Notes under the pieces: model-generated
The model's database searches: none
The model's input: only the letters and a program-made list of their open reading frames with translations
What the model was told of the DNA's origin: nothing
Assembly: GCF_016623495.1 (NCBI RefSeq)
Contig: NZ_JAEHHL010000001.1
Span: forward strand, 310,001-374,000
Length of the DNA stretch: 64,000 nt
Origin: Thermohalobaculum xanthum
Lineage (GTDB): Bacteria > Pseudomonadota > Alphaproteobacteria > Rhodobacterales > Rhodobacteraceae
Direction: 5' to 3'
Position numbers and translations under genes: made by a program
Shown here: positions 1 through 64,000 of the stretch, in pieces
How the letters are laid out: each line of letters begins with the position of its first letter
Position numbering within the stretch: position 1 is the stretch's first letter

Positions 1-238
1 TGTCCAGGTTCGGGTCGTGGACTTCCTGACCCTCGACCGTGATCGAGCCGCGCTGGATGTCATTCAGCGCGTTGATGCAGCGGATCAGCGTCGACTTGCC
101 CGAGCCCGAGGGACCGATGATGCAGATCACCTCGCCCTTCATCACGTCGAAGGTGATGCCCTTGAGCACCTCGAGATCGCCGAAGGACTTGTGCACGTCC
201 TTGAGCGAGATGATCGGTTGGTCGGGGGTCCAGGTCAT
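1..238 (-). CDS. Polar amino-acid ABC transporter ATP-binding protein (partial, N-terminus only)
   Basis: This is the nucleotide-binding subunit that powers import through the two permeases encoded just upstream on the same strand. Only the first 79 codons are in the window; the gene runs off the left edge. The visible part opens with MTWTPDQPIISLKDVHKSF and has the Walker A loop GPSGSGKST at residues 42-50, typical of the GlnQ/AapP/HisP family. The ATG at 238 is favoured by a GAGGTG ribosome site that overlaps the stop of the preceding permease gene, 9 nt away, so the pair is translationally close-coupled. The substrate (glutamate, aspartate, general L-amino acids) cannot be decided from this fragment. 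Confidence 0.92.
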   Translation of the reverse strand, partial: MTWTPDQPIISLKDVHKSFGDLEVLKGITFDVMKGEVICIIGPSGSGKSTLIRCINALNDIQRGSITVEGQEVHDPNLD

Positions 239-247
239 GGCTGCACC

Positions 248-1180
248 TCAGAGTTTGACGGCAAAGCGCCGCTCGAGCGCGATCGTCAGCCGCGCGATCG
301 GGTAGCAGTAGGCGAAGAACAGGAGCAGCGCGAAGGTGTAGAACGGCACCAGCAGCTCGGGGTGATTGTTCTCGCTCTCCATCGCCTGGCGGGTCAGGGT
401 GATCAGCTCCTCGACGCCCAGCAGCGAGCACAGCGGCGTTGCCATGGTCAGGATCGCGTACCAGTTCATCCAGGGCGGGATCATCCGCTTGTAGCATTGC
501 GGCAGGATGATCTGCCACAGCGTCTGGCGCCGGCTGAAGGCCAGGCTTTCCGACGCCTCCCACTGCGCGGTCGGCACCGACTGGACCGCGCCGCGCACGA
601 TTTCCGAGATGTTGGCCATGACCGGCAGCGACAGGCCGAACACCGCCTTGGTCCAGTCGGGGATCGGGATCACCGTGCCGAACAGCGTCACCTCGAAGGG
701 GAAGGCCAGCAGCACGATGAACAACAGCACCAGCCACGGCGAGTTGCGGAACAGCTGCGTGATGAACCAGGCCGCCTGCCGCACGGGGCGGTAGAGCGAG
801 ATCTGCGCAAGACCCAGCGCGGCGCCCAGCACGGTCCCGATCGCCATCGACAGCACCGAGATCAGCACGTTGAAGAAGAAGCCCGAGGTCACGAGGAACG
901 GGATCCAGCGCCACAGCGCCTCGGTCGCGTCGCCATAGGAATAGCGCACCTGCGCCGCCGCGATCGCGGGCCAGGCAAGCGCGGCGACGAACAGCATGAC
1001 CGGCACCCAGGGCGGGATGCCCGCGACCCAGCGCACCACCAGCATCGGGTCGGGGCCCGTGGTCGCGGGGCGGAAGGGCTTGAGCACGGGCAGGTCCGTG
1101 CGGCCGGGCGCGCCCAGGCCCGGGATCGACCGGATCCCGCGCGGCGCGGGACGGCCCATCGTCAGCGCCTCACGTGCCAT
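248..1180 (-). CDS. Polar amino-acid ABC transporter permease (HisM/AapM type)
   Basis: Inner-membrane permease, 310 aa, second of two permease genes in the operon. A soluble N-terminal extension of about 50 residues precedes several hydrophobic segments. The segment WEASESLAFSRRQTLWQI near residues 205-225 is the EAA-loop region that docks on the ATPase, characteristic of the HisMQ/GlnP family. The start overlaps the end of the upstream permease gene by 11 nt, so the two are probably translated as a pair and form a heterodimeric pore. The long N-terminus resembles AapM-like general amino-acid permeases, but the exact substrate is not visible. Confidence 0.92.
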   Translation of the reverse strand: MAREALTMGRPAPRGIRSIPGLGAPGRTDLPVLKPFRPATTGPDPMLVVRWVAGIPPWVPVMLFVAALAWPAIAAAQVRYSYGDATEALWRWIPFLVTSGFFFNVLISVLSMAIGTVLGAALGLAQISLYRPVRQAAWFITQLFRNSPWLVLLFIVLLAFPFEVTLFGTVIPIPDWTKAVFGLSLPVMANISEIVRGAVQSVPTAQWEASESLAFSRRQTLWQIILPQCYKRMIPPWMNWYAILTMATPLCSLLGVEELITLTRQAMESENNHPELLVPFYTFALLLFFAYCYPIARLTIALERRFAVKL

Positions 1181-1913
1181 AGCCGGGGATCCTCATTGCG
1201 CGCTCCCAGCGGTGCATGCCGAAGACCAGCACCGCGACCAGGAGGATGTAGACGACGAACAGCAGCACCATCGTGGGGTTCTGCGCGCTGGGGTAGTCGT
1301 TCCAGATCGACACCGACTGGTAGAGCAGTTCGGGCACCGCAATGGCGAAGGCCTGCGTCGTGGTCTTCACCAGGTTCACCAGGTTGTTGTTCAGGGCGGG
1401 CAGGCAGACCCGGAAGGCCAGCGGCAGGACGACGTAGCGATAGCTCTGCAGCCGCGAGAAGCCGAGGCTTTCGCTCGCTTCCTGCGTCGATTGCGGCACG
1501 GCCTCGATGCCGGCGCGGAAAATCTCGACATTGAAGGCGCCGGCGAAGAACGACAGCGAGATGATCGCCCAGCCGACGTTCGAGATGATCGGCTGCTGCA
1601 GCCAGCCATCGGGCGAATAGGTCGGCGTGAACTGTCCCAGCGCGAAGTAGAAGAACAGCAGCTGCACGAAGGGCGGCGTATTGCGGAAGAACTGGATGTA
1701 GCCCGCCACCAACAGCCGCACCGGCGCCGCGCGCGCGCCCTGCAACCAGGCGCCGACGATGCCGATGACGACCGAAAGGGCCACGCAGGCGACCGCGAGC
1801 TTGATGGTCATCCAGATGCCCGACAGGATCTTGCCCTGCTGGCGCTCGTCATACATCCAGATGAAGTTCCAGCGCGGCGCGTCCTCGGCCAGCTGACGGA
1901 AGAAGTCCTCCAT
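1170..1913 (-). CDS. Polar amino-acid ABC transporter permease (HisQ/AapQ type)
   Basis: Inner-membrane permease of 247 aa pairing with the next gene. It carries the family segments FFRNTPPFVQLLFFY and, in the EAA loop, QEASESLGFSRLQSYRYV. I place the start at the ATG of MEDFFRQLAED because a GGGAGG ribosome site lies a few bases upstream; the frame stays open 29 codons further upstream but without support. The gene begins 76 nt after the stop of a reverse-transcriptase gene that separates it from the binding-protein gene of the same transporter. That is an unusual interruption of the normal binding protein-permease-permease-ATPase order. Confidence 0.92.
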   Translation of the reverse strand: MEDFFRQLAEDAPRWNFIWMYDERQQGKILSGIWMTIKLAVACVALSVVIGIVGAWLQGARAAPVRLLVAGYIQFFRNTPPFVQLLFFYFALGQFTPTYSPDGWLQQPIISNVGWAIISLSFFAGAFNVEIFRAGIEAVPQSTQEASESLGFSRLQSYRYVVLPLAFRVCLPALNNNLVNLVKTTTQAFAIAVPELLYQSVSIWNDYPSAQNPTMVLLFVVYILLVAVLVFGMHRWERAMRIPGYGT

Positions 1914-1989
1914 CACGCCTCCCATTCCGGCCGGGGCGCTGGGCCGCCCCCGCAACTTTCTGTCCCGGACACTCTGCACGCCCCAAGTG

Positions 1990-3294
1990 TCAAAGCGCAA
2001 CCTTTTGGGCCAGTGCCGCCTCCAGCCGCGCGCGCAGCTTCGCGCCGCGGGCGGGATTGACGGCCTCGGCCCAGGCGATCCTGCCCGCGAGCGCGGCGCG
2101 AAACCGCGGATCGGCGAGGCGCGCGTCGCCGGGGCTGGCGGCGCGGTGGATGATGGCCTTGAGCCGGTCGAACTCCTCGCGCGGCAAGTTGAGGTGGCGG
2201 TTCACCACCAGCCCGGTCACGCATTGCCGGGCTTGGGCGCGCATCACCCGGGTTTTCGCCGCGTTGAGGCGGAAGCCTTCCTCGGCCACGATGCCGGGCA
2301 CCGCGGCCATCAGGGGCGCGACGATGTCAGGGTCGCCCGAGAAGCAGATGTCATCGGCATAACGCGACCATGCCGCCCCGAGGCGGCGTGCCAGTCCCGC
2401 CAGCCGGCGGTCGAGCCCGAAGGCCGATAGGTTGGCCAGCGCGGGCGAGGTCGGAGCGCCCTGTGGCAGGTGCGGGATGCGCAGATAAGGCCGGTCGCCG
2501 GCGCCCAGGCGCTCCATGATCCAGGGGGGCGCCGCGGTCGTGGTCAGCCCCGCAAGGCAGCGCGCCGCGTTGTGCGGGTAGCCCATCGCCCGGAAGATGC
2601 CGAAGACCCTGCCGCGTCCGACCGAGTGGAAGAAATCGGCCAGGTCGAAGCGCAGGACCACCGCCTCGCCCGCGTGGCGCGCGGCGCCGGCCGTCACGCC
2701 CCGCCCGCGGACGAAGCCGAAGGCGTCGCGATGAACCGGCACCGGGTCGAGGATCCCGCGCAGGACCTGGCGCTGCAGGCCCTTGAGCGCGGGCTTCGGG
2801 GCCTCGATCAGGCGCACGCCGCCGGCGCGTTTGGGCACCACGCGGTAGAAATAATGGTTGATCGCGGTCTCCGGCGATGCCTCGGCCCGTCCCGCGAGAT
2901 CGGCGAACTGCGCGAGCCGCTCGGGCGAGAGCATCAGCCATGCCGCCAGCTCGCCCTCGGTCGGCAGTTGCGGCAGGTCGAGGCCGTCAAAGGGCGGCAG
3001 CGGGCGCATGACCGGCGGCTCGGTCTCGGGCGCGGGCCAGACGTTCGTGTTCCGGCAGTGCAGATAGAGATTCTCGAAGGCGGGCGTGCCGGGCAGGGCC
3101 CTCGCCACCACCTGCGGAGGCGGGGTGAGGTCCGACCCCTCGCCGCATGACAGCATCGCGGCGGCAATATCTTTCGCGAGGTGCCGGTGCGCAGGGGGAA
3201 GCCGGCGCGCCAGCACCGCCTGCACTTCGGGCAGGCTCCAGGCGCCTTGCGTCGCGCTGACCGCCAGCCGGTAGGCAAGGGCGCGGGGCTTCAT
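1990..3294 (-). CDS. Retron-type reverse transcriptase (RNA-directed DNA polymerase)
   Basis: 434 aa. Polymerase motifs appear in order: a fingers segment RVVPKRAGGVRLIEAPKP (151-168); motif A FDLADFF with Asp217; motif B LPQGAPTSPALAN (276-288); catalytic YADD (312-315); the thumb-side VTG (359-361) of retron RTs. GAARH (203-207) sits where retron RTs carry NAxxH in region X, so Asn is replaced by Gly. About 140 N-terminal residues precede the RT core and match no domain I recognise; myxobacterial retron RTs also have long N-terminal extensions. No maturase/HNH domain of a group II intron is present. The ATG at 3294 lacks a clear ribosome site. A structured, inverted-repeat-bounded segment lies 43 nt upstream, the expected place for msr-msd. 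No separate effector gene is visible. Retron RTs make branched msDNA and act in phage defence; that role here is inference. Confidence 0.9.
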   Translation of the reverse strand: MKPRALAYRLAVSATQGAWSLPEVQAVLARRLPPAHRHLAKDIAAAMLSCGEGSDLTPPPQVVARALPGTPAFENLYLHCRNTNVWPAPETEPPVMRPLPPFDGLDLPQLPTEGELAAWLMLSPERLAQFADLAGRAEASPETAINHYFYRVVPKRAGGVRLIEAPKPALKGLQRQVLRGILDPVPVHRDAFGFVRGRGVTAGAARHAGEAVVLRFDLADFFHSVGRGRVFGIFRAMGYPHNAARCLAGLTTTAAPPWIMERLGAGDRPYLRIPHLPQGAPTSPALANLSAFGLDRRLAGLARRLGAAWSRYADDICFSGDPDIVAPLMAAVPGIVAEEGFRLNAAKTRVMRAQARQCVTGLVVNRHLNLPREEFDRLKAIIHRAASPGDARLADPRFRAALAGRIAWAEAVNPARGAKLRARLEAALAQKVAL

Positions 3295-3337
3295 GCGGTA
3301 GAGCGCCGGGCGGCGGACCTGGCCGGGGTGCAGCGAA

Positions 3338-3483
3338 CGGTCATGGCCTCACTCGGTCCCGCATGCCCCTGCGTGGGCCTGCGCCCACGGACGGGCATGC
3401 CACGTCTTGCCAGGTCTTGGTCGTCGGGCGGGGATGCCCCGCCCGGGCCCTCGGGTCTCGCGACCCCGGCCAACCCATGACCG
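3338..3483 (-). ncRNA. Candidate retron msr-msd RNA
   Basis: Read on the minus strand, 146 nt are bounded by a perfect 9-bp inverted repeat: CGGTCATGG (3483-3475, a1-like) and CCATGACCG (3346-3338, a2-like). In between, in order: a hairpin GGGTC-GCGA-GACCC with a GNRA loop (3466-3453); a 9-bp hairpin CGGGCGGGG-CAT-CCCCGCCCG (3445-3425); a roughly 25-nt linker; and a 40-nt hairpin (3400-3361) with arms GCATGCCC/GGGCATGC around an inner CGTGGGC-GCAG-GCCCACG stem. This is the layout of known retron RNAs: a1, msr hairpins, one long msd hairpin, a2, then the RT gene. A G follows a1 directly, as a branch point would, but the usual UAGC context is absent. Called from structure and position only. Confidence 0.6.
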
Positions 3484-3498
3484 CCGCTGCTGCGACCC

Positions 3499-3527
3499 AC
3501 GATAGTGCGCGGTAGCAAGGGCGGCAA
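3499..3527 (-). promoter_or_regulatory. Candidate sigma70-type promoter for the retron unit
   Basis: On the minus strand TTGCCG (3527-3522) and TATCGT (3504-3499) are separated by exactly 17 bp. Each box matches its consensus in 4 of 6 positions. A transcript would start near 3492, about 10 nt before the a1-like repeat. The match is modest, so read-through from the binding-protein gene remains possible. Confidence 0.35.
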
Positions 3528-3591
3528 TCCGGGCCGGACGCCGCGCTGCGGGTTTGATGCAGTTGCGCGGAGGTCATGGAAAAATGTTCTT

Positions 3592-3626
3592 ATATCAATG
3601 TATTGCTGTCGATTTCACGCGTGAAA
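3592..3626 (-). repeat. Palindromic interspersed element, copy 1
   Basis: The perfect palindrome TTTCACGCGTGAAA (3613-3626) is followed on the minus strand, after 13 nt, by ATTGATAT (3599-3592). It lies 50 nt past the stop of the binding-protein gene and just upstream of the retron unit, in AT-rich DNA. The same bipartite layout recurs near 32.7 kb and 63.1 kb. Function unknown. Confidence 0.7.
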
Positions 3627-3638
3627 GGACGCGCGGGA

Positions 3639-3667
3639 CCGGCGGCGGAGCCATCGCCCGCCGCCGG
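3639..3667 (-). terminator. GC-rich hairpin after the binding-protein gene
   Basis: A 10-bp perfect inverted repeat CCGGCGGCGG / CCGCCGCCGG with a 9-nt loop lies 9 nt after the stop of the binding-protein gene. No long T-run follows, so it may attenuate transcription or protect the 3' end rather than fully terminate it. Such a hairpin is common between a highly expressed binding-protein gene and its permeases. Confidence 0.5.
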
Positions 3668-3675
3668 CGCATGGC

Positions 3676-4518
3676 TCACTCGGCCAGCCAGTCCTTGAAG
3701 CGTTCGGCCTGTTTCTCGAGATAGGCGGTGGGTTGGATGCCCCACTTCTTCTCCAGTTCGATCAGCGTGCCGTCACGATGCCAGTTGTACTGCATGCCCG
3801 ACATGAACTGGCCGAACACGCACTGCTCCTCGGCCTTGGGCACCGCGAGGCCCCAGGGGTTGTCGTCTTCCGAGGCGAGCGGCATCTCGAACTCCTCGTA
3901 CTGGCCCGAGGAGAGGTCCGACATGATCGAGCTGTCGTCATAGACCCAGGCGATGCATTTCTTGTCGCGCAGCGCCTGCTTGGCCTCGGCGTTGCCCGTG
4001 AAGGCGACGATCTCGGCGCCGTAACGCTCCTCGACGATCTTGTTGTAGAAGGCGCCCTGCTTGCCGCAGACGGGCTTGCCGCGCAGGTCCTCCCACTCCT
4101 TCAGCGCCAGCGCCTTGGGGGCCATCACGTTGGTGCCCGAGGTGTAGTAGTTCGGGCCGACGATGCCGACGATCTCGCGCCGGTCGTTGCGGTCCGACAT
4201 GGTTGCGATCATCAGGTCGATCTTGCCCTGCTCGAGGAACTGCATGCGGTTCGAGGACTGCACGGGGACCAGTTCGAGCTCGACCCCCATGGTGTCGGCC
4301 ACGTCCCTGGCCATGTCGATCTCCATGCCCACGAGCTCGCCCGAGTCGTTCCGGAAGCCCCAGGGCTTGTAGTCGGCCTTGACCCCGACCACGATCTTCC
4401 CGCGCTCCATCACCTTCTTCCAGGTGTCGTTGGTGCATTCCGCCGCGCCGGCCGTCGCCGAGGCGAGGCTCAGGGCGGTCAGTCCGGTGACCGCGGCCGT
4501 CATCAGCTTGTTGTTCAT
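3676..4518 (-). CDS. Polar amino-acid ABC transporter substrate-binding protein
   Basis: Periplasmic receptor, 280 aa, SBP_bac_3 family. The N-terminus MNNKLMTAAVTGLTALSLA ending in ATAGA-AE is a Sec signal peptide. The mature part has the family start GKIVVGVKADYKPWGFRN and the segment GMEIDMARDVADTMGVELEL. The ATG at 4518 is preceded by GGAGGT at good spacing; an open frame 14 codons upstream is not supported. It is the first gene of the transporter operon, but its permeases and ATPase (1913 down to 1) follow only after a reverse-transcriptase unit. The bound amino acid cannot be told by eye. Confidence 0.93.
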   Translation of the reverse strand: MNNKLMTAAVTGLTALSLASATAGAAECTNDTWKKVMERGKIVVGVKADYKPWGFRNDSGELVGMEIDMARDVADTMGVELELVPVQSSNRMQFLEQGKIDLMIATMSDRNDRREIVGIVGPNYYTSGTNVMAPKALALKEWEDLRGKPVCGKQGAFYNKIVEERYGAEIVAFTGNAEAKQALRDKKCIAWVYDDSSIMSDLSSGQYEEFEMPLASEDDNPWGLAVPKAEEQCVFGQFMSGMQYNWHRDGTLIELEKKWGIQPTAYLEKQAERFKDWLAE

Positions 4519-4671
4519 GGTGATACCTCCGTGTCCAGAACTCGCAGGTTGATCCTGCATTCGCTTTCAGGGCCCGAGCCGTTGCCACCCGGCCCCGGGG
4601 CACGCCTCGTTCTTTCGGTGCCCACGTCGTCGGGACACCATAGCGAAGACGCTCGCCGACGTAAGCCCATT

Positions 4672-4714
4672 CAGGGCGCGCAGGGCGCGCAGGGCGCGCA
4701 GGGCGGGGGACGGG
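4672..4714. repeat. 9-bp tandem repeat, four full copies plus a partial
   Basis: The unit CAGGGCGCG is repeated without error four times (4672-4707) and then partly (to 4714). It ends 5 nt from the stop codon of the deacetylase gene (minus strand) and lies in the upstream region of the amino-acid binding-protein gene. Slippage would change copy number; no function is evident. Confidence 0.85.
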
Positions 4715-4718
4715 CGCC

Positions 4719-5741
4719 TCATCCGCCCTCGACCCCTCCGAGGAAGCTCGTGAGGTTGGCCGAGAGGTCGTCCGAAAGGTAGCCGCCCTCCTGCACGATC
4801 ACGAGGGGCAGACCGGTCGCGGCGATCGCGGCGCCGATGCGCCCGAAGCCGGGCGTGGTCAGCGCGAGGCCCTCGAATGGATCGTTCTCGTGCGCGTCGA
4901 GCCCCAGCGCGACGACGATCACATCCGCCCCGAAGGCGCGGATGCGGCCGAGCGCGGTGCCAAGCGTGTCGAGATACACGTCGTCGGTCGTGCCGCGGGG
5001 CAGGGGCAGGTTCAGGTTGCAGCCCAGCCCCGCGCCCTCGCCGCGCTCCTGCGCGTGGCCCCAGAAGAACGGGTAGAAGCGCACCGGGTCCGCGTGGATC
5101 GATACCGTCAGCACGTCGCTGCGTGCATAGAAGATGCCCTGCGTGCCGTTGCCGTGATGCACGTCGACATCCAGGATCGCGGGGCGAAGTCCCTGGCCGC
5201 GCAGGTGCTCGGCCGCGATCGCCGCGTTGTTGAGAAAGCAGAAGCCGCCCGCGAGATCGGCGAAGGCATGATGCCCCGGCGGGCGAGAGAGCGCGTAGAC
5301 GGCCTTCGCGCCGCCCAGGACCAGGTCGGCCCCGGTCAGCGCGCTCTGGGCCGACCAGTAGGCGGCCTCCCACGTTCCCTCCGCGATCGGGCAGGCGGTG
5401 TCGGCCTGGTGATACCCGGCCTGGCCGACGGCCGAGCGGGGATAGCTGACGTCGCGCCGGTCGGGATGGATGTTGGGGATCACCTCGTCCGAGGCGCCGG
5501 CAATTCTGCGCCAGCGTTCGTGGATCGTTTCGAGGAACACGAGATACTCGGGCGTGTGGACCGCGGCGAGCGGGCCCGTGCCATGGTCCGACGGCGCGGC
5601 GAAGGCGCATCCCGCGGCCTCGGCTCCCGATTTGAGGCGGGCGATCCGCTCGGGCTGCTCGGGGCTTGGAAGAACGACGCCGTTGGCCATGAAATGCTTG
5701 GGGTCGTGGCGCCATTGGCGCTCGTTGAAGATCGCTTTCAT
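4719..5741 (-). CDS. Acetylpolyamine amidohydrolase-like deacetylase (histone deacetylase superfamily)
   Basis: 340 aa zinc amidohydrolase of the arginase/deacetylase fold. Signature segments are RPPGHHAF (tandem catalytic His), DVDVHHGNGTQ (zinc Asp and His), LGLDAHENDP (zinc Asp) and a C-terminal QEGGYL with the transition-state-stabilising Tyr region, so all catalytic elements appear intact. Bacterial relatives deacetylate acetylputrescine and other acetylpolyamines. It is the last gene of a minus-strand cluster with a polyamine-type importer, an aminotransferase and a BKACE enzyme, which supports deacetylation of an imported or intermediate acetylated amine. GGAGGAG sits before the chosen ATG. 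Exact substrate is inferred only. Confidence 0.88.
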   Translation of the reverse strand: MKAIFNERQWRHDPKHFMANGVVLPSPEQPERIARLKSGAEAAGCAFAAPSDHGTGPLAAVHTPEYLVFLETIHERWRRIAGASDEVIPNIHPDRRDVSYPRSAVGQAGYHQADTACPIAEGTWEAAYWSAQSALTGADLVLGGAKAVYALSRPPGHHAFADLAGGFCFLNNAAIAAEHLRGQGLRPAILDVDVHHGNGTQGIFYARSDVLTVSIHADPVRFYPFFWGHAQERGEGAGLGCNLNLPLPRGTTDDVYLDTLGTALGRIRAFGADVIVVALGLDAHENDPFEGLALTTPGFGRIGAAIAATGLPLVIVQEGGYLSDDLSANLTSFLGGVEGG

Positions 5742-5804
5742 CCGGCTCCTCCGGGGGCGGTGCGTCCCGCCCCGGCCAATCTGTGACTTCGCCCGGCCCG
5801 CGGG

Positions 5805-6737
5805 TCAGGCTGCGAACCGTGTCCGTTGCGCGCCCTTGAGGCCCAGCATCGCCCGCACCTCGTCGGGAGAGGCGACCCTGCGTCCCAGCCGCTCGACGAT
5901 CTCGCGGATGCGGACGACCTGCTCGGCGTTTGACACGGCCAGCCTGCCGCGGTCGATGTAGAGGTTGTCCTCGAGCCCGACGCGGACATGCCCGCCCATC
6001 GCGGCCGACATGGTGGCGAACGGGATCTGGCTGCGCCCCGCGGCGAGAACCGAGAAACGGTGATCGTCGCCAAAAAGCCGGTCGGCAAGGCGCCGCATGT
6101 GCATGAAGGAATCCGGATCCGCTGCCATCCCGCCGAGGACGCCGAAGACGAACTGGATGAAGAAGGGCGGCTTCACCGCGCCGCGATCCGCAAAATGGCG
6201 CAGCATGTGCAGGTGCCCGATGTCGTAGCACTCGAACTCGAAGCGCGCGCCGCGCTTTTTCCCCATCTCGGCAAGCACATGGGCGATATCGCGCGGCGTG
6301 TTCTTGAAGACCAGGTCCTCTGACCCTTCCAGGAAGGGCTTTTCCCAGTCGTGCTTCCATTCCTTGTAGCGGCTGGCGAGCGGATGGAGCGCGAAGTTCA
6401 TGCTGCCCATGTTGAGCGAGCACATCTCCGGCTCGGCCGCCATCGCCCCGGCCAGACGGTCCTCGAGCGTCATGATGGCGCTGCCGCCGGTCGTGATGTT
6501 GAGCACGGCGTCGCAGCCCGACGCGATGGTGGGCAGGAACTCCATGAAATGCTCGGGCCGCGCCGAGGGGCGGCCATTGGCGGGGTCGCGCGCGTGCAGA
6601 TGAAGGATGCTCGCGCCGGCCGCGGCCGCCTCGATCGCCTGGCGCGCGATCTCGTCGGGCGTGACCGGCAGGTGCGGCGACATCGTCGGCGTGTGGATCG
6701 AGCCGGTGATGGCACAGGTGATGATGATCGGATCCAT
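5805..6737 (-). CDS. Beta-keto acid cleavage enzyme (BKACE, DUF849 family)
   Basis: 310 aa. The family condenses a beta-keto acid with acetyl-CoA to give acetoacetate and a shortened CoA ester; the first member known was the 3-keto-5-aminohexanoate cleavage enzyme of lysine fermentation. Visible hallmarks are the N-terminal IIITCAITGSIHTP, the zinc-site segment ASILHLHARDP (His-x-His), LNITTGGS, and a later VGLEDNLYI. The gene starts 8 nt after the aminotransferase stop, so the two are almost certainly co-translated: the aminotransferase could produce the beta-keto acid this enzyme cleaves. Which keto acid is used cannot be read from the sequence. Confidence 0.9.
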   Translation of the reverse strand: MDPIIITCAITGSIHTPTMSPHLPVTPDEIARQAIEAAAAGASILHLHARDPANGRPSARPEHFMEFLPTIASGCDAVLNITTGGSAIMTLEDRLAGAMAAEPEMCSLNMGSMNFALHPLASRYKEWKHDWEKPFLEGSEDLVFKNTPRDIAHVLAEMGKKRGARFEFECYDIGHLHMLRHFADRGAVKPPFFIQFVFGVLGGMAADPDSFMHMRRLADRLFGDDHRFSVLAAGRSQIPFATMSAAMGGHVRVGLEDNLYIDRGRLAVSNAEQVVRIREIVERLGRRVASPDEVRAMLGLKGAQRTRFAA

Positions 6738-6745
6738 GAAGCCTC

Positions 6746-8104
6746 TCAGGCGGACGCCGCGCCCGGGGCGGGCGCGAGTTCCTGCATCAACTGGTCGAGC
6801 GAAAGGGTCAGCCCCTCGATGATCTCGTCGACATGTTCGTCGGTCGCGATCATCGGCGGGCAGACCAGGAAATGGTCGCCTTCATGCCCGCCGCGGGTGC
6901 GCCGCGAATAGATGATCAGCCCGTGGCCATAGGCAATCTCGACCAGCCGGTCGAAGGCCTTGACCTCCCTCGGCAGGGGTGTCATGGCCGCGCGGTCCGA
7001 GACCAGCTCGAAGGCCAGCAGCAGGCCCTCGCCCCGCACATCGCCGATGATCGGGAAGCGGTTCATCAACCCGGCGAGCCGCGCCTTGAGAAGGGCGCCG
7101 ATGCGCGTGGCGTTCTCCATCAGCCCCTGGGTCTCGATCTCCTCGATCACCGCGAGCCCGGCCGCGCAGGCAAGCGGATTGCCTGCGTAGGTATAGCCGT
7201 GGATGAAGCCGCCATCGTCCAGCACCGCCTCGACGATTCGGTCATGTGCGACCATGGCGCCAAGGGGCGCGTAGCCCGCCGCGAAACCCTTCGACACGGC
7301 CAGGATGTCGGGCGCGACATTCCAGTGCTCGGCCGCGAAGAAGCGCCCGGTGCGGCCGCCGCCCGACATCACCTCGTCGTGGATCAGCAGCACGCCATAG
7401 CGGTCGCAGATCTCGCGGATGCGCGCCATGTAGCCCGCGGGCGGGACCAGCGCGCCGGTCGATGCGCCGCCCACCGGCTCGACGATGAAGGCGAGCACGG
7501 TCTCGGGGCCTTCCTCGAGAATCCTGGCTTCGAGCTTGTCGGCGTAGTGGCGCCCGGTTTCGGGGTCGGAGGCGTCGAGGCCGTCGAGATACGCCCGTGG
7601 CGCGGGGATCTTCGGCATCGGACGCATCATGGCATCGAACGGCGCCGTCATCGGCGTGTAGCCGGTGACCGCGAGCGCCCCGAGCGTCGAGCCGTGGTAG
7701 CTGGGATAGCGCGAGATGACCTTCCAGCGCTGCGCCTCGCCGGTCGCCAGTGCGTACTGGCGCGCCAGCTTGATCGCGCTCTCGACCGCCTCGGACCCGC
7801 CCGAGACGAAGAACACCTTTTCCATGCCCGGCGGCGAGAGTGCGGCGGTCTTCTCGGCAAGCCGCTCGGCAGCCTCGGTCTCGAAATGCAGCCGGTAGCC
7901 GAAGGTCGACTTCTCCATCTGCCGGCGCATCGCCTCGAGGACGCGCGGGTTGGAATGGCCGATGTTGCAGACCATCGCGCCCGACGAGCCGTCAAGATAA
8001 CGCTTGCCGTCGACGTCCCACATGTAGACGCCGCGCGCCTGGTCCAGCATCGGGCGCCGCCGGCGCGTCTGGTAGAACAGGTGGCTGGGGGGTGGGGCTG
8101 TCAT
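6746..8104 (-). CDS. Class III (omega/beta) aminotransferase
   Basis: 452 aa PLP enzyme. Fold-type I features in order: GSSGAMVCNIGHSNP, phosphate-binding SGGSEAVESAIKLARQY, the cofactor-Asp segment LIHDEVMSGGGRTGRFF, and the Schiff-base Lys region VSKGFAAGYAPLGAM. The protein resembles omega-amino acid:pyruvate and polyamine aminotransferases. Its start overlaps the upstream transporter ATPase gene by 4 nt (ATGA) and a BKACE gene follows after 8 nt. The context favours an omega- or beta-amino compound brought in by the adjacent importer, giving a semialdehyde or beta-keto acid. Confidence 0.9.
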   Translation of the reverse strand: MTAPPPSHLFYQTRRRRPMLDQARGVYMWDVDGKRYLDGSSGAMVCNIGHSNPRVLEAMRRQMEKSTFGYRLHFETEAAERLAEKTAALSPPGMEKVFFVSGGSEAVESAIKLARQYALATGEAQRWKVISRYPSYHGSTLGALAVTGYTPMTAPFDAMMRPMPKIPAPRAYLDGLDASDPETGRHYADKLEARILEEGPETVLAFIVEPVGGASTGALVPPAGYMARIREICDRYGVLLIHDEVMSGGGRTGRFFAAEHWNVAPDILAVSKGFAAGYAPLGAMVAHDRIVEAVLDDGGFIHGYTYAGNPLACAAGLAVIEEIETQGLMENATRIGALLKARLAGLMNRFPIIGDVRGEGLLLAFELVSDRAAMTPLPREVKAFDRLVEIAYGHGLIIYSRRTRGGHEGDHFLVCPPMIATDEHVDEIIEGLTLSLDQLMQELAPAPGAASA

Positions 8105-9189
8105 GCGGGGGCTCCCGGCAGCGCCGTGCAGTCGCGCGGGCGGAGGTGGACCGAAACCTCGTCTCCCTCGTTGAACGGGTGTTCGTCGATCATGTTGATG
8201 GCCTGCAATTGAAGATCTCCCAGACGCAGGAAATAGCGTGCCGCCTGGCCCTGGTAGTCAACGGCCTCGATGCGGGCGGGCACGCCGATCGCGCCATCGC
8301 CGGCGGTCGTGCCGGCTGCCCTGACCGAGAGCTTCTCGGCGCGGATCACGAGCCGGGCTGGGCCCGAGGCGGAGAGTTGCGGCGCGCGGGCCAACGGCAC
8401 GACGACGCGGCCGAACCCGTCGGCATCGAGCGCGATGCCGTCGCCGCTGCCCCCCCCGGCGCGCGCGTCGATGATGTTCGACGCGCCAAGGAACCGCGCG
8501 ACGAACTCGGAGGCAGGGGTGTTGTAGACCTCTTCCGGCGGTCCGGTCTGCTCGACCCGGCCCGCGGACATGACCACGATGCGGTCGGACATCGCCAGTG
8601 CCTCGGACTGGTCGTGCGTCACGAACAGCGTCGTGACGCCGATGCGGTGCTGGATTCGCTTTAGCTCGACGCGCATGTCCTCGCGCAGGTTGGCGTCGAG
8701 CGCCGACAAGGGCTCGTCGAGCAGCAGGACGTCCGGCTCGATCACGATGGCGCGCGCAAGCGCGATGCGCTGCTGCTGACCACCGGAAAGCTGCTTGGGG
8801 TAGCGCTCGGCAACATGGGGAAGCTGGACAAGCTCCAGCGCGTCGGCGACCCGTTTTGCGGCCTCGTCGCGCGGCACGCCGCGATACTTCAGGCCGAAGG
8901 CGATGTTGTCCGCGACAGTCTTGTGCGGAAACAGGGCGTAGTTCTGGAAGACCAGCCCCAGGTTGCGCTTGTGGATCGGCAGGTCGTTGACGCGACGGCC
9001 CTTGATCGAGATGTCGCCCTCGGTCGGATCGAGCAGGCCCGCGACCATCCGCAGCGTCGTCGTCTTGCCGCAGCCCGAGGGGCCCAGCAAGGTGACGAAG
9101 CTGCCCTCGGGGATCTCGAGCGACATCCGGTGGACGGCGGTGAAGCTGCCGAAGCGCTTGACGATGTCGGTCAGGGTGACGGCGCTCAT
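8101..9189 (-). CDS. Spermidine/putrescine-type ABC transporter ATP-binding protein
   Basis: 362 aa, PotA-like. Walker A GPSGCGKTTTL, signature LSGGQQQRIALARA, Walker B VLLLDEPLSALD and the H-loop FVTHDQSEALAMSD are all present. The C-terminal third forms the TOBE/OB regulatory domain of the CUT1/polyamine importer class. It sits between the binding-protein gene (72 nt upstream) and the aminotransferase gene (4-nt overlap), so the cluster is transcribed as one unit with import and catabolism linked. Confidence 0.93.
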   Translation of the reverse strand: MSAVTLTDIVKRFGSFTAVHRMSLEIPEGSFVTLLGPSGCGKTTTLRMVAGLLDPTEGDISIKGRRVNDLPIHKRNLGLVFQNYALFPHKTVADNIAFGLKYRGVPRDEAAKRVADALELVQLPHVAERYPKQLSGGQQQRIALARAIVIEPDVLLLDEPLSALDANLREDMRVELKRIQHRIGVTTLFVTHDQSEALAMSDRIVVMSAGRVEQTGPPEEVYNTPASEFVARFLGASNIIDARAGGGSGDGIALDADGFGRVVVPLARAPQLSASGPARLVIRAEKLSVRAAGTTAGDGAIGVPARIEAVDYQGQAARYFLRLGDLQLQAINMIDEHPFNEGDEVSVHLRPRDCTALPGAPA

Positions 9190-9261
9190 TGCGAGGTGTT
9201 CCGTTTGGATTGTGAAGGGGCCCCCTCCGCCATGCGGAGAGGGCCTCGTGGTGCCGGCCGG

Positions 9262-10401
9262 TCAGTAACCCTTCTGGATCCGACCGAAGGTCTTCGACCA
9301 TTCCTGCTCGTGGCCGTTCCAGTATGCGGGATTGGCGAAGGTCAGGCCCTCGAGCGTGCCGGACGGGTCGAAGGCGGGCAGGGTCGGGATCTTGCTGCCC
9401 AGATCGACTTTCCGCGGGTCCAGCGCGGGCGGGTAGTTCTGCCCCTCGGCCACGGCGATCGAGGTCTCGGGCGCCAGCATGAAGTTGAGCAACTCCTCGC
9501 AGGCCTCCATTGGCGAGCCCTTGATCACGAACAGGCATTCCTGCCAGCCATAGCCGTTGGGCGGATCCATGTAGCCGATGTCGTGGCCCTGCTCCTGCAG
9601 GGCGTAGATGCGGCCCGACCAGCCCTCGGTGACATACACCTCCTCCTCGGCCAGCAGGCTCATCAACTCGGCGCCCGAGCTCCAGTATTTCAGGCTCAGG
9701 TCGCGGTGCTTGCGGATCGCATCCCAGACGGCATCCATGTCGGTCGCGCCGTTGGGATCCTGGTCGGTCTGCAGCGAGCCGAACCAGATCCGGGTGCGCC
9801 AGTCGGCCCAGCCCGAGATCTTGCCCTTGTAGGCGTCGTCGATCAGGATCTTCGCGCCCTTCTCCTTCATCTCGTCGTCCGAGATGTGCTTGCGGTTATA
9901 GGCCAGGCCCGTCGTCCCGTAGTCATAGGGCACGCAGGAGAGCGTGCCGTCCGTCACCTTGCGGAACACGTCGACCAGCTTCGGGATGACGTATTGCAGG
10001 TTGGGAATGTTGCCCTCGTTCAGCACCGATGTCAGCCCAAGCCCGTGGTAGCGCGCGTAGTCGAAAACGCCCGAAAGATGGGCGATGTTGTATTCGCCCG
10101 GCTGGCTGGCCTTGACGCGCGACAGGTACTCGTCGCCGCCGCCGAACGTCCCGTCGACCACCTTGATCCCCGTCTTCGCCGTGTAGGGGTCGAAGGCGTA
10201 TTTGCGGAAAGCCTCGGAAACCACGCCGCCCCAGCCGTCGAAGCGCACTTCCTCGACCGCGCCGAGGGCGTGGCGCGCGAAGGGCGTCTGCACGCCATAG
10301 GCCAGGCCTGCCGCGCCGATGAGTCCGAGGAAGCGGCGCCGGTCGAGGTCGCCGTTGAGATACCGCTCGCGAAGCCGTTCGTAACGCGTGGTGTTGTCCA
10401 T
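9262..10401 (-). CDS. Spermidine/putrescine-type ABC transporter substrate-binding protein (Tat-exported)
   Basis: 379 aa periplasmic receptor of the PotD/PotF class. The N-terminus carries a twin-arginine segment, DRRRFLGLIGAAG, about 20 residues in, unlike the Sec signals of most PotD proteins. The mature region has the usual VPYDYGTTGLAYNRK binding-site segment and a C-terminal half rich in Trp and Tyr as expected for amine ligands. The gene follows the two permease genes (40-nt gap) and precedes the ATPase gene. The neighbouring deacetylase, aminotransferase and BKACE suggest an amine more elaborate than putrescine, but this is inference. Confidence 0.9.
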   Translation of the reverse strand: MDNTTRYERLRERYLNGDLDRRRFLGLIGAAGLAYGVQTPFARHALGAVEEVRFDGWGGVVSEAFRKYAFDPYTAKTGIKVVDGTFGGGDEYLSRVKASQPGEYNIAHLSGVFDYARYHGLGLTSVLNEGNIPNLQYVIPKLVDVFRKVTDGTLSCVPYDYGTTGLAYNRKHISDDEMKEKGAKILIDDAYKGKISGWADWRTRIWFGSLQTDQDPNGATDMDAVWDAIRKHRDLSLKYWSSGAELMSLLAEEEVYVTEGWSGRIYALQEQGHDIGYMDPPNGYGWQECLFVIKGSPMEACEELLNFMLAPETSIAVAEGQNYPPALDPRKVDLGSKIPTLPAFDPSGTLEGLTFANPAYWNGHEQEWSKTFGRIQKGY

Positions 10402-10441
10402 GTTCTCTCTCCTGTCGAAGTCGGTCGTTGTTGGGGGCGGG

Positions 10442-11227
10442 TCAGGCGCCCCGGCCTGCCGCCATGCGCCGCGCGATGGCTGCCCCCAGCAGGGGCAGGC
10501 CCACGGTCATCACGATCATCACGGTTCCCAGCGCGTTGATTTCCGGGCTGATCGAGTTGCGGAGCATGGCGAAGATCTGCGTCGGCACGGTCTCGACGCC
10601 GCCGGGCTTCCAGAACAGCGTGCCGGTGATGTCGTCGAAGCTGATTGTGAAGGCGAAGAGCCCGCCCGCCAGCACGGCCGGCATAAGCAGCGGAAGCGTG
10701 ATCTCGAAGAAGGTCTGGACCGGGCTCGCGCCCAGGCTGAGCGCGGCCTCCTCGACGTCGCGGCGGATGCCGACCAGCCGCGCCTGGACCACCAGTACCA
10801 CGAAGGGCAGGGTGAAGATCACGTGCCCCGCCAGCAGCAGCGGGAAGGATTTCGGGATTCCCAGGAAGTTGAGGAACAGCAGCAGCCCGACCGCGAGGAC
10901 CACCTCCGGCACCAGGATCGGCGCAATCAGGATGGTGGAGATCATGTTCGCGCCCGGCACGCGGTAGCGCACGAGGGCGAGGCTGGCCAGCACGCCGAGC
11001 GTGGTCGAAATCAGAGCGGTCAGCAGGCCCAGGACGATCGAGGTGCGGAAGGCACGCAGTATCGCCTCGTTCTCGGCCAGCTCGACGAACCAGCGGAACG
11101 AGAAGCCCGTCATCGGGAAGGACCCGAACTGGCTGGCGTTGAAGCTCAGCAGCAGGACGACCGCGACCGGCGCGAACATGAAGACATAGACGAGGAGCGT
11201 CCAGACACGGACGAGATTCCAGCCCAT
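10442..11227 (-). CDS. Polyamine-type ABC transporter permease (PotC-like)
   Basis: 261 aa inner-membrane permease with about six hydrophobic helices. The cytoplasmic coupling loop EEAALSLGASPVQTFFEITL matches the EAA motif of binding-protein-dependent permeases. The ATG at 11227 overlaps the stop of the preceding permease gene (TGATG), indicating translational coupling. The frame stays open far upstream of this ATG, but that stretch only shadows the other permease gene. Confidence 0.92.
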   Translation of the reverse strand: MGWNLVRVWTLLVYVFMFAPVAVVLLLSFNASQFGSFPMTGFSFRWFVELAENEAILRAFRTSIVLGLLTALISTTLGVLASLALVRYRVPGANMISTILIAPILVPEVVLAVGLLLFLNFLGIPKSFPLLLAGHVIFTLPFVVLVVQARLVGIRRDVEEAALSLGASPVQTFFEITLPLLMPAVLAGGLFAFTISFDDITGTLFWKPGGVETVPTQIFAMLRNSISPEINALGTVMIVMTVGLPLLGAAIARRMAAGRGA

Positions 11228-12093
11228 CAGCCCAGTCCCTTCATCAACTGGGCCATGCCGAGGTAGCGGTTGTAGAGGAGCACCAGCGCCCCGAGCACCG
11301 CGAGCAGCATCAGGCTCAGCGCCGAGCCCAGCGGCCAGTTGAGCTGGGTGATGATCGCCTCGAAGACGAGGTTGGCGAACATCGCATCCGTGGGCCCGCC
11401 AAGCACCAGCGGCGTGATGTAGGTTCCCGCCGCCAGCACGAAGCACAGCAGGCCGCCGGCCGCGAGCCCCGGAAGCGAAAGGGGCAGGGTTACCTCGAGA
11501 AAGGTCTGCCAGCGCGTCGCGCCCAGCGAGCAGGCGGCGTCCTCGAGCGTCTCGTCGATGCCCTCGAGGCTCACATACACATTGAGCACCATGAAGGGCA
11601 GGAGGAAGTGGATCAGCCCGAGGATCACGGTTGCTTCGTTGTAGAGCATCTGGATGGGCTCGGTGATCACGCCGAGCGCCATCAGCGCCGAGTTGACCGC
11701 GCCCGAGACGCCAAGAATGTTGATCCACGACATCGTGCGGATGATGTAGCTGATCCAGAAGGGCAGCATCAGAAGCAGCAGCAGGATCGCCTTGTTGCCC
11801 CGCGAGCGCGCGATGAAATATGCCGCCGGGTATCCCATCAGTGCGCAGAAGACCGTCGTGATCGCCGCGATCTTGAGGGTGTTGAGCAGGATGTCCCGGT
11901 AGAACGCGTCGCCCAGCGCCTCGCGCCAGTTGTCGAGATAGAAGCCGACCTGGTCGGCGCCCGTCGCCGTCCGCAGCCAGAACGAATAGACCGCGATGAA
12001 GGCAAGGGGCACGAAGAGCAGCAGCAGGACGGCCGAAACCGCCGGTGTCAGCAGGATCCAGGGCTGTCGCGCTTCCCGCGCCTCGACGGTCAT
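11227..12093 (-). CDS. Polyamine-type ABC transporter permease (PotB-like)
   Basis: 288 aa. Hydrophobic helices begin at about residue 12 (LLTPAVSAVLLLLFVPLAF). The EAA coupling loop is EDAACSLGATRWQTFLEV. I choose the second of two adjacent ATGs (12093, MTVEAREARQ) because a GGAGG ribosome site lies 6 nt before it; 12096 is the alternative. It is the first gene of the transport-catabolism cluster and faces a divergent LysR gene across about 90 bp, a common arrangement for LysR control. Confidence 0.92.
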   Translation of the reverse strand: MTVEAREARQPWILLTPAVSAVLLLLFVPLAFIAVYSFWLRTATGADQVGFYLDNWREALGDAFYRDILLNTLKIAAITTVFCALMGYPAAYFIARSRGNKAILLLLLMLPFWISYIIRTMSWINILGVSGAVNSALMALGVITEPIQMLYNEATVILGLIHFLLPFMVLNVYVSLEGIDETLEDAACSLGATRWQTFLEVTLPLSLPGLAAGGLLCFVLAAGTYITPLVLGGPTDAMFANLVFEAIITQLNWPLGSALSLMLLAVLGALVLLYNRYLGMAQLMKGLG

Positions 12094-12185
12094 CATCGTC
12101 CTCCAGGCCGCCCGCGATGCGAGGGTTGCAAGACGGTCGGCATTCAGCAAATAGATAATTGGAATTGTCGCTATAGGATTGGTGA
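12094..12185. promoter_or_regulatory. Divergent promoter/operator region between importer cluster and LysR gene
   Basis: This AT-richer spacer holds the near-palindrome ATAATTGGAATTGT (12155-12168) and CTATAG just after it. LysR regulators usually bind T-N11-A dyads in such divergent spacers and act on both directions. The exact operator is not proven by the sequence. Confidence 0.45.
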
Positions 12186-13154
12186 ATGGCTGGCCCGGGA
12201 AAGCTGCATGATGCCGCCAAGCTCGCACGCAATCTTGACTGGAACCTGCTGCGCACCTTCATCGTCATCGCCGAGGCGTCGAGCCTGACCGACGCCGCCG
12301 AGCGCCTGCACCTTGCGCAGCCGAGTGTCTCGAACGCCTTGAAGCGGCTCGAGGAGCGCTTGGGCAAGCGCCTCCTCGATCGCTCGCCCGGACGATACGG
12401 GCTGACGGAGACCGGCCGCCGGCTCTATGACGAGGCGGTCGAGGTGCAGGGTGCCATCACCCGCATCGCGACCGCGATCCGCGACGTCGGGGACGAGGTC
12501 AGCGGTCATGTCCGCATCGCGATGGCGAGCCACGTGGTGTGCCCCCTGTTCGACGACGCGCTGCGCGACTTTCACCACGCGCACCCGCGCGCGACCCTCT
12601 CGATCGAGATCCAGCGCAGCCGCGACGCGCTGGCGGCGCTGGTCGGCCGGCGGGCGTCGCTCACGGTGTGCCTCGTGCACAAGCGCAGCCCGAAGCTCGA
12701 ATACCGCAGGCTCTATCGCGAGTTCTTCGGGCTGTTCTGCGGCCCGATGCATCCCCTGTTCGGGCGCGAAGCTCTGTCGATCGAGCACCTTGCCGGCCAC
12801 CGCTCGGTCAGCTTCGTCACTGACCAGATGGACGACGCGCTGCGCCCCGTCGCGCTGCTGCGTGCGGCTGCGGGCCTCGATCAGCGCATCGTCGGCACGT
12901 CCGCGAATCTCGAGGAGGTCCGCCGGATGATCCTCGCGGGGCTTGGCATCGGCTCGCTGCCGATCCACGTCGCGCGCCCGGATGTCGAGGCGGGCCGGCT
13001 TTGGCGCCTGCCGCCCTATGACGACCCGCCGGCGATCGACGTCCACGTGGTCTGGAACCCGGCCTCGCGGATGAACCGTGCCGAAGCCGCCTTTCGCGAC
13101 CGCCTTGTTGCTGGGATCGAGGCCGCTCCGATCGGGGAACGCACCTACCGCTGA
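12186..13154 (+). CDS. LysR-family transcriptional regulator
   Basis: 322 aa. The N-terminal winged helix-turn-helix is clear: LRTFIVIAEASSLTDAAERL followed by HLAQPSVSNALKRLEERLG (residues about 20-60). The remainder is the periplasmic-binding-protein-like effector domain of the family. It is transcribed divergently from the importer/aminotransferase/BKACE/deacetylase cluster, so the likely role is sensing a substrate or intermediate of that pathway. Activation versus repression cannot be told. Confidence 0.92.
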   Translation: MAGPGKLHDAAKLARNLDWNLLRTFIVIAEASSLTDAAERLHLAQPSVSNALKRLEERLGKRLLDRSPGRYGLTETGRRLYDEAVEVQGAITRIATAIRDVGDEVSGHVRIAMASHVVCPLFDDALRDFHHAHPRATLSIEIQRSRDALAALVGRRASLTVCLVHKRSPKLEYRRLYREFFGLFCGPMHPLFGREALSIEHLAGHRSVSFVTDQMDDALRPVALLRAAAGLDQRIVGTSANLEEVRRMILAGLGIGSLPIHVARPDVEAGRLWRLPPYDDPPAIDVHVVWNPASRMNRAEAAFRDRLVAGIEAAPIGERTYR

Positions 13155-13199
13155 ACCCGCATGTGCTTTTGGCCCGCGTCCTCGCTGTTCCGGGCGTGA

Positions 13200-15446
13200 C
13201 TATCCGTCGCCACCCGCGCCGCGCGCGGCGTCCCCATCGACCGCGGCCGCCGATCCCAGGATCGGGGCAGGCGGCGCCGACGAGGCATCCCCGCCCGAAA
13301 CGACCTCGACCTTGCGGCGGGCAAGGTGGATGCCGTGCTCGGCAAAGACCTCGCGCAGGCGGTGGTAGATCTCGCGGCGCAGGACGAACTGCGCCCGCGG
13401 GCGGCATTTGAACTTCACCCGGATCACCAGTGCGGAGTCGTCGTCGATCATGTAGACGCCCTGGCTCTTGAGCGGCTCGATGAACTTGGGGCCGTGCTCG
13501 GGATGCGCGACGAACTCCTTGCCGACCTCCTTGACCAGCTTCTTCACCTTGACCGGGTCGGTGTCGGGCTCCATCCGGAAGTTCATCTTGTAGATCACCC
13601 AGTCCCGGTTGTGATTGACCACGCTCCTGAGCTCGCCGAAGGGAATGGTGATCACCGCGCCCCGGTGGTGGCGCAGTTGCAGCGACCGGATCGAGATCGC
13701 CTCCACCTCGCCGCGCAGCTTCTCGTCGAGCTCGATGTATTCGCCCACGCGGAAGGCGTCGTCGATCAGGAAGAAGGCGCCCGCGAAGATGTCGCGTACC
13801 AGCGTCTGCGCGCCGAAGCCGACGGCGATGCCGACGATGCCCGCCGAGGCGAGCAGCGGCCCGATGTTCACGCCGGCCGAGGACAACAGGATCATCGCGA
13901 CCACGACGACCAGAACGGTCAGCAGCAGGTTGCGGAACAGCGGCACCAGCGTGTCGAGCCGCGAGCCCGCGGCCTCGGCGTCGTCCTCCTCGCCCGCCGC
14001 GGCGACGCGCTCGCGGTGGAGGGCGGCGAGGATCAGTTTCCAGACGAAGCGCGCGAGCAGCAACGTCACCGCGACGTCGAACAGCGCATCGGCCCAGGCC
14101 TGCGCCCCGTCGCCCTTGGCCAGCGCGTAGAGATCGAGGCCCCAGAGGCGCGCGGCCACGAAGACCGCCGCGATGCCCAGCAGCATCCTCCAGGCGCCGC
14201 GAAAGACCGCGCGGAAACGTCCGGCACTGGGGGTGTCGGCGCGGAACGCGTTGCGCACCAGTTCGCCACCGAGCGCGTCGAGGATGGGCAGAGACAGCAA
14301 CAGGATCAGCGTGCCCGCCGGGCCGTAGAGGTGCTGCTGCCCGCTCTCGAGCCAGTTTGCCAGCCAGTAGACCCATGCCAGCACCAGGTAGGCCATCAGC
14401 ATCCCCGGCGCGGCGGCGATGACGATGCGGGCAAGCGCGCTCGGCTCGCCGCCCCGGTCGAGCATGACGCTTGCGAGGGTGGCTCGGATCCGGCCGTAGC
14501 TGCGCAGGGTGGCGACGATCAGCAGTGCCGCGACAGCGGTGCCTGCCAGCGCGACGGTGATCAGCGCCGGCGGGAAGCCGAGGCCGAGGGTCGGCGACAG
14601 CCCGGCGATCAGCCAGCCGGCCGCGCCGATCTGCACGGCCCGCCGCACGATCCCGTGGATCCGTCGCGCCGCGGCATCCGAGAGCGGCGCGATCCTGATT
14701 CCCGGGGCGTCGGGCGCGAAGGCACGCCGCGAGAGCACGATGAAGCCCCAGCTGTTCGTGACCCCGACCTCGTAGATCCAGACATAGTCGACCATCGGCC
14801 CGAGCGCGCCGGCCACCATCGGCGCCATCGTGACGGTGGCGAAGTCGAAGGCTGCGACGGGCGCGAGCTCGACAAGGCCGAGGGCCACGGTGCGCACCAC
14901 CGCATCCCAGTAGCCTGCGTTCTGCGGTGCCATGAGCCAGGCTCGCCAGTTGCGGGTTGCATGCCCGGCCAGCCCGGCGGCCGCGATTCCGGCCAGCGCC
15001 ACGCCGAGCATGGCCGCCAGCATGCCGCCGATGCCATGCTCGGCGCGGCCGAGGCTTTGGTGGATCGGCTCGCGCCGGTCCGAGAGATTGGCAAGCGCAT
15101 GCGCCCAGTCTGCCAGGCGCGCCTCGATGGTTGATGCCATCTCGGCCAGCCGCTCCCGAACGCCGGTCTGCGTCGCGGACCGGGCCGCGGCTGCCTGCTC
15201 GTCGGCGCGGCGTCTGAGTTCCTCGCGCAGTAGCGCCCTGACATCCGCGTCGGTCAGGCGCGACAGCAGTGCGTCGACGGCCTCGGGTGAGAGGTCCGTC
15301 ACGGATACCGAAGGCTGCGCCTCGGCCGGGGCAGGGTGGACGCCACCGGGCGACACCTGGGCTGCAGCGGTCGCGGCGAGCACCGCCATGCCGAGCGCCA
15401 CACAGAACCCCAGACAAGCCTTCCTGCCGAGAAGCATTGTCATCAT
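13200..15446 (-). CDS. MscS-family mechanosensitive ion channel (large, multi-TM)
   Basis: 748 aa. A signal-like hydrophobic start (MLLGRKACLGFCVALGMAVLAA) leads into a periplasmic region and a series of hydrophobic segments. The conserved MscS core lies in the C-terminal third: IGPLLASAGIVGIAVGFGAQ (pore helix), then VGEYIELDEKLRGEVEAIS and ITIPFGELRSVVNHNRDW of the beta domain. Length and N-terminal extension resemble the large YbdG/YnaI/MscK-like group rather than the 280-aa MscS. Two adjacent ATGs (15446, 15443) are equally possible starts. The tail after the MscS fold is Ala/Pro-rich. Presumed osmotic-shock release channel. Confidence 0.88.
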   Translation of the reverse strand: MMTMLLGRKACLGFCVALGMAVLAATAAAQVSPGGVHPAPAEAQPSVSVTDLSPEAVDALLSRLTDADVRALLREELRRRADEQAAAARSATQTGVRERLAEMASTIEARLADWAHALANLSDRREPIHQSLGRAEHGIGGMLAAMLGVALAGIAAAGLAGHATRNWRAWLMAPQNAGYWDAVVRTVALGLVELAPVAAFDFATVTMAPMVAGALGPMVDYVWIYEVGVTNSWGFIVLSRRAFAPDAPGIRIAPLSDAAARRIHGIVRRAVQIGAAGWLIAGLSPTLGLGFPPALITVALAGTAVAALLIVATLRSYGRIRATLASVMLDRGGEPSALARIVIAAAPGMLMAYLVLAWVYWLANWLESGQQHLYGPAGTLILLLSLPILDALGGELVRNAFRADTPSAGRFRAVFRGAWRMLLGIAAVFVAARLWGLDLYALAKGDGAQAWADALFDVAVTLLLARFVWKLILAALHRERVAAAGEEDDAEAAGSRLDTLVPLFRNLLLTVLVVVVAMILLSSAGVNIGPLLASAGIVGIAVGFGAQTLVRDIFAGAFFLIDDAFRVGEYIELDEKLRGEVEAISIRSLQLRHHRGAVITIPFGELRSVVNHNRDWVIYKMNFRMEPDTDPVKVKKLVKEVGKEFVAHPEHGPKFIEPLKSQGVYMIDDDSALVIRVKFKCRPRAQFVLRREIYHRLREVFAEHGIHLARRKVEVVSGGDASSAPPAPILGSAAAVDGDAARGAGGDG

Positions 15447-15660
15447 CCGCACCGGGGCCCGAGCCAGATCAGCACGAACCACATGGCTTGCGCTGCGTCG
15501 AGCCTACACCGTGATCCGGCGAACGGGCAAAGAAACCGGAACGCCGGCGGCGCAGTTCACGCTTTCGCGCTGCACACATCTGCGTGAGAAGCGGGCCATG
15601 GAAACGGCGGCGGACCCGGGTGTAGGGTCTGCTGCCGATTGGGTTCATAGGAGAGGCAGC

Positions 15661-16087
15661 ATGGATCGTTTCACCGGCGGTTGCCTTTGCGGCGCCGTCA
15701 GATTCGTAGCGTCGGGCGCGCCCTACCGGGTCGGACTGTGCCACTGCATGGACTGCCGCAAGCATCACGGGGCGCTGTTCCACGCCTCGGCGATCTTCCC
15801 CCAGGAGGCAGTGACCGTCGAGGGCGAGACGCGCGATTATGAAGGGCGCCATTTCTGCCCCCCGCTGTGGCTCGCCCGTCTTCGGCCGCAGCGCGGACGA
15901 GATCGAGGTGAACCTCGGCTCCCTCGATGCGCCCGACCAGTTCAAGCCGACATACGAGCTCTGGACCGTCCGTCGCGAATCCTGGCTGCCGCCTTTTCCC
16001 CTCGCGAGGAGCTACGAGCGCGACCGCGAGGGCGCCGGCCGCTCCGAGCCCGGGGGAAACGGGGATAAGGTGGACGGGATTCCATAG
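15661..16087 (+). pseudogene. GFA-family (glutathione-dependent formaldehyde-activating enzyme-like) protein, frameshifted
   Basis: The first 67 codons encode a typical GFA start with zinc ligands: GGCLCGAVRF and CHCMDCRKHHG. In that frame the protein turns to Arg/Pro-rich nonsense after CP. The +1-shifted frame resumes a good GFA sequence (CGSPVFGRSADEIEVNLGSL, then YELWTVRRESWLPPF) to the TAG at 16085-16087. Removing one C from the run of six at 15858-15863 restores a continuous CPRCGSPVF zinc motif. Either a real homopolymer frameshift mutation or a sequencing error. Intact members are small zinc proteins often linked to detoxification; the in-vivo role is poorly defined. Confidence 0.85.
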
Positions 16088-16095
16088 GGAGTGAA

Positions 16096-16185
<90 letters not shown>

Positions 16186-16277
16186 GCAGGGGGGTAGTTT
16201 TCGGGTGGGCGGAACCTAGACAGGTCGGCGTTCTTCTGCAAGCGGCATTCGCAGGATTTTTTCAAACTTTCGGCGGC

Positions 16278-16306
16278 TTGACTTGCGGGCGTGATCTCAT
16301 CATAAA
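16278..16306 (+). promoter_or_regulatory. Candidate sigma70-type promoter for rplU-rpmA
   Basis: TTGACT (16278-16283), exactly 17 bp, then CATAAA (16301-16306). This is the best-looking promoter in the spacer between tRNA-Ser and rplU and would give a leader of about 135 nt. Confidence 0.6.
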
Positions 16307-16311
16307 CGCGG

Positions 16312-16447
16312 CTCTCCGGCGGGGCTTTCGGCCCGGCCGGCAGTTGGTATCGCCCCTTGCGGGGCGCGCTGTCCGACGGCGCGGGCCAGGTCCGCGATCA
16401 AGTGCCCCGAGGGGCCGCCACAGGACGCGGCAGAAAAGGACGAAGAG
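16312..16447 (+). promoter_or_regulatory. Structured 5' leader of rplU
   Basis: The presumed leader contains CGCCCC-TTGC-GGGGCG (16351-16366) and further GC-rich self-complementary stretches before the rplU start. Ribosomal-protein operons are often controlled through such leaders; L21 leaders are known in other bacteria, but I cannot match this one to a described class. Confidence 0.35.
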
Positions 16448-16762
16448 ATGTTCGCAGTCATCAAGACCGGCGGCAAGCAGTACCGCGTCGTGGCCGGTGA
16501 CGAACTGACGATCGAGAAGCTTGGCGCCGAGCCGGGCGAGACCGTGGAATTCAACGAGGTTCTCATGCTGGGCGGCGACGACGTCACCGTCGGCGTGCCC
16601 ACCGTGGCGGGGGCTTCGGTCAAGGCCGAGGTGGTCGAGCAGACCCGCGGCCCCAAGGTGGTGACGTTCCACAAGCGCCGCCGCAAGCACAGCTCGAAGC
16701 GCATGCGCGGCCATCGTCAGCACCTGACGACCGTGCGCGTGACCGAGATCGTCGCGGGCTGA
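16448..16762 (+). CDS. rplU: 50S ribosomal protein L21
   Basis: 104 aa. It begins [14 protein letters not shown] and has the C-terminal [16 protein letters not shown] segment that contacts 23S rRNA, so it is full length. rpmA follows after 13 nt, the standard bacterial order, and the two are co-transcribed from the promoter near 16.3 kb. Confidence 0.98.
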
Positions 16763-16775
16763 GGAGGAATACGAG

Positions 16776-17045
16776 ATGGCACATAAAAAGGCAGGCGGCT
16801 CGTCCCGCAACGGCCGCGACTCGGCCGGCCGGCGCCTTGGCGTCAAGAAGTTCGGTGGCGAAGCCGTGATTCCGGGCAATATCCTTGTCCGCCAGCGCGG
16901 CACCAAGTGGTGGCCCGGCCAGAATGTCGGCCTCGGCAAGGACCACACGATCTTCGCGACCGTCGAGGGCCACGTCCAGTTCCACAAGGGACTCAAGGGG
17001 CGCACCTTCGTGTCGGTGATCCCGGCGACCGAGGCTGCCGAGTAA
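16776..17045 (+). CDS. rpmA: 50S ribosomal protein L27
   Basis: 89 aa. The N-terminus [20 protein letters not shown] is the flexible tail that reaches the peptidyl-transferase centre; no cleavable N-terminal extension of the Firmicutes type is present. GAGGAAT lies before the start. A strong terminator follows the stop codon, closing the rplU-rpmA unit. Confidence 0.98.
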
Positions 17046-17076
17046 ACCGGCCTCCCCCCGGAACACGATGATCCTG

Positions 17077-17109
17077 GGACCGGCCGGTCGGCCGGTCCTT
17101 TTGCTTTTT
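17077..17109 (+). terminator. Rho-independent terminator after rpmA
   Basis: A 9-bp stem GGACCGGCC-GGTC-GGCCGGTCC is followed directly by TTTTGCTTTTT. It separates rplU-rpmA from the GNAT-obgE-proB-proA group. Confidence 0.85.
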
Positions 17110-17151
17110 CGGCACCGCTCCCGAACGGCGCTGCAAGGAGGCGCCGCCACC

Positions 17152-19863
<2,712 letters not shown>

Positions 19864-19864
<1 letters not shown>

Positions 19865-21135
19865 TGGACCATCGGGCTGACGACATCGCCGCGACGATGC
19901 ACGAGATCGGCCGGCGCGCGCGCGACGCGGCCGCCGAACTGGCTTTTGCTTCCTCCGCTACGAAGGCGGCCGCGCTCGAAGCCGCCGCCGACGCCCTGAT
20001 CCGGGCGACGCCTGAAATCATCGAGGCGAACGCGCGCGACATGGAATATGGACGCGACAAGGGTCTCTCGCCGGCCATGCTCGACCGCCTGATGCTGGAC
20101 GAGGCGCGCATCCGCGCGATGGCCGACGGACTGAGGGCCGTGGCGGCTCAGCCCGATCCGGTAGGCGCGGTGATCGCCGAATGGGACATGCCCTCGGGGC
20201 TGCACATCAGGCGGGTGCGCACGCCGCTGGGCGTTGTCGGGGTGATCTATGAAAGCCGCCCGAACGTGACCGCCGATGCCGGAGGGCTGTGCCTCAAGTC
20301 GGGCAACGCCGCCATCCTCAGGGGCGGGTCCGAGAGCTTTCACTCGTCCGGCGCCATACATGCCTGCCTCGTCGAGGGGCTGGTCGCGGCCGGCTTGCCG
20401 GCCGACGCGATCCAGCGCGTGCCCACCCGGGACCGCGCGGCGGTGGCCGAGATGCTGCGCATGACCGGCTTCATCGACGTGATCGTGCCGCGTGGCGGCA
20501 AGGGGCTGGTCGGCCTCGTGCAGAGCGAGGCGCGCGTGCCGGTCTTCGCGCATCTCGAGGGGATCTGCCACGTCTATCTCGACCGCGAGGCAGATCGGGA
20601 CAAGGCGCTCAGGGTCGTCGTCAACGCCAAGACCCGGCGCACCGGGATCTGCGGCGCGGCGGAATGCCTGCTCATCGACCGCCCGGTCGCCGGCACGCTG
20701 GGCCGCGAGATCGTGGCGGCGCTCATCGACGCCGGCGTCCGCGTCCATGGCGACGAGGGCGTGCAGGCACTCGATGACCGCGTGATCCCCGCCACGGATG
20801 CGGACTGGGGGCGCGAATATCTCGACATGGATATCGCCGCGCGCGTGGTCGATGGCGTCGATGCGGCGACCGGCCATGTGCGCCAGTTCGGCTCCAGCCA
20901 CACCGAGGCGATCCTGACCGAGAACGACGAGACCGCCGCCCGGTTCTTCGCCCGCCTCGACAGCGCCATCCTGATGCGCAACGCCTCGACCCAGTTCGCC
21001 GATGGCGGCGAGTTCGGGATGGGCGCCGAGATCGGGATCGCGACGGGCAAGATGCATGCCCGCGGGCCCGTCGGCGCCGAGCAGCTGACCAGTTTCAAGT
21101 ACCTGGTCGAGGGCGACGGTACCATCCGCCCCTGA
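19864..21135 (+). CDS. proA: Gamma-glutamyl phosphate reductase
   Basis: 423 aa. It reduces glutamyl-5-phosphate to the semialdehyde, the second step of proline synthesis. Landmarks are [25 protein letters not shown] and the catalytic-Cys segment [14 protein letters not shown]. The ATG at 19864 overlaps the proB stop; a GTG three bases earlier is the alternative. The gene closes the obgE-proB-proA group. Confidence 0.97.
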
Positions 21136-21189
21136 GGTCCCGCGCGCCCGCGTGAGGCGCGCGGCATGCGCCCGTTCCGGAAATCAAAA

Positions 21190-21208
21190 CGGCGCCCCCT
21201 GGGCGCCG
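21190..21208. terminator. Hairpin between convergent proA and mepK
   Basis: CGGCGCCC-CCT-GGGCGCCG forms an 8-bp stem flanked by AAAAC upstream and CGTTT downstream, so it can serve as a terminator in both directions. Confidence 0.7.
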
Positions 21209-21240
21209 CGTTTCAACCGGATGCCGCGATCGCGGGCATC

Positions 21241-21792
21241 TCAGCGACCCCACTCGCGTACGGGACCCGAGTCGAGATGGACGAACTGCGAGCGGCTGTA
21301 TTTGCCGACGCCGCCCGCCCGGAGCGAGAGCCCGGCGCCCGAGATCTGCCGGACGCTGCGCGACTTGAGCGTCACGTCCACGGCCATGCCCTTGATGTGG
21401 TAGGAGTTCGAGGCCACACCCTTGCTACGGTTGCGCAGCAGGCTGTTCGTCTCGGGCGTGCGATAGCCCGAAATGACCTCGAAGGGCTCGGTCGTGTCCA
21501 GCAGGCCATGGGTGGCCGAGAGGATGTCGAGAACCGTGGGATCCATCTCCATCTCACGATCCTGGCGCCAGTCGCGCAGGATGTGGTTCATCGACTCGAG
21601 CGCCTCGGGGACATATTCGCCCTCGATCCAGTAGACGCTCTTGATCCACTCGCCCGTGCGCCGGTTGACCAGGGACAGGGAGCGGAAATCGCCGCGGCCG
21701 CGCAGGACGGCCGGGGCGGCGGGCGTGGCGCTTGCAGCAAGCGCTGCAAGCGCAGCGGCGCCAGTCATAAAGCGACGACGATCCATTGTCAT
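21241..21792 (-). CDS. YcbK/DUF882-family murein endopeptidase (MepK-like)
   Basis: 183 aa. A twin-arginine signal MDRRRFMTGAAALAALAA leads to a peptidase M15-like domain: SGYRTPETN, SYHIKGMAVDV (zinc His and Asp) and QFVHLDSG (zinc His). E. coli MepK cuts L,D (mDap-mDap) cross-links. Here the gene is divergent from an L,D-transpeptidase gene, the enzyme that makes such links, so the pairing of maker and cutter is kept. ATG 21792 or 21786 could be the start. Confidence 0.88.
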   Translation of the reverse strand: MTMDRRRFMTGAAALAALAASATPAAPAVLRGRGDFRSLSLVNRRTGEWIKSVYWIEGEYVPEALESMNHILRDWRQDREMEMDPTVLDILSATHGLLDTTEPFEVISGYRTPETNSLLRNRSKGVASNSYHIKGMAVDVTLKSRSVRQISGAGLSLRAGGVGKYSRSQFVHLDSGPVREWGR

Positions 21793-22118
21793 GGTGAGAT
21801 TCTTGCCTGTTCACTGTCTGCCCGTGTCCACGGCGCTGTGAGCTTCGTCACATTTCCGCGGCTCTTTTGTCCTATTTTATGCCATATCCGAAAATCCCTT
21901 CCAAGTTGCAAAGCTGCAACGAGCGGGTCGGGGGTGAACTCGGGCCGCATTCGAATCGTTTAACGCGCGGCGCCATGCTTGCGTTCCCGCTGCTGCAATT
22001 TTCACACTGGGAATGAAAATTACGTGAAGCTCGGTGCGGCTTCAGGCAAGCTGGTGTAATGTCATGCTATAGACCTCAAACAACTCTTTTGTAGCTTTTG
22101 CGCAACATTGGTGATGCG
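21793..22118. other. 326-bp divergent spacer between mepK-like and ldt genes
   Basis: It is clearly AT-richer than its surroundings. A candidate minus-strand promoter for the mepK-like gene has TTGGAA (21904-21899), 17 bp and CATAAA (21881-21876). No equally good plus-strand promoter is apparent. No gene is seen here. Confidence 0.45.
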
Positions 22119-23831
22119 ATGAATCGTCCACTCCTGACTGCGACGAATGGGGTTGCGGCGCTGCTGCTGCTGGGAATCACTTCAGCAGCACTGGCGCCGG
22201 CGAACGCCCAGACGTCGAGCCTTCGGGAGCCCGCGGCGGTGCAGCCGGCTGCCCGGCTCGCGCCCTATGTCGAGGCCGCATTCGGCGACGAGCCCGAGCT
22301 CGTGGCCGTCTACGCGGCGCGGGCATACACGCCGATCTGGGTCTCGGAGGACGGCCGCCTTTCCGATGCGGGGCAGGCGCTGGTGGCGGCGTTCAAGGAT
22401 GCGCCGCGTCACGCCTTGCCGGCCGAACGCTACGCCCGCGCCGTCACGTCCCTGGGCAGCGGTGGCGACACGGCGGCGGACGAGATTACGCTGTCGCGGG
22501 CCTTTCTCGGCTACGCGCGCGACCTCTCCTCGGGCGTGCTGACCCCGCAGAGCCTGGATCGCGACCTGGCCGTCAAGCCGCCGCGCCCCGAGCGCGCGGG
22601 GCTTCTCGCCGGCGTGTCCTCGACGAGTGATCCGGCGGCATACCTGGCCGGGCTCGCGCCGGCCTCTCCCGAGTACGCGGCGCTGATCGAAAGGCTCGCC
22701 AGCCTGCGCGCGCTTGCGGCGAAGCCCGATGCGTGGGGACCCCAGATCTCCGAGGGACCGACCCTGCGAGAGGGGAGCACGGGGCCGCGGGTACTCGAGC
22801 TGCGCGCCCGCCTTGCCGGTCTGGGCGACCTCGGGGCAGCCACGCACGGCCTCGTGCAGGCGCAATCCGAGGAAAGCGTCGTGGTCGCCGCGAATGACGT
22901 GGTGAACGATGCGAACGCCACCATGGCCGCCGCTGCCGACCCTAAGCTCTATGACGCGGCGCTTGCCAAGGCGGTGCGCGCGTTCCAGCGCCGGCACGGC
23001 CTGAACGAGGACGGCGTGGTCGGCCCGGCGACGCGCGCCCAGCTGAACCAGTCGCCGGCGTTCCGGGCGGACCAGATCGCCGTCAACCTCGAGCGCATCC
23101 GCTGGCTCAACCGCGATCTCGGCAGCCGGCACATCATGGTGAACATCGCGGGCTTCAAGATGCGCGTGATTGACGACGGCCGCGAGATCTTCGAGTCGCG
23201 CGTCGTCGTCGGCACCCGCCGGCACCAGACGCCCGAGTTCTCGGACGAGATGGACCATCTCGTGATCAATCCGACATGGTTCGTCCCACGCTCGATCGCC
23301 GTGAACGAGTTCCTGCCGAAACTGCGCGAGGATCCCGGTTACCTCGAGCAGCGCGGCTACGTGCTGAAGGGCGCCGACCCGTGGACGGTGGACTGGGAGA
23401 CGGTGACCGCGTCGACCTTCCCCGGCTCGATCCGTCAATCGCCCGGCGAGCGCAACGCGCTGGGACGGGTCAAGTTCATGTTCCCGAACGATTATTCGAT
23501 CTATCTTCACGACACGCCGCAGCGTCATCTCTTTGCGCGCGACGTTCGTGCCTATAGCCACGGCTGCGTGCGCGTCGAGAAGCCGCAGGAGCTCGCTGAG
23601 CTGCTCCTCTCCTACCAGGAAACGGACCCCGCCACCGCGTATCAGGGCTGGCTGGCCTCGGGGCGCGAGCGCTACGTGACGCTCGAGGAACATCTGCCCG
23701 TGCACATCACCTACCGGACCGCGTGGGTCGATGCGTATGGCGTGGACCAGTTCCGCGGCGACATCTACGGGCGCGACACGCTGGTCATGGACGCGCTTCG
23801 CTCGGCCGGGGTTTCGCTCGTCGGCAGCTGA
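22119..23831 (+). CDS. L,D-transpeptidase, YcbB/LdtD type
   Basis: 570 aa. A Sec signal peptide (LLLLGITSAALAPANAQ) precedes a helical periplasmic domain. A peptidoglycan-binding repeat follows around AFQRRHGLNEDGVVGPATR. The YkuD catalytic domain has VINPTWFVPRSIAVNE and the active-site segment YSHGCVRVEKP with nucleophilic Cys. Such enzymes form mDap-mDap cross-links and can attach proteins to murein. ATG 22119 is chosen over a TTG 21 nt upstream because the signal peptide then starts correctly. Confidence 0.93.
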   Translation: MNRPLLTATNGVAALLLLGITSAALAPANAQTSSLREPAAVQPAARLAPYVEAAFGDEPELVAVYAARAYTPIWVSEDGRLSDAGQALVAAFKDAPRHALPAERYARAVTSLGSGGDTAADEITLSRAFLGYARDLSSGVLTPQSLDRDLAVKPPRPERAGLLAGVSSTSDPAAYLAGLAPASPEYAALIERLASLRALAAKPDAWGPQISEGPTLREGSTGPRVLELRARLAGLGDLGAATHGLVQAQSEESVVVAANDVVNDANATMAAAADPKLYDAALAKAVRAFQRRHGLNEDGVVGPATRAQLNQSPAFRADQIAVNLERIRWLNRDLGSRHIMVNIAGFKMRVIDDGREIFESRVVVGTRRHQTPEFSDEMDHLVINPTWFVPRSIAVNEFLPKLREDPGYLEQRGYVLKGADPWTVDWETVTASTFPGSIRQSPGERNALGRVKFMFPNDYSIYLHDTPQRHLFARDVRAYSHGCVRVEKPQELAELLLSYQETDPATAYQGWLASGRERYVTLEEHLPVHITYRTAWVDAYGVDQFRGDIYGRDTLVMDALRSAGVSLVGS

Positions 23832-23867
23832 GGCGCCGCGCCCGTACCCGATCGCAAGTTCAAGCGG

Positions 23868-23893
23868 GCCGGCCATTCCCCGGAATGGCCGGC
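23868..23893. terminator. Strong hairpin after ldt
   Basis: GCCGGCCATTCC and GGAATGGCCGGC form a 12-bp perfect inverted repeat separated by only CC. It lies 36 nt past the ldt stop and about 140 nt before lpxD. A short pyrimidine tract (TCTTCC) follows. Confidence 0.7.
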
Positions 23894-24031
23894 TCTTCCG
23901 TTGCGCAGAGGTCCCCTCGCGCAGCTCCCGGCATGGCTCGGGCGGTGCGGTCCGCCCGGTGGCGCTTCGCTTGCGTCGGGGGTGGCTGCGCGGATAGAAC
24001 GGGCGCGGGCAGGGCAGTTCCGGACGGGCTC

Positions 24032-25108
24032 ATGGGATACACGATTGCCGAGATCGCGGCACATACGGGGTTGTCGGCCGAGGGCGATCTGAGCCTGTCG
24101 GTCGTGCGTCCGTCCGAGCCATCCGACGCGGCGCGCGACGAGCTCGCGCTCGCCATGTCCCGACAGTACGAAGAGGCCGTCGCGGCCTGCCAGGCGCAGG
24201 CGGCGGTCCTTTGGCCGGGCGCCGACTGGAAGGCGCTGGGGCTCAAGGCCGCGCTGTTCGCGCCGCGCGCCCGGGTCGCCCTGGCCGGGATCACGGGGAT
24301 GTTCGAGCCGGCGCTCGATCTCGAGCCGGGCATCCATCCGACCGCCATCATCGATCCGTCCGCCGTGCTGGCCGAGGACTGCTGGGTCGGCCCCTACACC
24401 CTGATCGGCCCTGGCGTCGTGATCGCGCGCGGCGCGCGGATCCAGTCGCATGTCTCGATCGAGCGTGGGGCGCAGATCGGCGAGAACGCGATCATCCGCG
24501 CCGGCGTGCGCATCGGCCGGGACGTTCGGCTCGGCGCGCGCGTCTCGATCCACCCCAATGCATGCCTTGGCGCGGACGGCTTTTCCTACGTCACGCCCGA
24601 GCCGGGCAGCGTCGAATCCGCCAAGACTTCGGGTGCCGTCTCGGATGCGGGGCGCAACCTGTCGCTCACGCGCATCGCCTCGCTCGGCTCGGTCGAGGTC
24701 GCCGATGATGTCGAGATCGGCGCCTCCAGCTGCATCGACCGCGGGACCGTCGCCGACACGGTGATCGGGCGCGGCACCAAGATCGATAACCTGGTGATGA
24801 TCGGCCACAACGTCCGCGTAGGCGAGACGTGCATGCTGTGCGGGCATGTTGGTCTTGCTGGCTCGATTACCGTTGGTGACCGCGTGGTTCTGGGCGGTAA
24901 GGTGGGCGTCGCCGATCACGTGACGATCGGGCACGACTCGGTGGTCGCGGGCGGCTCGCTCGTCGGTTCGGACATTCCGCCGCAGAGCGTCATGCTCGGG
25001 GTTCCGGCAATGCCTCGCGGCAAGGCGATCGAGCAGATAATGGCGATCCGCCGCCTGCCGCGCGCACTCGAGCAGCTGCGCGAGCTGCGGCAAAAGATGG
25101 GGCTCTGA
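24032..25108 (+). CDS. lpxD: UDP-3-O-(3-hydroxyacyl)glucosamine N-acyltransferase
   Basis: 358 aa. Third enzyme of lipid A synthesis, a left-handed beta-helix trimer. An N-terminal uridine-binding domain is followed by many hexapeptide repeats, and the catalytic-His segment is LVMIGHNVRVGETC. The frame is open well upstream but conserved sequence begins at MGYTIAEIAAH. It is followed by a dedicated acyl carrier protein and ketoacyl synthase rather than by fabZ-lpxA, so it is outside the common lpx cluster. Confidence 0.95.
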   Translation: MGYTIAEIAAHTGLSAEGDLSLSVVRPSEPSDAARDELALAMSRQYEEAVAACQAQAAVLWPGADWKALGLKAALFAPRARVALAGITGMFEPALDLEPGIHPTAIIDPSAVLAEDCWVGPYTLIGPGVVIARGARIQSHVSIERGAQIGENAIIRAGVRIGRDVRLGARVSIHPNACLGADGFSYVTPEPGSVESAKTSGAVSDAGRNLSLTRIASLGSVEVADDVEIGASSCIDRGTVADTVIGRGTKIDNLVMIGHNVRVGETCMLCGHVGLAGSITVGDRVVLGGKVGVADHVTIGHDSVVAGGSLVGSDIPPQSVMLGVPAMPRGKAIEQIMAIRRLPRALEQLRELRQKMGL

Positions 25109-25184
25109 TCCGCGCGCGGGTTCGTGACCCCGAGCGGATCGAGCAGGGCCGGGACAACAGCGGCCTGCCAAGGAGGGACTGGCC

Positions 25185-25448
25185 ATGAGCGATGACGTCA
25201 GCGCGAAAGTTAGCCGGATCATTGCCGAACAGGCAATGGTCGATGCCGCCGATGTGACACCCGACAAGACGCCGGAGGCGCTCGGGCTCGACAGCCTCGC
25301 GATCGTCGAGATCGTGTTCGCGATCGAGGAGGCGTTCGACATCACGATCCCCTACAACGCGAACGATCCTAAGGACTCTGATTTCGATATCTCGACGGTC
25401 GGTGGCGTCATCTCGGGTGTGAAGACGCTCCTCGCCGAGAAGGGCTGA
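25185..25448 (+). CDS. Acyl carrier protein (specialised)
   Basis: 87 aa. The phosphopantetheine site is GLDSLAIVEIVFAIEE with Ser37. The C-terminal half carries an insertion-like acidic stretch, NDPKDSDFD, not found in housekeeping AcpP. AAGGAGG lies before the ATG. It sits between lpxD and a ketoacyl synthase gene (2-nt gap), so it probably carries a special acyl chain for lipid A or another surface lipid, in the manner of AcpXL; that is inferred from position. Confidence 0.9.
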   Translation: MSDDVSAKVSRIIAEQAMVDAADVTPDKTPEALGLDSLAIVEIVFAIEEAFDITIPYNANDPKDSDFDISTVGGVISGVKTLLAEKG

Positions 25449-25450
25449 GG

Positions 25451-26665
25451 ATGCATCGCGTAGCGGTAACCGGCATCGGGGTCGTCTCGGCGCTTGGGAC
25501 TGGCAGGGAGGCGCACTATGCGGGCCTTGCCGAGGGGCGGTGCGGCATCGGCCCGATCGAGCTGATCGATCCCGAGCGGCTGATGATCAAGATCGCGGCC
25601 GAGGCCAAGGACTTCCGGGGCGAGGAGCGGTTCGACCGGCAGGAACTCCTGCTGTTCGACCGGATCACGCAGATGGCGCTGGTCGCGATGGACGAGGCCA
25701 GGGCCCAGTCGGGGATCGAGTTCGACGAGGCGCTGGGGCTGCGCACGGCGACCATCATCGCGACTGCGATGGGGGGGCTGCATACCTGCGACGAGAACTA
25801 CCGCACCGTCTACCAGGAGCAGAAGAACCGCGTTCACCCGTTCATCATCCCACGCCTGATGGCCAATGCGCCGGTCAGCCAGATTTCGATGAAGCACGGT
25901 CTCATGGGGCCGGCCTGGTCGGTCTCGACGGCTTGCGCCTCGTCCAACCACGCCATCGGCCAGGCTTTTCACATGGTCCGCTCGGGGATGGTCGATGCCG
26001 CCGTCACTGGCGGGACCGAGTCGGTGCTGTGTTTCGGCGGCATCAAGGCATGGGAAGGGTTGCGGGTCATGTCGCGCGACGGGTGCCGCCCGTTCTCGGC
26101 GGACCGCAACGGCATGGTGCTGGGTGAGGGCTGCGCGATCCTGATCCTCGAGCGGATGGACCGCGCGATGGAACGCGGGGCCGATATCCTGGGCGAGATC
26201 GCGGGCTTCGGCGCCACGGCCGATGCGGCCGACATCGTGGCGCCGGCCGTGGATGGTGCCGCCCGCGCGATGACGATCGCGCTGACCGACGCCGGGATGG
26301 CACCCGACGAGGTCGGCTACATCAACGCCCACGGCACCGCGACGTCGCTCAACGACAAGACCGAGGCCGCGGCCATCCGTCTGGCGTTGGGGCCGGCGGC
26401 CGAGCGCGTGATGGTCTCCTCGACCAAGTCCATGCACGGCCACGCGATCGGGGCGGCGGGTGCCCTCGAGGCGGCGGCCGTCCTGATGGCGCTGGGCAGG
26501 GGCATCGTGCCGCCGACCATCAACCACGCCGCGCCGGACCCCGAGATCGGCCTCGACGTGGTTCCCAACACCGCGCGCGAGGCCCGGGTGGATGCGGCGC
26601 TGTCGAATGCCTTTGCCTTTGGCGGGCTGAACGCCGTGCTCGCCTTCCGCCGCTGGCAGGGCTGA
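25451..26665 (+). CDS. Beta-ketoacyl-ACP synthase (KAS II/FabF-like)
   Basis: 404 aa condensing enzyme. The thiolase-fold triad is visible: Cys162 in VSTACASSN, His294 in NAHGTATSLNDKTE and His331 in HGHAIGAAGALEA. It starts 2 nt after the specialised ACP gene and presumably elongates a chain on it. A second FabF-type enzyme paired with its own ACP is typical of long-chain or lipid A acyl pathways in alphaproteobacteria; the product is not known. Confidence 0.92.
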   Translation: MHRVAVTGIGVVSALGTGREAHYAGLAEGRCGIGPIELIDPERLMIKIAAEAKDFRGEERFDRQELLLFDRITQMALVAMDEARAQSGIEFDEALGLRTATIIATAMGGLHTCDENYRTVYQEQKNRVHPFIIPRLMANAPVSQISMKHGLMGPAWSVSTACASSNHAIGQAFHMVRSGMVDAAVTGGTESVLCFGGIKAWEGLRVMSRDGCRPFSADRNGMVLGEGCAILILERMDRAMERGADILGEIAGFGATADAADIVAPAVDGAARAMTIALTDAGMAPDEVGYINAHGTATSLNDKTEAAAIRLALGPAAERVMVSSTKSMHGHAIGAAGALEAAAVLMALGRGIVPPTINHAAPDPEIGLDVVPNTAREARVDAALSNAFAFGGLNAVLAFRRWQG

Positions 26666-26673
26666 AACGAAAA

Positions 26674-26693
26674 GCGGCGCCGGATGGCGCCGC
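26674..26693. terminator. Hairpin between convergent KAS and IalB-like genes
   Basis: GCGGCGCC-GGAT-GGCGCCGC forms an 8-bp stem preceded by AAACGAAAA and followed by GCTCTCTC, usable by both converging genes. Confidence 0.7.
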
Positions 26694-26732
26694 GCTCTCT
26701 CATGCTTGTGTCCGCTTGTCGCGCGGGGCCGG

Positions 26733-27272
26733 TTACTGGGTCGGCCTTGGCAGCGGCGTGAGCGACTCGTAGGCCTTGGTGAAACCCTTGAGCGAGATCT
26801 TGATGACCGTCTCGTTCTGAAGGACGTAGGAGAAGTTGGCCGTGGTGCCCTTCTTCATCAGGCTCACCGCCTCGTCGGTCATAGGCGCGCCGGCGACGCA
26901 ACCAATGGGCAGGCAGCGGGTGATGCCCAGAGGCGCGGTCTCGCCGTCGTCGATCTTGAGGCGCACGCCATAGGGGATCAGCACGCCGAGTGGCGCCTGG
27001 ACCTGCAGCGCCGCGGGAATGGCCGCGCCGTTCTGCGTCTTGGCGCCCGAGATCCGCTGGAGCGACACCAGCAGCGCGTCCTGGCCGTTCGCGTTCTTGC
27101 CGATCTGGGTGATCCGGCAGTCGTCGGTCCCTTCGAGACACCGCACCGACCAGTCACCATGCGTCGTCTTCTCGACCTCCTTGGGCTGTCCCTGCTGCGC
27201 CAGCGACGCGCTGTTGAGTCCTGCCGCAACCAAGGTCGCAGCCGCGAGTGTTGTCAGAAGTCTCAAGGTCAT
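26733..27272 (-). CDS. Invasion-associated locus B (IalB) family periplasmic protein
   Basis: 179 aa. An N-terminal signal peptide (LLTTLAAATLVAAGLNSASLA) leads to the IalB domain, with GDWSVRCLEGTDDCRI and ITRCLPIGCVAG giving two likely disulfide pairs. The family is widespread in alphaproteobacteria; the name comes from Bartonella invasion, but most members are of unknown function. It stands alone, convergent with the KAS gene. Confidence 0.88.
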   Translation of the reverse strand: MTLRLLTTLAAATLVAAGLNSASLAQQGQPKEVEKTTHGDWSVRCLEGTDDCRITQIGKNANGQDALLVSLQRISGAKTQNGAAIPAALQVQAPLGVLIPYGVRLKIDDGETAPLGITRCLPIGCVAGAPMTDEAVSLMKKGTTANFSYVLQNETVIKISLKGFTKAYESLTPLPRPTQ

Positions 27273-27803
27273 TGTCCTGTTTGCGCCGCATCAAACCGAT
27301 CGCGGCTTCCGCATGTGTTGCCAGCGCCCCGCGGCGAAATCAAGGTCACCTCGCGGGTTTCACCGGCTTCCTCGTCGCGCGCTTGGTGTTTGGCGCGTCA
27401 CCGATGGCCACGGACGCAGGGTCTTCCATGAAGCACAGGGGCGCCCGAAGCGCCCCTGACTGCGGTTACCCGCGTGTGATTATGATATTTTTTTCCCTGT
27501 CGAACTGGCCGTGCCGTTCGCGAAAGCATCTTTGGCCGCGATACTTGGCGCCGTCAACAGCCGATTTCGCTCTGTGCCGTCACGATCCGTGCATTTCCTG
27601 CAAATGCCGAGCATTCGGGCAGATGAACGCGCCGATGCCGCAAAAAGAACCGCGCCAGAGGCGCGGCCAAGTCGACAGGGAGGAGAAAAACCACAAATCC
27701 TGATACGCGTGAAAGTCACTGCATGGTCAGAGTGACTTGAAATGGTTAAGACGCTTCTGACGATACGAGGGAATTGAGGAAATTCCGGGGCGAGAGGGGC
27801 GTG
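27273..27803. other. 531-bp spacer upstream of the HerA-like gene
   Basis: No convincing protein gene is seen. It contains a hairpin CAGGGGCGC-CCGAA-GCGCCCCTG (27436-27458), an AT-rich patch near 27480-27495, and a cluster of structured elements at 27642-27749 described separately as a candidate small RNA. A degenerate copy of the TTTCACGCGTGAAA palindrome lies near 27705-27714. Confidence 0.5.
27642..27736 (-). ncRNA. Candidate small RNA with anti-Shine-Dalgarno motif and terminator
   Basis: On the minus strand: a small hairpin GTCACT...AGTGAC (27736-27715), a single-stranded stretch with CTCCTCCC (27685-27678), and a 7-bp hairpin CCGCGCC-TCT-GGCGCGG (27666-27650) followed by TTCTTTTT, a good intrinsic terminator. 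CCUCCUCCC-type sRNAs that mask ribosome sites are known stress RNAs in alphaproteobacteria; this matches 8 of the 9 motif bases. TTAACCAT, a CtrA half-site, lies just upstream (27749-27742). No clear promoter box was found, and the usual DUF1127 partner gene is absent. Confidence 0.4.
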
Positions 27804-29333
27804 ATGTCCGATAACGAGACAGTTTTCTTGGGCGGCGGCGGCGAAGGCTACGCGACCCCGTCAGTCCTGCGTCTTGGCTACGCCAACCGCCATGGCCTGG
27901 TCGCGGGGGCGACTGGGACGGGAAAGACCGTGACTTTGCAGATCCTTGCGGAAAGCTTCTCGGCCGCTGGCACCCCGGTGTTCCTCGCGGATGTTAAGGG
28001 CGATCTCTCGGGCCTCGCGGAACCCGGCGACCCGTCGCATCCGCTGCACGAGAAACTGATCGCCCGCGCGACGAAGATCCGCTTCGACGATTACGGCTAC
28101 GACGCGTTCCCCGTCACCTTCTGGGACCTCTTCGGCGAGAAGGGGCATCCGATTCGCACGACCATCACCGAGATGGGCCCGCTTCTGCTGGCGCGGCTGC
28201 TCGAGCTCAACGACACGCAGGAGGGCGTGCTCAACATCGTGTTTCGGCTGGCCCAGGAGGAAGGCCTCGCGCTGCTCGATCTCAAGGACCTGCAGGCGCT
28301 GCTGGTCTTCGCCGGCGAGAACGCGCGCGATCTCTCGCTCCGCTACGGCAACATCTCCAAGGCATCGGTCGGGGCGATCCAGAGGCGCCTGCTGGTGCTC
28401 GAGAACCAGGGCGCGGCAGGCTTCTTCGGCGAGCCCGCCCTGTCGCTCTCGGACATGATCTCGACCACCCCTGACGGCCGCGGACGGATCAACCTGCTGG
28501 CCGCCGACCGGCTCATGCACTCGCCCCGGCTCTACGCGACCTTCCTGCTGTGGCTGCTCTCCGAACTCTGGGAGGAGCTGCCCGAGATCGGCGACCCCGA
28601 CAAGCCGCGCTTCGTGTTCTTTTTCGACGAGGCGCATCTGCTGTTCGACGACGCCCCCAAGGCGCTGGTCGACAAGGTCGAGCAGGTAGCCCGTCTGATC
28701 CGCTCGAAGGGGGTGGGCGTCTACTTCGTGACGCAGCAGCCCGACGACGTGCCCGAGGACGTGCTCGCGCAGCTTGGCAACCGCATCCAGCACGCGCTGC
28801 GCGCCTTCACGCCGCGAGACGCCAAGGCGCTGCGGGCCGCCGCGCAGACCTTCCGCCCGAACCCGCGCTTCGACACCGAGACCGCGATCCGCGAGGTCGG
28901 GGTCGGCGAGGCGGTGGTGAGCTGCCTCGAGGCCAAGGGTGTCCCTGCCATGGTCGAGCGCGTCCTGATCCGGCCGCCGTCCTCGCGGCTCGGTCCCTGC
29001 GCAGACGCAACCCGGACAGCCGCGATCGCGCGATCGCCGGTGGCGGGGGTCTACGAGAAGGTGCTCGACCGCGACTCCGCCTTCGAGATGCTGCGCGCTC
29101 GCGCCGAGAAACGCGCGCAGGAAACGGCTCGTGCCTCCGAGGCCGAATCCGAGACCCCGCGCGAATACAACCGCGGCTCGCCCTGGGGCGGCGAGCGGAC
29201 AAAGAGCCAGCCGCGCCGCTCGTCGCGCACCGACAGCGCCAGCGACGCGCTGATCAAGTCGGTCGCGCGCGCCGCCGGGTCGCAGTTCGGCCGCAGCGTC
29301 GTGCGCTCGCTGCTGCGCGGCCTGTTCCGCTAG
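27804..29333 (+). CDS. HerA/YjgR-like ATPase (DUF853 family)
   Basis: 509 aa. It has Walker [13 protein letters not shown] (from residue 34), Walker [15 protein letters not shown], and the FtsK/HerA-like arginine and sensor segments ([19 protein letters not shown]). The tail is rich in Arg, Ser and Glu. E. coli YjgR is the namesake; its role is not established and it lacks a neighbouring NurA nuclease here. GAGG precedes the ATG at 27804; a start 30 nt upstream is less likely. It stands alone. Confidence 0.88.
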
Positions 29334-29409
29334 GCCCAGCCGCCCCGCGACCTGGCCCGCCGGCCGTGCTGGCATGGTCCTGGCCACTTGAACCGACGGA
29401 GGGATCCGG

Positions 29410-30450
29410 ATGACCACCGGTGATGTTCGGCTGGAACTCGATATCGACAAGCTCGTCGCCTATCTCGGGCGCGAGATCCCCGATTTCGCGCCGCCCGTCG
29501 CCCTGCGCCAGTTCAGTGGCGGGCAGTCGAACCCGACCTACCTGATCACCGACGCGGCCGGCCGGCGTTACGTGCTGCGCCGCAAGCCCCCGGGCGCGCT
29601 CCTGCCCTCGGCCCATGCGATCGACCGCGAGTACCGGGTGATGCAGGCGGTTGCGGGGCAGGGGGTGCCCGTGCCGCGGATGCTGGTTCTGTGCGACGAC
29701 CGCGACGTGATCGGGTCCGAGTTCTACGTGATGGAGCACCTGACGGGCAGGGTGCTCTTCGACACCGATCTGCCCGGGATGACGCCAGACCAGCGCCGCC
29801 GGACCTATGATGCCGTCCTTGGCGCCCTTGCCGCGATCCACCGCGTAGACGCCGAGGCGGCGGGGCTCGCGGATTTCGGCAAGCCGGGCGGCTACATCGC
29901 GCGCCAGGTGCGGCGCTGGTCGCAGCAGTATCGCGCCTCGGCCACCGGCACGATCGAGGCGATGGACCGGCTCGAGGCGTGGTTGCCCGGCGCGGTCGAC
30001 GCGATCCCGGACGAGACCTGCCTCGTGCATGGCGACTTCCGGCTCGACAACGTGATGCTGCACCCCGACCGCCCCGAGGTGATCGCCGTTCTGGACTGGG
30101 AACTCTCGACCCTTGGCCATCCACTTGCGGATCTTGGCTATTTCCTCATGACCTGGGTGTTCCCCCAGGGGCTGCGCTTCGGGATGGCGCATCTCGACCT
30201 CGCGGCGCTGGGGATCCCCTCGATGGAGGAGATGGTCGCCACCTATTCCCGCCTGACCGGGCGTGACGGGGTGGCCAACCTCGACGTGCTGCTGGCCTAC
30301 AACATCTGGCGCCTCGCGGCGATCCTCCAGGGGGTCTATCACCGGGGCCTGCAGGGCAACGCGGCGTCCGAGGAAGCGCTGACGATGGGCAAGGACGTGG
30401 ACCGGCTTGCACAACTGGCTTGGCACTATGCACGGCGGGCCGGCGGGTGA
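29410..30450 (+). CDS. Phosphotransferase family protein (APH/ACAD10-like kinase)
   Basis: 346 aa with an aminoglycoside-phosphotransferase/choline-kinase fold. It has FSGGQSNPTYLIT (nucleotide loop), the Brenner motif CLVHGDFRLDNVML, and DWELSTLGHPLADLGYF with the metal-binding Asp. This branch corresponds to the N-terminal kinase domain of ACAD10/ACAD11, linked to phosphorylation of 4-hydroxy fatty acyl-CoAs; that substrate is an inference by family. GGAGGGATCCGG lies before the ATG. Confidence 0.85.
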   Translation: MTTGDVRLELDIDKLVAYLGREIPDFAPPVALRQFSGGQSNPTYLITDAAGRRYVLRRKPPGALLPSAHAIDREYRVMQAVAGQGVPVPRMLVLCDDRDVIGSEFYVMEHLTGRVLFDTDLPGMTPDQRRRTYDAVLGALAAIHRVDAEAAGLADFGKPGGYIARQVRRWSQQYRASATGTIEAMDRLEAWLPGAVDAIPDETCLVHGDFRLDNVMLHPDRPEVIAVLDWELSTLGHPLADLGYFLMTWVFPQGLRFGMAHLDLAALGIPSMEEMVATYSRLTGRDGVANLDVLLAYNIWRLAAILQGVYHRGLQGNAASEEALTMGKDVDRLAQLAWHYARRAGG

Positions 30451-30605
30451 ATTGTGACCCGGGACCCCGTCGGGGTGCGTCGAGGCTGCGCTTGACCTCG
30501 GCACCGAAACGACGAAAACGGGGCTGACGCCCCATGCGCGGCCGCTCCGGCACGCCTGCGGCCAAGAATTCTAGACGGGCCACGCCCGACCAAGGGAGAC
30601 GCGAG

Positions 30606-32108
30606 ATGACCACGGAACTCACCCATTTCATCGGCGGCAAGCATGTGAAGGGCACCTCGGGCCGCTTCGCCGACGTGTTCAACCCGGCGACCGGCGAGGT
30701 CCAGGCCAAGGTGCCGCTCGCCTCGAAGGCCGAGGTGCGCGCCGCGGTCGAGAATGCGATGGCCGCCCAGCCCGCATGGGCCGCGCAGAACCCGCAGAAG
30801 CGCGCCCGCGTGATGATGAAGTTCGTCCAGCTTCTGCATCGCGACATGGACAAGCTGGCCGAGGCGCTGTCGCGCGAGCATGGCAAGACGCTGCCCGATG
30901 CTCGCGGCGACGTGCAGCGCGGCCTCGAGGTAGCCGAGTTCTGCATCGGCGCGCCGCATCTGCTGAAGGGCGAATACACCGACGGCGCAGGCCCCGGCAT
31001 CGACATGTACTCGATGCGCCAGGCGCTTGGCGTGGTCGCGGGCATCACGCCCTTCAACTTCCCCGCCATGATCCCGATGTGGAAGTTCTGCCCCGCGCTG
31101 GTCTGCGGCAATGCCTTCATTCTCAAGCCGTCCGAGCGCGATCCCTCGGTGCCGCTCATGCTGGCCGAGCTTATGCTCGAGGCCGGCGCGCCCGAGGGCA
31201 TCCTCAACGTCGTGAACGGCGACAAGGAATCGGTGGACGCGATCCTCGACGACACCGACATCCATGCGGTGGGCTTCGTCGGCTCGACGCCGATCGCCCA
31301 CTACGTCTATTCGCGCGGCACCGCGGCCGGCAAGCGCGTGCAGTGCTTTGGTGGCGCCAAGAACCACATGATCGTCATGCCCGATGCCGATATCGACCAG
31401 GCGGTCGACGCTCTGATCGGCGCGGGCTATGGCGCGGCGGGTGAGCGCTGCATGGCGATCTCGGTTGCCGTTCCGGTGGGCGAGGAGACGGCGGATCGTC
31501 TCATCTCCAAGCTGGCACCGCGCGTCGAGAGCTTGAAGATCGGGCCGTATACTGCTGGCGAAGACGTGGATTTCGGCCCGCTCGTGACCCGCGAAGCCTA
31601 TACCCGCGTCAAGGGGCTGGTGGACAGCGGCGTCAAGCAGGGCGCCGACCTGGTGGTCGATGGCCGCAATTTCCGCCTTCAGGGCTACGAGGACGGCAAC
31701 TTCATCGGTGGCTGCCTGTTCGACCGCGTGACCAAGGACATGGACATCTACAAGACCGAGATCTTTGGCCCGGTCCTGTGCACCGTGCGCGCCAAGACCT
31801 ACGAGGAGGCACTGGGCCTTGCCATGGACCACGAGTATGGCAACGGCACCGCCATCTTCACCCGTGACGGCGACACCGCGCGCGACTTCGCCAACCGGAT
31901 CAACATCGGCATGGTCGGCATCAACGTGCCGATCCCGGTGCCGCTGGCCTATCACACCTTCGGCGGCTGGAAGAAATCGGTGTTTGGCGATCTCAACCAG
32001 CACGGGCCCGACGCGATCCGCTTCTACACGCGCACCAAGACGGTCACCGCGCGCTGGCCCTCGGGCGTGAAGGAAGGCGCCGAGTTCTCGATCCCAGTCA
32101 TGGGCTGA
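30606..32108 (+). CDS. mmsA: Methylmalonate-semialdehyde dehydrogenase (CoA-acylating)
   Basis: 500 aa, aldehyde dehydrogenase family 6. It converts methylmalonate semialdehyde or malonate semialdehyde to propionyl-CoA or acetyl-CoA in valine, inositol and beta-alanine catabolism. Landmarks are GVVAGITPFNFPAMIPMWKF, VGFVGSTPIAHYV, and the catalytic-Cys segment GAAGERCMAISVAV, all characteristic of MmsA. GGGAGACGCGAG precedes the ATG. The usual mmsB partner is not next to it. Confidence 0.95.
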   Translation: MTTELTHFIGGKHVKGTSGRFADVFNPATGEVQAKVPLASKAEVRAAVENAMAAQPAWAAQNPQKRARVMMKFVQLLHRDMDKLAEALSREHGKTLPDARGDVQRGLEVAEFCIGAPHLLKGEYTDGAGPGIDMYSMRQALGVVAGITPFNFPAMIPMWKFCPALVCGNAFILKPSERDPSVPLMLAELMLEAGAPEGILNVVNGDKESVDAILDDTDIHAVGFVGSTPIAHYVYSRGTAAGKRVQCFGGAKNHMIVMPDADIDQAVDALIGAGYGAAGERCMAISVAVPVGEETADRLISKLAPRVESLKIGPYTAGEDVDFGPLVTREAYTRVKGLVDSGVKQGADLVVDGRNFRLQGYEDGNFIGGCLFDRVTKDMDIYKTEIFGPVLCTVRAKTYEEALGLAMDHEYGNGTAIFTRDGDTARDFANRINIGMVGINVPIPVPLAYHTFGGWKKSVFGDLNQHGPDAIRFYTRTKTVTARWPSGVKEGAEFSIPVMG

Positions 32109-32207
32109 TCCTGTGCGGGGCGGGCATCGCCGGATGCGATGTCCGCCCTTGCTTGCCGGCGCGCTGCCGGCTGCCTTGCGGGCGGGCATACGATTGCCGG
32201 CGATGCC

Positions 32208-32639
32208 ATGACGATCACCATGCTGGCCGCCCTCGGCACGCTCTTCCTCGCGGCGTTCGGTGCCGCGACCGTTCTTCCCTTCCAGTCCGAGGTCGTCTTC
32301 GCCGCCATGGCGGTCGAGGAGGTGGCGCCGCTCTGGCTGCTGGTCACGGTGGCCTCGGTCGGCAATACGCTCGGCTCGGTCGTGAACTATGCGATGGGCC
32401 TCTTCATCGAGCACTGGAAGGCCAGCCGCTGGTTCCCGGTGACCGAGAAGCAGCTCGCACGCGCTCAGGACTGGTATGCGCGCTGGGGCGTGTGGACGCT
32501 GCTGCTCAGCTGGGCGCCGTTCGGCGACGGCTTCACGGTCGTCGCGGGCATCATGCGCACGAATTTCTGGCTGTTCCTCGGCCTCGTCGCGATCGCCAAG
32601 ACGGGCCGCTTCCTGCTGCTCGCCTGGGCGCTGGCATGA
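32208..32639 (+). CDS. YqaA/DedA-type small inner-membrane protein
   Basis: 143 aa. Hydrophobic helices include LAALGTLFLAAFGAATVLPF and the C-terminal FLGLVAIAKTGRFLLLAWAL. The conserved core is SEVVFAAM, then SVGNTLGSVVNYAMG and RWGVWTLLLSWAPFGDGFTV. The DedA/SNARE-associated superfamily handles membrane lipid or envelope homeostasis (undecaprenyl phosphate or lipid flipping for DedA). The ATG chosen gives a hydrophobic start; the upstream open frame is Cys/Ala-rich and not conserved-looking. Confidence 0.85.
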   Translation: MTITMLAALGTLFLAAFGAATVLPFQSEVVFAAMAVEEVAPLWLLVTVASVGNTLGSVVNYAMGLFIEHWKASRWFPVTEKQLARAQDWYARWGVWTLLLSWAPFGDGFTVVAGIMRTNFWLFLGLVAIAKTGRFLLLAWALA

Positions 32640-32706
32640 GGGGCGGATGGGCGCCTCGGCCGAGCATCACATCGCCATCGAAGCGTGATGATGCGAGAAC
32701 GCATTC

Positions 32707-32741
32707 ATATCAATAAGTTATACTGAATTTCACGCGTGAAA
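32707..32741 (-). repeat. Palindromic interspersed element, copy 2
   Basis: The perfect palindrome TTTCACGCGTGAAA (32728-32741) is followed on the minus strand, after 13 nt, by ATTGATAT (32714-32707). It lies 40 nt past the uvrB stop, right behind the GC hairpin, between two convergent genes. Same layout and spacing as copy 1. Confidence 0.7.
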
Positions 32742-32743
32742 GT

Positions 32744-32762
32744 CGCGCCGCTACGCGGCGCG
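32744..32762. terminator. GC hairpin downstream of uvrB
   Basis: CGCGCCGC-TAC-GCGGCGCG forms an 8-bp stem 19 nt past the uvrB stop. The palindromic element follows immediately. Probable terminator shared by the convergent genes, though without a T-run. Confidence 0.55.
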
Positions 32763-32781
32763 GGCCATCGGTCTCGCTCCC

Positions 32782-34956
32782 TCACATCTTCTTGCGGGGC
32801 TTCGCCTTGTAGTTCCGAGTGCCCGGGCGCCCGGCGGTCGAGCGCGGCCGCACGGCGTCCGACACCTTGTCCTCCAGCGTGGACTGGCGGGCGAGTGGGT
32901 CGTCCGAGATCGCAAGTTCCATCGACTCGAGGCGACGCAATTCGTCGCGCAGCCGGGCCGCCTCCTCGAACTCCAGGTTCTCGGCCGCCTTCATCATGTC
33001 GCGGCGCAGCCCGTCCAGCACGGCGGCGAGGTTCTGGCCTCCCTTCGCGGCGATCTTGGGATCGATGGTCGCTGTCACCCGCGACATGTCGGTCTCGCCC
33101 TCGTAGAGCCCCTTGAGGATATCCTCGACGTTCTTCTTCACCGTGGCCGGCGTGATCCCGTGCTCGCGGTTGTACTCGACCTGGCGCGCTCGGCGGCGCT
33201 CGGTCTCGGCCAGGGCGCGGCTCATCGAGCCGGTCTCGCGGTCGGCATACATGATCACGCGGCCCTCGGCATTGCGCGCGGCACGGCCGATCGTCTGGAT
33301 CAGCGAGGTCTCGGAGCGCAGGAACCCTTCCTTGTCGGCGTCGAGGATCGCGACCAGCTGGCATTCCGGGATGTCGAGCCCCTCGCGCAGGAGGTTGATC
33401 CCGACCAGCACGTCGAAGGCGCCCAGACGCAGGTCTCGGATGATCTCGATGCGCTCGATCGTGTCGATGTCCGAGTGCATGTAGCGCACCCTCACGCCCT
33501 GTTCGTGCAGGTATTCCGTCAGATCCTCGGCCATGCGCTTGGTCAGGGTGGTGCAGAGCACGCGGCCCCCCGCGGCGGCGACCTTGTGGCACTCGTCGAG
33601 CAGGTCGTCGACCTGCGCGCGCACCGGACGCACCTCGACCTGCGGATCGACCAGGCCGGTCGGCCGGATCACCTGCTCGACGAAGACGCCGCCCGTGCGC
33701 TCGAGCTCCCACGGCCCCGGCGTCGCAGAGACGAACACCGATTGCGGCCGCATGGCGTCCCACTCCTCGAACTTGAGGGGCCGGTTGTCCATGCACGAGG
33801 GCAGGCGGAAGCCGTACTCCGCGAGGGTGAACTTGCGGCGGTAGTCGCCCCGGTACATGCCGCCCAGCTGCGGGACGGTGACGTGGCTCTCGTCCGCGAA
33901 CACCAGCGCGTTGTCGGGGATGTACTCGAACAGCGTCGGCGGCGGCTCGCCCGCCTTCCGGCCCGTGAGGTAGCGCGAGTAGTTTTCGATGCCGTTGCAG
34001 ACGCCCGTCGCCTCGAGCATCTCGAGGTCGAAATTGGTCCGCTGCTCGAGCCGCTGCGCCTCGAGGAGGCGGCCCTCTTTCGTAAGGAAATCGAGCCGTT
34101 CGCGAAGCTCGCTTCGAATCGACTTGATGGCCTGGTTCAGCGTCGGGCGCGGCGTCACATAGTGCGAGTTCGCGTAGATGCGCACGCGCTCGAGCTTGCC
34201 GCTGCGCTCGCCCGTCAGCGGGTCGAATTCGGTAATGCTCTCAAGCTCGTCCCCGAAGAAGCTGAAGCGCCAGGCCCGGTCCTCGAGGTGCGCCGGCCAG
34301 ATCTCGAGCGCGTCGCCACGCACCCGGAAGGCGCCGCGCTGAAAGGCGACGTCGTTGCGGCGGTACTGCTGGGCGACGAGCTCACGCGTGACCGCCTGCA
34401 AGTCGTGCTGTCCGCCGGCCACGAGATCCTGGGTCATCGCGCCATATGTCTCGACCGCCCCGATGCCGTAGATGCAGCTGACGGACGCGACGATGATCAC
34501 GTCGTCGCGCTCGAGCAGCGCCCGGGTCGCGGCGTGGCGCATCCGGTCGATCTGCTCGTTTATCTGTGACTCTTTCTCGATGTAGGTGTCCGAGCGCGGG
34601 ACGTAGGCTTCCGGCTGGTAATAGTCGTAGTAGGAAACGAAATACTCGACCGAGTTGTCGGGAAAGAACGACTTGAACTCACCGTAAAGCTGGGCCGCAA
34701 GTGTCTTGTTTGGCGCAAGAATTATCGCTGGCCGCTGCGTTGCCTCGATCACTTTGGCCATGGTGTAGGTCTTGCCGGTTCCCGTGGCGCCCAGCAGCAC
34801 CTGGTCGCGCTCGCCGCCATCGACACCGGCCACGAGTTCCTCGATCGCGCGCGGCTGGTCGCCTGCCGGCTCGAACGCGGTGTGCATGACGATGCGCCGG
34901 CCACCTTCGAGTTTCTCGCGCGCCGGGCGATTCGGAGTCGGCAGCGTGAGGGTCAT
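32782..34956 (-). CDS. uvrB: Excinuclease ABC subunit B
   Basis: 724 aa. DNA damage verification helicase of nucleotide excision repair. Walker A is [14 protein letters not shown] (residues 55-68), the strand-separating beta-hairpin is in [20 protein letters not shown], the late motif [19 protein letters not shown] is helicase motif VI, and a C-terminal UVR motif ([19 protein letters not shown]) binds UvrC. An extra N-terminal stretch of about 25 residues makes it longer than E. coli UvrB. A LexA-type box upstream indicates SOS control. Confidence 0.97.
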
Positions 34957-35020
34957 TCGTTCTCTCCAACCTGGTGCGCAAAGCTATGGAACATGGGGCG
35001 TTGGCGCGCAATGCACCGGC

Positions 35021-35035
35021 GAACATTAATCGAAC
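35021..35035 (-). promoter_or_regulatory. LexA (SOS) box upstream of uvrB
   Basis: GAAC-ATTAATC-GAAC matches the alphaproteobacterial LexA operator GAAC-N7-GAAC (GTTC-N7-GTTC on the uvrB strand) exactly. It lies 65-79 bp before the uvrB start, a sensible operator distance for a damage-repair gene. Confidence 0.8.
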
Positions 35036-35040
35036 GTTAA
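35026..35040. promoter_or_regulatory. CtrA-type full site overlapping the LexA box
   Basis: TTAA-TCGAACG-TTAA fits the TTAA-N7-TTAA recognition pattern of the cell-cycle regulator CtrA, and it shares 10 bp with the LexA box. It is followed by another TTAA. The region can serve uvrB (minus) or the small plus-strand frame at 35110. Confidence 0.5.
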
Positions 35041-35109
35041 TTAATTCGCCTCACGATGGGGTTTCAAGAGTAGTCGCTGATTGACGGCGCTCGCGCTATA
35101 GGTGTAAAG

Positions 35110-35340
35110 ATGTTCCTGCAAGCAGCAGATCGCCGCCAGCTTGATGCAACATCCACCCCACCCTCGCTCCCTGCATCAGGTTGGCGGCGTGACTTCCCGA
35201 GAAAGCACGGAATTCACGACTCGCAGCATCCGCGAGTTCAGTCGGATATCGAGCGCCACGATCCCGCTTTGGCGGTTTTCCTCGCGCCCGTGATCGGTGC
35301 CGGTATCTGGGGCGTTATCCTCTACATGATCTTCGCATGA
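35110..35340 (+). CDS. Hypothetical small protein with a C-terminal membrane helix
   Basis: 76 aa, unrecognised. The only clear feature is the hydrophobic end ALAVFLAPVIGAGIWGVILY, a possible membrane anchor; the first 45 residues are polar and low in conservation signals. An AGGTG lies about 7 nt before the ATG. It is divergent from uvrB and shares the LexA/CtrA-type spacer. It may be a real tail-anchored peptide or chance. Confidence 0.35.
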   Translation: MFLQAADRRQLDATSTPPSLPASGWRRDFPRKHGIHDSQHPRVQSDIERHDPALAVFLAPVIGAGIWGVILYMIFA

Positions 35341-35494
35341 TTGCGTGGCCTGCATGCCGGGATCTATGGCTTGGCCCTCGTGTCGCCATAGCCCCGTTCA
35401 TGCGGCGTGATGCAACTTGCCTTCCTCTCGGAATCTGGCGATACCTTCCGCCGCAAGGCATCATGCAAACCGAGCAGGCGAGGCGACGGAACCG

Positions 35495-35806
35495 ATGACC
35501 GCACGTATCTACCAGCCCGCGAAGAGCGCCATGACCTCGGGCGAGGGGAACACGCGATCGTGGGTGCTCGAGTTCGAACCGGCCGAGCGCAAGTCGATCG
35601 ATCCCCTGATGGGCTGGACCAGCACGGGTGACATGGGGTCTCAGGTTCGCCTGCGTTTCGCGACGCGCGAGGCCGCCATCGACTATGCCGTGCGCCACGG
35701 AATTCCCCATCGCGTCGAGGAGCCGAAGAAGCGCGGCAAGACGATCCGCCCGCTGGGGTATGGCGGTAACTATGCCCACAACCGCCGCATCGCCTGGACG
35801 CACTGA
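35495..35806 (+). CDS. ETC complex I subunit, NDUFS4-like accessory protein
   Basis: 103 aa. The conserved family core is MTARIYQPAKSAMTSGEG, then RKSIDPLMGWTSTGDMGSQ and LRFATREAAIDYAVRHG. Homologues of the mitochondrial 18-kDa NDUFS4 subunit accompany complex I in alphaproteobacteria. It is encoded away from nuo genes here, which is usual. The ATG at 35495 matches the conserved N-terminus; an upstream extension is non-conserved. Confidence 0.92.
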   Translation: MTARIYQPAKSAMTSGEGNTRSWVLEFEPAERKSIDPLMGWTSTGDMGSQVRLRFATREAAIDYAVRHGIPHRVEEPKKRGKTIRPLGYGGNYAHNRRIAWTH

Positions 35807-35878
35807 ATTCTGCGACAAAGCATGATCGCGGCGGCGCCGGGCGAACATTGCGGCTGCGCTCGTGCCGAGGAGTGAGCG

Positions 35879-37303
35879 ATGCCGCATAGCCTGCGCGTCC
35901 ATCCGGTCATCATGTGCGGCGGTTCGGGCACGCGCCTTTGGCCGGTGTCCCGGAAGGCGCACCCCAAGCAGTTCACGCAGCTCCTTTCCGGCGGCTCTCT
36001 TTTCATGCGCACGCTTGGGCGCGTCGCTGGGGCGGGCTATGCGGCTCCGATCCTGCTCACGCATCAGGACTTCCGCTTCGTGGTCGCCGAACAACTGGCC
36101 GCCTCGGGTGTGGATGGCGGACGCATCGTCGTCGAACCCGATGGCCGCAATACCGGCCCCGCGATTTGCGCCGCTGCGCTCATCATTGCCGAGACCGATC
36201 CCGATGCGCTGATGCTGGTCTTGCCCTCGGACCACGTGCTTCGTGACGATGCCGCCTTTCATCGCGCGGTGGAGGCGGGGTCCAGGGCGGCCGCCACGGG
36301 TGCCCTGGTCACTTTCGGGATTCGTCCCGACCGCCCCGAGACCGGATACGGCTACATCGAGCTCTCGCCGGGGGCGGAGGGCGAGGTTCTGGACTTCGCG
36401 CGTTTCGTCGAGAAGCCTGATGCCGCGCGCGCATCCGAGATGCTGGCGTCCGGCCGCTATCTCTGGAACTCGGGCATGTTCCTGTTTGGTGCGGGTGCGA
36501 TCATCGACGCCTTCGAGAAGCACGCCCCGGCGGTCATCGCGGCGGCGCGTGGCGCGGTTGCAGCGGGCCGGGAAGACCTCGACTTCCTGCGCCTGAGCGC
36601 CGCCGAGTACCTTGGCAGCCCGGACATCTCGATCGATTACGCGGTCATGGAGCACGTCGCCGGCAAGGTGGTCCCCGTGGAGTGCGGCTGGAACGACCTG
36701 GGCAACTGGCGCACGGTCTGGCAGGAAAGCGCGCCCGACGATGCCGGCGTGGTCACCGAGGGCGGCGCGATCGCGCTCGACTGCGAGGCGACCCTGCTGC
36801 GATCGGACGATCCTGACGTCCGGCTCGTGGGTCTGGGGTTGCAGGGGATCGTTGCCGTCGCGACCCGGGACGGCGTTCTGGTGGCGAACATGGACCGCGC
36901 GCAGGACGTGCGCGAGGCAGTCACGGCTCTCACCTCTGCTGGTGCGCGCCAGGCCACCGAGTTCCCGCGGCATTACCGGCCATGGGGATGGTACGAGACC
37001 ATCGGCCTCGGCGACCGGTTCCAGGTGAAGCAGATCGTGGTGAAGCCCGGGGCGCGGCTCTCGCTTCAAAGCCATGTTCACCGCGCCGAGCACTGGGTCG
37101 TGGTTGCCGGCACGGCGCGCATCACCGTCGACCAGGACGTCCGGTTGCTGACCGAGAACCAGTCGATCTATGTACCGCTGGGCGCGGTGCACCGGCTCGA
37201 AAACCCCGGGAAGGTCGAGCTGCGCCTGATCGAGGTGCAGTCCGGCGTCTATCTTGGCGAGGACGACATCGTGCGCTACGAGGACGACTACGCCCGCGGC
37301 TGA
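35879..37303 (+). CDS. manC: Mannose-1-phosphate guanylyltransferase / mannose-6-phosphate isomerase
   Basis: 474 aa bifunctional type. The N-terminal nucleotidyltransferase starts HPVIMCGGSGTRLWPVSRK with the pyrophosphorylase loop, and FVEKPD marks the mannose-1-phosphate site. The C-terminal cupin (QSHVHRAEHWVVVAG) is the phosphomannose-isomerase domain. It supplies GDP-mannose, the precursor used by gmd and fcl about 6-8 kb downstream to make GDP-fucose. GTGCCGAGGAG lies before the ATG. Confidence 0.95.
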   Translation: MPHSLRVHPVIMCGGSGTRLWPVSRKAHPKQFTQLLSGGSLFMRTLGRVAGAGYAAPILLTHQDFRFVVAEQLAASGVDGGRIVVEPDGRNTGPAICAAALIIAETDPDALMLVLPSDHVLRDDAAFHRAVEAGSRAAATGALVTFGIRPDRPETGYGYIELSPGAEGEVLDFARFVEKPDAARASEMLASGRYLWNSGMFLFGAGAIIDAFEKHAPAVIAAARGAVAAGREDLDFLRLSAAEYLGSPDISIDYAVMEHVAGKVVPVECGWNDLGNWRTVWQESAPDDAGVVTEGGAIALDCEATLLRSDDPDVRLVGLGLQGIVAVATRDGVLVANMDRAQDVREAVTALTSAGARQATEFPRHYRPWGWYETIGLGDRFQVKQIVVKPGARLSLQSHVHRAEHWVVVAGTARITVDQDVRLLTENQSIYVPLGAVHRLENPGKVELRLIEVQSGVYLGEDDIVRYEDDYARG

Positions 37304-37436
37304 GCCTCAGGCGCCGAGGCCCGCGAGTCCGCCTCGGCCTTCCCTCTGCCGCGCTTGGGGGCTATGTGGCTGTGCACGGGTCCGCGCATACCCCGCGCGC
37401 CGCGAAAAATGATCAACCCGAAGGGCCCCGCATCGC

Positions 37437-37847
37437 ATGTCGGCACTGCCTGTCACCGCGCTCTACGCAGGACTTCTCGGCCTCTGGCTGCTCGCTCTCG
37501 CCTATGAGGTGGTGCGCCGTCGCTGGCGCTATGACGTGTCGCTGGGGTCCGGGGGCGAGCCGGAACTGGAGCGGGCGATCCGGGCTCATGGCAACGCGGC
37601 CGAGACGATCCCGATCGGGCTGATCCTGCTTGGCCTTGCCGAAGGGATGGGAACGCCGGGCTGGATCCTGCATGTCGCGGGCCTGTCGCTGCTGACAGGA
37701 CGGGTGCTGCATGGCGTGCATTTCGTGACCTATCCCAAGCCCATGCGCCTGCGCTTCTGGGGCATGGTGCTGACCGTCGGCACCATCGCCGCGCTTTCGG
37801 TCGGTCTGGTAGGTCACTCGGCATTGCGTCTGATGGTGGGGGCATGA
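37437..37847 (+). CDS. MAPEG-family membrane protein
   Basis: 136 aa with about four hydrophobic helices. Family-typical segments are RAHGNAAETIPIGLILLGLA and TGRVLHGVHFV. Eukaryotic relatives are glutathione transferases and eicosanoid synthases; bacterial members are largely uncharacterised. The stop overlaps the pmbA start by 4 nt (ATGA), so they share a transcript. Confidence 0.88.
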   Translation: MSALPVTALYAGLLGLWLLALAYEVVRRRWRYDVSLGSGGEPELERAIRAHGNAAETIPIGLILLGLAEGMGTPGWILHVAGLSLLTGRVLHGVHFVTYPKPMRLRFWGMVLTVGTIAALSVGLVGHSALRLMVGA

Positions 37848-39190
37848 ACGACATCGACCACATTGGCCTTGCGGCTCAGCTGATCGAGGCGGCGCGGCGG
37901 GAGGGTGCAGACCAGGCGGACGCCATGGTCGTCAGCGCGATCTCCAGCGCCGTGGGGGTTGCCGGCGGCTCGCTCGAGGAAGCCGAGCGGGCGGAGGCGA
38001 CGGATATCGGCTTGCGCGTCATTCTCGGGAAACGGCAGGCCAGCGTGTCGTCATCGGACCTGCGTGAGGCTGCCGTCAGCGAGATGGCCGCGCGTGTCGT
38101 CGCGATGGCGCGTGCCGCTCCCGACGACCCCTGGTGCGGGCTGGCGGATCCGGGCGAGACCGGTGGAGCGGTCGACGCCGCGTCGCTCGAGCTGTCCGAC
38201 CCGGCCGAGATGCCGGGCCCGGACGTGCTCGAGGCCCTCGCGCGCGAGGCCGAGGATGCGGCGAGCGCGGTGCCGGGTGTCACGCAGGTGGAGCAAGCCG
38301 CGACGTCATGGTCTCGCGACCGTGTCACGATCGTTCAGACGAACGGGTTCTCGGGAAGCTATACGCGCTCGTCCTGCTCGATCGCCGTGTCTGCGATCGC
38401 CGGCGACGGACTGGCGCGCGAGCGCGACTGGGCGGCCGAGACGCGGAGGTTCTGGTCGGACCTGCCGAGCCCCGGCGTCGTTGGCACCCGCGCCGGCCAC
38501 CGCGCGGCGGCCTTGCTGTCGCCGCGCCGTCCGCCTTCGGGCAATTTCCCGGTGATCTATGACGAGCGCGTTGCAGGTGGTCTGATCGGCCACATGCTGG
38601 GCGCGATCAATGGCAGTTCGGTCGCCCGCGGCGCCAGTTGGTTGCGCGATGCCATGGGCCGCCAGATCCTGCCCGCAGGTTTCGACGTGATCGAGGATCC
38701 GCTGATCCTGCGCGGACGCGCCTCGCGCCCGTTCGACGCCGAGGGGATCGCGGCGGCGCGCCGTAACCTCGTGGAGAATGGTGTCCTGCAAAGCTGGGTG
38801 CTCGACCTTGCGACGGGGCGCCAACTGGGCATGCGCACGACCGGAAACGCGCGACGCGGCATCTCGGGAACGCCATCGCCTGGCACCACGAATATCCGCG
38901 TCACGCAAGGAAGCCGCACCCGCGACGATCTGGTTCGCGAGATGGGGCGGGGCCTCATCGTGACCTCGTTCATCGGCGCGTCGATCAATCCGACGACCGG
39001 GGCCTACAGCCGAGGTGCCAGCGGGTTCTGGGTCGAGGGCGGCGAGATCGTGCACCCGGTCAACGAGATCACCCTGGCGGGCTCGCTTCCCGAGATGCTG
39101 CCGACCATCGTGGCCGCGAACGACGCCGATCCCGAGAAGGCGGTGTCTGTGCCTTCGCTGCTGGTCGAAGGGCTCACTGTCGGTGCCTGA
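37844..39190 (+). CDS. pmbA: TldD/PmbA-family modulator of peptide processing (PmbA)
   Basis: 448 aa. The partner of TldD in a heteromeric metalloprotease that matures microcin B17 and degrades CcdA. Family segments are an N-terminal GADQADAMVVSA and, near the C-terminus, RGASGFWVEGGEIVHPVNE. Like other PmbA proteins it lacks the HExxxH zinc motif carried by TldD. It overlaps the MAPEG gene by 4 nt and the next gene by 8 nt. Confidence 0.92.
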   Translation: MNDIDHIGLAAQLIEAARREGADQADAMVVSAISSAVGVAGGSLEEAERAEATDIGLRVILGKRQASVSSSDLREAAVSEMAARVVAMARAAPDDPWCGLADPGETGGAVDAASLELSDPAEMPGPDVLEALAREAEDAASAVPGVTQVEQAATSWSRDRVTIVQTNGFSGSYTRSSCSIAVSAIAGDGLARERDWAAETRRFWSDLPSPGVVGTRAGHRAAALLSPRRPPSGNFPVIYDERVAGGLIGHMLGAINGSSVARGASWLRDAMGRQILPAGFDVIEDPLILRGRASRPFDAEGIAAARRNLVENGVLQSWVLDLATGRQLGMRTTGNARRGISGTPSPGTTNIRVTQGSRTRDDLVREMGRGLIVTSFIGASINPTTGAYSRGASGFWVEGGEIVHPVNEITLAGSLPEMLPTIVAANDADPEKAVSVPSLLVEGLTVGA

Positions 39191-39977
39191 CGCGCGCGAG
39201 GATCGCGACCTGCTCGCCGCGGTGGCGGGCAAGGCGGGGCAGGTGGCGCTCGAGCATTTTCGCACGTCGCTGGCGGTCGAGGAGAAGCCCGGGGGCGCCG
39301 GCCCGGTGACCGTGGCCGACAAGGCGGTGAACGAGTGCCTGGCCGAGCACCTGCTGGCTGCGCGGCCCGGTTATGGCTGGCTCTCCGAAGAAAGCGAGGA
39401 CGACGAAAGCCGGCTCTCGAGCGAGCGCGTCTTCATCGTGGACCCAATCGACGGCACGCGCGCCTTCATTGCAGGCGAAGTGGGTTGGTCCATCGCGGTC
39501 GCTGTCATCGAGGCGGGGCGGCCGGTTGCAGCCGCGGTTCACCTGCCTGCGCAGGGCCGAAGCTTCGCGGCGGCGCTGGGCGAAGGGGCAACGCTGGACG
39601 GAGCGGCGATCCGCGGATCCGGCCGCGCGATTCTGACCGGTGCGCAGACCCTGGCAGCGCGACCTCACCTCGACCCCGCCCACTGGCCGGGCGGCGCTCC
39701 GAGCGTCGTGCGAAGCTTTCGGCCCTCGCTCGCCTGGCGCTTGTGTCTCGTCGCGGAAGGGCGCTTCGATGCGATGCTGACGCTTCGCGACACCTGGGAA
39801 TGGGATATCGCGGCCGGCGCTCTGATTGCCTCCGAGGCCGGACTCGCGGTGAGTGACCGGGACGGCGGGACGCTCGAGTTCAATCGCCGCAGCGCGCGGC
39901 TTCCGGGCGTGATCGCGGCCCCGCCCGCGCTCCATCAGGCGTTCATCGAGCACAGGCGTCCGCGTACGCTCGATTGA
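39183..39977 (+). CDS. cysQ: 3'(2'),5'-bisphosphate nucleotidase / inositol-phosphatase family (CysQ-like)
   Basis: 264 aa from a GTG start that overlaps pmbA by 8 nt. Metal-site motifs are LSEESEDD (equivalent of the GEE motif), DPIDGTRAF and the C-terminal WEWDIAAGALIASEAG. CysQ removes the 3'-phosphate from PAP, the by-product of PAPS-dependent sulfotransferases. Two sulfotransferase genes lie 9-12 kb downstream. Its proximity to DUF4170, acyltransferase, waaA and lpxK is a usual alphaproteobacterial arrangement, so the sulfation link may be incidental. Confidence 0.88.
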   Translation: MPDAREDRDLLAAVAGKAGQVALEHFRTSLAVEEKPGGAGPVTVADKAVNECLAEHLLAARPGYGWLSEESEDDESRLSSERVFIVDPIDGTRAFIAGEVGWSIAVAVIEAGRPVAAAVHLPAQGRSFAAALGEGATLDGAAIRGSGRAILTGAQTLAARPHLDPAHWPGGAPSVVRSFRPSLAWRLCLVAEGRFDAMLTLRDTWEWDIAAGALIASEAGLAVSDRDGGTLEFNRRSARLPGVIAAPPALHQAFIEHRRPRTLD

Positions 39978-40045
39978 CGCGCGACCGCGCGAAGGCCAAT
40001 GTGCGGCGCAACATGAACCGGTGCCGATAGTTACGGGAGCACACA

Positions 40046-40294
40046 ATGGCGCAGCGCCTTCACCTGGTGTTCGGTGGCGAACTCGTCGACCCGCAGAAGT
40101 CCGCCTTCCGCGACGTCTCGGCGATCGATATCGTCGGGATCTATCCTGACTACGCAAGCGCCTACGCGGCCTGGAAAGGCAAGGCGCAAGCGACCGTCGA
40201 CAATGCCCACATGCGCTACTTCATTGCCCATTTGCACCGCCTGCGGGACGAGGAGAAGCGCGACAGCGCAGAAGTTTCCGCTCTCGAGAACTGA
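40046..40294 (+). CDS. DUF4170 small protein
   Basis: 82 aa soluble protein. The family pattern is LHLVFGGELVDP at the start, then GIYPDYASAYAAWKGKAQ and HMRYFIAHLHRL. The function is unknown, but the gene is regularly found between cysQ and lipid A/Kdo genes in alphaproteobacteria, as here. GGAGCACACA precedes the ATG. Confidence 0.88.
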   Translation: MAQRLHLVFGGELVDPQKSAFRDVSAIDIVGIYPDYASAYAAWKGKAQATVDNAHMRYFIAHLHRLRDEEKRDSAEVSALEN

Positions 40295-40302
40295 GTTCCG
40301 GG

Positions 40303-41085
40303 ATGGCAGGCGTCGGTGCCTCGATCCTGCGCGGCCTGCGCCATTCGGCGGTGGGCCGCAGCATCCTCGCGGCGCTTGGGGCGTTCTATATCTGGCTGGT
40401 CCTGCGCACGACACGTTGGCAGGTGGAGGGTGCCGAGCATCTCGACGCGCTGCTTCGCCGTGGCGGCGGGTTCATCCCCTGTCTCTGGCACGGCCGGCTC
40501 TTCATGTCGCCGACCTGGGCGCCACCGGGGCGGCGCACGGTGGCGATGATCTCGAACAATGCCGATGGCGACCTGATCGCCGGTGTGGTGGGCTGGTTCG
40601 GCGTCCACACGGTGCGCGGCTCGACATATGACAAGCAGAAGCACCGCGACAAAGGCGGGCGCGCCGCATATGACGGGGCGGCCGTCGAGCTGACCGGCGC
40701 CGACGCCGTGGTCGCAATCACCCCTGACGGGCCGCGCGGCCCGCGGATGCACGCCCAGACCGGCGCCGCGATGCTGGCGATCGAGACGGGGGTGCCGATC
40801 CTGCCGGTCGCCTTTTCGACCCGGCGCGGCGTCGTCCTGAAGAGCTGGGACCGCTTCCTGGTCCCTTTCCCCTTTGGCCGCGGTGCGCTCGTCTATGGCC
40901 CTCCGCTCGACCCTCCGCCGGCAAGCCTTGAAGCGATCGAGCAATTCCGGCAATCGATCGAAGCCCAGACCACCAGCGTCATGAACCGCGCAGACGATCT
41001 GATGGAGCGCGAGCGCGTTCCGGCGGCGGTGCCGCGTCGCGTGCCAAGCGATCCCGGTGCCGGGCAGCCCGGGGCAGGGGGATGA
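40303..41085 (+). CDS. Lysophospholipid acyltransferase-family protein (DUF374)
   Basis: 260 aa. One N-terminal hydrophobic helix (LGAFYIWLVLRTT) precedes the acyltransferase fold, with PCLWHGRLFMSPTW carrying the DUF374 version of the catalytic region and AITPDGPRGPR the substrate loop. It starts 8 nt after DUF4170 and overlaps waaA by 4 nt. Next to waaA and lpxK it may act as a lipid A late acyltransferase-like enzyme; the family function is not settled. Confidence 0.88.
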   Translation: MAGVGASILRGLRHSAVGRSILAALGAFYIWLVLRTTRWQVEGAEHLDALLRRGGGFIPCLWHGRLFMSPTWAPPGRRTVAMISNNADGDLIAGVVGWFGVHTVRGSTYDKQKHRDKGGRAAYDGAAVELTGADAVVAITPDGPRGPRMHAQTGAAMLAIETGVPILPVAFSTRRGVVLKSWDRFLVPFPFGRGALVYGPPLDPPPASLEAIEQFRQSIEAQTTSVMNRADDLMERERVPAAVPRRVPSDPGAGQPGAGG

Positions 41086-42368
41086 CGTTCTCGGCGGCCC
41101 TGTCGGCATACCTGATCGCAAGCCGCGCGGCAGGTCTGGTCGCGCCGATGATACTGAGGCGCCGTCTCGCGCGTGGCAAAGAGGATCCGGCGCGGCTTGC
41201 CGAGCGCCTCGGCCGCGCGGATGTGGCGAGGCCAGCGGGACGCCTCGTCTGGCTGCATGGCGCAAGCGTCGGCGAAGCCGTGTCGCTGCTGCCCGTGATC
41301 CGTGAACTCGGCGCGAGGGACCCCGACCTGCATGTCCTGGTCACGACCGGCACGGTAACCTCGGCGCGAAGATTGGCGTCCGAGCTTCCCGCCTATGCCG
41401 TGCACCAGTTCGTCCCTCTCGATACGGCGGGCAGCGTCCGCCGGTTTCTCGATCGCTGGCGGCCGGATCTCGCTATCTGGGCCGAGAGCGAATTCTGGCC
41501 GCGGCTGATGATCGAGACCTCGCGCCGTCACATCCCGATGATGCTGGTCAATGCGCGCGTGTCGGCACGGAGCGCAAGCCGCTGGCGGCGCCTTCCCGGC
41601 ATGGCGCGGATCCTTGTGCGCCTCTTCGACCGGATCGTGACGCAGGACGCCCCCACGCGAGAGCGCCTGATTGCGATGGGCGCGGATCCCGCGCGCGTGC
41701 GCGAAGGCGGGAACCTCAAGATGCTGGCAATGCCGCCACGCGTCGACCAGGCCACCCTTGAAGAATTCCGCGACGCCTTGGGCGACCGCCCGGTCTGGCT
41801 GGCGGCGTCGACCCATCCGCCCGAGGAGGAGGTCGTGCTGGCCGCGCACCGCCTGATCGCGCAGAGCGTGCCCGATCTGCTCACGATCCTCGCGCCCCGC
41901 CATCCAGAACGGGCAGCGGAACTGTCGCGCTGGCTGAGACAGGAGGGGCTCGCGCTTGCGCTGCGGTCCGAGGGTGACCTGCCGACGCGAGAGACCGAGA
42001 TCTACCTGGCCGATTCCCTGGGCGAGATGGATCTCTGGCTGCGTCTTGCGCCGATCGCGCTGGTTGGCGGATCGCTGGCCGACATGGGAGGGCACAACCC
42101 GTTCGAACCCGCCGAGCTGGGCGCGGCGATCCTTCATGGGCCCCATGTCGAGAACTTCGCGCCCGCCTATGCTGTTCTGACGGCCTCCGGAGGGGCGCTG
42201 GTCGTGAGCGATGCGGCGTCGCTGGCTCAAGCCGCGAAGACGCTGTTGCTGCATCCCACCCACAGATCGGCGCTGGTCGCGGCTGCGAGAGAGGCGCTCG
42301 AACAATCGCGTCCGGATGTCGGCGCGCTGGTGACCGAGGCGCTGGCCCTCCTTCCGAGGTCGGAATGA
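41082..42368 (+). CDS. waaA: 3-deoxy-D-manno-octulosonic acid (Kdo) transferase
   Basis: 428 aa membrane-anchored glycosyltransferase that adds Kdo to lipid IVA. Landmarks are an N-terminal anchor, the WLHGASVGEAVSLLPVI donor region, ESEFWPRLM, and GGHNPFEPAELGAAILHGPH near the C-terminus. It overlaps the acyltransferase gene and lpxK by 4 nt on each side, giving a tight lipid A-Kdo operon. Confidence 0.95.
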   Translation: MTFSAALSAYLIASRAAGLVAPMILRRRLARGKEDPARLAERLGRADVARPAGRLVWLHGASVGEAVSLLPVIRELGARDPDLHVLVTTGTVTSARRLASELPAYAVHQFVPLDTAGSVRRFLDRWRPDLAIWAESEFWPRLMIETSRRHIPMMLVNARVSARSASRWRRLPGMARILVRLFDRIVTQDAPTRERLIAMGADPARVREGGNLKMLAMPPRVDQATLEEFRDALGDRPVWLAASTHPPEEEVVLAAHRLIAQSVPDLLTILAPRHPERAAELSRWLRQEGLALALRSEGDLPTRETEIYLADSLGEMDLWLRLAPIALVGGSLADMGGHNPFEPAELGAAILHGPHVENFAPAYAVLTASGGALVVSDAASLAQAAKTLLLHPTHRSALVAAAREALEQSRPDVGALVTEALALLPRSE

Positions 42369-43360
42369 TGCGGGCGCCGGAGTTCTGGTGGGCGTCACCG
42401 CGACGGCCGGGCTGGCAGGCGCGGCTGCTCGCGCCTCTTGCGGCGCTATGGCGTGTCGGCGCCGCGATCCGCGCGAGCGGGGATTCGGAAGATCCAGGCG
42501 TGCCAGTGGTTTGCGTCGGAAACCTCACAGCCGGCGGCGCTGGGAAGACGCCGACCGTCGTGGCGTTGACGCGCCGATTGCAGGCGCAAGGCGTCGAGCC
42601 GCATGTTCTCTTGCGTGGTCATGGCGGGAGCGTCTCTGGCCCTCACCGCGTCGACCCGGATCGCGACGGCGCGGCGGAAGTTGGTGACGAGGCGCTCATT
42701 CATGCCGCCATTGCGCCGACATGGGTCTCGCGCGACCGGCTCGCGGGCGCACGCGCCGCTGCCAGGGCCGGGGCGCGCGTCGTGCTGATGGACGACGGAT
42801 TTCAGAACCCCCATGTGCTGAAGGCACTCTCGATCCTGGTCGTGGATGCCGAACAGGGCTTTGGCAATGGCCGCCTCATCCCGGCGGGCCCGCTGCGCGA
42901 GCCGGTGGAGACGGGCCTTCGCCGCGCGGATCTCGTGCTTTTGATCGGTGCGGAGGAGGCCCGGGCGCAGGTGATCTCGGAATGGCCGCAGCTTCGTGAC
43001 CGCAAGATCGTGGGCGCACGGCTCGTCCCGGTCGCGACCGGCCTGCCGCTTGAGGGAGAGCCCGTGGTTGCCTTCGCCGGGATCGGCCGGCCCGGCAAGT
43101 TCTTCGACACGCTCCGCCAACTGGGTGCGCGGATCGTAGCGGCCGAGGGGTTCCCGGATCATCACGTCTATGACGCACGCGTTCTGTCGCGAATGCTGCG
43201 GCTCGCGCGTGGCAGTGGCGCGATGCTGGTAACGACGGAAAAGGATGCCGCACGCCTTCCTGCCGCGTTCAGGCGCGAGGTGATGGTGGTGCAGGTCGCG
43301 CTCGAGCCGGACGCGTGGGACGTAATAGACACGGCGCTGGATCATCTGACGGGCCATTGA
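42365..43360 (+). CDS. lpxK: Tetraacyldisaccharide 4'-kinase
   Basis: 331 aa inner-membrane-associated kinase that phosphorylates the lipid A disaccharide. The P-loop is CVGNLTAGGAGKTPTVVALT. The catalytic-base region VVLMDDGFQNP is present, and the C-terminal VTTEKDAARLP is conserved. It is the last gene of the cysQ-DUF4170-acyltransferase-waaA-lpxK unit. A 7-bp GC inverted repeat lies just after the stop (43374-43387). Confidence 0.95.
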   Translation: MMRAPEFWWASPRRPGWQARLLAPLAALWRVGAAIRASGDSEDPGVPVVCVGNLTAGGAGKTPTVVALTRRLQAQGVEPHVLLRGHGGSVSGPHRVDPDRDGAAEVGDEALIHAAIAPTWVSRDRLAGARAAARAGARVVLMDDGFQNPHVLKALSILVVDAEQGFGNGRLIPAGPLREPVETGLRRADLVLLIGAEEARAQVISEWPQLRDRKIVGARLVPVATGLPLEGEPVVAFAGIGRPGKFFDTLRQLGARIVAAEGFPDHHVYDARVLSRMLRLARGSGAMLVTTEKDAARLPAAFRREVMVVQVALEPDAWDVIDTALDHLTGH

Positions 43361-43474
43361 TATTGCCCCATTCCCGCCGCGCGGCGGTCATCCTTCCGCT
43401 CGGCCAAAGCGCTTGAACGGTTCCCGGCGATATGACAAGCCTCGGCCAAAGCCGATGCCGCGCGCGGGTGGGGA

Positions 43475-44542
43475 ATGACCAAGCGAGCCTTGATAACCGG
43501 AGTGACCGGCCAGGATGGCGCATATCTGGCCGAGCTTCTGTTGTCGAAGGGCTACGAGGTCCACGGCATCAAGCGGCGTTCGTCTTCGTTCAATACCGAG
43601 CGGATCGACCATCTCTACCAGGACCCGCACGAGCAGGACGTTCGTCTGCTCCTCCATTACGGGGACATGACCGACGCGACCAACCTGATCCGCATCGTGC
43701 AGGAAGTTCAGCCGGACGAGATCTACAACCTCGCAGCCCAAAGCCATGTGCAGGTGAGCTTCGAGACCCCCGAATACACCGCAAACGCCGACGGGCTGGG
43801 CACCTTGCGATTGCTCGAGGCCATCCGCATCCTCGGGCTCGAGGGGAAATCGCGCTTCTACCAGGCTTCTACCTCGGAGCTCTACGGCATGGTGCGGGAG
43901 GTGCCTCAGCGCGAGACGACGCCCTTCTATCCGCGCTCGCCCTATGCCGCGGCAAAGCTCTACGCCTATTGGGTCACGGTGAACTATCGCGAGGCTTATG
44001 GGCTGCATGCCTCGAACGGGATCCTTTTCAATCACGAGAGCCCCATCCGCGGCGAGACGTTCGTAACCCGCAAGATCACGCGGGCTGCGGCCGCCATCCA
44101 CCTCGGGCTGCAGGACTGCCTCTGGCTCGGCAATCTCGATGCGCGGCGCGACTGGGGGCATGCGCGCGACTATGTCGAGGGCATGTGGCGAATCCTCCAG
44201 CAGGCCGAGCCCGACGATTACGTGCTGGCCACCGGCGAGTCTCACTCGGTCCGTCATTTTGTCGAGCTCGCCTTTGCCGAGACCGGGAGAACGATCGAAT
44301 GGGACGGGGAAGGCGTCGATGAAACGGGCCGCTGCGCGGAGGATGGCCACATCGTTGTGCGGGTCGATCCGCGTTATTTCCGACCGACCGAAGTCGACCT
44401 GCTGGTCGGCGACCCCGGCAAGGCGCGCCAACGCCTTGGTTGGCAGCATACCGTGTCGCTGACAGAGATGGTCGCAGAGATGGTCACCTCGGATCTCGGC
44501 GCCGTCGCTCGTGAGCACGAGCGGAGGGACCGGCATGGATGA
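43475..44542 (+). CDS. gmd: GDP-mannose 4,6-dehydratase
   Basis: 355 aa SDR enzyme. The nucleotide-binding start is [20 protein letters not shown]. The YxxxK pair lies in [13 protein letters not shown], and [18 protein letters not shown] is diagnostic for Gmd. It makes GDP-4-keto-6-deoxymannose, converted to GDP-L-fucose by fcl two genes on. It opens the polysaccharide locus; a methyltransferase gene overlaps its end by 8 nt. Confidence 0.96.
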
Positions 44543-45191
44543 ATTTCGGGCAGCGCCCGTGCACACGTCGCGCGGCTATCGCTACCACTCTGCAAACGTT
44601 AACCCGTCTCACGCCTATCTGCTCCCGGCGGTTCGCAGGCTTCTGTCCCGGTGCGGGTCGGCGGATCGGCGGATCTTCGAGGTGGGCTGCGGCAATGGCG
44701 CGGTCGCGAATATCCTCACCGCCGAAGGGTGGGAGGTGACTGGCGTCGACCCGTCCGACGAGGGCATCGCCCGCGCGCGGGAGGCTTACCCCCACCTGCG
44801 CCTTGCGCAGGGGAGCGCCTACGAGCCGCTGAGCGAGACCTACGGCACCTTTCCAATTGTTCTGAGCCTCGAGGTCGTGGAGCATGTCTACGCGCCGCGC
44901 GACTACGCGCGCGCGCTTGCCGATCTTCTGGAGCCGGGAGGGCACGCGATCATCTCCACGCCGTATCACGGGTATCTGAAGAACCTCGCGCTTGCAGTCA
45001 CGGGCAAGATGGACGCGCATTTCACAGCGCTCTGGGATCACGGACACATCAAGTTCTGGTCGGTCCGCACATTGACGGAGCTGCTCGCCGAGGCAGGGCT
45101 CGATGTCGTCGAGGTGTTGCGGGTCGGGCGTGTTCCAGCGCTCGCGAAATCGATGGTCCTGCTCGCTGAAAAGCCGCGCCGGACGGGGTGA
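44535..45191 (+). CDS. Class I SAM-dependent methyltransferase
   Basis: 218 aa. The SAM-binding motif I is [12 protein letters not shown], the acidic post-I residue is in [11 protein letters not shown], and the later [11 protein letters not shown] and [15 protein letters not shown] are typical of Methyltransf_11/23. It is wedged between gmd and fcl with overlaps on both sides, so it likely modifies the nucleotide sugar or the polymer, for example O-methylation. UbiG-like enzymes look similar, but the location argues against quinone synthesis. Confidence 0.87.
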
Positions 45192-45199
45192 GCCGACGG

Positions 45200-46159
45200 A
45201 TGGCGGCACAAGTCTACAGTTTGAAGGGCAAGCGGGTCTGGGTTGCCGGTCATCGCGGCATGGTCGGGTCCGCCTTGTGCCGGCGGCTGGCGCGCGAGGA
45301 TTGCGAGGTGCTGACGGTCGGACGCGACAAGCTTGACCTGAGGCGCCAGGCCGCGGTCGAGGACTGGCTGACCGGCACGCGCCCAGACGCAATCTTCGTT
45401 CCGGCAGCGCGGGTCGGCGGTATTCTCGAGAACTCACGCCGCCCGGCGGATTTCCTCCACGACAACCTCATGATCGCCTCGAACATCATCCACGCGGCAT
45501 GGCTGGCTGGCGTCGAGAAGCTTCTTTTCCTCGGGTCCACCTGTGTCTATCCGAAGTTCGCCGAGCAGCCGATCGTCGAGGAGGCGCTGCTGACCGGCTC
45601 GCTCGAGCCGACCAACGAATGGTATGCGGTGGCCAAGATCGCGGGCCTCAAGCTGGTGCAGGCCTACCGCCGGCAACATGGCTGCGATTTCATCGCAGCG
45701 ATGCCAACCAATCTTTATGGTCCCGGAGACAACTACGATCTCGCGTCGTCCCACGTGATCCCGGCTCTCATCCGCAAGGCGCATGAAGCGAAGACGGCGG
45801 GAAGGCCGTCGATGGAGATCTGGGGGACGGGAACGCCGCGGCGGGAGTTCCTTCATGTCGATGATTGCGCCGACGCGCTGGTCCATCTGATGAAGGTCTA
45901 TTCGGGCGATACACCGATCAATGTCGGCTCTGGCGAGGACCTGACGATCGAGGAGGTCGCGCGGTCCGTGATGCGGGTCGTGGGCTTCGAGGGGAAACTG
46001 ACCCATGATCTGAGCAAGCCGGACGGAACCCCGAGAAAACTCGCGAGCGGGGCGCGCCTCGCCCGCCTTGGGTGGCGGCCATCGATCTCGCTCGAGGACG
46101 GGCTTGCGTCGGCTTATGCAGCCTTCCTGTCCGGCGAGGGGCGGGGGCTGGTCGCATGA
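45200..46159 (+). CDS. fcl: GDP-L-fucose synthase
   Basis: 319 aa from the ATG, or 323 from a GTG at 45188 that overlaps the methyltransferase stop. Epimerase/reductase of the SDR family: VWVAGHRGMVGSALCRRL, then the Ser-Tyr-Lys centre LGSTCVYPKF and EWYAVAKIAG. With manC and gmd it completes GDP-mannose to GDP-L-fucose, so fucose is a predicted sugar of the surface polymer encoded here. The stop overlaps the next gene by 4 nt. Confidence 0.96.
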   Translation: MAAQVYSLKGKRVWVAGHRGMVGSALCRRLAREDCEVLTVGRDKLDLRRQAAVEDWLTGTRPDAIFVPAARVGGILENSRRPADFLHDNLMIASNIIHAAWLAGVEKLLFLGSTCVYPKFAEQPIVEEALLTGSLEPTNEWYAVAKIAGLKLVQAYRRQHGCDFIAAMPTNLYGPGDNYDLASSHVIPALIRKAHEAKTAGRPSMEIWGTGTPRREFLHVDDCADALVHLMKVYSGDTPINVGSGEDLTIEEVARSVMRVVGFEGKLTHDLSKPDGTPRKLASGARLARLGWRPSISLEDGLASAYAAFLSGEGRGLVA

Positions 46160-46914
46160 AGATCTCGGTCGTCACCGTCGCCTGGAACGCCGAGGGCACC
46201 ATCGGGAACACGATCGAGTCGTTCCTCGGGCAATCCCATCGCGACGCCGAATTGTTGATCATCGATGGCGCCTCGACCGACGAGACGCTCGCGATCGTGA
46301 AAGGCTACGACGACCCGCGCGTTCGGCTAATCTCCGAGCCCGACGAGGGGCTCTACGACGCGATGAACAAGGGCTTGAGGTTGTTTTCGGGGGACGCGGT
46401 CGGGTTCCTCAATGCCGACGACAGCTATCACGATGACGGGGCACTGGCTGCCATCGCCGAGGCGTTGCGCGCGAGCGATGCGGTGACCGGCAATCTTGAT
46501 TTCATCGCCGACCACGCCTCGCGCAGGGTCGTTCGCCGTTGGCGCGGACGCCCTTTCAGACCCGGCGCCTTTCGGCGTGGCTGGATGCCCGCGCACCCGA
46601 CCTTCTACATTCGGCGCGAACTGGCCGAGCGGACGGGGCTCTTCGACACCGGCTACAGGATCGCGGCCGATTACGACTACATGCTGCGCGCTCTCGAGCT
46701 CGATCGCGGGGGCGCGTCGCCACGCGTCGCGCATCTCGACCGGGTTCTGGTGGACATGTTGGCCGGCGGCACCTCGACCGCGGGATGGAGCGCTTATCTG
46801 CGCGGCAATCTCGAGTCCCTGAAGGCGCGGCGAAAATGGCTCGGATCGGGCATCGTCGACGCGGCACTCTTCGCCAAGCCCCTCGGCAAGCTTGGCCAAT
46901 ACGCAGTGCGATGA
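46156..46914 (+). CDS. Glycosyltransferase family 2 (WcaA/colanic-acid type)
   Basis: 252 aa GT-A enzyme. It has the start KISVVTVAWNAEGTIGNTIE, the nucleotide motif IIDGASTDETL, the DxD-containing FLNADDSYHDDGA and an MPAHPTFYIRR segment seen in colanic-acid type GT2 enzymes. It is coupled to fcl by a 4-nt overlap, so it could use GDP-fucose or another sugar in repeat-unit assembly. Confidence 0.9.
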   Translation: MKISVVTVAWNAEGTIGNTIESFLGQSHRDAELLIIDGASTDETLAIVKGYDDPRVRLISEPDEGLYDAMNKGLRLFSGDAVGFLNADDSYHDDGALAAIAEALRASDAVTGNLDFIADHASRRVVRRWRGRPFRPGAFRRGWMPAHPTFYIRRELAERTGLFDTGYRIAADYDYMLRALELDRGGASPRVAHLDRVLVDMLAGGTSTAGWSAYLRGNLESLKARRKWLGSGIVDAALFAKPLGKLGQYAVR

Positions 46915-46953
46915 CGTCATGACGTTCGCCTTCGTAACCCGACGAGCCGCGAC

Positions 46954-47790
46954 GTGAGCCGCATTTGCCTGATCGTTCTCACCAGGGACGAGGAGGCGAA
47001 CCTGCCGTTCCTTCTCGAGAGCGCGCGTGCGCTCGACCTCGACCTGCACGTCGTCGATTCGGGCTCGACGGACGATACGGTCGGTATCGCGAAACGCGCG
47101 GGCGCAACCGTTCATGTTCGCGAATGGACGAACCATGCCGACCAGTTCAACTGGGCGCTCGACACGATCGAGACCGATGCGCCATGGACCATGCGCATGG
47201 ATGCCGACGAGCGGTTTACGCCCGAACTCGTTGACGAACTGAACGATCGCCTGTCCCGGCTCGGATCGGACGTCGGCGGCCTGAACGTCAAGCGGCAGGT
47301 CTGGTTCTGGGGGCGCTGGATCCGGCATGGCGGATACTACCCCGTCTGGTTGCTAAGGGTCTGGCGCACCGGGCAGGCCCGGGTCGAGTCGCGCTGGATG
47401 GACGAGCACGTGGTGCTGACAGAAGGTCGGGAGATCGCGCTCGAGCACGACATCATCGACGAGAATCACAAGGGCATCGGGTTCTGGATCGCGAAGCACA
47501 ACGGATATGCGGATCTGGAAGTTCTCGACATCCTCGCGGCGGAAACGGGCGCCACGAGCAACGAGAAACCGTCGGGACAGGCGGCGCATGTCCGAATCCT
47601 GAAGGAGCGGGTCTACATGCGCCTTCCGATGTTCTTTCGCCCCTTTGCCTACTGGGTCTTCCGGTACGTCTTGCGGGGCGGATTCCTCGACGGCCTGCCG
47701 GGGCTCGTCTTCCACTTTCTCCAAGGCTTCTGGTACCGCTTCCTCGTGGACGCGAAGCTGTGGGAGGCGAGGCGCAAGGGCGGGCCATGA
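46954..47790 (+). CDS. Glycosyltransferase family 2 (WaaE/KdtX-like)
   Basis: 278 aa from a GTG. The GT-A domain has LIVLTRDEEANLPFLLESA, VVDSGSTDDTV and the metal motif MRMDADERF. The C-terminal third contains amphipathic or hydrophobic helices (VFRYVLRGGFLDGLPGLVFH) suggesting membrane association, as in LPS-core WaaE-type enzymes. It follows the other GT2 gene after 39 nt. Confidence 0.9.
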   Translation: MSRICLIVLTRDEEANLPFLLESARALDLDLHVVDSGSTDDTVGIAKRAGATVHVREWTNHADQFNWALDTIETDAPWTMRMDADERFTPELVDELNDRLSRLGSDVGGLNVKRQVWFWGRWIRHGGYYPVWLLRVWRTGQARVESRWMDEHVVLTEGREIALEHDIIDENHKGIGFWIAKHNGYADLEVLDILAAETGATSNEKPSGQAAHVRILKERVYMRLPMFFRPFAYWVFRYVLRGGFLDGLPGLVFHFLQGFWYRFLVDAKLWEARRKGGP

Positions 47791-48153
47791 GGACGTGCTG
47801 TGCCTCGCAGAAGCCGCGCGATCAACGTCACGGCATGTGAATGAAGGTCTGGCCGCCGTGCGAGATGACGCATCGGGAGCAAGGAACATGGAACCCCGCA
47901 AACGGGGCTCACCGGATGGCGCGATCCGGCCTCGGATCGGAAGAGCCCACGATTGCTGCAGATGCGCCGTCATCCAAGACGATCCGCTCGTTGGCATTGG
48001 CATCTCGCTCCGATCTCGCGCATAACGCCAACGGCCCGCACTACATGACAGAACAGTGAGCGAGCAGATCGATGGTCGGAACGGCGCACGCGGCAGCCCG
48101 ATGACAGGCGGGGGAGCAACCGATCGCGGGGGCTGCGTGCGTGAGACGCGTAT
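47791..48153. other. 363-bp spacer without a recognisable gene
   Basis: Between a GT2 gene and the first sulfotransferase gene. Short frames on both strands look like random coding. No tRNA, clear hairpin or promoter is convincing. It breaks an otherwise tightly packed locus and may mark a recombination joint or a transcription start for the second half. Confidence 0.4.
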
Positions 48154-49014
48154 ATGACCCCGGTTCCGGATTTCCTGATCCTCGGCGCCATGAAGTCGGG
48201 GACAACGACCCTCTACGACGATCTTCGTTCGAGCGACGAGTTCGCGCTATCGGACATCAAGGAACCCGGGATCCTCGCCACGTCGCGTGAAGACGCCGAG
48301 GCTGCCAGACGCTACGCAAGGCACTTCAGCGGGGTTCAGGGCCGGCTGCGCGGCGAGGCGAGCACGATCTACACCCAGCAACCGAAGCATCCCGATGTCG
48401 CGGCACGGGCTCGTGCAGTCTGCGGGAAAGACCTTCGCCTGGTGATGATCCTGCGCGATCCGGTGGAGCGCATCCTGAGCCATCTGCGTCATGACCACGC
48501 GGCTGGACGCATCTCGGGCGCCGCGGCGGATGAGCTGTTCTCGGAGGATAACCACTACGTTGCTGTCAGCGACTATCCGAACCGTCTTCGGCCGTGGGTC
48601 GACAATTTCGGTCAAGAGAGCCTGCTTTGTGTCTCGTTCGAGGATCTCTGCACCCGACGGGACGTCACCGTCGCACGCGTGGTGAGCTTTCTTGGCGGGG
48701 ATCCGGGGCGCGTGCGTGTGCACGGCGGGATCTCGAATGCGTCGAACGAGGTACGCGCGTTGCGCGAGGGCCGCGTCGCCCGGCTGACGCAGTCGGATCT
48801 TTACCGCTATGGCGTGAGGGCTGTCCTCCCCCGGCGCCTGCGCGCCGCCGTCAAGTCCGCCCTGTCGCGCAAATCCGAGGGTATCGAGGTTTCGCTTCCG
48901 CAGGACACGATCGCGCGCCTTCGTGACCGTTTCGCGGGGATCGAGGACGACGTGGCGGAAATCACCGGGCAACGGGTCGCGATCCTGCGCCGGGCCGGGG
49001 CAAGCAATGGCTGA
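48154..49014 (+). CDS. Sulfotransferase (PAPS-dependent), heparan-sulfotransferase-like
   Basis: 286 aa. The 5'-phosphosulfate loop is FLILGAMKSGTTTLYDDL at the N-terminus and the 3'-phosphate site is LVMILRDPVERILSHLRH. Both signatures match the Golgi-type carbohydrate sulfotransferase family rather than small-molecule enzymes. With an adjacent fucose-polymer locus, the likely acceptor is the polysaccharide repeat unit or a lipid-linked sugar. The stop is overlapped by the flippase start. Confidence 0.88.
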   Translation: MTPVPDFLILGAMKSGTTTLYDDLRSSDEFALSDIKEPGILATSREDAEAARRYARHFSGVQGRLRGEASTIYTQQPKHPDVAARARAVCGKDLRLVMILRDPVERILSHLRHDHAAGRISGAAADELFSEDNHYVAVSDYPNRLRPWVDNFGQESLLCVSFEDLCTRRDVTVARVVSFLGGDPGRVRVHGGISNASNEVRALREGRVARLTQSDLYRYGVRAVLPRRLRAAVKSALSRKSEGIEVSLPQDTIARLRDRFAGIEDDVAEITGQRVAILRRAGASNG

Positions 49015-50314
49015 GGGCCCGACCCCCGAGCACGTCTCCGGCCGGCGGCGCCGGTCGGACTGGTGGCTCTACGCCGCCCGCGGTCTCGTCGTCGCATTGC
49101 AGGCGGTGGTATTCCTGTCGTTTGCTGCGGTGATGGCGCCTGATGAGTTCGGGCGATTTGCGTTCGCGTTCGCGGTGGCCCGCATGGCAGCGTCGGGGAT
49201 CTCCTGCGGTGTGCCGGGATACCTGCTTCGCGAACTCCCCGCTCGGCTTGCGACCGGACGGGGGCCCGTCCCGGCCGCTCAGCTCGCGGTGCTGTCTGTC
49301 GGAATTCCGCTGACGATCTGCTTGCTCGCCTGGGTCGCGCTTCGCGATCTGCCCGTCGACTTCATGTCGTTCCGGGAGGTCGCGACCGGCGGCGGGCTGC
49401 TCGTGGCGACCGTTCTCATCTTGGGATTTGCGCTTTCGCTCGTCTCCACGGCAGGGACGCTGGTGCGCGTCGGCTCGGGAAGCTTCGCCGGCATGGCCGT
49501 GCAGCAGGCGCTACCGTTCGCGGCGATCGCGCTCGCGTTCGTGCCGCGCCTGTTCGGGGTCCGCTATGGTGTGCCGGAACTGTTGCTCGTTGCCGCAGCG
49601 CTGCTGCTCGTTTCGACCGCGGGTCTGATCCTCTGGCAGTGGCGACGGCGAACGGGGGTTATCGGCGCCGGCGGCGCACGTCTGGACCTGGGCCGCGCGA
49701 TGCGCGAGGCAGCGCCATTCTGGGGCAACGGGCTGCTGATCACCATTGCCACGCAGGTCGACATCGTCATCGCAGCGGCGTTCGTCCACGAGGAGGAACT
49801 TGGCAGCTACGCGTTGATCAGGAACGTGGCGAACCTGGTCGCGATCCCGCGCATGATCGCGAACTGGGCGATCGCCACGCGCGTGGCGCGCGCCTGGGCG
49901 CTTGGTGACTCAGATGCCCTGCGTGAATGTCTTGCCGATGGCCGGCGGCTCTCGACGCAACCGGCCATCGCCGGGGCTGCGGTGCTCGCGCTGACGTCGC
50001 CCGGTTGGTTCTACCTCTACCATGTGCCTCTGGACGCGGTTTGGCCCTGGCTGGTGCTGGCGCTGCTGCTCGCGGCGAATCTCGCGACGGCCTTCCTCGG
50101 GCTCTCGATCATCTATGCGAGCCAGTGCGGGCTGGAACGCCTTACGCTGTCGGTCAGAATTGGTGCGCTGGTGATCGGATCGCTCGTCGCCGTGATCGGC
50201 GGCATGTTCCTTGGCGCACCCGGCGTTGCGCTTGGGACCGTCACCATGACGGTTCTGCTGAACGGCGTCATGAGCGTCGCCGTACGTGCGAAAACCCGGA
50301 TCGCCACATTCTAG
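49007..50314 (+). CDS. Polysaccharide flippase (Wzx/MATE-like oligosaccharide transporter)
   Basis: 435 aa, strongly hydrophobic with about 12-14 helices (for example LVVALQAVVFLSFAAVMAP near the start). The early VMAPDEFGRFAFAFAVARM is typical of Wzx-type polysaccharide transporters. It would flip the lipid-linked repeat across the inner membrane. The start overlaps the sulfotransferase gene by 8 nt; a polymerase-like gene lies two genes on, consistent with a Wzx/Wzy pathway. Confidence 0.88.
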   Translation: MAEGPTPEHVSGRRRRSDWWLYAARGLVVALQAVVFLSFAAVMAPDEFGRFAFAFAVARMAASGISCGVPGYLLRELPARLATGRGPVPAAQLAVLSVGIPLTICLLAWVALRDLPVDFMSFREVATGGGLLVATVLILGFALSLVSTAGTLVRVGSGSFAGMAVQQALPFAAIALAFVPRLFGVRYGVPELLLVAAALLLVSTAGLILWQWRRRTGVIGAGGARLDLGRAMREAAPFWGNGLLITIATQVDIVIAAAFVHEEELGSYALIRNVANLVAIPRMIANWAIATRVARAWALGDSDALRECLADGRRLSTQPAIAGAAVLALTSPGWFYLYHVPLDAVWPWLVLALLLAANLATAFLGLSIIYASQCGLERLTLSVRIGALVIGSLVAVIGGMFLGAPGVALGTVTMTVLLNGVMSVAVRAKTRIATF

Positions 50315-50387
50315 CTTTGATTTGGGTGGACCCTGTGAGCTCGAGCGAGTGCGGCAGGGACAACTGCCGGTGGCAGGCAACGCAACG

Positions 50388-51188
50388 ATGAAATCGATGA
50401 TCCCGCATCTGCGTGCCGCGATGATCATGTCTTCCGCGAAGGCGAACGATTTCGTCGCGCGGCATTTCCCGTCGCATTGTCCCTTCATCATGCTTGCGGA
50501 GTTTCCGCGCTCGGGTGTGAACTGGGTGCGCGATCTGCTCGGCGACTGCCTGCAACTGCCGGTCCCGCGGCACCCGCTGTTTCCCGTGACCTTTCCGGCG
50601 ATCCTGCAGACCCACAGTCCCGATCCTATCCGAAGCGCCCCTGTCGCCTATGTCCTGCGTGACGGGCGGGATGTGTTCGTGTCGCATTTCTGGCATGCGA
50701 TGGCGGCGGTCGAAGGTGGCACCGCGTCTCGGCGGCGCGTCCTGAAATACCACCCGAGCCTTGCCGAGGACCACGGCGGGACCCAGCGTCGCATGGTCCG
50801 CTTCTACGACGAGTGGCGCCTGCGCCCGGTCGGCACGAGTGCAAGTTGGGGCAAGCACGTTCGCAACTGGCTCGCCCCCGACGATGGCGCGGCAGCCACG
50901 ATCATCCGCTTCGAGGCCCTCAAACAGGACCCAAGGAGCGCGTTGCGCGAGACGATCGCGGCGCTTGGCATGCCCGTGCCCGAGGATTTCGTCATCGATT
51001 TCGCAGTCGAGCGCAACGCGATCGAGCGGCAGAAGGCACGGGCCACGTCCCGGGTCGACAACCTCGCGCGCACCCGGCGCCAAGGCAGCGCCGGCGGATG
51101 GCGTGCCGAGATGCCAGCCGATCTGCAGGCCCGCTTCGCCGAAGATTTCGGTCGCGAACTTGCATTGGCCGGTTATCCGGAGGATTGA
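50388..51188 (+). CDS. Sulfotransferase-domain protein (second)
   Basis: 266 aa. The PAPS loop is LAEFPRSGVNWVRDLL, followed by VAYVLRDGRDVFVSHFWH as the 3'-phosphate site; both differ clearly from the first sulfotransferase, so this is not a recent duplicate. A C-terminal basic region (RTRRQGSAGGWR) resembles the cytosolic/Sulfotransfer_1 branch. The start at MKSMIPHLRAAM is preferred over upstream frame. A second enzyme implies more than one sulfation site on the polymer. Confidence 0.86.
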   Translation: MKSMIPHLRAAMIMSSAKANDFVARHFPSHCPFIMLAEFPRSGVNWVRDLLGDCLQLPVPRHPLFPVTFPAILQTHSPDPIRSAPVAYVLRDGRDVFVSHFWHAMAAVEGGTASRRRVLKYHPSLAEDHGGTQRRMVRFYDEWRLRPVGTSASWGKHVRNWLAPDDGAAATIIRFEALKQDPRSALRETIAALGMPVPEDFVIDFAVERNAIERQKARATSRVDNLARTRRQGSAGGWRAEMPADLQARFAEDFGRELALAGYPED

Positions 51189-51195
51189 GAGCGGG

Positions 51196-52635
51196 ATGGT
51201 CGCCGCATATCTCGCAATCGCGCTCCTTGTGCCGCTCGTGCCGTTGCTGACGGCGTGGCGCTATGCCTTCGCACCCGGAGGCGGGCCGCTCTTGCTGGTA
51301 TCCTTCGCGCTGTTCCTCGGCGTGCCGATGAAGGTCGCCTACACCTACCTGTTCGCATCCGATCTCTCGGCGCCGTGGTTCCAGCGGCCGGACAGTGCGC
51401 TGGAATATGCGCTCGTCTACATCCTGCTGTTCATGGTGCTCGTGTCGGTGGGATACGCGCTTGGCATGCGCAGGGAGGAACGCTTCGACGCGCGCCCGGT
51501 ATTGCGCGCTCAGGCGATCGGGCCGCAAGCGACGCTGGTGCTGCTCGTCGTGTCGGTCGCGATGTTCGCGATCGTGCTCGTCCTGCTGCAGTCGCGGAAG
51601 CACGGGTTCTCCGACCTGACGGACCTGCTCACGTTCGAGAAGATTGCCGATCTCAACCGTTCCAAGCTCGACATGATCTCGAGAGTCGAGGGTTTCGGCA
51701 AATCATATGCGTTCATTTTCGCCTTTCTCGGCGTCATCTGGTTCAGCTTCATCGTCATCGTCTGTTCGTCGCTTTCGGATAATCGAACGCGCAGTCATGT
51801 TGCGGCGGTTCTAATTCTTCTGGCGCTGGTCCTGTTCGAGTCGCTGATCCGTGGAAAACGGCTTTCTCTGATCAACATTCTGCTGTTCTTCGTGATTGCC
51901 TGCTACATCGTGCGGGGGCACATCTCGACGAAGATGTGGGCAGGTCTCGCGATTACCTTCCCCGTCATGTTCGGGGTCTTCACGGCGATGAGCGTGTTCC
52001 GTCATTTCGGCGCGGACAGCGGCGGTATCGGATTGCAGCAAGCCGCGGATATCGCGTTTATGCATGTCTTCCGATCGACCTATTTCACCGACATCAACAA
52101 TCTCGCGACCATCATGTGGCGCATGGAGGATCATGAACTGCTGATGGGCGAGAGCTTTACTCGTCTCGTCACGTCGTTCATTCCGCGCGAGTTCTGGCCC
52201 GACAAGCCTGCCATCTCGGTCGGGATCTTTGTCCGCACCGAGATCTACGGCGTCGGTCGTGCGCTTGGCGGCATCAACACGCCGCTTCCGACAGAAGCCT
52301 ATCTGAATTTCGGGTGGGGCGGCGTGTTCGTCGGCGTGGTCTACGGGTTCGCTCTCCGTCGCTTCGAGGTGTGGTGCCTGAGCGTCCGCAATGTCGAGCG
52401 CTACGGATCGGCCTGGCTCTACATCTTCGTCGTTCTTCCCGTCACCTGGGTCATGATGCAGTCGAGCTTTGCCCTTGCCATGACGGGTGCAATCGTCGCG
52501 ACGGTGATGGCGTTGGCCATCGGTATTCCGGCCGCGATGTCGGCGCGGCGGAGGGAGCAACTGCGCGGTGCTGCAGCCATGGGCCCGGCCCAGATCGGAC
52601 GAGGGGGCGATGGTATCACCACTCCGGCCGAATGA
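51196..52635 (+). CDS. Oligosaccharide repeat-unit polymerase-like membrane protein (Wzy-type)
   Basis: 479 aa with about 10-12 transmembrane helices and a large periplasmic loop rich in Phe, Arg and Tyr (around VFRSTYFTDINNLATIMWRM and FIPREFWPDKPAIS), the profile of O-antigen or EPS polymerases. The sequence NTPLPTEAYLNFGWGGVFVG near the C-terminus occurs in the EpsG/WzyE-like group. It begins 7 nt after the second sulfotransferase and overlaps the acyltransferase gene. Sequence divergence in Wzy proteins is high, so the role is inferred from topology and place. Confidence 0.82.
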   Translation: MVAAYLAIALLVPLVPLLTAWRYAFAPGGGPLLLVSFALFLGVPMKVAYTYLFASDLSAPWFQRPDSALEYALVYILLFMVLVSVGYALGMRREERFDARPVLRAQAIGPQATLVLLVVSVAMFAIVLVLLQSRKHGFSDLTDLLTFEKIADLNRSKLDMISRVEGFGKSYAFIFAFLGVIWFSFIVIVCSSLSDNRTRSHVAAVLILLALVLFESLIRGKRLSLINILLFFVIACYIVRGHISTKMWAGLAITFPVMFGVFTAMSVFRHFGADSGGIGLQQAADIAFMHVFRSTYFTDINNLATIMWRMEDHELLMGESFTRLVTSFIPREFWPDKPAISVGIFVRTEIYGVGRALGGINTPLPTEAYLNFGWGGVFVGVVYGFALRRFEVWCLSVRNVERYGSAWLYIFVVLPVTWVMMQSSFALAMTGAIVATVMALAIGIPAAMSARRREQLRGAAAMGPAQIGRGGDGITTPAE

Positions 52636-54580
52636 CGCCGACTACCGTGCCGACATCGATGGCTTGCGCGCCGTCGCCGTGCTCTCTGTCGTGGCGTTTC
52701 ACGTTGCCAGCTCAGGCCTGCCAGGCGGCTTCGCGGGCGTTGATATCTTCTTCGTCATCTCGGGCTTCCTGATCACGCGGATCATCCTTCGCGAGATCGA
52801 AAGCGGGACCTTTTCCTACGCGGGGTTTTACGGGCGGCGCATCCGGCGGATCTTTCCCGCGCTGGTCCTCGTGATCGCCGCGACCCTGGGTCTGGGCTGG
52901 TGGATCCTTCTGCCGGACGAGTACGAGTCACTCGCACGTCATGCGATTGCGGGCGCGCTTTTCTCGTCGAACATCCTGCTCTGGCTGGAAGCGGGTTACT
53001 TTGACATCGATGCGGCCCGGAAGCCGTTCCTCCATCTGTGGTCTCTGGGTGTCGAGGAGCAGTTCTATATCTTCTGGCCCGTGCTCCTGGCCGCGACGTG
53101 GCGCCTCGCACGGGGACGGGTCGCCGTCGTGGTGACCATCGGGCTCGCGTCGTTTGCGGCGAATCTTATGCTCGTCTTGTCCGACCCCGACGGTGCCTTC
53201 TATCTTCCCGTCACGCGCTTCTGGGAGTTGCTTGCAGGTGGCGGGCTGGCGATCTGGGAGCTCAGGCGGCGCCGATTCCTGCGCGACGGACAGCTTCTGC
53301 CTCAGCCGCTTGCGGATGCGGCATCGCTCGGCGGAGGGGTGCTTTGCATCCTGTCGTTCGTCTCTCTCGACAAGACACTCGCTTATCCGGGATGGGCTGC
53401 GGTGGCTCCGGTGCTCGGCAGCGTCCTGATGATCGCGGCGGGGCCGAACGGCTTGGTCAATCGATATGTGCTGGCGCGTCGGCCTGTCGTCTACATCGGC
53501 CTGATCAGCTATCCGCTCTATCTGTGGCACTGGCCGCTGCTGTCGTTCATCGCGATCGTGCAGATCCAGGATCAAGAGTTGCGGCTTGTCGCGGAACTTG
53601 CCGCGGTGATGCTCGCGCTGCTGGCCTCGATGGCGACGTATCACTTCCTCGAACTGCCGCTCCGCCGGGGCGTCCGGTACGGCCAGGCGCTGAAACTGAG
53701 TGCCGGCATGGCCATGGTGGTGCTGGTCGCCACGAGCCTCGTGGCGTCCCGTGGCGCCGCCGAGTTGCGCGGCCCCTGGAACCTCGCAGAAGCACCGCAG
53801 GCACCCGCGTCGGACGAGCTGCACACCAGGACATGTGTCAGTGCGCATGGGGACCTGTTTCGTGAGGGGTTCAACCCCGGACGGGATTTCTGTGTCGCGA
53901 GCGGATCGGATCTCTCGCGGATGGTTGTTCTAGGGGATTCGCACGCCAACCGGCTCTATTCGGGTCTGTCGCGTGTCGCCCCGCATGGCGTTGCGATGAT
54001 CGGCAAGCGCGCCTGCATCCCGGTTCTGGGTGGCGACGGTGTTCGCCACGGCAAGCCGCTCGGCTGTGCCACGGCGATGGCGGATATTGCCCGGAGGGTC
54101 GCTGCGGCGCGGCCCGACGCCGTGATCCTGCACGGATACTTCTTCCGGCCCTACTGGCAGCCCCTCGATCCGCAAGCGATAGCGGGGCTGACGGACGGGC
54201 TCCGCCAGATGCTGGCGGCCCTTTCACCAAGTTCGGGGACGATCGTGATCGTGCTGGGCATGCCCGAATTGCCCTTTCACCCGTCGCGCTGCATCAGGCG
54301 GCCGATCCAGGCCGCGGTTCCTGAATGCCGCATGACGCGCGATGCCTACGACCGGCAGAAAGCTCTGACCGAAGCCGGGATCCGGGAAGCCGCGAGCGGC
54401 TTCGGCAACGTGCGTATCTTCGATCCGGCAACCGTGCTGTGCGACGACGTCAACTGCGCCGTGATCCGAGACGACGAATTGCTCTACGGTGACACCAACC
54501 ACCTTAGCGTCCAGGGAGCCGAGATCGTTGCGAGGGCGCTACTGCGGTTCATCGAAGCCGAGGACGTCGCATCGCGCTAG
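52610..54580 (+). CDS. Acyltransferase 3 family protein with C-terminal SGNH domain (OafA-like)
   Basis: 656 aa. The N-terminal half is an integral-membrane acyltransferase: YRADIDGLRAVAVLSVVAFH (conserved His), FAGVDIFFVISGFLITRI, YGRRIRRIFPALVL and HLWSLGVEEQFYIFWP. The C-terminal periplasmic SGNH hydrolase-like part has VVLGDSHANRLYSG and the final Asp/His block YGDTNHLSVQGAEIV. Such fusions O-acetylate LPS, O-antigen or EPS sugars in the periplasm. It overlaps the polymerase gene, ending this operon arm. Confidence 0.92.
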   Translation: MVSPLRPNDADYRADIDGLRAVAVLSVVAFHVASSGLPGGFAGVDIFFVISGFLITRIILREIESGTFSYAGFYGRRIRRIFPALVLVIAATLGLGWWILLPDEYESLARHAIAGALFSSNILLWLEAGYFDIDAARKPFLHLWSLGVEEQFYIFWPVLLAATWRLARGRVAVVVTIGLASFAANLMLVLSDPDGAFYLPVTRFWELLAGGGLAIWELRRRRFLRDGQLLPQPLADAASLGGGVLCILSFVSLDKTLAYPGWAAVAPVLGSVLMIAAGPNGLVNRYVLARRPVVYIGLISYPLYLWHWPLLSFIAIVQIQDQELRLVAELAAVMLALLASMATYHFLELPLRRGVRYGQALKLSAGMAMVVLVATSLVASRGAAELRGPWNLAEAPQAPASDELHTRTCVSAHGDLFREGFNPGRDFCVASGSDLSRMVVLGDSHANRLYSGLSRVAPHGVAMIGKRACIPVLGGDGVRHGKPLGCATAMADIARRVAAARPDAVILHGYFFRPYWQPLDPQAIAGLTDGLRQMLAALSPSSGTIVIVLGMPELPFHPSRCIRRPIQAAVPECRMTRDAYDRQKALTEAGIREAASGFGNVRIFDPATVLCDDVNCAVIRDDELLYGDTNHLSVQGAEIVARALLRFIEAEDVASR

Positions 54581-54608
54581 CCGCGGTGCAGTGGGGGAGG
54601 GGGTGGGC

Positions 54609-54627
54609 GGAGCGGCATCGCCGCTCC
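54609..54627. terminator. Hairpin between convergent acyltransferase and beta-helix genes
   Basis: GGAGCGGC-ATC-GCCGCTCC forms an 8-bp stem 28 nt past the acyltransferase stop and 12 nt past the convergent gene's stop. Confidence 0.6.
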
Positions 54628-54639
54628 ACCGCCGGCCGG

Positions 54640-57099
54640 TCACAACTCGACGAGCGAGATCGGCGTGATCGAGCCATTGAACGCATTGGTTCGGAGGTCG
54701 AAATCCGATCCTTGGGCGACAAAGCTTGCCTGCAGACCGGTGCCCGTCGTGCTGAGCGTCGCCAGATTGGTCGTCCCCGCCGGGGTTCGGATGATGACCG
54801 AGCCCGCGGTGCGCGTCATGTCGTAGGTCAGGCGATAGGCCCGGCCGGCAAGGAGCGCGCCCGGCCACTTCGCAGCATTGCCGATGGTCCCCGCTCCGGT
54901 ATCCGAAAGGGTCACGCCATTGGCGGACCAGGGGCTGCCGAGCACGAGGCTTTCCCAGCGCAGGAGCCCCGGGTTCGGCGTCTGCACCCCGAACCGGTCG
55001 AGGGGGTTGGTCCCGTCGAGGCGAACGGCCTGCATATGGTGCCATTCGATGACGCTGCCGGGAACCAGCCGGCTCTTCAGGTTGCCGCTCGCGGCCCACT
55101 TGACGCAGAAGTTGCCGGCGCCATCGTCCACCACGTCGGCCACGATGCCGCGCACGCGAGGGTCGGATTTCAGCCAGACGACAACGCCGGGACGCATCGC
55201 GCGAACAAGCGATGGCGTGTCGGTGTCATTGCCGGACGCATCCTTAATGCGGGCGACAAGCGCGTTCCCGTCGCCATCCACTGCGGGGATTGTGGCTTCG
55301 CGCAGAAAGCTCGACTCGCCGACCTTCGCCTGTGCGGACGCCTTGATGTAGGTGTTGCCCGCGATCTCGGCATAGGCGCCTCCCCAGTGGCCCGAGACGA
55401 ACTCGACCGGACCGCGCGTGACGACGTTGCTGAGGTCGAGGCTCGCGATGCGATTCCCACGGATGTGAATACCGTCGCGTGCGGTCACGAGCACGCGCCT
55501 CGCCGTGGTGCACCCGGTGATCTCGAGGGTGTTGACCCCCGTTCCGTTGAGGATCGACGCTTGCGACGTCGGCTCGCCCCCTACGATGCAGTCGCGGATC
55601 GCGCAGTGCTGGACGATCTTGTCGAGTTCGATCAGCGGACTGACCCTGCAACGCTCGATCACGAAATTCTCTGCCTCACGTGGATCGAGAAAGAAGCCAT
55701 TCGTCGCGTCGGTGCCCAGGTCGAGGTCACGCAGGACGACATTGCGTGCCTGGGCGGTAAATCGCTGCGAAGTCGAGGCATTGGGGTTCGCGGCAAACCG
55801 GAATCCCTCGATCGTCAGGCGTTCGGGATAGTGATGCAGGCTCCCATCGGCTTGGGGGCGGCCGTTCAGCTTGAGGATCCGGGGCTTGCCGAACCGCGTT
55901 TCGGGCTCACCAGCCGAGAGGGCGGGGAAACTCGCCGTCGTGATCGCGCCGCGATAGTAAATATCCGGCCAATCGCCATTGTACGCATATGCCAGCGGCC
56001 GCTCGAGCGTGATCACGCCGCTTGCGGCATCGACCTCGGCAATCTCGTGCCACTCGAAGTATCGAAGGTTCGGAGAGTATCCGCCAACCTGCGTGCAGAA
56101 GCCGTGCAGGAACACCCGGTCCCCCGGCGCGTAGAGCGCAGCGTCCGCTGGTGCCGTCATGGCGATCGTGGTGCTGCCAGCCGCGGCGGTTCCAAAGCGC
56201 TGGCCCGCTTGGACGACAAGCGTTGCGGGGAAGCTGGACTGAAGGAAGCCGTTCCCGCGGAATATCCCCTCGCGCGGCAGCGGGAAATAGTCGCTGGAGA
56301 AGGGCAGATCGGTCACGTTCTGAAGTGTCGTGCCGTAGCCGGTGAGCCGAAGATCGGTGAGGCCCAATGCCCACTTGTTCGCCGTGTATTGGCAGATCCC
56401 CTCGGGGAAGATCCAATGCCAGTGGCGATCCCGGCCCTTCGTAGTGCAGAAGTCCCGCACCGCGGCAAGTGCAGAAGCATTGTCGGTCACCCCGTCCGCG
56501 ACAACACCGGCCATGCTCAGATAGATCGGGCCCTGGGGCGCGAATTCCCACCAGCCGCCATGGGTCGGGTCCTCGCCCGTGTCGGGCAGGAAGCGATCTG
56601 CCGTTCTCAGCTTGAGTGTGTGAGAGGGCTCCTGCGCCACGCGGATATATGGGGCCGGTTGCGGGCCCACCCTCCCAAGATCGAGGAATCGGACCGTGGC
56701 TGGCACGTTGAGCGTCGTGGCGGTGTCGACGGATCCTGCGCTTGCGCGGGACATGCCTGCAACCTGGATCGCATCGAGCCGCGCACGGCCGTCTGAATCG
56801 AGAATGCCGGCCATGCCGCTTCCGGCCGGCGGGATCTCGATCGTCGCGCCCGTGTCGGAGATGAGGAACATCGACGAGGCGTCGCGTTGCAGCGAGGTGA
56901 TGCCACCTCCGCGGCGCCCGAAGCTTACGGGGCAGGGCTTCCGGCTGAGCCAGTCCTTCATGCGCATCGAGAGCACTCCATTCGCGTTGGTGTTTGCGCG
57001 CATGTTTGGCCCGGTCGACGGGGTGTTGCGCGGTTGCCCGAGGACCGCGCGCATGCCCGCGTCCGGGCCCGGTGCAGGTTGTGACGGGGAGGTGATCAT
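54640..57099 (-). CDS. Right-handed beta-helix protein, pectate-lyase-superfamily-like (putative polysaccharide lyase/depolymerase)
   Basis: 819 aa. No signal peptide is obvious. An N-terminal region of about 200 residues precedes VVADGVTDNASALAAVRDF, the entry motif of the pectate-lyase-3 beta-helix fold. Repeating short beta-coil units follow (for example LTIEGFRFAANP, VVLRDLDLGTDA, FVIERCRVSP, LEITGCTTARR). A C-terminal jelly-roll-like stretch (LTYDMTRTAGSVIIRTPAG) may bind carbohydrate. GGAGAGG precedes the chosen ATG. It is the only gene reading against the locus here, divergent from wzc, so it likely has its own control. It may trim or release the polymer; phage-tailspike origin is an alternative. 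Confidence 0.8.
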   Translation of the reverse strand: MITSPSQPAPGPDAGMRAVLGQPRNTPSTGPNMRANTNANGVLSMRMKDWLSRKPCPVSFGRRGGGITSLQRDASSMFLISDTGATIEIPPAGSGMAGILDSDGRARLDAIQVAGMSRASAGSVDTATTLNVPATVRFLDLGRVGPQPAPYIRVAQEPSHTLKLRTADRFLPDTGEDPTHGGWWEFAPQGPIYLSMAGVVADGVTDNASALAAVRDFCTTKGRDRHWHWIFPEGICQYTANKWALGLTDLRLTGYGTTLQNVTDLPFSSDYFPLPREGIFRGNGFLQSSFPATLVVQAGQRFGTAAAGSTTIAMTAPADAALYAPGDRVFLHGFCTQVGGYSPNLRYFEWHEIAEVDAASGVITLERPLAYAYNGDWPDIYYRGAITTASFPALSAGEPETRFGKPRILKLNGRPQADGSLHHYPERLTIEGFRFAANPNASTSQRFTAQARNVVLRDLDLGTDATNGFFLDPREAENFVIERCRVSPLIELDKIVQHCAIRDCIVGGEPTSQASILNGTGVNTLEITGCTTARRVLVTARDGIHIRGNRIASLDLSNVVTRGPVEFVSGHWGGAYAEIAGNTYIKASAQAKVGESSFLREATIPAVDGDGNALVARIKDASGNDTDTPSLVRAMRPGVVVWLKSDPRVRGIVADVVDDGAGNFCVKWAASGNLKSRLVPGSVIEWHHMQAVRLDGTNPLDRFGVQTPNPGLLRWESLVLGSPWSANGVTLSDTGAGTIGNAAKWPGALLAGRAYRLTYDMTRTAGSVIIRTPAGTTNLATLSTTGTGLQASFVAQGSDFDLRTNAFNGSITPISLVEL

Positions 57100-57193
57100 G
57101 GTACTCCTCTCCTGTGGTGGGTAGAGAGTTTCTTTCGGTGGCACGGACCGCCGCTGGCGCTTTGCGTAAGAGCTCATTGGGGGCGATTTGGGG

Positions 57194-59407
57194 ATGAATG
57201 AGAGCAAGCCTCTGAGGGGCAGAGTTGCGCGTGTGCCCGATCACGTGACTTCGGGCGATGGATCTTCCGACCTCGATTTTCGCGCAATTGCGATGACGCT
57301 TCGCCGCAGGATCTGGACGATCCTGCTGATCACAGCCATGGCGGTTACGTTCGCGGTCTACCGGCTCTCCGTCGCGACGCCGCTCTACACATCGGACGCA
57401 GTCGTCGCGCTCGACAGTCGCAAGACCAACGTCGTCGATCTCGATTCAGTCGTCGCGGGCGTCCAGAGCGACTTCTCCAGCGTTCAGCTACAGGCCAAGA
57501 TCATCGGGTCGCGCACGCTGTTCGAGCGCGTCGTGAAGGCGCTGGACCTCACGAACGACCCCGAATTCAATCCTTCCCTTGCCGCCTCGGATGACGTCGG
57601 GATCGTCCGCAAGGTCATTGGTAGCGTCAGATTGGCCATCGCTGCCCTGCTCCCCGCTCCAGCAAGTGATGCGCCCGCGTCGCCATCCCCCGAGGAGGCG
57701 GCCCGGCAGACGATGATCACGGCCGTCGACATCCTCGCCGCCAAGGTCAAGGTCGTGACGGATGACTGGGCGCCCGTCTTCACGATCTCGGTGCAAACCC
57801 AGAGCGCGGCGAAATCCGCGCTGATCGCGAACACGGTCGCCGAGAAGTACATCCTCGACCAGCTCGAGTCGAAATTCGCCGCGACCGAGCAGGCGACGCT
57901 CTGGCTTTCGGACCGTGTCGCCGAACTCAAGGTCCGGCTCGAGACCTCCGAGGCGAGGCTGGCAGATTACACCGCGGGTTCGAGCGTCCTCAGCGAAGAG
58001 GCGCTGGAAGCCGAGAACCGGCAGATCAAGGAACTCAGGGACCGCGTCGCCCGCGGCCGCGCCCAGCTCGACGGACTGTCGGGCAATCGCGCCGAAATCG
58101 AGGCGCTTCTGGCATCTGGCCAGGCTGTCGAAGCGGCGCGTCTGATCCAGGATCCATCGCAGGCACTCGCCTCGCGGCTGCAGCGAATTGCGAACTTGGC
58201 CAGGCCTTATCCCGCCGAGCATGTCGAACCGATTGCCGCGCTGGTCCAGCTCGAACTTGATCGCGCGGCGCAGCGCGCCGACGAGGCGGCGCAGAACCTG
58301 CCCTTGCTCGAGCGAACCATCGCTGATCTCGAGGCGCGGCGCGAGGCGAAATCGGCCGACCTGATCCGCCTGCGGGAGCTCGAGCGGGAGACCGAGGCGA
58401 CCAGGACCCTCTACGAGTATTTCCTTCAGCGGATGAACGAGATCTCGGTCCAGCAGGGGCTGCAGGAGGCCGATGCCCGCGTCCTTTCGTCGGCGGTCGT
58501 GCGCTCGGCGCCGACATCCCCGAACAAGATGGCGACGCTGCTCCTCGCCATCGTCGGTGGCGGCGTGTTCGCGGTTCTCTATGCGCTGACGTCCGAGTTC
58601 CTGACCACGCGCATCCGGACCCGGGACGATATTGCGCGGATCACGGGCATTCCCGTGATCGCCGAGGTGCCCCTGGCCAGCGCGCGCGGGCGCAAGCGCC
58701 TTGTCAATTCGCTGACCCAGCAGCCCGGTTCGCGCTTTGCGGAGGCGATCGGCAATCTGCACGCGACGCTCATGCTCTCGAACGTCGACTCGCCGCCGCA
58801 GGTCGTGATGTTCAACTCGGCGGTGCCGGGCGACGGAAAGAGCTCGCTTTCGGTATCCTTCGCCATCATGGCCGCGCGCACCAAGCGCAAGGCCATCCTG
58901 ATCGAGTGTGACCTTCGCCGGCCCGTGATGAAGGAATTCTTCGGCGACCCCGCGCAGAAGGATGGCGCGACGCACGGGCTGATCTCGTATCTCGGCGGCG
59001 AGGCGCAACTCGAGGACGCCATCCATCACGACGCGCAAAGCGGCATCGACGTGATGTTTGCCGAGCGCACGCGCAACTACACGATGGACGTGTTCTCGTC
59101 GGAGGCTTTTGCGCGCCTGATCTCGGAACTGCGCAATTACTATGACTTCATCATCCTGGACACGCCGCCGGTCCTGGTCGTTCCGGATGCGCGCGTCATC
59201 GCGAGCCATGCGGATGCAACGGTCTTCGCCATCCGCTGGAACGTGTCGACGCGCGAGGTGCTGCGCTCGGCGTTGCAGCTTTATAACCACGCCGACCTCT
59301 CGGTGACCGGGATCGTGATGAACCAGATCAACCCCAAGAAGCTCGCGCGCTACGGATACGGCTATTACTCGTACCGCTCGATCGACAAGTATTACGGGGT
59401 TCGGTGA
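57194..59407 (+). CDS. Wzc-type polysaccharide co-polymerase / bacterial tyrosine autokinase
   Basis: 737 aa. An N-terminal Wzz domain has its first transmembrane helix at about residues 36-55 (IWTILLITAMAVTFAVYRLS), a long periplasmic coiled region, and the second helix near 455. The cytoplasmic BY-kinase follows: Walker A AVPGDGKSSLS, Walker A' ILIECDLRRPV, Walker B FIILDTPPVLVV. The last 18 residues hold seven tyrosines (YGYGYYSYR...DKYYG), the autophosphorylation cluster. It controls chain length and export. No Wza-type outer-membrane exporter or Wzb phosphatase lies nearby in the window. Confidence 0.95.
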   Translation: MNESKPLRGRVARVPDHVTSGDGSSDLDFRAIAMTLRRRIWTILLITAMAVTFAVYRLSVATPLYTSDAVVALDSRKTNVVDLDSVVAGVQSDFSSVQLQAKIIGSRTLFERVVKALDLTNDPEFNPSLAASDDVGIVRKVIGSVRLAIAALLPAPASDAPASPSPEEAARQTMITAVDILAAKVKVVTDDWAPVFTISVQTQSAAKSALIANTVAEKYILDQLESKFAATEQATLWLSDRVAELKVRLETSEARLADYTAGSSVLSEEALEAENRQIKELRDRVARGRAQLDGLSGNRAEIEALLASGQAVEAARLIQDPSQALASRLQRIANLARPYPAEHVEPIAALVQLELDRAAQRADEAAQNLPLLERTIADLEARREAKSADLIRLRELERETEATRTLYEYFLQRMNEISVQQGLQEADARVLSSAVVRSAPTSPNKMATLLLAIVGGGVFAVLYALTSEFLTTRIRTRDDIARITGIPVIAEVPLASARGRKRLVNSLTQQPGSRFAEAIGNLHATLMLSNVDSPPQVVMFNSAVPGDGKSSLSVSFAIMAARTKRKAILIECDLRRPVMKEFFGDPAQKDGATHGLISYLGGEAQLEDAIHHDAQSGIDVMFAERTRNYTMDVFSSEAFARLISELRNYYDFIILDTPPVLVVPDARVIASHADATVFAIRWNVSTREVLRSALQLYNHADLSVTGIVMNQINPKKLARYGYGYYSYRSIDKYYGVR

Positions 59408-59471
59408 CAGGCGGCATCAGCCGCGCCAGATGGCTCGGCGCGGCCGGTGCGCGGCGAAGTCGATGCTCGGG

Positions 59472-60002
59472 TCAAGGTTCGTTGCTGGTCGTGGTCGCGG
59501 CCGTCAGGACCGCGACATTCGGGGGCACCACCGTGCCGGGAGGAATCCGCTGGAATGCCGTGACCCAGACTCCGTCACCGATCTCGACCGGCTTGCAGAA
59601 GAACGCGAACTTCGGGTCGCTCCAGTCGTGATTTCCCGTGAAGATGTAGACGCCCTGGCTGATGCAGACATTCGAGCCGATGCGGACCGCGGTATGATTG
59701 TCGATCCATGCGCACTCGCCGATCCAGCTATGGTCGCCGATCTCGAGGAACCAGGGCGACTTGATGGAGACCCGGGGCTTGATTGTTATGCCGCGACCCA
59801 CCCTGGCGCCGAAGCCTCGCAGCAGGGCGCACTTGAGGCCACCGGGAACCAGCCCCAGCACCGCCCCCTGGAAGAACATTGCGTTCACGAGGTACCACGC
59901 CGCGCGACGCGCGAAGCCGGGCGCGCCGGGGATCTCCGGCCGCTCGAACCGATCGAGTTCCAGGTTTGCGATGGGCCTGAAGCTGAGCCCCTTATCGGAC
60001 AA
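59472..60002 (-). CDS. WcaF-like putative colanic-acid O-acetyltransferase (hexapeptide family)
   Basis: 176 aa, LbH acetyltransferase. Conserved segments are GARVGRGITIKPRVSIK, FLEIGDHSWIGECAWID, ISQGVYIFTGNHDWSDP (catalytic His) and IGDGVWVTAFQRIPPG. No ATG is near the conserved start. I choose a TTG at 60002 preceded by GAAGAGG at 6-nt spacing; the nearest in-frame ATG (60188) would add 62 atypical residues. It is convergent with wzc and adds another acyl modification to the predicted polymer. Confidence 0.85.
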   Translation of the reverse strand: MSDKGLSFRPIANLELDRFERPEIPGAPGFARRAAWYLVNAMFFQGAVLGLVPGGLKCALLRGFGARVGRGITIKPRVSIKSPWFLEIGDHSWIGECAWIDNHTAVRIGSNVCISQGVYIFTGNHDWSDPKFAFFCKPVEIGDGVWVTAFQRIPPGTVVPPNVAVLTAATTTSNEP

Positions 60003-60186
60003 GGCGAGCCTCTTCCCCGCGGCGCCGCCCCTCGGCAAGCGGCTTTCATGACTGCAACGGACTTTATCGCCAACCAGCGCGACTGCCCAGAGAAAGGCGC
60101 ATCCCGCCGGCAATTTGACGCTGGGCCGAGCCACCCGGAGATGACGCCCCGTGTGGCCTGAGCCCTCACATGCATACGACCCGTCC

Positions 60187-61467
60187 ATGAGCGCAGCGCG
60201 CGACGATCGCCCCGTCGCGACCCGCCTTGACGCAGACGGCGCGGGGGACTGCGCGGTCAGCCATGTCGTGGCCTCACTCGACCGCGCGACGGCGGGGCCG
60301 TCATACTCCGTCACCGCGCTCGCCAATGCACAAGCACGCCTTGGTGCCGACGTGGCTGTGTTGTCGGTGGGTGATCCGGACCCTTCGGGCCATGTCTTTG
60401 ACGATCTGCGGTATCGCGCGGACTTCTGCGGGTGGCCGGTCCTAGGGCGCATGATGCTCTCGTCGGACCTGTGGCGGGGCCTTGTTTCGCGTCACGCCCA
60501 CATCATCCACGATCATGGCCTTTGGCTCATGCCGAACATCTATGCGGCCCGTGCGGCCGGGATGTTGGGCGCGAAGTTCGTCCTTGCGCCTCGGGGGATG
60601 CTTTCGCCCGTCGCGCTTCGGTTCTCACGTTCTCGGAAAGCAATCTTCAGCCTTCTGTTCCAGCGCAAGGCGCTCGAACGCGTGGACATGTTCCACGCGA
60701 CCAGCGAGGCAGAAGCGGAGGAAATTCGGGCGCTGGGCTTCACGCAACCGATCGCCGTGGTCCCCAATGGCATCGCGTTACCGGACCCTGTCCTGCTCGA
60801 CGCTGCGCCCAAGGACGGAAGGACTGTCATCACCCTGGGCCGCATTCATCCGAAGAAAGGCATCGACCGACTGATCCGGGCATGGAGCAAGGTCGCGCCC
60901 CTCAGGCCAGATTGGCGCCTGGTGATCGTGGGACCCGACGAAGCGGGCCACGTCGCCGAGCTTCGCTCGCTCATCCACGAGCTTCGGCTGACAACTGTCG
61001 AGATACATGACGCGCTCCTTGGCGAGGCCAAGATCAAACGCCTCGCGTCGTCCGAGGTATTCGTCCTTCCGACGCTGGGCGAGAACTTCGCGATGACGGT
61101 GGCCGAGAGCCTCGCCAGCGGCACGCCGGTGATTTCGACCAAGGGAGCGCCATGGGCAGGCCTTGTCGAGAACAAGTGCGGCTGGTGGGTCGACCACGGT
61201 GTCGAGCCCCTCGCCGAGGCGCTTCTCGCTGCCCTCGATCTCGCGCCGCAGGTGCGCGCCCAGATGGGACGCAACGGTCGTGAATGGATGTCAGCAGCGT
61301 TCCGTGAGGAAGCGGTCGCCGGTCAGATGCTTGCAGCCTATCGCTGGTTGATCAGCGGGGGCGAGCGGCCAGCCTGGGTCTGGCCAGCCATCGAGGGAAA
61401 TTCCGGGCCCTCATCCCGGAAGAACCTCGGCGGCGCGCGCGATGGAGTGGGCGGCCAGGCGCGTTGA
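60187..61467 (+). CDS. Glycosyltransferase family 4 (GT-B)
   Basis: 426 aa. The N-domain starts SHVVASLDRATAGPSYSVT with HIIHDHGLWLMPNIYAAR in the acceptor site. The C-domain has ITLGRIHPKKGIDRLIRAWS, and the donor-binding E(x7)E-like block LGENFAMTVAESLASGTPVI. GT4 enzymes of this shape transfer sugars from nucleotide donors in EPS assembly. The last ~25 residues are atypical. It stands apart from the others, divergent from the WcaF-like gene and followed by tRNA-His. Confidence 0.9.
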   Translation: MSAARDDRPVATRLDADGAGDCAVSHVVASLDRATAGPSYSVTALANAQARLGADVAVLSVGDPDPSGHVFDDLRYRADFCGWPVLGRMMLSSDLWRGLVSRHAHIIHDHGLWLMPNIYAARAAGMLGAKFVLAPRGMLSPVALRFSRSRKAIFSLLFQRKALERVDMFHATSEAEAEEIRALGFTQPIAVVPNGIALPDPVLLDAAPKDGRTVITLGRIHPKKGIDRLIRAWSKVAPLRPDWRLVIVGPDEAGHVAELRSLIHELRLTTVEIHDALLGEAKIKRLASSEVFVLPTLGENFAMTVAESLASGTPVISTKGAPWAGLVENKCGWWVDHGVEPLAEALLAALDLAPQVRAQMGRNGREWMSAAFREEAVAGQMLAAYRWLISGGERPAWVWPAIEGNSGPSSRKNLGGARDGVGGQAR

Positions 61468-61560
61468 TGCCGGCCGTCGGGCTCGGCACTTCCAATGTGC
61501 TCGGGGACGGGTTGTTCGCCCGCCGGCGCGGGAAATATCAACTGATCCAAAGGGAAGGAA

Positions 61561-61637
<77 letters not shown>

Positions 61638-61778
61638 ACGTGGGGGCTCGTTTACAGCCCGGTGTCGGAATTTTCAAGAACCTCTGAGCGATTCAGCGAT
61701 CGGGGCTGTATCCATTAACGGAATGGCGTAGCATCTCGCAGAACCGTAACAATTACAAAGCGGCGGGGGCGTTCAAGC

Positions 61779-62003
61779 ATGGGCATAAACAAGCAAAGCG
61801 ACGTTGCGGCGACGCTCGCGATCGGGCCGACTTCGCTCGGGATGGTCAGGATCTACATCGAGGGCGAAGGCTTCGAGATTCCGATGGATTTCGACCCGGA
61901 CGAGGCCCTCGAGATTGCCGAGGAACTGCGCGCGGCGGCCGAGAAGGCGCGTGGCAGCGCGCCTCGTGGTGGCAGTTCATCGCCGAAAGAGCGCGCGCGC
62001 TGA
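61779..62003 (+). CDS. DUF6324-family small protein
   Basis: 74 aa. Conserved core: IGPTSLGMVRIYIEGEGFEI then DFDPDEALEIAEELRAAAEK, an acidic beta-alpha unit; the C-terminal tail is low-complexity. It is a small conserved protein of Rhodobacterales with no known function. It lies just before a kinase-like gene on the same strand. Confidence 0.8.
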   Translation: MGINKQSDVAATLAIGPTSLGMVRIYIEGEGFEIPMDFDPDEALEIAEELRAAAEKARGSAPRGGSSSPKERAR

Positions 62004-62039
62004 GCGCGGCGCTATGGGCGGCTCAGCCGGTCGGTGATC

Positions 62040-63086
62040 ATGCACAGTGCGAGAGAGAGCGAGGACGCGACGGGTCCGGATGCCGATCTGCCCATCGCGC
62101 TCGCCGCCGTTACCGTCGCGGGGCAGTGCCGCGAGCGCAGCCCGGTCGATCTCGCACTGTTCGGCGAGGCGGCCGAGAGGTTCGTCGAGCGGTTTGCCGA
62201 TCCGCTGGCAGGCGAGGCCCTGCTGGCGCGGGCCGTGGCTGAGGGCGCGGCGGAGGCGCGCGCGGCGCTCATCACGGCCGCGGGCGTGCGACCGTTCCGC
62301 GTGAGCCTGTGGCGCCAGCGAGGCGGCGACAAGCTGCGCCTGGTCGCTGCCTTCGCCGCCGGATCGTCGGAGGCCCCGGCATCGCATGGCGGCTTCCATC
62401 CGGATGTCGCGCGCATCGCCCACGAGATGCACGCGCCGCTGGGAGCGCTGATCGCCACGGCCGAGGCGCTGAGGGGGGAGGGACCGGCGCCCGAGCCCGC
62501 CTCGGTCGAGCGGCATGCATCGGATGTCGCGGTGGCGTCGTGGCGGGTGCTTCGGCTTGCGGGTGAGCTGTCGCAGATCGACCGCGCCGGGCAGGGCGCC
62601 GCGCGCCAGACGCTGGTCGAGGTCGACCTTTGTCGCCTGGCGCGACGCGCCCGCCGGATGGCGCTGGCCGATGCCGATGCCGCGTCGGTGACGCTCGAGC
62701 CGATCGCAGCGCCGACCTGCGGTGTGATGGCGGGAGTTCTGACCGACGAGACCGTGCTGTGGGGCGTGATCGATGACCTGTTGCGGCGTGCGATCCGTGG
62801 GGCCGGGGCGGGAGGAAGGGTGAGCCCGGTGATCGAGGTCGAGGCCGATGGCGGCATCGCGCTGACGATCGTCGCGAAGCCATCGACGAGCGTGGGGGAG
62901 GCGGCGACGCTGCGCTCGCTTGCACGGAACCCGGCGCGGCTGCCGCCACGGCCGGACCCTCAGCTCCGCGCGCTTGCGGCAATGGCCGGGGGGACGCTGG
63001 ATCTGCCGACGGGCAGCGCCACGGGGGCGCAGATGCGCCTGGGCTTCGCCGCCGCGAGGTGTCTGCCACTGGCGGAGACGGCATGA
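62040..63086 (+). CDS. Histidine-kinase-like protein with a degenerate ATPase domain
   Basis: 348 aa, no transmembrane helix evident. A HisKA-like box occurs at IAHEMHAPLGALIATAEAL with the candidate phospho-His at residue 128. The region where an N-box is expected reads VIDDLLRRAIRGAG, without the usual Asn, and the G1 (DxGxG) motif is not recognisable, so ATP binding is doubtful. About 120 N-terminal residues may form a sensor or PAS-like domain. A GTG 6 nt upstream is an alternative start. The stop is followed at once by a palindromic element. Confidence 0.7.
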   Translation: MHSARESEDATGPDADLPIALAAVTVAGQCRERSPVDLALFGEAAERFVERFADPLAGEALLARAVAEGAAEARAALITAAGVRPFRVSLWRQRGGDKLRLVAAFAAGSSEAPASHGGFHPDVARIAHEMHAPLGALIATAEALRGEGPAPEPASVERHASDVAVASWRVLRLAGELSQIDRAGQGAARQTLVEVDLCRLARRARRMALADADAASVTLEPIAAPTCGVMAGVLTDETVLWGVIDDLLRRAIRGAGAGGRVSPVIEVEADGGIALTIVAKPSTSVGEAATLRSLARNPARLPPRPDPQLRALAAMAGGTLDLPTGSATGAQMRLGFAAARCLPLAETA

Positions 63087-63087
63087 C

Positions 63088-63122
63088 TTTCACGCGTGAA
63101 AAACAGGTCAACCCACTGAAAT
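63088..63122 (+). repeat. Palindromic interspersed element, copy 3
   Basis: The perfect palindrome TTTCACGCGTGAAA (63088-63101) begins 1 nt after the kinase-like gene stop. After 13 nt comes ACTGAAAT (63115-63122), two changes from the ATTGATAT of copies 1 and 2. Same polarity relative to the preceding gene. Confidence 0.65.
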
Positions 63123-63293
63123 AAAGTGAGAATCGGATTCATTGTGTGGAACTTCCTGTCGCACGACGCCGCCACGAGAGCGGATCGCACGACGTCGTCG
63201 CGCCGAAGCAAGATCCGGGTCGACGGGATCGGACCACAGCGCCGGGGCACGCGCGGGCAGGGCTGACGCGCAGCCGGATCAGGGGAGACGACG

Positions 63294-64000
63294 ATGACGC
63301 GACTGGCACAGCGAGACTGGGTTCCGACGGACGTCAAGGGACTGGTGCAGGAGATCGCGGCCGCGGCCGGGCATCTCGCGGCCGGTGACGTTGCGGCCGA
63401 GATCGAGCGCCTCGCCGGCTGGAACCGGCAAATCCACGAACGCGACTGCGTCAACCTGAACCCCGCGACCAACATGATGAACCCGCGGGCCGAGGCGCTG
63501 ATGGCCTCGGGCCTAGGGCCGCGCCCATCGCTGGGATACCCCGGCGCGAAATACGAGATGGGCCTCGAAGCCATCGAGCGCATCGAGGTAATCGCAGCCG
63601 AGTTGGCGGCCGAGGTCTTTCGTGCGCCTTTTGCCGAGGTCAGGGTAGCGTCGGGCGCGCTGTCGAACCTCTATGCCTTCATGGCCTGCGCCGAGCCGGG
63701 CGACGCGGTCATCGTTCCGCCGGCCGAGATCGGTGGCCACGTCACCCATCACGAGGCGGGTGCGGCAGGCCTTTACGGCCTCGAGATCCATCGGGCCCCG
63801 GTGAACGCGGATGGCTACACGGTGGATGTCGAGGGGCTGCGCGCGTTGGCGCACAAGGTCAGACCGCGCCTGATCACCATTGGCGGAAGCCTTAACATTG
63901 CCCCGCATCCGGTTGGCATGGTGAGGGAAATCGCCGACGAGGTTGATGCGCGCCTAATGTTCGACGCGGCGCATCTTTGCGGGATGATCGCGGGAGGCGC
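63294..64000 (+). CDS. Serine hydroxymethyltransferase-family PLP enzyme (partial)
   Basis: 235 codons visible, running off the right edge. Fold-type I SHMT-like features are LNPATNMMNPRAEALMASG, PRPSLGYPGAKYEMG, VASGALSNLYAFMA, and the cofactor-Asp segment MFDAAHLCGMIAGG. The match to canonical GlyA is clear in outline but the wording of motifs differs, so it may be a specialised SHMT or aldolase (for example alpha-methylserine or another beta-hydroxy amino acid). The Schiff-base Lys lies beyond the edge. GGGGAG precedes the ATG. Confidence 0.82.
   Translation, partial: MTRLAQRDWVPTDVKGLVQEIAAAAGHLAAGDVAAEIERLAGWNRQIHERDCVNLNPATNMMNPRAEALMASGLGPRPSLGYPGAKYEMGLEAIERIEVIAAELAAEVFRAPFAEVRVASGALSNLYAFMACAEPGDAVIVPPAEIGGHVTHHEAGAAGLYGLEIHRAPVNADGYTVDVEGLRALAHKVRPRLITIGGSLNIAPHPVGMVREIADEVDARLMFDAAHLCGMIAGG

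Follow-up and report, generated by a model that had tools for sequence, protein, structure and literature searches.

Evidence for a retron in Thermohalobaculum xanthum that consists of two parts, a structured RNA and a reverse transcriptase

A reverse transcriptase (RT) and the structured RNA encoded directly upstream of it very probably form a two-part retron in Thermohalobaculum xanthum, where they are carried as an insert of 1.6-1.8 kb between ABC transporter genes. The locus lies in a stretch of 64,000 nucleotides, referred to here as the window (assembly GCF_016623495.1, contig NZ_JAEHHL010000001.1, positions 310,001 to 374,000 of the forward strand). The retron group to which it belongs is little described and seems to be without the usual linked toxin gene. 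The initial annotation of this DNA had interpreted a segment upstream of the RT as an msr-msd gene, and this interpretation was supported by the presence of the RNA at the same place in RT homologues, by the ability of the RNA alone to find the RT, and by the retron-type character of the RT. Positions are given in Table 1.

Results

Structure of the RNA

The perfect 9-bp repeat, the GNRA hairpin, the 9-bp GC hairpin and the 40-nt two-part hairpin originally described were all present on the minus strand. The repeat (CGGTCATGG/CCATGACCG, 3338-3346/3475-3483, minus strand) was found to be the core of an a1/a2 closing helix of 16 pairs with one bulge, in which 3475-3490 pairs with 3330-3346. As the closing helix is longer than first noticed, the RNA was placed at 3330-3491, the extent set by the covariance model, and it consequently ends 35 nt before the RT start. 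The distance of 43 nt given previously is correct for the edge of the repeat at 3338 (RT start 3294), but not for the full RNA.

Taken alone, the 9-bp repeat is weak evidence; at least one inverted pair of 9-mers within 160 nt occurred in 60% of 500 dinucleotide shuffles of 3200-3700, and the six such pairs in the real sequence were a count reached by 2% of 500 dinucleotide shuffles. The fold of the whole RNA is not due to chance. Folding of 3338-3483 gave a z of -5.5, with none of 200 shuffles equally stable, and folding with flanks (3295-3520) gave a z of -2.9, with one of 200 shuffles equally stable. For the 162-nt RNA, the energy was reached by none of 500 shuffles, nor were the 16 end-closing pairs (highest 15). 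Retron RNAs are defined by an a1/a2 helix of 8-30 bases, one to three msr hairpins and one long msd hairpin (PMC6868368), and the RNA follows this plan, with a 16-pair a1/a2 helix, two msr hairpins and one two-part msd hairpin just upstream of the RT.

Table 1. Positions of the retron features in the window
Feature	Position	Strand	Basis or remark
Whole msr-msd RNA	3330-3491	minus	covariance models R1 (101 bits) and R2 (102 bits), in-sample, as the window copy is in both
a1 arm of closing helix	3475-3490	minus	consensus helix 1: compensatory change in 15/15 pairs, 95.6% of cells paired
a2 arm of closing helix	3330-3346	minus	pairs with a1; covariation of helix 1
Candidate priming (branch) guanosine directly after a1	3474	minus	G in 25/27 aligned rows
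msr stem-loop 1: GGCC stem and GGGTC-GCGA-GACCC, GNRA loop	3446-3471	minus	consensus helix 2
msr stem-loop 2: 9 bp in window, 8 in consensus, 3-nt loop	3425-3445	minus	consensus helix 3
Putative template (msd) region	3347-3424	minus	predicted from the anatomy and the retron mechanism (PMC6868368)
Two-part msd hairpin	3361-3400	minus	89% complementary; consensus helices 4 and 5
Sigma-70-like promoter, TTGCCG-17-TATCGT	-35 3522-3527, -10 3499-3504	minus	7 nt before RNA start
Retron-type RT, 434 aa, N-terminal extension of ~105-145 aa	1993-3294	minus	start codon at 3294
Segment absent from the same place in the sister species	1902-3664	minus	sister genome G295: flanking homologous blocks 139 bp apart

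Covariation

Covariation was assessed in two alignments. A structure-blind alignment of 11 RNAs was made with MAFFT and analysed with RNAalifold, the consensus structure being derived from the same alignment; double-sided change was detected in 29 of 41 pairs, and the covariation score was 0.46 as against 0.18 in shuffles and 0.06-0.14 with the partner slid. In the second, of 27 rows (26 distinct RNAs), which was fitted to the covariance model and so leans towards its structure, double-sided (compensatory) change was detected in 35 of 41 pairs, 95.2% of cells paired, and the score was 0.68 as against 0.20 in shuffles and 0.08-0.13 with the partner slid.

Compensatory changes upstream of RT homologues, which the initial annotation had proposed should be sought in the a1/a2 helix and in the long hairpin, were found in both, those in the msd hairpin (helices 4 and 5) affecting 11 of 13 consensus pairs. 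Stem-loop 1 (consensus helix 2) showed compensatory change in all five pairs, with 86% of cells paired and a loop of variable length. Stem-loop 2 was the most conserved element of the RNA, with four invariant inner G-C pairs and four outer pairs that covary among the 26 distinct RNAs. The window RNA differs in sequence from every aligned relative yet keeps its pairs. The fold is established by covariation, and it is conserved in the group.

The RNA could also be regarded as a structured 5' leader or attenuator that regulates the RT gene and is never copied into DNA, given that it shares the strand of the RT and ends 35 nt short of the RT start, and that leaders can covary as well. This is very unlikely, as the closed a1/a2 ring, the G at the inner end of a1, the two msr-type hairpins and the long mismatched hairpin constitute the anatomy of a retron (PMC6868368), and the RT is retron-type by both profile and fold.

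RNA-first searches

Model R1, which was built from the MAFFT-aligned RNAs, recovered, at E <= 3e-6, 10 of the 12 RNAs that were known at that stage and left out of it (L004, L036, L037, L038, L042, L044, L045, L049, L050 and L051, two of which, L042 and L044, differ little from R1 members). The remaining two, the actinobacterial L039 and L040, were missed by R1 and also by R2. An RNA-only covariance model search of 394 family genomes yielded 16 genomes at E <= 0.01, and there were 15 strong matches (E <= 4e-14), seven of which were model members and eight were not. The RT lay immediately downstream on the same strand in 14 of the 15; the other was followed by the first 112 residues of the RT (32% identical) and then by the end of the contig. 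The RTs behind these matches comprised nine already known from the protein search, five full-length RTs that were 46-51% identical, and the fragment at the contig end. The RNA and the RT are linked.

Two weak matches were also recorded. A 27-bit match in one genome (L070, G184), which had no group RT in the flanks examined, is probably due to chance and possibly an orphan RNA, and G099 contained a second, antisense match to the RNA model. In a phylum sample of 398 genomes, R2 matched three, all of them with the RT; as these three RNAs were already in R2, the new information is the blank result in the other 395 genomes, in which nothing was found with R2 at E <= 0.001 under stricter filters.

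Candidate branch site and putative promoter

An unpaired G was located just inside a1 in 25 of the 27 aligned rows; in L003 the G is one base later, and the alignment of L008 is one base off. UAGC did not follow a1 in any of the 27. When read in the UAGC register, the 25 rows gave AAGN (13), UGGA (9) and, once each, CGGA, GAGA and the GGGU of the window, and none of these is among the contexts of validated retrons given in PMC6868368 (UAGC, CAGA, CAGC, GAGC and ACGC). The departure from described retrons recorded in the initial annotation was therefore real, and, judged by sequence, the unusual branch context appears to be a trait of the whole group.

No mononucleotide shuffle out of 200 contained a match as good as the sigma-70-like promoter of the window. 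Promoter-like pairs at a shuffle fraction of <=0.05 were present in 19 of 27 loci and absent from eight, and a stricter scan (4/6 matches per hexamer) detected no promoter in the window.

The reverse transcriptase

The RT frame is intact over 434 aa, contains YADD and carries a Pfam RVT_1 domain. Against the PADLOC profiles, the protein scored 432 bits with RT_other (PDLC02949), 409 with RT_outgroup (PDLC03740) and 307 with RT_XIII. The first two, which are protein profiles only, were matched by the window RT and 24 homologues (25/25 group members) at E <= 1e-30 and with lower E-values than the rest of the set; the third, that of the Type XIII retron RT, covers only residues 105-430 and lies 125 bits below RT_other. 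A sequence search of the PDB gave retron RTs as the first 14 of 15 matches, some under general names. A structure model, for which the window protein was combined with 25 distant homologues, had a mean pLDDT of 84; its N-terminal region is weak, residues 1-15 and 51-95 being below pLDDT 50. With this predicted fold, retron RTs filled ranks 1-18 of a Foldseek search of the PDB, those of group II introns, DRT and DGR followed lower down, and the best match was Retron-Eco1 (Ec86), with a TM of 0.83 normalised by target and 26% identity over the fold alignment. The RNA of Retron-Eco1 is of the same general plan as the one described here (PMC6868368).

The VTG of region Y is present in the window RT and in 16 of 25 RTs of the group, and is found in 47% of retron-like RTs (PMC4244168). 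In the NAXXH motif of region X, the A and the H were present in 25 of 25 group RTs and the N in none; the corresponding values for retron-like RTs are 100% for H, 87% for A and 62% for N (PMC4244168), and the Asn is also replaced in the validated retrons Mx65 and Ec48 (PMC6868368). By profile, VTG motif and predicted fold, the RT belongs to the retron lineage.

A single RT with a neighbouring non-coding RNA and no recognised linked effector is also the arrangement of DRT2 and DRT9, and the protein might accordingly be a defence-associated RT of that kind with a non-retron template RNA. This is barely credible when Drt2 and Drt3a score 31 and 17 bits as against 432 bits for RT_other, when the best DRT fold match appears only at rank 22, and when the two ends of the RNA pair with each other and a conserved G stands where they meet.

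Relatives and distribution

A protein search of 295 family genomes produced 26 matches at E <= 1e-20, eight of these at E <= 1e-100, while in five genomes of the genus the only match at E <= 1e-60 was that of the window itself. Two matches were obtained from 385 class genomes and four from 398 phylum genomes; in the genera of three of the matches, 2/2, 5/6 and 4/15 genomes were positive. Plasmids yielded 91 matching records, of which five were examined.

An RNA of the same plan was present just upstream of the RT at 22 loci with close RT homologues, and a 23rd (L042) was found by the covariance model. The RNA-bearing loci include two Burkholderia plasmids (L037, L038). Plasmids of Dietzia and Tsukamurella (L039, L040) have a like RNA upstream of the RT, identified by folding only, and these actinobacterial RNAs perhaps constitute a distinct subfamily. 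Relatives carrying a covarying RNA upstream of the same RT are the opposite of what the initial annotation had named as evidence against its reading, namely homologous loci without the RNA or without covariation.

No RNA was found by model at loci where the RT was at most 43% identical and matched mainly in the catalytic core (L009-L035 and L041, the latter from Methylobacterium), a result that is uninformative for L030 and L035, where only 166 and 6 nt lie upstream of the match. Six distant RTs, 28-36% identical, were all that the contig scan with the single protein returned; no RNA was found at them by model, L030 and L035, with upstream sequence too short to judge, being among them. In the protein scan of viral contigs, identity did not exceed 37% at any of the 80 loci obtained, and no RNA was found with R2 in the 67 of the 80 searched. 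One RT match (L045, in G825) contains a single in-frame TGA, and this copy may therefore be broken; its RNA scored 64 bits with R1.

Insertion site and neighbouring genes

An ABC transporter cluster is split by the retron, with the gene for a family 3 solute-binding protein on one side and that for a permease on the other, and only the promoter, the RNA and the RT were recognised in the segment 1902-3664. In the sister species (G295; L094, reverse complement, 1367-1507) the transporter genes are adjacent without the retron, representing an empty site, and no RT match was detected in that genome at E <= 1e-60. G298, the other genome with the permease, has a different gene preceding it. A short GC-rich head-to-tail repeat (CAGGGCGCG units) was seen by eye at 4672-4705 of the window, upstream of the solute-binding protein gene.

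Linked genes were compared as clusters of ORFs of at least 70 aa within 5 kb at 25 loci, some of which are shorter. Apart from the RT, and antisense and some overlapping frames, no cluster was common to more than nine loci; the largest non-RT cluster (9/25 loci) appears to consist of ABC ATPases at varying distances. Twenty loci had a long downstream ORF, and ten of these ORFs were scanned: four belonged to ordinary metabolic Pfam families, two were ABC-F-like ATPases and four matched nothing. The two ABC-F-like ATPases were also the only ones to match PADLOC (mad3, 185 bits), which was taken as generic ATPase similarity. Seven upstream ORFs gave four ordinary families and three without a match. 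No conserved linked or fused effector was thus found in the ORF clusters of the 25 loci, the scanned neighbours or the insert of the window, and the group is therefore not visibly characterised by a linked effector. In this the group differs from tripartite retrons, which have a linked effector, and from Retron-Eco1, whose effector is linked (7v9x). An unlinked or lineage-specific effector is possible.

An ABC-F-like ATPase gene was observed near the retron in L075, L077 and L078, and farther off in L076 and L087. The gene lies 34-78 bp downstream in three genomes, Pfam having been run on L075 and L076 only, and this arrangement suggests a shared, vertically kept site.

The absence of an RT match (E <= 1e-60) from the other four of the five genomes of the genus, together with the lack of a recognised linked effector, might be expected of a decayed, non-working remnant. 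Such decay is extremely unlikely given the intact frame of the RT with its YADD, and given that the RNA has kept its pairs while diverging in sequence from all aligned relatives.

Discussion

The product of Retron-Mxa2, msDNA-Mx65, has 65 nt of DNA and 49 nt of RNA, and the product predicted for the window retron (55-78 nt of DNA and about 50 nt of RNA) would be close to this size. Because of this similarity, the loss of the Asn of NAXXH (25/25) and the N-terminal extension, Mx65-type myxobacterial retrons look nearest among known kin, the comparison being with their published description. An extended RT N-terminus is described for Mx65 (Retron-Mxa2) and for the myxobacterial RT group (Mx162, Sa163 and Ne144), and the substituted Asn is shared with Mx65 (PMC6868368); the Mx65 RT gene is 1284 bp by its coordinates (PMC8934634), which is close to the 434 aa found here. 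The branch contexts differ, being GAGC in Mx65 and CAGC in Mx162 and Sa163 (PMC6868368), as against mostly AAGN or UGGA in this group and GGGU in the window.

The suggestion that the family may be new did not hold for the RT, which is already catalogued by PADLOC as an 'other' or 'outgroup' retron RT. It may hold for the RNA. At the gathering score, Rfam matched only two tRNAs in the window and had no model for the RNA; six weak matches at 3200-3700 (E 0.06-3.4, miRNA and the like) were far below the cut-offs and were taken as chance. The literature search, whose reach did not extend to the 2020 retron classification or the 2024 census, gave no recognisable description of this RNA. On the basis of the Rfam result, the RNA family may be undescribed.

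The following mechanism is proposed for the retron. A promoter belonging to the retron would drive transcription of the RNA and the RT gene together, with the start just before a1. Pairing of the a1 and a2 ends, which is supported by covariation, would place G3474 beside the start of the template. The RT would recognise the RNA, most likely via the nearly invariant stem-loop 2 with its 3-nt loop, by analogy with the RT of Ec86, whose binding site is a stem of 8 bp capped by a 3-nt loop (PMC6868368), and would prime from the 2'-OH of G3474. Copying would proceed from ~3347 through the hairpin at 3361-3400 and stop before stem-loop 2, between 3401 and 3424. The resulting molecule would be branched, with RNA joined to 55-78 nt of hairpin DNA.

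With about an even chance, and by tentative argument, the retron may act in phage defence or stress sensing, either with an unlinked partner or through the N-terminal domain of its RT. A broader proposal, which we regard as rather unlikely, is that the group is a lineage present in the family of the window, in a genus of another family, in Burkholderia and probably in actinobacteria, which primes from a G outside the described contexts (AAGN/UGGA) and is effector-free, so that RT and RNA would be complete in themselves and the N-terminal helical region of the RT would be the effector or partner-binding part.

A retron without an adjacent effector gene bears on what such retrons do. The 26 aligned distinct RNAs, the defined boundaries, the likely promoter and the empty site in the sister species make the function testable by simple deletion, and the msd hairpins, which are short and GC-rich and have a different branch context, may widen the range of retron parts for making DNA in cells.
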